A DNA stretch of 27,009 bases from a virus: the IMG/VR virus record IMGVR_UViG_3300037882_002936, positions 1-27,009 of that record; one strand, written 5' to 3'. Positions 1 to 27,009 of this stretch are shown here, piece after piece. The position numbers were made by a program, and so were the translations under genes. Each line of letters starts with the position of its first letter. The first letter of the stretch is position 1. The notes under the pieces were generated by a model. The model saw only the letters and a program-made list of their open reading frames with translations, had not been told where the DNA came from and searched no databases.

Positions 1-1191
1 ATCTTCATCATCATCTTCCTCTTCTTCATCTTCCTCCTCTTCTTCGTACTTGATTGTTTTGGAAGGTTTGGGTTTAGAAGACTTTTTCACGGGTCGCTCC
101 TCTTCGTCATCGTCGTCCTCTTCTTCCTCTTCAGGTTCAATGACCTTCTTCTTTTTGATTTTATCTAAGGCCGCTTTCTTGGCCTTAGCTCTTCTGTCCT
201 CTTCTTCATCATCGTCGTCATCCTCTTCTTCCTCAATTTCAACTTTCTTATTTTTGGAAGACTTTTCTTCCACTTTAGATTTTTTAGAAGGTTTGGATTT
301 TTCTTTCTTTTTGAGTTCTTCCCCAATCTCTTCCAATATTTCAACAAATTCATCTTCAGCACTGAATTGAGCTATTTTGTGGAACTCCTCAAAAGCACCA
401 AGGCAATCAATAGCCATTTGGAAGTCTGTCTTAGTGTAGATGTCTCTTCCCCACATTTCAAGCAAATCATCTTTGCTCTCCAAAGTTTCTAGGTCATCTT
501 CATCCAGCTCCAACTTATTCTTAGTAAGACTAACAGTATAGTAATCATTGGCTTTTTCGGCTTTATTATCAAATTTAATTTTGATTACATAACCGTCTTC
601 TGGATCGCTCAACGGATTGAATTCGAGGGTATCATCTTCCTCTTCTTCGAGGTCGTCGATAATTTTCAGCAAACCATCTCTCACTGCTGGGCCAAATTCC
701 AGCAAGCCGAACTTCATTGAGTCTCTATCAGTATCTTTGGAATTTTCCAACTGATAGGCGTAGGCAAGGAAGGTTGTCTTTGGACTTGGTTTTGTTTTGT
801 ACTCTTTGAAGAGGTTTTTGATCTTGTCGGCTTCTTTTGCCCCTTCCTCTTCAGCTACACGTGGAACACAAGTTTGCAGTACATATTTGATATATTCCTC
901 AACAGGGTCTTTCTTCAGACCTCCATGGAATGCGGCGTTGAGAACCGTCTTTTTATGGAACTCACCTTGCTTTTTCTCGCTCTCTTGGTAGAGCCAAGAC
1001 ACTTTCTTTGGAATATAATAAATGGCTGCGTTCTGGGTGGGGAAGATTCTAAAGTAATTTACGCCTGGTTTGATTGAGAGGAATCCCTCATTATCGTTGC
1101 CGGAACCTAGCATCTTGTTCTCTTCCTCGACGCTCTTTTTATGGGCGTTGTGGTCGAACTTCTTTTTGTATTTATCCTTAAGTGAGGACAT
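1..1191 (-). CDS. Probable phage single-stranded DNA-binding protein with polyacidic C-terminal tail (3' end beyond window)
   Basis: An open frame of 397 codons runs from an ATG at 1191 to the left edge without a stop, so the C-terminus is missing. The first 290 residues look globular. They include GVNYFRIFPTQNAAIYYIP near residues 43-61 and a later segment reading YVIKIKFDN...DYYTVSL, a layout that recalls the gp32-like ssDNA-binding proteins of many large phages; this assignment rests on memory of the family pattern, not an alignment. The rest is a tail of alternating Lys-rich and Asp/Glu-rich blocks (acidic runs near residues 318-331, 352-365 and 383-397). Acidic C-termini are typical of SSBs, where they recruit replication partners, but this one is unusually long. 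It lies downstream of the polymerase/nucleotide genes after a 50-nt gap. Its leader ATAACAAATG has no Shine-Dalgarno sequence. Alternative: another replication scaffold protein. Confidence 0.55.
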   Translation of the reverse strand, partial: MSSLKDKYKKKFDHNAHKKSVEEENKMLGSGNDNEGFLSIKPGVNYFRIFPTQNAAIYYIPKKVSWLYQESEKKQGEFHKKTVLNAAFHGGLKKDPVEEYIKYVLQTCVPRVAEEEGAKEADKIKNLFKEYKTKPSPKTTFLAYAYQLENSKDTDRDSMKFGLLEFGPAVRDGLLKIIDDLEEEEDDTLEFNPLSDPEDGYVIKIKFDNKAEKANDYYTVSLTKNKLELDEDDLETLESKDDLLEMWGRDIYTKTDFQMAIDCLGAFEEFHKIAQFSAEDEFVEILEEIGEELKKKEKSKPSKKSKVEEKSSKNKKVEIEEEEDDDDDEEEDRRAKAKKAALDKIKKKKVIEPEEEEEDDDDEEERPVKKSSKPKPSKTIKYEEEEEDEEEEDDDED

Positions 1192-1241
1192 TTGTTATAT
1201 TTTAGAAATTAAGAAAAGTATTTACTATAATTTTGATCGAA

Positions 1242-1676
1242 TCAATCTTCATCAAGATTGTGAGACTGCGGAACAGATTTTAAAAGCCTACCTTGTCGGA
1301 TTGGTTTCTTACCTCTATAAGAAGAGGTTGGTGGAACCTTGGCTTTTGTTAAATTCTCCTGATATTGTTTTAATTTCATTGTATAAAGATAGAAAAACAT
1401 TCCAGCGTAATTCTCCAAATCCTTCAATGTATCTTCAACTGTTTCAACATAATCTTCAAAAAGCTTATCGGATTTAAAAATATGTTCTAGTCTATCCCAC
1501 TTTCTTTTCAAATTAAGGAATGCACCATTAAGTCCGTCCTTTTGCCAAGAGCCTCCATAGCCAGCATCCTTTTGCTCAAATAACTCTAATCTTTGTTCAA
1601 AATCTCGTTGCATAAATTCAGCAACTTTCTCTGAATCGTATTCCTTCAATCCTTCCCAATAATTAATTTTTTCCAT
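1242..1676 (-). CDS. Nmad1/DUF1599-like nucleotide-modification-associated protein
   Basis: This is a 144-aa all-helical protein. Residues 37-63 contain DAGYGGSW, then GAFLNLKRKWDRLE, and residues 82-96 contain EDTLKDLENYAGMFF. This order (YG.SW, GAF.....RKWDR, then D.L.DL.NYA) matches what I know of the DUF1599 family, also called nucleotide modification associated domain 1. That all-alpha family is related in style to MazG-type NTP pyrophosphatases and is found next to base-modification genes in phages. Its reaction is not established. The last 35 residues are basic and probably disordered. The start overlaps the end of the upstream HD-domain gene by 14 nt, so the two are translated from one message. 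The identification rests on motif recognition. Confidence 0.55.
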   Translation of the reverse strand: MEKINYWEGLKEYDSEKVAEFMQRDFEQRLELFEQKDAGYGGSWQKDGLNGAFLNLKRKWDRLEHIFKSDKLFEDYVETVEDTLKDLENYAGMFFYLYTMKLKQYQENLTKAKVPPTSSYRGKKPIRQGRLLKSVPQSHNLDED

Positions 1677-2283
1677 AATTATTTGTCTTTTGCTGTACTT
1701 GCTGTAATATATTTAATATTTGTTCTTTTTTATTAGGGTAAATATGTATCAACTGATTGCAAGACCTGTTAATTAATTCCAAACATTTGTTCATATGAAC
1801 TTCAAAGAACTTATTACCACTCATAACCTCCGTCAAGCAATAATTCAATAACGAAAGATTGTCTGCTAATTTAACAATGCTTTTGACGGTGGATACAGGC
1901 TCCTGTGAACTGATCTGCATAAGGTGATCACCTACCTCTGTTTCGACTACAAAAGTTCTGGAGGCCGCATGGGTGACGTAATCCTCAATAGAAGAACGAA
2001 CAACATCACCATTTACTTGATTATACTTAAAGGGATGCATAACATCACCCGTCCACATCTCATCTAAGTCATGATACATCGCGTATTCAATACAATCAAG
2101 TCTTGCACTTCGATCAAAACCTAATTCCACACAAATAAGATTCGTTAACATAGTCACCCACCAAGAATGATGTGGGAGGGATATTGGACTATTTCTAGGT
2201 GTCCCGTTCCAATGTTGGATGTTGGAAAAGTGTTGGAAGTCGGGGGAAAACACGACATCCACAACATTCGCTATTTTATTCAT
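1663..2283 (-). CDS. HD-domain 5'-nucleotidase/dNTPase, YfbR/DatZ-like
   Basis: This 206-aa HD-superfamily metal-dependent phosphohydrolase has the HD signature HDLDEMWTGDVMHPFKY at residues 71-87. It aligns without gaps to the E. coli YfbR segment HDASEVLTGDLPTPVKY, keeping His71, Asp72, Glu75 and Asp80. His39 (in PHHSWW) and Asp144 (in VKLADN) supply the remaining metal ligands. YfbR removes phosphate from dNMPs. Related phage enzymes (DatZ) remove the triphosphate from dATP in phages that use diaminopurine, but no PurZ is visible here. Plausible roles are shaping the host dNTP pool or clearing a canonical nucleotide so a modified one can replace it. The start codon overlaps the upstream stop (ATGA), and the leader ATAAACAAATG lacks a Shine-Dalgarno sequence. 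The substrate cannot be read from sequence. Confidence 0.8.
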   Translation of the reverse strand: MNKIANVVDVVFSPDFQHFSNIQHWNGTPRNSPISLPHHSWWVTMLTNLICVELGFDRSARLDCIEYAMYHDLDEMWTGDVMHPFKYNQVNGDVVRSSIEDYVTHAASRTFVVETEVGDHLMQISSQEPVSTVKSIVKLADNLSLLNYCLTEVMSGNKFFEVHMNKCLELINRSCNQLIHIYPNKKEQILNILQQVQQKTNNYGKN

Positions 2284-2636
2284 TTGTTTATTTTATAAGT
2301 TTCAAATACATTTGAAATTTGCTTCAATTTTTCATAGCTTTCAAAGGAAGCGTCAATATTTTCCTGTATTTTTTGCATACAGGAGTCATGTGCCTCTTCT
2401 AAAGTAAGAATACTATAATCAGGGTAAATTGTTTGGTCATTATCCGCCTTTTTCCTAAATGCAAGGACGCATTTAATTACTGGATTAGTCGCTGAGTGCC
2501 AATTAATTATTTTTGGTATTCCCAATAATAAATCTTCAATTTTAGTTGGGTCTTGCTCTTCTGAAAGTTTATAGGTAAAATCAACACCCTCTTTTAGCAA
2601 AATACGAATAGAACACTCATAAATCGGTTTATTCAT
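2280..2636 (-). CDS. Hypothetical protein, 118 aa
   Basis: I do not recognise this protein. It looks soluble, with a predicted alpha/beta N-terminal half (a beta stretch YECSIRILLK at residues 6-15) and a helical, charged C-terminal half (roughly 75-118). There is no signal peptide, membrane segment or cysteine cluster. It overlaps the downstream HD-domain gene by the 4-nt ATGA junction, so the two are probably translationally coupled. Its start codon lies inside a 20-bp sequence that is perfectly repeated at the junction of the polymerase gene and the next small gene. Immediately upstream, the repeat reads in frame as L-K-L-K-E-D-E-stop, almost identical to the C-terminus of the polymerase. 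This suggests the gene once followed the polymerase directly. Confidence 0.75.
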   Translation of the reverse strand: MNKPIYECSIRILLKEGVDFTYKLSEEQDPTKIEDLLLGIPKIINWHSATNPVIKCVLAFRKKADNDQTIYPDYSILTLEEAHDSCMQKIQENIDASFESYEKLKQISNVFETYKINK

Positions 2637-2652
2637 CTTCTTTGAGTTTTAA
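2633..2652 (-). repeat. 20-bp direct repeat, copy 2 (start of the 118-aa gene)
   Basis: Read on the minus strand this is TTAAAACTCAAAGAAGATGA, identical over all 20 bases to the copy at 2936-2955. It holds the leader and ATG of the 118-aa gene and also the TAA stop of the 96-aa gene (2649-2651). In frame it would encode the last residues of the polymerase (LKLKED) followed by a stop, so it looks like a relic of that 3' end. Confidence 0.9.
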
Positions 2653-2939
2653 ATTACTAAAACATTCCCAACTCCCTGATCACCTTGGCTCAGTTTGTAA
2701 AAAAATTTTCCTTTATAGGCAGATAATTCAAATTCTTCAATTTTTAAAGAAAAATTTTTAAAATCCAAAGCCAAATCTTCGACAGACATTTTTAATATTT
2801 CTTCTTTTGTTTTATGCAAGACTATTGAAAATTGATTAAAAAAGAATTCAACTATTATACAAATTTCATTTTCACTATAACTTTGTAAATCTTTTATGAT
2901 TTTTTCGTTTAAAAAATCAAAAAATTCTTGTCTAGTCAT
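2649..2939 (-). CDS. Hypothetical protein, 96 aa, flanked by direct repeats
   Basis: I do not recognise this 96-aa protein. It is mostly helical, rich in Phe, Lys and Glu, with hydrophobic heptad-like spacing in residues 1-70 and no membrane segment. Its ATG (2937-2939) overlaps the last codons and stop of the DNA polymerase gene by 8 nt, giving the junction ATGACTAG. Its coding region is bounded almost exactly by a perfect 20-bp direct repeat (2936-2955 and 2633-2652). The upstream copy is the polymerase 3' end plus this gene's ATG; the downstream copy holds this gene's stop and the next gene's ATG. That arrangement fits a late insertion into an older polymerase/118-aa-gene junction. I can propose no function. 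Confidence 0.72.
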   Translation of the reverse strand: MTRQEFFDFLNEKIIKDLQSYSENEICIIVEFFFNQFSIVLHKTKEEILKMSVEDLALDFKNFSLKIEEFELSAYKGKFFYKLSQGDQGVGNVLVI

Positions 2940-5900
2940 CTTCTTTGAGTTTTAATATTTTATCATGGAATGAAAGAAAATTGCCACTTCCTTCTTTTAT
3001 CTCGTTCTTTAAAGTCAATGCTATCAACGTTTTTGACTTCTTGTATTGCTGTATATCTTCTTCGTATTGATCCAACGCTTCTTCCCACATAAAGAATCGA
3101 ATAAAATCCAAATTACTTTTAACCACTACTTTTGCGTATTTCTTCCCTTTCTTCGTTGTATCCATAAATACTGCATCAATTATCCCTGCAATAGCTATGA
3201 TACCACTTTCATCCATCTCTTCAATCTCCTGGAAGGTTTTATACCTAGTGGCTAGTTTCTTATCATACTGCCTTATGATCGGAAAAAAATCAATGTATCC
3301 TAAAACGGAAATTCTTTGCTGCTCTATCTGCCAAAAGTAATTGCTCGTTTTTGCGAACTCTGAATTGAATTCTTTTGGAAGACCTCCTTTTGTTTTGGTT
3401 AGCTCGTGTAATTTTAAAAGTAATTCCCGTCTACGAAAAAGAGAAGATTGAGTTATATTATAACAAGAATCAAATGCCCCCGCAATAACTAAACTTTCCA
3501 TTATCTGCTTTCCTGCTCTCTTGCCTCTCATTCGATCAAAGAAATCTTCAATGTCTTCAAACCTTCCGTTTTCCTTTCTTTCCTTTAATATTACTGAAGA
3601 GGATTTGTCAGCAAGGTTCTTTATTTTCAATATAGACCAATAGATTGTGTTTGTCTTTGGATCCATTCTAAAAGTCTTATCTGCTTCGTTGATGTCGGGT
3701 GGAACTACCTTTATGTCTTCAAAGTATCTTTCTTTCTCTGAAAGGTAAAGGATTGTTTCTTCTTCGTTCTTTGCGTACTGTAGGGCTGTTGTCCAAAATA
3801 CGAGAGGGTAGTGACACTTGATATATTGACCCCAATAACCCATTATGGAATAAGCAGCCGCGTGAGCTTTGTTATAGCCATAGCCAGAGAATGCCATAAG
3901 CTTATTCCAAATCTTTATTGCCTCATCTTTCTTACAACCATTTTTTATTGCTCCTTCTATGAATTTTTGCTCGAAGGTAAGCATTTTTTCTTTATTGAAT
4001 TTTTTCATAATATTACGCACGGTATCCGACTCAACAAGCGTCATGCCGCCAAGAACAACCATTGCCTTCATAATCTGCTCTTGATAAACATACAGACCAT
4101 TTGTCATTTCAGTTACTTCCTTCAGCTTAAAGTCATACTCTGGCTCTTTCTTTCCATGCTTAATATGTCCGAAATCTACATGCGCGTTGCTACTCATTGG
4201 CCCAGGTCTGAATAAAGCATTCATAGCAATTAAATCCTCAATATTGTCAGGCTCAACGAATTTGCAATAAGCCTTCATTCCATGGGTATGAAATTGAAAC
4301 ACTCCTTCACACACACCTCTCTGGAATAAATCAAAAGTGGCAGGGTCATTAAGAGGTATTTTTAATAAATCCAACTTCTCCCCATAGTATTTTTTGATAA
4401 GTTTAGTCGAATTGTCGTATTCATCCAATTGTTTTAATCCCAAAATATCTTCTTTCAGGAAGCCTGCAATATCCATCATAACTCCTTCCCACTCCGATAC
4501 AATTACTGTCTTGTCAGTATCTGCATCAAAAAGCTTTCTACAAGGCATCCAATCCCAAACTTGCATCCTATTGCCATTCTCATCGTGAGTAGGCGTAATT
4601 ACAATAGCAGAGGCATGTATGGAGGCTGCTTTTGGCTGCTTCATTGTGTAATTAATGCAATTTATTATCTCTGGCTTTTCTTGTAAGAATTTCTTCAATA
4701 TTGGTTTATCGACAGCAAACTTAAAAATATCCTCCCATTCGTATTTTAGTTTATTGGGTATTTGACCAGTAATATCATTGATTGTTTTAAAAGCTAGTCC
4801 CCTAACGTTCCCGTAATCCTTTAACCCTCCTTTTAACTTCATTGTGGTATATGCCCCAATATAAGTCACTTGGTCTTTGCCCCATCTGGATATTAAATAC
4901 TCTTTAACCTCACGCCTCCTTGTGGCCATATAATCGGCGTCAATATCGGGCATGGAATCTGGTCTTTTGCGTTTAACTACTTCGATTGATTGTATTTTTT
5001 CTCCTTCAATCAATTCCCCCTTCCTGTATTCCTCTATATTCTTGCCATCCACATCTTCTCCTGCTTTCTTCTCAAATTGCTTAGTCTTGGTCTTAATGTT
5101 TATAAACTCCTCAGGCATGGTTCTAGTCTCGTTCAAGAAACGTTCAAAAAGAAGTCCATGTTCAATGGGATCAATATCAATAATTCCCAATAAGAAAGCT
5201 ACCAAACAACCACCTACTGAACCTCTCCCTAATCCATATTTTATCTTTTCTTCATTGCAAAATTGAACCACATCCCACAATATTAAAAAATAGTCAATAA
5301 TATCAGCGCCTACAATGATCTTATTTTCTGTATTTAACCTTTCCCTGTAAAGTTTTTCCTTCCCTTTCGGCACCTTCTTTTTAAATCCTATCTCCAACTC
5401 GCTGAAATAAATATCCTTCGCATCCCTCCCATCCAACGATACAAATTTAGGAATTTTACTATCTCCAGTCTGAATAGAGAAGTTGCAACTATTCGATATT
5501 TTCTTGTTATTTTCTACACAAAGGTCGTAAAATTCTTCATGACTAAGACCATTTGTCAATTCCCCATCTTCTTCTAAAAATCCTGCCAGCTGAGTAGCTA
5601 ACTCATCGAACCCCTTAAAATATTGATCATCCGAATGCTGTTGAGATTGCTTTCCGATCATATTAGTCCAAAGCTTGTATTTGCTATGCTCTGGATCGAT
5701 ATAGAAAGAATCTTGTAAGAGAACTGGAGGAATTACATTGGAGAAGTTGTTGGCGTATTTTTTAAGATTATTCAGATGTTCGTTGTCAGTCTGTGCAGAA
5801 TTATATTCCACAGGGTCTACTTGCTGATACAATTCCGCTAAATTCTTCCTATCTCTCCCAGCCAATTTTAAGACTTCTAGCTTACTTATTCCTTTATCGG

Positions 5901-6588
5901 TAAGGTAAGAGAGGGAAGAAAGGACGAAAGTTAAGCCCTCAGCGTTTTTATAGGCTTGCTCAATAAATATTTTCCCGTCGTCGCTCTTAATATTTTTAAG
6001 GTAATGTAGTTTTAGCAAATTCTTCCAGCCTGTTTCGTTCTGAACGTAAATTTTAACATCGTAATCCAATTCCAATTCACCCACTATATAGGTGAAGTTG
6101 TACGTAACTCCAAGGATTGACTTTATACCCTTCTTTGCGCAAGCAAGCTGGAAGGGGAGGGTTCCAGCTAGAGTGTTCTTATCGCAGATCGCCAAAGTCT
6201 GCATTTGTAGATAAGAAGCCTTTTTGAGGTAAGAGTTAAAAGAGCCTGTACCGTTTAGAAGTTCGTAGATGGTGTGAATACCTAAGTGAGTGTATTCTCT
6301 TTTACGTACTTTCTTTGTGTACTTTATTTCCTCAAATTCCGCCTTTAAAAATCCTTTCTCGTTGAAAGATTCTTCGTTGAATTTGGTCTTATAATAGATT
6401 CCACCCCAAAGAAAGGCTATGTATGAAATATCATATTCTCTGAATATTTTAAGTTCTTCCTTATTAAAGGAGAATTTCAAATCAGAGTCTTTTAAGATTA
6501 CCCCAGACTGATCGGTAGTCTTAAAAAGATAAAGAGCATCCTGGTATTCCCAGAGATGCTCATCAACACTTTTAAATCCTTTTATCAT
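2932..6588 (-). CDS. dnaE: DNA polymerase III alpha subunit (DnaE-type, family C) with degenerate PHP domain
   Basis: This 1218-aa protein is a full-length replicative polymerase of bacterial type, unusual in a phage. Residues 1-95 are an extra N-terminal region without a recognised match. The PHP domain starts near residue 100 (HLGIHTIYE at 101-109, ICDKNTLAG at 134-142). Palm motifs are GLGRGSVGG (451-459) and PDIDADY (546-552), with catalytic Asp547 and Asp549, then ALFRPGPM (790-797) and Asp804 as the probable third aspartate. Fingers and tandem HhH segments follow (SGYGYNKAHAAAYS). A C-terminal OB domain (about 1110-1200) ends in a charged tail. An insertion of about 55 residues (488-545) separates the two palm motifs. 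The PHP metal ligands are partly replaced, so intrinsic proofreading is doubtful, and I see no separate epsilon-like exonuclease in the window. The leader AAAAACAAATG has no Shine-Dalgarno sequence. Confidence 0.96.
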   Translation of the reverse strand: MIKGFKSVDEHLWEYQDALYLFKTTDQSGVILKDSDLKFSFNKEELKIFREYDISYIAFLWGGIYYKTKFNEESFNEKGFLKAEFEEIKYTKKVRKREYTHLGIHTIYELLNGTGSFNSYLKKASYLQMQTLAICDKNTLAGTLPFQLACAKKGIKSILGVTYNFTYIVGELELDYDVKIYVQNETGWKNLLKLHYLKNIKSDDGKIFIEQAYKNAEGLTFVLSSLSYLTDKGISKLEVLKLAGRDRKNLAELYQQVDPVEYNSAQTDNEHLNNLKKYANNFSNVIPPVLLQDSFYIDPEHSKYKLWTNMIGKQSQQHSDDQYFKGFDELATQLAGFLEEDGELTNGLSHEEFYDLCVENNKKISNSCNFSIQTGDSKIPKFVSLDGRDAKDIYFSELEIGFKKKVPKGKEKLYRERLNTENKIIVGADIIDYFLILWDVVQFCNEEKIKYGLGRGSVGGCLVAFLLGIIDIDPIEHGLLFERFLNETRTMPEEFINIKTKTKQFEKKAGEDVDGKNIEEYRKGELIEGEKIQSIEVVKRKRPDSMPDIDADYMATRRREVKEYLISRWGKDQVTYIGAYTTMKLKGGLKDYGNVRGLAFKTINDITGQIPNKLKYEWEDIFKFAVDKPILKKFLQEKPEIINCINYTMKQPKAASIHASAIVITPTHDENGNRMQVWDWMPCRKLFDADTDKTVIVSEWEGVMMDIAGFLKEDILGLKQLDEYDNSTKLIKKYYGEKLDLLKIPLNDPATFDLFQRGVCEGVFQFHTHGMKAYCKFVEPDNIEDLIAMNALFRPGPMSSNAHVDFGHIKHGKKEPEYDFKLKEVTEMTNGLYVYQEQIMKAMVVLGGMTLVESDTVRNIMKKFNKEKMLTFEQKFIEGAIKNGCKKDEAIKIWNKLMAFSGYGYNKAHAAAYSIMGYWGQYIKCHYPLVFWTTALQYAKNEEETILYLSEKERYFEDIKVVPPDINEADKTFRMDPKTNTIYWSILKIKNLADKSSSVILKERKENGRFEDIEDFFDRMRGKRAGKQIMESLVIAGAFDSCYNITQSSLFRRRELLLKLHELTKTKGGLPKEFNSEFAKTSNYFWQIEQQRISVLGYIDFFPIIRQYDKKLATRYKTFQEIEEMDESGIIAIAGIIDAVFMDTTKKGKKYAKVVVKSNLDFIRFFMWEEALDQYEEDIQQYKKSKTLIALTLKNEIKEGSGNFLSFHDKILKLKEDD
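2936..2955 (-). repeat. 20-bp direct repeat, copy 1 (3' end of the polymerase gene)
   Basis: Minus-strand TTAAAACTCAAAGAAGATGA encodes the final residues LKLKEDD of the DnaE-like polymerase and includes the ATG of the 96-aa gene. It is identical to the copy at 2633-2652; start-to-start spacing is 303 bp. In an AT-rich genome an unselected 20-base match at such a short distance and at the same functional position is unlikely to be chance. Confidence 0.9.
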
Positions 6589-6599
6589 TTGTTTTTGGC

Positions 6600-7757
6600 T
6601 TATAGATAACCAATGTATTGTTTTACTTCTTCATCGCAACCGTATTCTCTCAAAATCGAAGGTAAAACGGTTTTATCCCTTAGTCTTGAGGCGAAGAAAT
6701 TTACAGTCAATAGGGAAAAATCAGTATAACTTTGTTTGTAATGTTCTGAAAGAGAAATAAGATTTTTTAAATTGTAAATGTTTTGTGATTCTTTATTCTC
6801 ATATGGCTGCTCTAAACTTTTAGTCTCTATGTAAAAAAGACAAGAGGCAACCATAAAAATAAATCCATTGTTTATATAAGGTGGGTGTTTTAAAATATTG
6901 ATAAAAGTCGCACAGTCAGCACCCTTTTCAATAAAGCTAAAATAATGCTTTAAAGTAGAATCAACAAGATTCAAATTGGCTAATGGCTCTAATTGAAAAT
7001 CAAATTTAATATCAATAGGCTGGCAAAATTCATAAATAGATTCAAACCCACTGAACATTCCTTCCCAATCATTATAATTCTTCTCAATCCCTTCGACCAA
7101 TGGATTATCAAGATAGATATGTAAATCGTTGCTGAAATGTGTCTGATGTCCGTATTCGATACCTAAACAATTTGCAATCAATTTACCAATAAAAGAGAAT
7201 TGATAAACATTAGTGGGTAATCCCCAATGAAGATCATTAGAACGATTGAAAATTGAAAATCTTAATTTATCTTCTTCATCGATGCAAACGGCTATTGTAT
7301 CATTACAAGGAATGTCTTTAACACCGCTTCCTAAATCAAGTCTTGCGTCCCAAATTTGCATAACAACTCTTCTGGTTGAAGAGTCTGAAGATAGCATTTC
7401 AATTGCAGAATTGAATTGATCTTCACCAAAGGCGACTCTTAATCTATGCCCATAAGGAGCGTGAAAAATTCTTCCATCATCTGAATAATCTGCCATCCTA
7501 CTATTAAATGGAATCAATGGTGCCACATCTTGTCTACCTAACCAAATCCAAACAGCTTCCACGAAAAGAAAGAAAGGATTAATACGACGACCCCAACCAC
7601 CAACTAAATTCCTTTCAGGCTCCGATAGTCTAGTCACAAACTCCCTTACCTTTTTTACCTTCCCATTGCGTGATTCGCTTTCCGTACCATTGGATAAAAC
7701 CCACGAATTGATTCTGGGGTAAATTGTATTAAAATCGCTTGAAGAGATATTATTCAT
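6600..7757 (-). CDS. Thymidylate synthase-family protein (TS or dUMP hydroxymethylase) with C-terminal extension
   Basis: This 385-aa protein has its first 240 residues in the ThyA fold family. Recognisable elements are Glu67 in FVEAVW, PYGHRLR (101-107), the phosphate-binding Arg pair in STRRVVMQIWD (127-137), nucleophile Cys151 in DIPCND, NRSNDLHWGLPTNV (171-184) with Arg172/Ser173 and Asn183, and SNDLHIYLDN (209-218), whose His213 and Tyr215 match the sugar-binding pair of TS. The asparagine favours a uracil over a cytosine substrate. The usual TS active-site tryptophans (IWDEW in E. coli) seem absent: the corresponding stretch reads FNSRMAD. The last 140 residues are a helical extension not found in ThyA. 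The enzyme could therefore make dTMP or a 5-hydroxymethyl-dUMP precursor. PanD lies 11 nt upstream and the polymerase 11 nt downstream. Confidence 0.88.
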   Translation of the reverse strand: MNNISSSDFNTIYPRINSWVLSNGTESESRNGKVKKVREFVTRLSEPERNLVGGWGRRINPFFLFVEAVWIWLGRQDVAPLIPFNSRMADYSDDGRIFHAPYGHRLRVAFGEDQFNSAIEMLSSDSSTRRVVMQIWDARLDLGSGVKDIPCNDTIAVCIDEEDKLRFSIFNRSNDLHWGLPTNVYQFSFIGKLIANCLGIEYGHQTHFSNDLHIYLDNPLVEGIEKNYNDWEGMFSGFESIYEFCQPIDIKFDFQLEPLANLNLVDSTLKHYFSFIEKGADCATFINILKHPPYINNGFIFMVASCLFYIETKSLEQPYENKESQNIYNLKNLISLSEHYKQSYTDFSLLTVNFFASRLRDKTVLPSILREYGCDEEVKQYIGYL

Positions 7758-7768
7758 AGAGATAAGTT

Positions 7769-8236
7769 TTATTTCTTTATAAAATTTTGATCATCTTCAC
7801 CCAGTGCGTTAAAGATAGTCAGAACACCTTCATCATTTAACATTACAACTCTTGGACAGTGATGTTTCACATACCATTCTTCATTTGACATATACTTTTC
7901 ACAAGTGTTACCTCTGTAATCCTCAACTGTCCTGTCATAACACTCATCTAAATTAACCAAATGAAAATTCATTATAATAATCTCATCACCCACTTGAACC
8001 TGTCTGGCTGCACTTCCATTCAAGCAAATCCTTCTGCTGCCCCTTTTTCCTGGTATGACGTAAGTTTCAAATCTAGCCCCGTTGTTATTATTAACAATAA
8101 AAACCTTTTGCCATCTAATCAGATCAGCGGTTTCCATTATTTCACTATCAATTGTAATACTTCCTACATAATTCAAGTTCGCTTCTGTAACCTTGACATT
8201 ATGTATCTTTGAATGCAGAATTTCTAATGATGTCAT
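7769..8236 (-). CDS. panD: Aspartate 1-decarboxylase (pyruvoyl enzyme, PanD)
   Basis: PanD decarboxylates L-aspartate to beta-alanine, normally for pantothenate/CoA synthesis, using a pyruvoyl group made by self-cleavage. The match is strong along the whole family core with a constant +1 offset from E. coli numbering: Lys10 in [13 protein letters not shown], Tyr23, the cleavage pair Gly25-Ser26 in YVGSITID, Arg55-Phe56 and Thr58-Tyr59 in [15 protein letters not shown], and Asn73 in LNGSAAR. Every residue needed for processing and catalysis is present. The protein has 155 residues instead of about 126. The extra length is an insert of about 25 residues (100-124, with Cys112) before the usual end strand, here [13 protein letters not shown]. 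It lies 1 nt downstream of the amidoligase gene and 11 nt upstream of the TS-like gene, in one transcription unit. A phage copy is very unusual. Confidence 0.94.
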
Positions 8237-8237
8237 A

Positions 8238-9107
8238 TTATTTGTTTTTTCTAGTTGTTGGAGATTTAACGCGAGTTTTTTGATATGCCTCTTCTAATTC
8301 TGGAAGATAAGGGTCACGGAATGGAAATTCATCACGTCGGAAAGCCTTTTTTAAGGTATTCTGAAACACTACATTTTTTTGATCTAAAAGCATATTGAAA
8401 AATGCAAATTCACAAAACATAGCTATTGACGTGAAATGATCTTCATTCTTCACATTGTAGAAATTACGAAACTCAATCGTTCCCGTCTTGAACATCTGAT
8501 GGACGTTCACATACTGACGTTGAAAATTAGCAAAATGATAGTTTCCTTTTTCAGTAAGAAAAAAAGCGTTCTGGAAGTCTTTTACCGTTTTAGCTTTCAT
8601 CAACGCTTCATGTTTTCTCTCAGCGATTGGTAATTCTTGATGATGTCCCCAAAAAGAATTCAAATAGTTTTCCTGCTTTATAAAATTTGTTTCCCCCATG
8701 GTGAGGTCAAGTATTTCTTTAGCATTCTCATAAAAAAACTTTTGCGCTTTTTTAAGGAATTTTAACTTAGCTTGCTCACTCCATTCTTCCCATCCAACAA
8801 TACCAATATGGAACTGCGTGTTACACCTGTAATTAGATGTTGCGCCATTCTCTTCCAAAACTCTGAATACGCTTTTAGCTAAATTTATTGCACCTTCCAT
8901 TGTGTCAATGGGGGGTGTATTTATTTCACCTCCCCAATCATGCGCAGCTCCTAAGCCAGAGTCCACAGCTAATCCATTGCTATTGATTAGTGTGATCTCT
9001 CTCTTGGAAAAAGAACAGTGAAGAGGTAATTGAGGTAGTAATACCGATCTTTGGGCATCAATAAACTCAATTTCCCAACCGTATGTTGTTTTTGTTATTT
9101 TTTCCAT
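8238..9107 (-). CDS. Putative amidoligase (COOH-NH2 ligase of the glutamine synthetase/GCS-like fold)
   Basis: This 289-aa protein fits the phage-associated amidoligase group described by Aravind and co-workers, predicted ATP-dependent enzymes joining a carboxylate to an amine. Diagnostic segments are YGWEIEF (9-15, Glu12 and Glu14), [10 protein letters not shown] (57-66, Glu61), CNTQFHIGI (95-103, His100), RQYVNVH (197-203), and TGTIEFRNF (208-216, Glu212, Arg214). These correspond to the acidic metal-binding and arginine nucleotide-binding positions of the fold. I chose the ATG at 9107. A longer frame begins with TTG at 9134, but that codon lies inside the terminator stem. PanD follows after 1 nt, so its product beta-alanine is an obvious candidate amine donor (inference). 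The substrates are unknown. I see no gamma-glutamyl cyclotransferase or amidotransferase partner nearby. Confidence 0.78.
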
Positions 9108-9118
9108 AAAAAATTGTG

Positions 9119-9157
9119 AAAAAAATGGACTCAAAATTTTAGCCTTGAGTCCATTTT
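9119..9157 (-). terminator. Strong rho-independent terminator after the acidic-linker protein gene
   Basis: A perfect 13-bp inverted repeat (9122-9134 and 9145-9157, arm AAAATGGACTCAA) has a 10-nt loop. On the minus strand it is followed directly by a run of seven T (9119-9125). It starts 21 nt after the stop of the 345-aa gene and ends just 11 nt before the amidoligase ATG, so it separates the two units or attenuates read-through. Confidence 0.88.
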
Positions 9158-9178
9158 ACAATTTAGATTGTTTTGAAA

Positions 9179-10216
9179 TTACTTCTTCTTTGCGGTCTTG
9201 CCTTTAGCTGGCACTTCTGCTTTTTTAACAGATTTCTTTACAACCACTGGCGCTTCATCCTCATCCTCTTCTTCTTCATCCTCAACCTCTGGGGCTTCAT
9301 AAACAGTGGATTTTTTAACTTTAGCTGTTTCAACAGCCTTTACTGATCCACCTTTAGCATTACGCATTTTTTCCATATTCTCACTCAGAGCCTTTTCAGT
9401 CTTTGATGCTTTCGACGAAAGGACACCTTTGATCTCTTTGAGTATCGCAAGACATTCTTTCACTGTAAGGCCAAGTGCGAACCAAAGATTTGGAGAGAAA
9501 CGAGACAATGGATGCTCTTCCAACCACTCTTCAGGAAGATGTTTCTCACATTCTTCTTTACCCTTAAAAGCATTGAAGTAGAGATTGCCAATGAATTTAT
9601 CGCCTTTGTTCTTGAAGTAATCCAACGACACAACACCCTTGCCGCTTTTCTTAATTGTGACACCTCTTGTGAGAGCATTGTGAACATATCCTTCGCTTTC
9701 TGGGAAGAGTGTAAGAACAGCTTTGAATGGGGATACATCCATTTTCTCAGTAGCTGATTCTCTCTTGGCGATCTTTTCTTTAGCAGCTGAAGAAGTTGCT
9801 ACTTTTTTAATCATTTCTTCCTCTTCTTCTTCGTCATCTTCTTCTTCCTCCTCAACCACTACCGCTTTCTTCTTAGATGCTGATTTTGCAGGCTTTTCTT
9901 CCACTGGTTTCTTCTTAGCGGATTTTTTCACTACAATTTCCTCCTCATCGTCTTCCTCTTCCTCATCTTCTTCCTCTTCTTCTTCAACGATTACAGGAGT
10001 TTTTTTCTTTGCTGCTGGTTTTTCTTCAACCTTAGCCTTACCTTTTTTAGCAGGTGCCTCAACTTCAATCTCCAGTTGATTGCAGAGGTCGATTATATCA
10101 TCCTCCGTGAGACCATCATTCTCAAGATCCACATATGAGAAGTACTTGCCTTCAACCAAGGCATCAGCGTATATATTGCCTTGCCATTTTTCCCCAGTGG
10201 CGCTTTTCTTTGCCAT
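9179..10216 (-). CDS. Acidic/basic linker-rich protein with central globular domain, unknown function
   Basis: I do not recognise the globular parts of this 345-aa protein. Residues 1-52 form a small N-terminal segment. Residues 53-155 are low complexity, alternating Lys/Ala/Pro-rich stretches with acidic runs (78-93 and 122-134). Residues 156-270 are a probable folded domain (PFKAVLTLFPESEG through LWFALGLTVKECLAILKEI). The C-terminus returns to linker with another acidic run (about 310-321) and ends in Lys-rich sequence. The linker style (KK.AKKKPVEEKPAK then a Glu/Asp run) closely resembles the tail of the ssDNA-binding-like protein at 1-1191, suggesting shared partners or recombination. 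It follows the sigma-like gene by 39 nt and has its own strong terminator, consistent with high expression. A nucleic-acid-binding or scaffold role is a guess. Confidence 0.85.
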   Translation of the reverse strand: MAKKSATGEKWQGNIYADALVEGKYFSYVDLENDGLTEDDIIDLCNQLEIEVEAPAKKGKAKVEEKPAAKKKTPVIVEEEEEEDEEEEDDEEEIVVKKSAKKKPVEEKPAKSASKKKAVVVEEEEEDDEEEEEEMIKKVATSSAAKEKIAKRESATEKMDVSPFKAVLTLFPESEGYVHNALTRGVTIKKSGKGVVSLDYFKNKGDKFIGNLYFNAFKGKEECEKHLPEEWLEEHPLSRFSPNLWFALGLTVKECLAILKEIKGVLSSKASKTEKALSENMEKMRNAKGGSVKAVETAKVKKSTVYEAPEVEDEEEEDEDEAPVVVKKSVKKAEVPAKGKTAKKK

Positions 10217-10255
10217 TTTGTTTATTGTTTTATTAATGAATGATTAGTAAATCCT

Positions 10256-10819
10256 TTAATGCTGATTGATCTGCTCTTTTATGAGCAGACGTTGGCGCTG
10301 AATGATTTCTTTTCCTTTCTTGAGAGAAAAAGAATATTTATCACACAATTCTTTGAGTGTTTCTTTATCCTCGTTTCCACCACCCTTTATGAACTTATGA
10401 TAAAAAAGAAGCTCCTTTCCACTCAGACCTTCAAAAATCTTTATTTTAGTGTCTCTTAACATCTCTGAGGCACTAAATGGATCTTGGTCTTCTTCTCCCC
10501 AATCATAAGGGGCGACATCAAATGAAGAATAAACATTCTCTTTAGCAATTCTGCTAAACAGTTTCACTGAAAAGTTCTTAAAAGAACTCATACAGTAAAT
10601 CCTTAAGGGCGTTGGTTTGTCTCGCTTCCCCGTAAGATATTCTTGAAAGGAAAGTGAGTATGTAATGATCGCATTATGTAACACGATTCTCAATTCTTGT
10701 TCAATGTCTTCCCTGTCTAAGGCAAGACAACTTGTTCCATAAACCTTCTTAGCATATGAGACAACCAGATACTCATATTTTTTCATAAGAGCATCTATGT
10801 ATTTTTCTTCCTCTTTCAT
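10256..10819 (-). CDS. Sigma-70-like RNA polymerase sigma factor
   Basis: From the ATG at 10819 the protein has 187 residues. Residues 17-55 (YLVVSYAKKVYG, then LDREDIEQELRIVLHNAI) resemble sigma region 2, with the D-x-x-Q-E core at 38-42. Residues 74-95 (IYCMSSFKNFSVKLFSRIAKE) fit the following region 2 helices. The C-terminal stretch 150-182 (DKETLKELCDKYSFSLKKG, then EIIQRQRLLIKE) fits a region 4-like helix-turn-helix. The size is that of ECF-type or phage sigma factors. A TTG two codons upstream (10825) is possible but less likely. A host-type promoter motif (10852-10861) lies just upstream, so host polymerase probably makes this factor, which could then direct it to phage genes. Similarity is moderate and not verified by alignment; another DNA-binding protein is the alternative. 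Confidence 0.65.
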   Translation of the reverse strand: MKEEEKYIDALMKKYEYLVVSYAKKVYGTSCLALDREDIEQELRIVLHNAIITYSLSFQEYLTGKRDKPTPLRIYCMSSFKNFSVKLFSRIAKENVYSSFDVAPYDWGEEDQDPFSASEMLRDTKIKIFEGLSGKELLFYHKFIKGGGNEDKETLKELCDKYSFSLKKGKEIIQRQRLLIKEQINQH

Positions 10820-10851
10820 AGGCAATTATTATCTTTCTATATTATCGGTAC

Positions 10852-10861
10852 TGCAAAGATA
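10852..10861 (-). promoter_or_regulatory. Bacteroidetes-type -7 promoter element upstream of the sigma-like gene
   Basis: The minus strand reads TATCTTTGCA, a full match to the TAnnTTTG -7 consensus of the Bacteroidetes primary sigma factor. It lies in the 69-nt gap between the primase stop and the sigma-like ATG, 32 nt before that ATG. No clear TTTG -33 box is present; the region about 20 nt upstream is T-rich. The same ten bases recur at 16022-16031. Confidence 0.72.
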
Positions 10862-10888
10862 GAAACTATTTTTAAAAGAAAAAAGTTT

Positions 10889-11887
10889 TCAATGAAAAAG
10901 TTTATTAAAAACCTTATCGGTTCTAAAATTCTCGTAATTATAAAGGTTATCACTAAAAATTTCCCTTATCTCTCTACCTTTCTTTTCCCCTAAATCACTT
11001 TCGTCGTCACCTATCCAAGCGACTCTTATTTTAAAGTCACTACAATATTGCTCAATAACTTTTTTTGTTGAATTCGTTGCGTCTGGATCATAGCCAAAAA
11101 TCAATTCTTCTATTCCCGCACTTTTAAGCTTCAAGGCCTGTATCTTACTTATCTTCTTACCAGATGTTGCGATGCATATGACTTCCCTTCTTGTATCTTC
11201 AAGTAATCCTAAATATTTATCCACTGGATGTTTGTCGAAAAAACCCTCAACCACAATTGCAGTATTGGTTAAAAAAGTTCTGTCATCTATGCCATAAAGA
11301 TAATTAGAATGGTTATTTTGTGGATTGATATATTTAGGGGTGAATGTTGGTGGGGTCTTTTCTTTATATCTGCCATAGAATGTGACAATATCCCCATTTT
11401 CTCTAAAGGGGAACAATAGATAATTTTCGTATTTCTGCAAAAGCGTCGTTTTTCCTACCTCGTAAATATTGAAATCAGCTCTTTTAAAGCCCCTCTCAGC
11501 AAGATAATCGTTCTGCCTTATTCGTCTATATCCTAAAGGCATTCTCATCTTTACATGCGGCAATTCAGCTTTTTGCAATTCTTCGTTTTCTTCATCCAAC
11601 CTATTACTAAGGTCGTCAAATTTTATCAAAGGAACAAGATAAGACTCAATGAAATCAAGTCTACCTACTTCCCTCATTAGTTTAAAAGCATTTCCGTATT
11701 CACCACATTTTTTACAGTCCCAACAAGCTCTTAATTTTCCATTAGGGAGGACTTCAAAAAACTTATTCACATTAACATAAAAATGCCCCTTCTTGCCACA
11801 AAAGGGACAATCACAATTTAAGTGATCGCCCCTTGAATTAAACGAATTGGAATTCATTATACCAGTCAATTCATCTATCTTATTCAT
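10889..11887 (-). CDS. DnaG-like DNA primase
   Basis: This 332-aa protein lays primers for replication. An N-terminal zinc-binding domain has CPFCGKKGH (Cys27, Cys30, His35) and CWDCKKCG (Cys58, Cys61). A central catalytic region has the fragment LLFPFRENGDIVTFYGR (158-174), as in DnaG. The TOPRIM motifs are VVEGFFD (213-219, Glu215) and GYDPDAT (266-272, Asp268 and Asp270). The protein is shorter than bacterial DnaG (about 600 aa) and lacks the C-terminal helicase-interaction domain, as is common for phage primases. It overlaps the DnaB-like helicase gene by 8 nt, so primase and helicase are coupled. The 69-nt gap downstream carries the promoter of the sigma-like gene and no obvious terminator. 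Confidence 0.93.
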   Translation of the reverse strand: MNKIDELTGIMNSNSFNSRGDHLNCDCPFCGKKGHFYVNVNKFFEVLPNGKLRACWDCKKCGEYGNAFKLMREVGRLDFIESYLVPLIKFDDLSNRLDEENEELQKAELPHVKMRMPLGYRRIRQNDYLAERGFKRADFNIYEVGKTTLLQKYENYLLFPFRENGDIVTFYGRYKEKTPPTFTPKYINPQNNHSNYLYGIDDRTFLTNTAIVVEGFFDKHPVDKYLGLLEDTRREVICIATSGKKISKIQALKLKSAGIEELIFGYDPDATNSTKKVIEQYCSDFKIRVAWIGDDESDLGEKKGREIREIFSDNLYNYENFRTDKVFNKLFH

Positions 11888-13259
11888 CCATCATCATTTT
11901 TTGTCGTTTTTCTTCTAATTCTTCGTGAATTCTCCTGGTCTTCTGTGCTGAATAGAATCTAGAAAAATTCAAATTTTGTCCTATAAGGATTGATTTTTTA
12001 CTCTCCCCTTCCCTGAGTTTATCAACCCAAATTCTGAGCATTTTTTTATTTCTTTCATCGGGTGTTTGATTAAGAGTTAAGAAATTATCAAAAGGCTTTA
12101 TTTTAGTCTTATGCTCAGAGAGGTCGGATTGAGTGAGATGAAAATTGGGATTTTTTAGATTCAAAGGTAAAATATCACTCGCTTGCGTGAAAGTCAACAC
12201 ATGTGTATTTGTTTCAACAGCCAATGCCTTATATAATTTACCCAACTTATCTTGCCTTTGTCTCTCTTCGCCTGGAGCGTATTTTCTATCTCCAGGGTCT
12301 GACAATTCAAAGTAATCTGAAATTATTAAACTAATATCATATTCTTTCATCAATTCATATGCAAAATTTCGCATCTCCTGCACAGTGACTGATTCAAATT
12401 TTGTATAAGCTTTAACAAAAATTTCTCCTCCTACTTTTCGGAGAGCCTTGTCAATTTTAAATTGCTTATCAGGAAGAATTTCGTTCAATCTCTTCAAGTC
12501 TGTGTAAGAAGTTCCTGTCCAAGCTGAGTCATATCTCATCTCAACTTGTGTCTTGGTTCCCTCAAGCTGGAAATGTAACACATTATGCCCTCTTCTAGCT
12601 GCTGATAATCCTGCCCAAATTGCAAAATAAGATTTACCAGCTCCAGTCATTCCGCATACCATGGTAGCCTCTCCTTTCTGTGGGCCACCATCAAATATCT
12701 TATCTAACATTGCGATACCAAATGGCACTTGATTATCCATAAAGCTACCATTTTGCGCTTCCACGATACGCTTTAATTCCCTTTCCTTGTAATCTTTAAA
12801 TATGCGCTCAAAGCCGTAATCAGTTTTTAAGGAAAACTTATCAAATTCCTCAGCATACTCAACAAACTTTTGGTAAGCTTTCTTTTTACCATTCTTCGAG
12901 TTGTAAACCTTGGCCAAGTCATCATAATACTCAACGAACTTTGATCTTTTTATGTATTCTTCTAAGTCGGAAATTACATCCTCAATATCAAAATCTGTTA
13001 TGTCTGAATTCCTTATTTCTTCCAAGAGCTTATATGCTTCTCTGTTCTTACGCATGTAAACTTTCAGCACATTGAAGGTAAGTCTTTTCTTCTCTGGAGA
13101 GGTGTCGATAAGGAAGTTTATTTCATCCCATATTTCTCTGTAATTTTCATTTGGAAAATAACTACTTTTTAAATGTAGTTTAACTAAATTGAAAAAATCT
13201 CTATTTACGATAGAGATATGTATAATTTTATTGAGAAATTCTTCTGAAAATGTTACCAT
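11880..13259 (-). CDS. DnaB-like replicative DNA helicase
   Basis: This 459-aa hexameric-type helicase of the RecA/DnaB family would unwind the fork ahead of the polymerase. Residues 1-110 form a helical N-terminal domain resembling the DnaB primase-binding domain. The ATPase domain starts near 175 (VPFGIAMLDKIFDGGPQKGE), with Walker A MTGAGKSYF (204-212), the catalytic glutamate region HFQLEG (229-234, Glu233) and Walker B SLIISDYFEL (310-319). After about residue 325 a segment with ADILPL- and TQSDLSE-type sequence fits the DnaB DNA-binding loops, and KMLRIWVDKLREGE recalls the DnaB C-terminal strand. The gene overlaps the upstream four-cysteine gene by a single base (TAATG) and the downstream primase by 8 nt. 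Confidence 0.93.
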   Translation of the reverse strand: MVTFSEEFLNKIIHISIVNRDFFNLVKLHLKSSYFPNENYREIWDEINFLIDTSPEKKRLTFNVLKVYMRKNREAYKLLEEIRNSDITDFDIEDVISDLEEYIKRSKFVEYYDDLAKVYNSKNGKKKAYQKFVEYAEEFDKFSLKTDYGFERIFKDYKERELKRIVEAQNGSFMDNQVPFGIAMLDKIFDGGPQKGEATMVCGMTGAGKSYFAIWAGLSAARRGHNVLHFQLEGTKTQVEMRYDSAWTGTSYTDLKRLNEILPDKQFKIDKALRKVGGEIFVKAYTKFESVTVQEMRNFAYELMKEYDISLIISDYFELSDPGDRKYAPGEERQRQDKLGKLYKALAVETNTHVLTFTQASDILPLNLKNPNFHLTQSDLSEHKTKIKPFDNFLTLNQTPDERNKKMLRIWVDKLREGESKKSILIGQNLNFSRFYSAQKTRRIHEELEEKRQKMMMDE

Positions 13260-13765
13260 TATACACTCTTTACTTTATACATTAAACACTTCTTCATAAA
13301 ATTGCAACCTGTACAATATTTGGATTCTTTAGAAAATCCAGACGTATTTGATATACACCAGATTAATCCATTATCTTCATTATAGTACAAGGCTCTATTC
13401 ATTTCATCTTCATCAAATGCTAAAACCCTATCGAAATCAAAGTCATTTAAAAAAGAGAAATCATATTTAGAAAGGTAGTTTTTTATATCCCTGCCTGAAA
13501 GGAATAAATTAATGGAAATATCACAAAAAATATCATCCACTGAAAAACGAAGTTCTTGTTTCTTCTTTTTCTTTTCTTCAACCGATAAATTAAAAGAATA
13601 ATGTATAAAAGATTTTACATCCAAATCCACATTCTTTCTCAAGAACTTTATTATTGTAAGAAAATCATTAGATTCTATTTTTTGCTTTTTGTTCGTTATC
13701 TCAAAAATATAGCCTCTGAAAAAGGTCGATGCTTCTTTAAGCTTTTGAGTTATTGGATAATTCAT
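13259..13765 (-). CDS. Hypothetical protein with C-terminal four-cysteine motif, 168 aa
   Basis: I do not recognise this protein. Residues 1-125 are helical and charged, with a Lys-rich patch (64-70). The C-terminus carries a compact cysteine cluster: Cys137 after a Trp, then Cys151-x2-Cys154-x5-Cys160 in YCTGCNFMKKC. Such a set could bind zinc or, as in the last three cysteines of Cas4/AddB-type proteins, an iron-sulfur cluster; no RecB nuclease motif is visible. The gene overlaps the SF2 helicase by 29 nt and the DnaB-like helicase by 1 nt, so its position between two helicases suggests a replication or repair accessory role, such as a helicase-loading or fork protein. That is inference from context. 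Confidence 0.78.
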   Translation of the reverse strand: MNYPITQKLKEASTFFRGYIFEITNKKQKIESNDFLTIIKFLRKNVDLDVKSFIHYSFNLSVEEKKKKKQELRFSVDDIFCDISINLFLSGRDIKNYLSKYDFSFLNDFDFDRVLAFDEDEMNRALYYNEDNGLIWCISNTSGFSKESKYCTGCNFMKKCLMYKVKSV

Positions 13766-15245
13766 CTATCTTTCTTTTGATATTTGAAATTAGATCGAAA
13801 TCATTAGCTTGAAATTTAAAAATATCATCTACTGATTTTTTATCTTTCAATTTTTTGTATGTTTCATACCTCAAATCTGCGTGTTTTTCGATATTCCCAC
13901 CTGTTGTGTCAAGTACATCAAAAATCAATGCAAAAAATTTATCTTCACTACTGCCTAAAACTCTCCCTCTTTTTTGTATTGTGAGGGATTCTTTTTTCAT
14001 TCCAGCGAGATTGACAAAAATATCTGCCTGTGGAAGAGTGATCCCCTTTTTATAAATATCAGTCGCTATTAAAACATACCCACCTTTAGCAGATAAAAAT
14101 TTCTCTGTTTCTTCCTTTCTTATTTCACTGGAATGTTCGCCTGATATGAATGAGACGTTTTTCTTAATCTGGAAAAGATTATAAAATAATTCGCCGTGAT
14201 AAACCCTGGTAGACAGCACTAAAATTTTAAAGCCAATACTTCTTAGGGATTTTACTATTGCGGCCAATACCAGGTTCCTATCATCATTAAAAACCACTTT
14301 CTTATCGTATTCCCTACGATAACCTGACCCTTTTAGTCTTTTGCTATTTTTTACCGTATCAATCTCAATCAAAAAAACATAATTCTTAACAAGCACATCT
14401 TTGTTTTTCAGCTCCGACTCCTTTACCCTTACTAGAAGTGGGCCAAACCAATCCAATAACTTGAATGCCTCAAATTCATTATCCCAAGGAGTTGCGCTTA
14501 CGCCTATTCTAAAATAGACTTCTTTGGGTAAAATCTTCAAACGATTTGAATTAGAAAACCCCTGTATCTCGTCAACACAGAGGTAGTCTAATTCCTTACA
14601 AAAATTCCCCCATTTTAATTCTCTTCCTCTCTGTTGCGCTGTTTTTTTCTTTCTTACTCTTTTTATTGATTCTATTGTTTGTATGGAAGCTACATTTATA
14701 TTTTTTACAATAAAAGTTTGCTCCTTTATCACACCAATTTCTTCGACTGGGAGATTTAATACCCTTGAGAAGTCTTTCAGCGCTTGATTGAAAAGGTCAT
14801 CCGTATCAACAACAAACAGTGCTTTGAATTCTTTCTTTCCCTTTTCTTTATAAAGGTTCCAAATTATACGCATAGATTCAGCAATGGTAAAAGTCTTACC
14901 TCCACGAGTTGGAATGATAACTATTCCATATCTATTTTGTATTATTTGCTTTATAGTCTTTCTCTGATAATCTCTCTCATCCGATAGAAAGTTTTCAGAA
15001 AAGATAATTTTTTCTTCAGAGACTTTATTGATACCCCTTTGATCAATTATCTCAAAGTCAATCTCTTCCTCATTCAAATGTTTAACCAAAGAAGGTAAAA
15101 GACCAATATTAAATTCATTAGCTGTATTGTAGAAACGGTAGAAACCGTCCCACTTAGATGTAGAACCCTTTGGACGATAATCCAAAGGGTTCTTTTTTTT
15201 GAGAAAATCCTTACAAATCCTAATGATATTAGGGCTTGCCTCCAT
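13737..15245 (-). CDS. SF2 DNA helicase/ATPase, UvsW-like
   Basis: From the ATG at 15245 this is 502 aa. It is a superfamily 2 helicase in the style of phage T4 UvsW, which remodels recombination intermediates and stalled forks. The N-terminal 85 residues may bind DNA. A Q-motif-like ERDYQRKTI is followed by motif I IPTRGGKTF (111-119), the motif II box VDEIQ (224-228), motif III GVSATPWD (248-255), motifs IV-V including LIATDIYKKGITLPQAD, and motif VI IQKRGRVLG. An upstream in-frame ATG at 15284 would add 13 residues and lengthen the overlap with the endolysin gene from 17 to 56 nt; the nearer ATG has a better leader (GGAAAGTGAAAATG). A perfect hairpin (15162-15193) lies in the early coding sequence. 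Confidence 0.88.
   Translation of the reverse strand: MEASPNIIRICKDFLKKKNPLDYRPKGSTSKWDGFYRFYNTANEFNIGLLPSLVKHLNEEEIDFEIIDQRGINKVSEEKIIFSENFLSDERDYQRKTIKQIIQNRYGIVIIPTRGGKTFTIAESMRIIWNLYKEKGKKEFKALFVVDTDDLFNQALKDFSRVLNLPVEEIGVIKEQTFIVKNINVASIQTIESIKRVRKKKTAQQRGRELKWGNFCKELDYLCVDEIQGFSNSNRLKILPKEVYFRIGVSATPWDNEFEAFKLLDWFGPLLVRVKESELKNKDVLVKNYVFLIEIDTVKNSKRLKGSGYRREYDKKVVFNDDRNLVLAAIVKSLRSIGFKILVLSTRVYHGELFYNLFQIKKNVSFISGEHSSEIRKEETEKFLSAKGGYVLIATDIYKKGITLPQADIFVNLAGMKKESLTIQKRGRVLGSSEDKFFALIFDVLDTTGGNIEKHADLRYETYKKLKDKKSVDDIFKFQANDFDLISNIKRKIDELSNNSKA
15162..15200 (+). terminator. Terminator-like hairpin on the antisense strand inside the SF2 helicase gene
   Basis: A perfect inverted repeat (15162-15174 and 15181-15193, arm AGAACCCTTTGGA) with a 6-nt loop is followed on the plus strand by eight T (15193-15200). 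It has the form of a rho-independent terminator for rightward, antisense transcripts. On the minus-strand mRNA it is a stable hairpin near codons 18-28 of the helicase, preceded by eight A and not followed by U. Function is inferred from shape alone. Confidence 0.6.
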
Positions 15246-15975
15246 TTTCACTTTCCATTCTTTCCTTATTGTTAGTAACAGCATGTTCCCATTCTTCTTT
15301 GTAATTTCTGAATACTAAATAATCAAGCTCAAATAATTTCCTACTGTAGATAATATTAGCTAAAGTATATGCGTAGTTAGGGTCAGTTGCATAGCCCCCT
15401 TTTTTTATTCCTGTTAAATATTCAGGGTAGGTTTTTATACCGATCAAATGTCGGTATCTCTTACCTTGTAAAATTCGAGCGTGGTGTGCAAAAGATGACT
15501 CATCATCTTTATAAATATACCACCAACAATATTTTCCTTCTCCTGAATCCTTTCGCCAAACCTTTCCAGCATATCCAGGTACATTTGTATTTCCTGTAAA
15601 TTTTACACCGAAATGATTATGGTTCTCACTCGCAAGCTTAGATTTGCCCGCATTCCCTTCTACTAAATATTGGGCAGCCTGAACAGAAGCAAGTATTCCT
15701 GTTTTACGCATTGTAGTGGTAAAAACAAAATGTTTGTTAACTATTGCTTGTCCGGCTTTCTGGAAAAATTCTTTTGGTAGCGGCTTGAATTTTACCGCCA
15801 CAAGTGCAACAATGGCACTGTCTAAATTGGTAATATATAGAGAATCGCCGACTGGTTTATTATAAACACTTGCTGGACTGATTCTTTCGGTTGTGGAAAC
15901 CGACATTGAAAGCGTTGCTAAAAATAATGGCAGAAACAAATAAAAGATTTGAAATGTTTTAATATCATTTTGCAT
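15229..15975 (-). CDS. Secreted GH73-type peptidoglycan hydrolase (endolysin)
   Basis: From the ATG at 15975 the protein has 248 residues. Residues 8-27 (FQIFYLFLPLFLATLSMSVS) form a hydrophobic N-terminal segment, a signal peptide or signal-anchor. Residues 85-235 fit the glucosaminidase (GH73/FlgJ) fold, which cuts the glycan strand: ILASVQAAQYLVEGNAGKS carries the likely catalytic Glu106 at the position of the AQxxLESGWGKS motif, followed by NHFGVKF and a C-terminal PEYLTGIKKGGYATDPNYA block typical of this family. The family's Trp after the glutamate is replaced by Ala. A longer frame starts with TTG at 16026, but that codon sits in the promoter motif and would bury the signal. No holin or spanin is visible next to it. 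It overlaps the SF2 helicase gene by 17 nt. Confidence 0.85.
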   Translation of the reverse strand: MQNDIKTFQIFYLFLPLFLATLSMSVSTTERISPASVYNKPVGDSLYITNLDSAIVALVAVKFKPLPKEFFQKAGQAIVNKHFVFTTTMRKTGILASVQAAQYLVEGNAGKSKLASENHNHFGVKFTGNTNVPGYAGKVWRKDSGEGKYCWWYIYKDDESSFAHHARILQGKRYRHLIGIKTYPEYLTGIKKGGYATDPNYAYTLANIIYSRKLFELDYLVFRNYKEEWEHAVTNNKERMESENGGKP

Positions 15976-16021
15976 GACTTTACATTTAGATGAAAAAATA
16001 GGGTCTATTCCCTCTTCGTTT

Positions 16022-16031
16022 TGCAAAGATA
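16022..16031 (-). promoter_or_regulatory. Bacteroidetes-type -7 promoter element upstream of the endolysin/replication operon
   Basis: The minus strand reads TATCTTTGCA, matching TAnnTTTG and identical to the element at 10852-10861. It lies in the largest intergenic gap (15976-16067, 92 nt), 46 nt before the endolysin ATG. No clear -33 TTTG box. A weak hairpin, AAATC-GCT-GATTT at 16056-16068, next to the upstream gene's stop could be a poor terminator. Confidence 0.7.
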
Positions 16032-16067
16032 AGAATAAACCCCTTTTATAAAAATAAATCGCTGATT

Positions 16068-16604
16068 TTAATTATACTCTATTTTTAAATTTATTCCTTC
16101 TTCCTGAATTGCTGAAATTGTTTCATAATATGTTTCTAGTTCAGCGTCTGTTAATTCTTTGGGAACCTTAAAGCTTGGGTTAATTTTTCGTTTAAACCAA
16201 AGAAGCACCATCCCATTAACCGGAAGAGGGTCTATTATTGTGGAAGCGGTTAAAGCTTCAATCCATGATCCACTAACAACATTAGGTTCACTAAATGGAT
16301 CCAATAATTGCTCTACTTTTTCTCCAGTGGCTAATACAGATTTGTATTCAATATTGCACATTCTTTGTGATGAGTCAGTCACAGTATAAGACCAAGATAT
16401 TCTAACATTTGTAACATTACTAGCTGTCGTGTTCTTCAAAATCAAACCTAAAAATTCCTCCTTTCTATTAATAAGAATATTTAAGCTTACTTCATCAAAG
16501 AATTTATTTCCACACACAGTGGAAGATATAAAACCACCTCTTGATAGCATCCAATTAGGCTGCTCTCTATTATACTCTGACGCGCCTGTATATAATAATA
16601 TCAT
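16068..16604 (-). CDS. Hypothetical virion-associated protein, 178 aa
   Basis: I do not recognise this protein. It is beta-rich in residues 30-140 with Ser/Thr/Asn-rich strands (for example VSLNILIN, LILKNTTASNVTNVRISWSY, PLPVNGMVLLWFKR), the composition of a phage surface or tail-associated domain. Its end (about 143-178) is helical and charged. There is no signal peptide or membrane helix, so it is not an obvious holin despite lying next to the endolysin. It starts 11 nt after the tail fibre stop with the leader AAACAATAAAATG, so it belongs to the tail operon. It could be a fibre-tip, adhesin or fibre-assembly protein; sequence alone does not decide. Confidence 0.75.
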   Translation of the reverse strand: MILLYTGASEYNREQPNWMLSRGGFISSTVCGNKFFDEVSLNILINRKEEFLGLILKNTTASNVTNVRISWSYTVTDSSQRMCNIEYKSVLATGEKVEQLLDPFSEPNVVSGSWIEALTASTIIDPLPVNGMVLLWFKRKINPSFKVPKELTDAELETYYETISAIQEEGINLKIEYN

Positions 16605-16615
16605 TTTATTGTTTT

Positions 16616-18955
16616 TTAAGAGATTCTCATAATCCTTGCCAAAACATAATATGGCGGAAGGTTCTGGTGACTAGAGCCACCTCCTGCACTACCAATAGTT
16701 ATACCAGTGGTTGCATCTTGTATAAGACCACTTATTGTTAAATTCGGTTCACCTGGTGTATTATCAACACCGCTTACTGTATTTGTACCAGTTGCATTTA
16801 AAAGTCTATCAAATGCACCATCTTTATGATTGTGCCCAGGGTCTGTTATCGTATGGCTGTGTGATGGCATTTCACTAGTGTTCAATGTGTGTCTCTGTGT
16901 GCCGCCAACAGTATTCATTGTAAAATTGGTATTGCCTGCGATACCAGGATCGACATTTGCAGCCAATGCTGGGGCACCTGCTGATGGGACATTGTTTATA
17001 GCCATCACTGTAAACAAACCTCTCAAATCTGGGGTACCATTTACCCCATTACAAAGAGCCCATCCAATCAGCCCGTCACTAATACCCAAACCAGTTGCAT
17101 CAAAATTACTTGCAAAGTTTCCATACCAATCTAAAACTGAACCAACAGGTGGAGCAGCTACTGGAAGTTGTTTACTTGCTGGGACTACGGACAATTTCCA
17201 TGAAATTCCACTATAAATAAGGCCAACCAATTCACCAGCTGTGACAGCTACACTTTGACCAGCAGGTATTTCTATTGATCTGTAACCATCCGTCAATTCA
17301 GTAGAACTTAGGGAAACAGAATCAATTACAACATTGGACAACGGACTAATAAAAACCAATGTACCAACTGGTTTTTGTATCAGACCTCTTACTGTCGGTG
17401 AAACAACTTGGAAATTAAAGTTGTTTCCGTCATTACCCAAATTTATTAATCCATTTGGATTTGACAATTGATTTCCATAATTCCAACTCTGCATCCCTGT
17501 GAATGAATTGGAAGAATTTAGTGAAGCTTTTGTTTCAGAATGATTAAGTGGATTCTTCTTCAATCTAATTAATCCAGAAACAGATGAGCTAAGAACAGAT
17601 GAGATAAATGCTCCATATTGATCAAAACTCTCTTCGTCATTGTAAGAGTTATTTTGAATAAAATTTTTAGTCGTATAGGAGCCATTTACGTTCAACAGTC
17701 TGTAACTAAAAACAACCTCTGGGTCATCAGTAAGATATTTGGCCTTTATAGCTGCTTCTGCTTGTGAAATATGAAAGGTTTCAATATTATTGTTTATTTC
17801 ATTAACAATAATGGCTGATTTCATTTCTACTTGAATAAAATCATAATTGGGAACTATTATTATATCACCTGCTTTTGCTATCGCAGCATTATCAACATTC
17901 AATTGTAAAGAAGCACCCAATGCAACAGTATTGTAAATAACAGTATATCCGCCACCATTAAAATAAACTCTCCATCCGTCAAACATGTTGGACGTAACTT
18001 GTCCTACTGTCTGAAGAATACCGCCTGATCCAGAATTTACAGTGATTATGTTAGCACTCGCACCCCAAGAAGCTGATGGAACTTTAAAACCCCAGCCAAT
18101 AGAAACTAAACTTCCACCCAGATCAGAAGATGATGAATCCCAAATTACTTTTTCAATACCTATTGATGGATGTGTGTAATCTTTATTTATCGCTCTCAAG
18201 TTCACAGAAGCTATAAATTCATTTCTGCGATCTACTATTGTTACTGTTCCTGAATTATTTATTACGGAGGCAAGAATAAAAACTGTCTTTCCTTTTGTGC
18301 TTGAGTCTGGTTCAACAAGAGATAATGTCACATCACAATAATCCCTTCTAAACGGATACTTTTGATCTTCTGTTGGTACGGTGCCTGGCTCAAATGTCCC
18401 AACAACTTTATATCTAATACCAGTTTCAGCGGTCATTAAACTGGAGGGAATATTCAATTTCATTCCCGCATCGGACGAAACAGAAAGAACCTCATACTCA
18501 CCTAAATTACTTACTGAATTGGTGAATTTTATTTTAGAAGCGTGATATGGGCCACCTCTTAATGTTTCAGTGAACTTAGTACCAAAACCATTAATATTGC
18601 CGTTAACATCCACATTCAAAGTTCCATCTTCAAATGTTCTCTCAGCATATTCAGCAAGAACAAAATAAGTTTTATTGTCATTAGGCACTGTCAAATGATC
18701 TGTTAAGACAGAATCATTGTAAATTATATTACCATTAGAATCTAAAATTGAGCCTAAATTGACAGTGAGCTTACCGGATGAACCAGAACTCACTTTAAAG
18801 TCAACGAACTCAATCTCATCCTTCACTACAAATCCATAACTCCTATAAAGCTTTTTCGTAATTTCTTTTGCGTAATCATCACCCAAGAATTTTTGCATTC
18901 TCTTCATTTCTTGGGTGCCTAAAAAAGCTTTACTTTGAAAATTTATCCTTGACAT
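16616..18955 (-). CDS. Tail fibre protein with C-terminal collar/HxH tip domain
   Basis: This 779-aa protein is a host-contact fibre. Residues 1-45 (SKAFLGTQEMKRMQKFLG) look like a baseplate-attachment helix. Residues 45-610 are mostly beta-structured, Ser/Thr/Asn/Gly-rich shaft sequence. Residues about 612-779 fit the phage tail collar domain: VGSVLDWYG, WALCNGVNGTPDLRGLF, then a His-rich section with HSHTITDPGHNH, ending QNLPPYYVLARIMRI. HxH pairs in short and long tail fibres of T4-like phages bind iron in trimeric needles; the same chemistry is plausible here. It lies 21 nt downstream of the 548-aa baseplate protein, with leader AAAACAATATG. No invertase or fibre chaperone with a recognisable signature is visible. 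Confidence 0.88.
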   Translation of the reverse strand: MSRINFQSKAFLGTQEMKRMQKFLGDDYAKEITKKLYRSYGFVVKDEIEFVDFKVSSGSSGKLTVNLGSILDSNGNIIYNDSVLTDHLTVPNDNKTYFVLAEYAERTFEDGTLNVDVNGNINGFGTKFTETLRGGPYHASKIKFTNSVSNLGEYEVLSVSSDAGMKLNIPSSLMTAETGIRYKVVGTFEPGTVPTEDQKYPFRRDYCDVTLSLVEPDSSTKGKTVFILASVINNSGTVTIVDRRNEFIASVNLRAINKDYTHPSIGIEKVIWDSSSSDLGGSLVSIGWGFKVPSASWGASANIITVNSGSGGILQTVGQVTSNMFDGWRVYFNGGGYTVIYNTVALGASLQLNVDNAAIAKAGDIIIVPNYDFIQVEMKSAIIVNEINNNIETFHISQAEAAIKAKYLTDDPEVVFSYRLLNVNGSYTTKNFIQNNSYNDEESFDQYGAFISSVLSSSVSGLIRLKKNPLNHSETKASLNSSNSFTGMQSWNYGNQLSNPNGLINLGNDGNNFNFQVVSPTVRGLIQKPVGTLVFISPLSNVVIDSVSLSSTELTDGYRSIEIPAGQSVAVTAGELVGLIYSGISWKLSVVPASKQLPVAAPPVGSVLDWYGNFASNFDATGLGISDGLIGWALCNGVNGTPDLRGLFTVMAINNVPSAGAPALAANVDPGIAGNTNFTMNTVGGTQRHTLNTSEMPSHSHTITDPGHNHKDGAFDRLLNATGTNTVSGVDNTPGEPNLTISGLIQDATTGITIGSAGGGSSHQNLPPYYVLARIMRIS

Positions 18956-18976
18956 ATTGTTTTTATTTTTATTTTA

Positions 18977-20623
18977 TCAATTGGGTAATAACCAAGGCTC
19001 ACCATCTGGTGTAAGCCAGAAATTACCGTCTGGTAATAGCCATCCATAAGGTTCATTTGCACTGTAATTTCTTTGATTGCTTATAAATTGCAAATTCAAA
19101 AAGCTTGAATAAGGAATCAAGAATCTCCTTATATCTCTCTTTAGTATTTCGTCATTCTGATAATTTGAATTATTCTGTGACATTAAAATAGTCAACTCTG
19201 GGGAAGAATTCAAATAAGTTTTTGATGAGCTGAAAATAGGAGTGCAAAATATATCTTTGAAATAAATTTTACTCGCTACACTTGATGAATTAGTGATCTT
19301 TAAAACTAGGCTCTGAGTCGATGTCGAGAATCGAAGATTATTACCTACCCCAAGGTTACTAGTGGATGAACTAGCTAAAGTCGCTCCTAGAGGATTTATC
19401 AGTACAAAAAACGTAAAAAACTCGGATGACCTTGCGAGATTTACCGACGCTGCGAAAATATTATTTGTTGAATTGGGTGATTGATGGTTTTGTAGATTGA
19501 TAATTGTATCCGTGTAATCTCTAGCAATTGCTTCAACAGTAAATCTACCATTAATATTTTCCTTCATTATGGAAAATTGAACAAGCAATGAAATACGACT
19601 ATCTACCTTGAATTGATTAGAAAGACAAAATTCTGTCTGATCCATATCATAAGACACATTATTATCAGGATCATAACTAACACCTAATCCACTTCCCGTG
19701 AATTCTTTAAATGAATTAAAACCCTTAGCTTTATACAAATCAGTATATTCACCTGGAGTTAAACTATCAAGATACCAACCAGTCAATCCCTTTCCGGCAA
19801 AATTATAAAGAAACAAGTCAGGATACTTATAACTCAAAATCCTACGCATTTCTCCGTGCAATGGGTTGGATTCTGGGTTCAAATAATCACCATCCTCAAA
19901 AAATACATCATCTGTTCCTCTTTTCGAGATATTTCTGTAAAATCTATTACGTAGAAGTGTTAACGCTGCAATCGTTTCATCGCCTGAGAGAAATATATTT
20001 CTTTGTTGTAAGAATCTGGAAAACTCATCTCTGTAGGAGAAAAATTCAGACACATTCTTTTCAGTAAGAAAATCCATTAATCCATAAAAATAACATATGG
20101 ACTTAAATAAAGTTATGAAATCATCCTCTGAAAAATCATCATAATCTGTGTCACCTCTTTTTACATAAGTAGGCAAAACGCCATAATGATATATTTTGTC
20201 TAAAAAATTAAACCAGCTTTCATTGAAATTTTTATTAGCGGTGGAGAACATACTCAATGCACCATCTCTCCTGAAAGAGAGAATTTGCAATCCTTTGAGC
20301 GTGTAGGTGCAATCTATTCTAATGCTATTCAATGTTAAAGTACCTGTTGTGGTCGTTCCACTTCTAGTGTATCTAAATTTAAGCAGAAGATCATTTTTTT
20401 CGTCAAAATTAATCAACGATAAGGCAGTATCGTCAAGTGTTTGATAATCACTAAAATTGACCCCATCTACTGTATAGCAAAACTCCTTTATGAAGAATCT
20501 TTGTGCAGCTTCTCCAGTAATTGAGTCAGTGAATCCACCAATTTCATCAATACCTCTCAAAGGTATTAAATAAAGAAATTCGTACACTTGACCTACGCCT
20601 AAAAAATTATATCCTATCGTCAT
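18977..20623 (-). CDS. Baseplate/tail structural protein, 548 aa, with WLLPDG-type C-terminal repeats
   Basis: The protein lies between the J-like baseplate protein and the fibre, where P2-like phages have tail protein I, which links baseplate to fibre. I do not recognise its sequence. Residues 1-110 are beta-rich; 125-300 are helical and aromatic (YHYGVLPTYVKRGDTDYDDF, then FFSYRDEFSRFLQQRNIF); 300-500 look like a beta jelly-roll, possibly carbohydrate binding. The C-terminus ends in a short tandem repeat: GWLLPDGN, FWLTPDGE, PWLLPN (about 527-548). Repeated L-x-x-D/E-G type ends occur in other phage tail proteins. It starts 2 nt after the J-like gene stop. A fibre-attachment or receptor-binding role is inferred from gene order. 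Confidence 0.7.
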   Translation of the reverse strand: MTIGYNFLGVGQVYEFLYLIPLRGIDEIGGFTDSITGEAAQRFFIKEFCYTVDGVNFSDYQTLDDTALSLINFDEKNDLLLKFRYTRSGTTTTGTLTLNSIRIDCTYTLKGLQILSFRRDGALSMFSTANKNFNESWFNFLDKIYHYGVLPTYVKRGDTDYDDFSEDDFITLFKSICYFYGLMDFLTEKNVSEFFSYRDEFSRFLQQRNIFLSGDETIAALTLLRNRFYRNISKRGTDDVFFEDGDYLNPESNPLHGEMRRILSYKYPDLFLYNFAGKGLTGWYLDSLTPGEYTDLYKAKGFNSFKEFTGSGLGVSYDPDNNVSYDMDQTEFCLSNQFKVDSRISLLVQFSIMKENINGRFTVEAIARDYTDTIINLQNHQSPNSTNNIFAASVNLARSSEFFTFFVLINPLGATLASSSTSNLGVGNNLRFSTSTQSLVLKITNSSSVASKIYFKDIFCTPIFSSSKTYLNSSPELTILMSQNNSNYQNDEILKRDIRRFLIPYSSFLNLQFISNQRNYSANEPYGWLLPDGNFWLTPDGEPWLLPN

Positions 20624-20625
20624 TT

Positions 20626-21822
20626 CTAGTAAATTTCTGATAAAACATTACCAATGTAAATGAAATCTGGATTGCTAGGATAAAACGAAGGGTTCAAACT
20701 TTCCGTTCCATCTGAGATAATTTCTCCATCTGTGTCAAGCATCAAAAAACCTCTTACTCTTGGTACTTTATTAAAATCAATGAGTAAATCTTGCGATGGA
20801 AAAAAGTAATTATCATAAACATAGGTTATACCATCTGTATCTTTCGCTAGTTGCAAGAGATCATCCCACTCTACCTTGAAACTCTTATTTATCATTTCAG
20901 ACACATAATTACCCATTTTTTGTTGCGCGAATTTTCTTACCTCAACAGGATCATACAACGGGTCAACAACACATCTGAAACTTATATCAATTGGCTGATA
21001 AATTACATTGGTTAATACTACCCCAATACCATCCAATCCATTAGGGTTTAATTCATTAAGAGATAAAAACGGAATCAAACCATTAGTCAGAGTTACTAAT
21101 TCAGGAGAAGTAAGGTCTGATCCATTTTGTGTCAATACGGATAAAACTATCTTACCTTCATCGTTTGTTCCATTGTGAAAAACCCTGCTTACCTTACTGT
21201 TTATCTTTATAAGAATATTCTCTATCCTAGAAATTGTATTCATTGCAACCACATTTATAGTGGTCTTTATTCTATCTCTGAATTGATCATCTGTTTCAGC
21301 ATCCCTTCCACCAATAGCCATAAACTCATTAGTAACCAATTGATGGCCATTAGGTATAGGGTTTACTGTTGATATTGTAAAGGCATTTATGTTTGTTTCA
21401 GAACCTGTTGCGACGGATGAAACTTTGGCATAATAAAAACCAGAATCACCAACTGTAAAGGTAGCATCTAAATTAAATACTATACCATTGTTTGAAGAGA
21501 ATGTGTGTGTACCGGATGTATAAACAGTGCCAGGCTGCGCATTAACTCTCACATAAGTACTGGAACCCAAGGTTGTGAATCTAGGGCTTATACCATTTAT
21601 TTCAGCCAATTCATCTAATCCTTGCCCATAAGTCTCATCCGGTAAAAACATAGATTGGGCAACAGCTATATTAGCCATTACCTTTTGCCCCAATTTTGCA
21701 TTGGAATATGCCAGCGCATTGAGAACAGAGCCTGGAGAAATTTTTGTAACAGCGTCTGTCCTGGATAATAGGATTTCAGTGAAGATTCTTTTTAATTCTT
21801 CGTTGGTTGTTACGTTTATCAT
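20626..21822 (-). CDS. Baseplate J-like protein (wedge)
   Basis: This 398-aa protein belongs to the baseplate J family (P2 gpJ, T4 gp6-like), which forms the wedge ring of contractile tails. Supporting features are an N-terminal helical part ending SMFLPDETYGQGLDELAE (about 58-75), the segment GISPRFTTLGSSTYVRV, a beta domain with SGTHTFSSNNGIVF, the family-typical AIGGRDAETDDQFRDRI (about 168-184), and a C-terminal part with YQPIDISFRCVVDP and a terminal metal- or carbohydrate-like end. It overlaps the upstream gene by 4 nt (ATGA) and is followed after 2 nt by the 548-aa gene. Its leader is AAACAATAATATG. This is one of the firmest tail assignments and marks the phage as contractile-tailed. 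Confidence 0.9.
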   Translation of the reverse strand: MINVTTNEELKRIFTEILLSRTDAVTKISPGSVLNALAYSNAKLGQKVMANIAVAQSMFLPDETYGQGLDELAEINGISPRFTTLGSSTYVRVNAQPGTVYTSGTHTFSSNNGIVFNLDATFTVGDSGFYYAKVSSVATGSETNINAFTISTVNPIPNGHQLVTNEFMAIGGRDAETDDQFRDRIKTTINVVAMNTISRIENILIKINSKVSRVFHNGTNDEGKIVLSVLTQNGSDLTSPELVTLTNGLIPFLSLNELNPNGLDGIGVVLTNVIYQPIDISFRCVVDPLYDPVEVRKFAQQKMGNYVSEMINKSFKVEWDDLLQLAKDTDGITYVYDNYFFPSQDLLIDFNKVPRVRGFLMLDTDGEIISDGTESLNPSFYPSNPDFIYIGNVLSEIY

Positions 21823-22754
21823 ATTATTGTTTGTTTTTTAGTATTCCCTGAAGAATTTATAGCAGTTATTTCGTAATCTATGAACACTGAGGAATTATCG
21901 AAGTCCACATTCTTGAAGTTTATAGATTCTATTGAATCATCTGAAGCGTAGACTCTGTTTATTTGCTTGAACATTTGGTTCATAGCTAATCCTTTATTCG
22001 CCACATTAGTAGCTACTATATTGTTCAAACCCAAATCTGGAAATTCAGGAATGCTATTCTTTTTTAAAGAGGATAAAATATCACACGTCTGTTTAAAGGT
22101 TTCAATATAATCAAGCACAACCAAATCATCATTCGCAAATTCAATTGTTCTTTTTATGTCCTTACCCAAGACCTTCAATCCAACCGCTGAATCCATTATA
22201 GAATTTATAATAACATTACCAGTTTCGTTTGGTATGTTCAAATTCAATAATACATCACCAGTGTGATCATAATCTTTTTCTTTTAAAAAATTACCTTTGG
22301 ATATTTCTACCCATTCATTTTGAGGGTCATTGGAGCCAATAACATCTTGTGACACTCTCTCTAAAGTATAGCCTTGTGGAAGAACATATTGAACCTGTAC
22401 TCCGTTTCTTATCCTAAAGCCAAATCTTTCGGTTTTGAAATATTTCCACAAAATTGGAACCTTTAAAATAGATTCTCTCAAGTCATCTAAAAAATCAACA
22501 AATTGCCAATCCCAAAGTCCATTTAAATTTTTAGCGTCTTGAATTTTTGTGTCTAGCTCAATAAATCTCTTTTTAATTGAATTAAATTTTTCTATATCTT
22601 CATCCCTCAAAGATTTAAGATCGCCTGAGTAATAAGACACAAAATAATTATAATTGTCTTCAAAGAACAAATAAACATCAGTTAGGAACAAGTTCATTTT
22701 TTTGAATCTTATTCTCTTTCCGAAATCCAATACTTTTATTTCATCCAAAACCAT
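21819..22754 (-). CDS. Baseplate-associated protein, 311 aa, function unassigned
   Basis: I cannot place this protein in a family with confidence. Residues 1-110 are helical and aromatic (MNLFLTDVYLFFEDNYNYF, then WDWQFVDFLDDLRESIL). The middle (110-200) is beta-rich (FGFRIRNGVQVQYVLPQGY). Residues about 205-311 (DLVVLDYIETFKQTCDILSS, then EFPDLGLNN, then VFIDYEITAINSSGN) have the shape of gp25/gp46-like wedge proteins, which have a conserved early helix, a D-x-G-N-type turn and a final strand pair. The position just before the J-like gene is where gp25/gpW-type proteins are expected. It starts 1 nt after the upstream stop and overlaps the J-like start by 4 nt. A gp25-like wedge subunit is the leading guess. 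Confidence 0.65.
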   Translation of the reverse strand: MVLDEIKVLDFGKRIRFKKMNLFLTDVYLFFEDNYNYFVSYYSGDLKSLRDEDIEKFNSIKKRFIELDTKIQDAKNLNGLWDWQFVDFLDDLRESILKVPILWKYFKTERFGFRIRNGVQVQYVLPQGYTLERVSQDVIGSNDPQNEWVEISKGNFLKEKDYDHTGDVLLNLNIPNETGNVIINSIMDSAVGLKVLGKDIKRTIEFANDDLVVLDYIETFKQTCDILSSLKKNSIPEFPDLGLNNIVATNVANKGLAMNQMFKQINRVYASDDSIESINFKNVDFDNSSVFIDYEITAINSSGNTKKQTII

Positions 22755-22755
22755 T

Positions 22756-23520
22756 TTATCTTATTTTTAAAATCCTATTGATAGAATTTTTAGCCAATGG
22801 TGCTAAGTCTTTAACAACTGTCTGAGTTACTTTAGATAGAGCAGAAAAAGACATTGCTTTATTTAAGCTATTCTTGTATTTTTCAAAGATATACTCAGTG
22901 GGTGCAAGTGCGGTCATTTCTATACTGTACTGCCAAATCATATTTGTAGGCATATCTTGCCTAAATGATACGGCCTCAATTTCCACCATGTAACTTGTAT
23001 TGAGCGCATAATTATAAAACAAAAGTTTATGTGGTCGTCCGTTATCATCTAAACTAAAGCTTTTATCAATCAAAGACTGCAATTTCTTTGTGACACCATA
23101 TCCTGTCTTCACACTTATATCGAATTCAGGCACTTTAAAACTCAAAACACTCCCTTTGTTAATAAGCTTACCAAAAACCCCGCTGAGTGCAACAATATCA
23201 TTGTTAAGCATCATTTTGAATTGTCTTCCAAAATTACCTGATATTTTTATATCAATGGGTGTAAAGGTGGGATTAAACATAGAATTAACTCCACTGGAGG
23301 TCTTTTTTATAGTCGTCAATGTCTTTTTAGACTCGCTTATTTCTTCAGGCATTACTGGAAAAAGGAAGTATTCTATTGTTGTGTTGTTTGAATCAAGCAA
23401 CTCAAATGACATGAGATAGACTTCAAAATCATTGGGAAATGCTTGATTGACAAAACTTCTTCCAACCGATTGCGCCAATCTCCTGTATTTGTCTTCTATA
23501 TTTTTAGTTATGTTCGGCAT
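22756..23520 (-). CDS. Tail/baseplate protein, 254 aa (hub- or tube-adaptor-like)
   Basis: Residues 30-75 (FEVYLMSFELLD, then FLFPVMPEEISESKKTLTT) have the pattern of phage proteins that cap the tail tube, such as gp53/XkdP/LysM-type or DUF6046-type proteins: a membrane-free beta strand, then P-x-x-P-E-x-I followed by a basic strand. A central segment reads IDIKISGNFGRQFK and a later one FYNYALNTSYMVEIEAVSF, both typical of tail-tube or hub beta-barrels. The last 30 residues (SKVTQTVVKDLAPLAKNSI) are helical and basic. No peptidoglycan-binding LysM motif is evident. It sits between the spike and wedge genes with gaps of 2 nt and 1 nt. The assignment to the baseplate is safe by context; the exact homologue is uncertain. 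Confidence 0.65.
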   Translation of the reverse strand: MPNITKNIEDKYRRLAQSVGRSFVNQAFPNDFEVYLMSFELLDSNNTTIEYFLFPVMPEEISESKKTLTTIKKTSSGVNSMFNPTFTPIDIKISGNFGRQFKMMLNNDIVALSGVFGKLINKGSVLSFKVPEFDISVKTGYGVTKKLQSLIDKSFSLDDNGRPHKLLFYNYALNTSYMVEIEAVSFRQDMPTNMIWQYSIEMTALAPTEYIFEKYKNSLNKAMSFSALSKVTQTVVKDLAPLAKNSINRILKIR

Positions 23521-23522
23521 TA

Positions 23523-24479
23523 TTATGAATTTTTGACTTCCTTACTCAATACCTCTTCAGACAATTTTGCCTTTATAGTTAGCACCTCACTCTTGATTAA
23601 ATTAACTGATGATGATAAATTGGTGAATGCAATAGCAAGACCAGAGGTTAATGGCACAGCTGATGCTGCGGTTGCCTGTGTTGTTGAAAATACCACAAGA
23701 TTATCCAATAGACTAGAAAATTTGTCCAAGACTGAATCAAGCTGATTAACAAGGCTTTCTCCCTTTATGCTTCTCTCTAGTGTGGATTGGTTGCCAATAT
23801 TTACGCTATCAGATTTTATAGACACTCCCGCATCTTTTTCTATCTTCAAAATATTCTTAGAATTTTGCAGAGCAATATTTTCTTTCTCAATGTTAAGGTT
23901 TGTAAATTCACCGTCAGCTGTGGAATTAATAATTTGAAACTTTGAAACATATCTGTTTAATGTATTCCTAAAAGAGTACATATTAATATCGCCAGAGGAA
24001 TATAAATTTATTACATTTTCCGAAGCTGAGGATATTGATGAAATATCTATTACACTTGATGATGATAATTTCAAAACACCACTATCGCCCCATCCACTAA
24101 CGTTTGAAAAACTCCCATTCCTCCCTCTTCTTAAAGATACGAATTGATTTTCATAATCATGACCTGTGAGTTCAATCTTAGAAGCAAGAACGGCTACAAT
24201 TACAGGACTACTGTGGTTATTCAATCTTGTAAAAAGAACACAAGAACCTTGTACAAAAGGAGACTCTGGAAATTCAATCACATCTAACAAATTCCTACTT
24301 ATAAAAGCATCTTTTTCAAATAATCCATATTCGTTTTTTATCGCCACAACACCATTATTAAGACATCTCTTAACAAAGCTAGTCCTATCTACATCTTGTG
24401 GGATGCAGATATACGCCACATCCAGATTATAAGAATCATTTGTTATTGGTCTTGTGCCGATTCTATTATTTTTTCTCAT
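23523..24479 (-). CDS. Baseplate spike protein, gpV/gp5-like
   Basis: This 318-aa protein follows the hub gene. Residues 55-110 (FISRNLLDVIEFPESPFVQG, then SCVLFTRLNNHSSPVIVAVL) fit the OB-fold of central spike proteins such as P2 gpV and T4 gp5. Residues 140-235 are repeating short strands with Ser/Asn/Asp (VINLYSSGDINMYS, LKIEKDAGVSIKSDSVNIG) expected of a beta-helix needle. The last 80 residues (LDSVLDKFSSLLDNLVVF, then PLTSGLAIAFTNLSSS) resemble the helical ends seen in many gpV-like proteins of Bacteroidetes phages. The spike pierces the outer membrane at contraction. No lysozyme domain is inserted, unlike T4 gp5. It starts 4 nt after the hub stop. Confidence 0.72.
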   Translation of the reverse strand: MRKNNRIGTRPITNDSYNLDVAYICIPQDVDRTSFVKRCLNNGVVAIKNEYGLFEKDAFISRNLLDVIEFPESPFVQGSCVLFTRLNNHSSPVIVAVLASKIELTGHDYENQFVSLRRGRNGSFSNVSGWGDSGVLKLSSSSVIDISSISSASENVINLYSSGDINMYSFRNTLNRYVSKFQIINSTADGEFTNLNIEKENIALQNSKNILKIEKDAGVSIKSDSVNIGNQSTLERSIKGESLVNQLDSVLDKFSSLLDNLVVFSTTQATAASAVPLTSGLAIAFTNLSSSVNLIKSEVLTIKAKLSEEVLSKEVKNS

Positions 24480-24483
24480 TTTA

Positions 24484-26640
24484 TTAGAATTGTCTTCCTT
24501 TTAAAAAATAATTGAAAACCTCTTTATTGACCGCAAAGATTTTGCTTTTACCAGTTTCATTTTCTTTCAAATCTATCAACTGAAAATACTTATCATAATT
24601 CTTCTCAACCATTCCTCTCTCCACTGTTATGAAAGTTATTCTTTCAATGCTGGTTGAAGTAATTTGATAAGAATTAGATACAGATGTTACGTGAAATATT
24701 TCTCCAGTTGAATTATAACGAATGTTCATCCCAACTTTTATCGTGCGAACTCCTTTCAATATAATTGTTCCCTTCCTTGTAAAAGGTTTGTAAGCATTAG
24801 TTTCAATTACAAATTTAAGGTCTTGAAACGCTTGAGCTTGCAAATAGTCGGTATTGTTGCCAGCAGAAGAAGAAATCCAACCCTTATAATCAATGTAATT
24901 AGAAATAACCTCAAGAGGTCTATTACCAAAAACCTCCATATATTCATTGAAGTATATTGTTGGAAAGTCTGCCAACGAAACAGTATCATTTCCAAAATAA
25001 TTACCTCTTGGTATAAAACGATACCAAGAGTAAACCTCACCGTCGTCAAAGTACAGCTCATCTTCATAGACCTGTGAATCAACTATATCAATTGTAACAT
25101 TTGATTTGTAAGATGATTTATCGAACGGTGGTTTTCTAGCTGTAAAAAAGAATTGTGAACCATAGGTATCTCCCCAAAATTCCACAAAGGGTATTTGACA
25201 AACCTTCTTACAAAATGACATTAAATCACCCTGTGATTTAGAAATGGAAGAATCAACCAATCTCCTATTTCTTATTTCATCATCAAATACTAATTTAATT
25301 ATTTTCCAAACACCATTAGCATCCACTGATTTTAATTCTTCGCCGTTTTGAACCGCTTTCTTATTATTGGTGTTTATCTTGCTTTGAATATCACTTGGAT
25401 AAGATGTATTGTTTATTGCTGAAGTTGGTTGCGTATATAAGTCAAATCTTTTTGAGATGTTTTCTTTTTTGTAAAATTTAAACAGACTATCACCTTTGAT
25501 GAACGGAACATTAGACATCATATTGAATACAAATTTCAAACTATATTCAACAGTCCTATCAACAAAAGCATTGAAAAAATAAAGATTGCCGCTAACAAGG
25601 CGATTTATCGGTGTGTTAGGTTTGTCGCCTCTAACATAGGTTGTGTCAAAATATTCTTCGCTGGATGATAAGAAATCCAGAGGGAAAAAGTACGCACCAT
25701 CCTCTAGTAAGGTTTTTGATAGATCACGCCCTACAATCGAAATAACAGCTGTTGCAGAGTCAGGGTCACACTTCAATTTATTCGAGTCAACTAACCCTAT
25801 GAAATCCCAAACTTGTGACTCTATGTTGTGTCCATCAATAAAATAGTCACTGAAATCTTTAGGGTTTTTCTTTTTGTTTTTATTGCCCTCCATCTCAAGC
25901 TCTTCAAACTTGATATAAACCAAGTCGTTTGATTTGATAGCCTGATGGAATAAAAATTTCTCTCTGGAGAAAAGAGGTCTGTTGTTTAATCTATTGCCGG
26001 ATGGCTTTACAAAATTGGATCGACTTACGTAATTGTCAATACCATTATAAACATATGAATCAGTCCTTGAGTAATCTATATCCCATCCATCATCTTCTCT
26101 CAAAACACCAATAATCGGAGCTAAAGATAGTGTGAAACTTCCCCCTTCTTTAGAAACTTCTATTTGACAACTTTCTATAAAAGCAGATAGGTCGAATAAA
26201 CGACCCTCCACATTCTCTCCACCAAAACCCTTACTGTAAATCCATACTGTTATTCGTGGGTCAATGCGATATGTCTCCCCAGAACTATCAGACTCGGAGC
26301 TATTGATTGCCTGGACATAGCCTTGGTTATCTACAATTTTAAGCTGCTCCTCTGAAAGAAAAGATTTAAAATCTTTATTTAAAGCCACATTTGTTTCAGT
26401 CAAAAGAACTTCTCTGTCTATGTTCTGTGCGGGTATCTTAATTACACATGGGCTTCTTAAAAGCGTTTCTCTTGGTGTTGATCCATCTGTTGGCAGATAA
26501 GCGGAAACTATGGATGTTGAGTTATCCTTGTAGTTAAGTATTTCAGTAGCTGTCATATTTTTAATGAGATTCCTGTCTATAAATTGATCAAGATTCTCAA
26601 CAAAAATATCATTATGGAAAAATTCTATAAATTCGATCAT
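24484..26640 (-). CDS. Large baseplate hub protein (gp27/gpD-like)
   Basis: This 718-aa protein has a segment near residues 127-172 (DPRITVWIYSKGF, then LFDLSAFIESCQIEVSKEGG and SFTLSLAP) with the pattern of hub proteins whose first barrel reads T-V-W-I ... D-x-S-x-F-I ... GGSF. The C-terminal part (about 640-690: GTIILKGVRTIKVGMNIRY, then GEIFHVTSVSNSYQI and SIERITFITVERG) fits the last barrel of gp27/gpD-like hubs. The middle includes a helical and aromatic section (SWYRFIPRGNYF). Hub trimers join tail tube to spike; the spike gene follows 4 nt downstream and the tape-measure-like gene precedes by 6 nt, the usual myovirus order. Leader AAAGACAATG, no Shine-Dalgarno sequence. Confidence 0.78.
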   Translation of the reverse strand: MIEFIEFFHNDIFVENLDQFIDRNLIKNMTATEILNYKDNSTSIVSAYLPTDGSTPRETLLRSPCVIKIPAQNIDREVLLTETNVALNKDFKSFLSEEQLKIVDNQGYVQAINSSESDSSGETYRIDPRITVWIYSKGFGGENVEGRLFDLSAFIESCQIEVSKEGGSFTLSLAPIIGVLREDDGWDIDYSRTDSYVYNGIDNYVSRSNFVKPSGNRLNNRPLFSREKFLFHQAIKSNDLVYIKFEELEMEGNKNKKKNPKDFSDYFIDGHNIESQVWDFIGLVDSNKLKCDPDSATAVISIVGRDLSKTLLEDGAYFFPLDFLSSSEEYFDTTYVRGDKPNTPINRLVSGNLYFFNAFVDRTVEYSLKFVFNMMSNVPFIKGDSLFKFYKKENISKRFDLYTQPTSAINNTSYPSDIQSKINTNNKKAVQNGEELKSVDANGVWKIIKLVFDDEIRNRRLVDSSISKSQGDLMSFCKKVCQIPFVEFWGDTYGSQFFFTARKPPFDKSSYKSNVTIDIVDSQVYEDELYFDDGEVYSWYRFIPRGNYFGNDTVSLADFPTIYFNEYMEVFGNRPLEVISNYIDYKGWISSSAGNNTDYLQAQAFQDLKFVIETNAYKPFTRKGTIILKGVRTIKVGMNIRYNSTGEIFHVTSVSNSYQITSTSIERITFITVERGMVEKNYDKYFQLIDLKENETGKSKIFAVNKEVFNYFLKGRQF

Positions 26641-26646
26641 TGTCTT

Positions 26647-27009
26647 TTATTTATTCCAGTAACTTTCCTTCAATGAAGAACTTTTCATTGTTTTTATTCC
26701 ATCCATAAGAAGATTCTTTATTTCAATCAAATCATCTGTTTGAATTATATTATAAGCTCCACCTACTGATTTTCCTATTGTTTTTAAAGAACCATCTGGA
26801 TTAACATTTTCAGGATTGTTCTTTTTGATTTTATCTTCAATTTTAGAATCTCTACTTTGAATTAAATCAACCAAAGAACTAACACCTTTAAACGCCATAA
26901 CAAGAATATCGCCAGCTACATCAATAACCCCAAATGCTTCTTCCATTACTGGTTGCAATGCTTGTATTGCTTGACTCCCTTTTCCAGCTGAAAGGTTCTC
27001 TACTCTTGC
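26647..27009 (-). CDS. C-terminal part of probable tape-measure protein (5' end beyond window)
   Basis: The frame is open from the right edge to a TAA at 26647, giving 120 residues. An internal ATG (26946) and TTG (26958) exist, but coding sequence continues upstream to the edge (ARVENLSAGKGSQAIQALQP), so this is the end of a longer gene. A hydrophobic stretch (FGVIDVAGDILVMAFKGVSS) is followed by a charged helical segment and a Gly-containing end. Its place directly before the hub and spike genes, with small amphipathic/hydrophobic segments, fits the C-terminus of a tape-measure protein, which sets tail length and is ejected into the host. This is inferred from order and composition; a separate small tail protein fused at the end is the alternative. 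Confidence 0.55.
   Translation of the reverse strand, partial: ARVENLSAGKGSQAIQALQPVMEEAFGVIDVAGDILVMAFKGVSSLVDLIQSRDSKIEDKIKKNNPENVNPDGSLKTIGKSVGGAYNIIQTDDLIEIKNLLMDGIKTMKSSSLKESYWNK

Follow-up and report, generated by a model that had tools for sequence, protein, structure and literature searches.

Thymidine hypermodification and amide ligases that act on DNA bases are each already known. Gamma-glutamylcysteine synthetase (GCS) and glutamine synthetase (GS) activate the carboxylate of a free amino acid, and ligases of the GS/GCS fold usually activate a free small amino acid. The Amidoligase_2 family of phages and bacteria was reportedly described by Iyer et al. in 2009. In vitro, hypermodified thymidines derived from 5-hmdU guard phage DNA against type II restriction (PMC6449724). 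The CmoA-CmoX-CmoY system makes 5-glycyl-carboxymethyl-dC (Nat Commun 2025, PMC12783734).

Here, we analyse a virus record of 27,009 bases, a fragment, whose whole length is referred to as the window. It encodes an amidoligase beside the aspartate decarboxylase PanD and a thymidylate-synthase-like (TS-like) protein. We hypothesize that the amidoligase performs a tailoring step in thymidine hypermodification and that PanD supplies its co-substrate, beta-alanine, a proposal that we regard as evenly poised between right and wrong.

Amidoligase of the window

The amidoligase gene is located on the minus strand of the window (8238..9107), with an ATG at 9107 and the end of its stop codon at 8238, as given in the first-pass annotation. 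The product is composed of 289 residues, to which an alternative TTG start at 9134 would add nine. The assignment is based on the open reading frame, Pfam, PHROG, the predicted structure and conserved residues. The PF12224 (Amidoligase_2) profile matches the protein with 29.8 bits (cut-off 22) and an E-value of 7e-7, which places it in the family, and phrog_2443 ("amidoligase enzyme") matches with an E-value of 6e-8. The sequence carries the motif TIEFR and further amidoligase motifs, which bears out the first-pass annotation, where the motifs had been called clear.

Structure prediction, proposed there as a check of the fold, agrees with it. The AlphaFold model of the amidoligase, built with nine sequences, has a mean pLDDT of 82.5 and a pTM of 0.84. 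The top structure matches (VIA Z about 9-10) all belong to the GS/GCS superfamily and include YbdK (1r8g/1tt4), GshF (3ln7/3ln6), GshA and glutamine synthetases. The identity to YbdK, GCS and GS is about 10-13% in aligned positions, and a search of solved structures by sequence with the ligase profile returned chance matches only. Residues G10, E12, E14, D17, G59, E61 and H100 are invariant in 57/57 close relatives, R197 and E212 are conserved in 56/57, and R214 in 55/57. The window amidoligase has all of them, so that neither of the two refuting conditions named in the first-pass annotation, a different fold and a loss of the ATP-binding residues, holds; the conserved residues are equated with those of GS/GCS active sites through motifs and not through a residue-level superposition. 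The window gene is thus a real amidoligase of the GS/GCS fold. Its product is predicted to form amide bonds on modified thymine in DNA at the expense of ATP.

PanD encoded next to the amidoligase

The start of the PanD gene (7769..8236, minus strand) is separated from the amidoligase stop by one base. PanD is a pyruvoyl aspartate 1-decarboxylase that makes beta-alanine, as identified from Pfam, a PDB match and residues. The PF02261 profile matches it with 143 bits (cut-off 25), and PDB entry 3oug with an E-value of 2e-23. The active site is kept, with K10, the self-cleavage site G25-S26, R55, Y59 and N73, and a C-terminal insert of about 24 residues is present. The neighbor of the amidoligase is therefore a genuine, intact PanD, as the first-pass annotation had anticipated in naming a decarboxylase as the partner.

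Some phage PanDs carry a histidine in place of the catalytic Arg54 (NAAHWETY or NGKHWETY), namely those at L004:5980-6375, L035:7986-8357, L052:7917-8327 and L174:8962-9351, so that their substrate may not be aspartate. The PanDs linked to hypermodification genes retain the arginine at position 54.

TS-like protein and the rest of the window

The minus-strand genes of the amidoligase (9107-8238), PanD (8236-7769), TS-like protein (7757-6600) and DNA polymerase III alpha (6588-2932) follow one another with gaps of 1, 11 and 11 bases. The TS-like protein (6600..7757, minus strand) is assigned to the dUMP hydroxymethylase (5-hmdU synthase) clade by Pfam, PHROG and a phylogenetic tree. Its catalytic cysteine is followed by asparagine (PCN), whereas true synthases have PCH, and it has a C-terminal extension. 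The nearest proteins are SPO1 gp29, which is recorded as a dUMP hydroxymethylase, and those of the Pseudomonas Epa5 type. In a tree that included T4-type td proteins, Bacillus ThyA and two synthases of Bacteroidota phages, the window protein lies inside the 5-hmdU group with SPO1 gp29, apart from true thymidylate synthases (support 100/100). This position points to the production of 5-hydroxymethyl-dUMP, with which thymidine hypermodification begins. The pair of amidoligase and PanD gets its meaning from this adjacent gene of the dUMP hydroxymethylase clade.

The 1218-residue DNA polymerase III alpha (2932..6588, minus strand) is next in the same gene run, the order of which is kept in a 110 kb relative, G038. 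It is closest to polymerases of Chryseobacterium, Cellulophaga and Bacteroides phages (about 33-36% identity), and since these are its nearest counterparts, the host of the window phage is likely a member of the Bacteroidota. In MA9V-3, phiST and Larrie, named phages whose polymerases are close to it, the stretches read contain no match to PanD, the amidoligase or HMUDK. Near its polymerase, Chryseobacterium phage MA9V-3 (L009:15869-20581) encodes FolE, QueE and QueD-like proteins and a thymidylate synthase of the true type, so the modules for DNA modification differ among Bacteroidota phages of this kind.

Downstream of the polymerase gene, the window encodes a YfbR-like HD 5'-deoxynucleotidase (1663..2283, minus strand), assigned by Pfam, and a small protein matching phrog_1485 (1242..1676, minus strand). 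An HD gene of the YfbR-like type adjoins the 5-hmdU synthase gene in many hypermodification clusters, and homologs of the phrog_1485 protein are encoded near the 5-hmdU synthase in clusters L016, L208-L210, L216 and L220. Two further proteins (9179-10216 and 1-1191) contain long acidic and lysine-rich tracts of low complexity. They have counterparts at matching places in G038 (3e-16 and 1e-44), and may bind DNA as part of the replication module. The 27 kb fragment contains no kinase, HMUDK, amino acid:DNA transferase (AADT) or flavin lyase gene.

Linkage of the ligase to thymidine hypermodification genes

Scans of IMG/VR with the single sequences of the amidoligase and DNA polymerase III gave no matches, and an alignment-based profile search of genome contigs found no relative. 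Two alignment-based IMG/VR scans collected 83 amidoligase loci, and genes were counted within the retrieved flanks. AADT is present in 57 of the 83 loci and a 5-hmdU-kinase-like gene in 52, and a class II glutamine amidotransferase in 42. HMUDK_hel and a TS-like gene occur in 18/83 each, and flavin lyase in 10/83. Pfam supports the assignments of the transferase (PF18724 ADDT), the flavin protein (DAO), the kinase (HMUD2, in L024) and the amidotransferase. After removal of identical rows, 47/55 of the closer ligase sequences are accompanied by at least one of transferase, kinase, HMUDK and TS; the same genes accompany none of ten distant amidoligases. A gene resembling low-molecular-weight protein-tyrosine-phosphatases is found with the ligase in 52/83 loci (L003, L013, L016, L019 and 48 others).

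The only ligase relative found directly in named phage records is that of phage Simon, with 26% identity. It stands in a row with genes for a low-molecular-weight phosphatase, a kinase, HMUDK_hel (3.8e-42), Nmad5, a TS-like protein and an HD protein. Because of the linkage to transferase, kinase, HMUDK and TS across the ligase loci, the window ligase belongs to a subfamily linked to 5-hmdU hypermodification genes, and a role of the amidoligase in 5-hmdU hypermodification is highly probable. The first-pass annotation had described the ligase as lacking the usual partners. This description does not extend to its closest relatives, which have constant partners in the 5-hmdU hypermodification genes, about half of them together with the class II glutamine amidotransferase.

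Other gene neighborhoods were seen among the relatives. In Vibrio phage 2.275.O, an amidoligase relative (L008:8866-9978) directly precedes queF-like, vitamin-transporter, queuosine-biosynthesis and GTP cyclohydrolase genes of the 7-deazaguanine pathway, which suggests a further possible role of the ligase family, in the modification of DNA with deazaguanine. At L018:5909-8836 and in L095, the flavin lyase of the amidoligase cluster is replaced by a radical SAM protein and a PLP-dependent (PALP) enzyme, which implies that other chemistries on thymine exist.

PanD paired with the ligase in other phages

We looked for PanD in the ligase-locus records and with two scans for PanD itself. It accompanies the ligase in three further phages, L015, L024 and G038 (3/83 relatives), so the co-occurrence with panD that the first-pass annotation had suggested looking for does exist; no polyamine genes were noticed. 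In L015 (73 kb record, GC 67%), the ligase, flavin lyase and PanD genes are contiguous and are followed by those of the transferase, kinases, HMUDK and TS. In L024 (140 kb record, GC 33%), one run contains PanD, amidotransferase, transferase (AADT), kinase and ligase, and HMUDK and an intein-bearing TS are close to it; the glutamine amidotransferase is present and the flavin lyase absent. The TS-like gene of L024 (12832-14904) is apparently split by the intein exactly at the catalytic cysteine (DKPC...HNC).

G038 is the closest relative, with a 36% identical ligase. Its genome (110 kb, GC about 39%) is complete, with a 112-base terminal repeat, and has ligase, PanD, TS, polymerase and HD genes in the order of the window. 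A second block, far away at 60-66 kb on the contig, encodes a flavin lyase (DAO), ADDT (PF18724), two P-loop kinases and HMUDK_hel (9.6e-54). The match to the AADT family is modest (28.7 bits, cut-off 26.2), and the FAD protein matches PDB entry 8z2o with an E-value of 6e-19. Because this block carries the kinases, HMUDK_hel, transferase and flavin lyase, the pieces missing from the window exist in a complete relative. By analogy with G038, the ligase of which is only 36% identical, the window phage would carry the remaining hypermodification genes too, probably likewise split into two distant blocks.

In the ligase tree, the PanD-linked members occupy three separate places, and the well-supported branches cannot be reconciled with fewer than three changes. 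This favors a repeated pairing of PanD with the ligase, gain and loss being indistinguishable on the tree. In the PanD tree, only G038 and L015 are sisters (98/93), which leaves one versus several origins unresolved. As a control, we used HMUDK loci of up to 21 kb, beyond which the genomes may hold further genes of interest; among the matches listed, 78 of the 79 other than G038 lack a ligase, and in none is PanD nearby. PanD is close to 3/83 ligase-bearing clusters and 0/78 of the listed 5-hmdU-kinase (HMUDK) clusters without ligase (Fisher p = 0.13; p = 0.07 when the window is added), a difference that is suggestive but by itself not significant.

Several candidate PanDs were rejected. The PanD of L002/L020 (58% identical) is at a prophage edge beside host panD, and in the Acinetobacter "phage" MD-2021a (L006), genes of the host chromosome surround panD. 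In L023, PanD is about 19 kb from a distant amidoligase, with no hypermodification genes around. The PanD of L023 (6756-8384) adjoins genes assigned by eye as an ATP-grasp-like ligase and LicD-like proteins, and this may be another beta-alanine-using pair, outside DNA modification. The panD records CAKLQH020000007.1, AFYI01000001.1 and the OR84xxxx/OR85xxxx series of phage collections resemble host chromosome, which CAKLQH020000007.1 is by gene content, the others being suspected. Such host-like "phage" records holding panD are a trap for counts of auxiliary genes.

Proposed mechanism and alternatives

We hypothesize that the TS-like enzyme, judged by its clade, would make 5-hydroxymethyl-dUMP, and that 5-hmdU would then be incorporated in DNA. 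There it would be activated by a 5-hmdU DNA kinase, receive an amino acid, probably glycine, from an amino acid:DNA transferase, and be trimmed to 5-aminomethyl-dU by a flavin-dependent lyase. Genes for these three reactions are present in the complete G038 genome and not in the window fragment. PanD would convert aspartate to beta-alanine, and the amidoligase would use ATP to activate the beta-alanine carboxylate as an acyl phosphate and join it to the base amine. The product would be 5-(beta-alanyl-aminomethyl)-dU, likely shielding the phage DNA from host nucleases.

The gene order of Epa5-type phages is informative for the last step. The Epa5 AADT matches PDB entry 8z2m ("Glycinyltransferase") and the Epa5 FAD protein matches 8z2o ("Flavin-dependent lyase"), and the FAD protein gene is followed by those of a GNAT acetyltransferase, a kinase, HMUDK and TS. 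In Simon, L013, L016 and L019, the ligase occupies the GNAT position. The simplest reading is that the amine of 5-aminomethyl-dU is acylated, as by an acetyltransferase, and in PanD-bearing phages the acyl group would be beta-alanine. The first-pass annotation had noted that the pair points to a different substrate; since the phage brings an enzyme making beta-alanine, that substrate can be named, and we consider beta-alanine likely. The direction of the bond and the product 5-(beta-alanyl-aminomethyl)-dU are tentative. The same holds, at somewhat less than an even chance, for the full proposal of a beta-amino acid on phage DNA, in which PanD-made beta-alanine is ligated by a GS/GCS-fold enzyme to the amine of a 5-hmdU-derived thymine, the product being the one named or a close isomer and the pair having been assembled more than once. 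With PanD in only 3/83 relatives, most members of the ligase group must use another substrate.

It is also possible, if rather unlikely, that the order is reversed: the transferase would put beta-alanine or glycine on thymine, and the amidoligase would amidate the free carboxylate with ammonia from the glutamine amidotransferase, or with beta-alanine, so that the base would bear beta-alaninamide or glycyl-beta-alanine. The calculated [M+H]+ of the nucleoside is 329.1456 both for beta-alanyl-aminomethyl-dU and for its beta-alaninamide isomer, 258.1084 for the aminomethyl precursor, 387.1510 for the glycyl-beta-alanine amide and 330.1296 for carboxyethyl-aminomethyl-dU. The class II amidotransferase encoded beside the ligase in 42/83 loci fits this order, as does L024, where an amidotransferase without flavin lyase accompanies PanD and suits a bond different from the one proposed. 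A precedent is CmoY, a characterised phage DNA amide ligase that activates the base carboxyl and adds glycine (PMC12783734). However, a flavin lyase homolog, expected to remove the carboxylate, is encoded by L015 and by G038, the closest relative. Moreover, as is generally known, ligases of the GS/GCS fold usually activate the free small amino acid.

PanD might instead be an independent auxiliary metabolic gene that raises host pantothenate and CoA, and merely adjoin a hypermodification ligase that uses ammonia or some common amino acid. In IMG/VR, about 60 further viral PanD loci lack hypermodification neighbors; PanD alone is thus no predictor of the pathway, and phages carry it for other reasons too. 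Yet panB and panC (PF02548, PF02569) are absent from all four records searched, the window fragment, G038, G003 and G008, in which control profiles did match, and this speaks against a pantothenate role. Four phages of three separate ligase lineages have PanD adjoining the ligase or near it, compared with about 0.002 joint cases expected among 83 from contig frequency, a rough figure as the scans miss members. The one-base spacing in the window and the contiguity in L015 also make the auxiliary role improbable. Finally, an older proposal, cited in PMC10580990, gives other phage amidoligases a part in modifying the cell wall or in making metabolites, and the window enzyme could by this token make a small peptide or modify the cell wall or a protein, unrelated to DNA. 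That proposal concerns other amidoligases; the close relatives here are tied to 5-hmdU genes (47/55), and the window gene run includes an enzyme of the 5-hmdU synthase clade, so that such a role is very improbable.

Returning to the preferred reading, in which beta-alanine is ligated to a thymine-derived amine, the phage probably camouflages its DNA by attaching beta-alanine to it. If true, this would be a chemistry of DNA bases without an earlier report in the literature surveyed, and GS/GCS-fold ligases would enter the set of DNA-tailoring enzymes. Phage amidoligases of a large group, whose members are otherwise labelled just "putative amidoligase", would gain a definite function. The reading also predicts which metagenome phages carry acylated or amidated thymine, which is relevant to restriction, other DNA-sensing defences and the sequencing of phage DNA. 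In the literature surveyed, we found no GS/GCS-fold ligase combined with a beta-alanine supply of its own, a search that did not cover the key hypermodification papers of 2018 and 2022 (Lee et al.), where the amidoligase may be mentioned.

Comparison with known systems

The window PanD resembles its bacterial homologs in being a pyruvoyl aspartate 1-decarboxylase with all catalytic residues; unlike them, it is phage-encoded, has an extended C-terminal tail and comes with no detected remainder of the pantothenate pathway. The ligase shares its fold and the conserved E-x-E, E, H, R and E-x-R residues with YbdK, GCS and GS, from which it differs in predicted substrate. It has the Pfam family, motifs and fold of the phage and bacterial Amidoligase_2 proteins (PF12224); what sets its subfamily apart from the family at large is the connection with 5-hmdU hypermodification genes, which we did not find described in the literature surveyed.

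Like the CmoA-CmoX-CmoY system, the window phage is predicted to use an ATP-dependent amide ligase that joins an amino acid to a base of phage DNA. CmoY is a homolog of asparagine synthetase and acts on carboxymethyl-cytosine, whereas the window ligase, which matches only Amidoligase_2 in Pfam, has the GS/GCS fold, belongs in all likelihood to a thymine pathway and has its own beta-alanine supply. The closest resemblance in gene content is to the 5-hmdU clusters of the Pseudomonas M6 and Epa5/PaMx11 types and Salmonella ViI, with which relatives of the window phage share the synthase-clade enzyme, kinase and HMUDK_hel, AADT, flavin lyase and HD protein, and with these the post-replicative tailoring of thymine. 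In contrast to those clusters, the G038 genes, and probably also those of the window phage, are arranged in two distant blocks, and the tailoring would be performed by a GS/GCS-fold amidoligase with a dedicated PanD, not by GNAT, PLP or radical-SAM enzymes.
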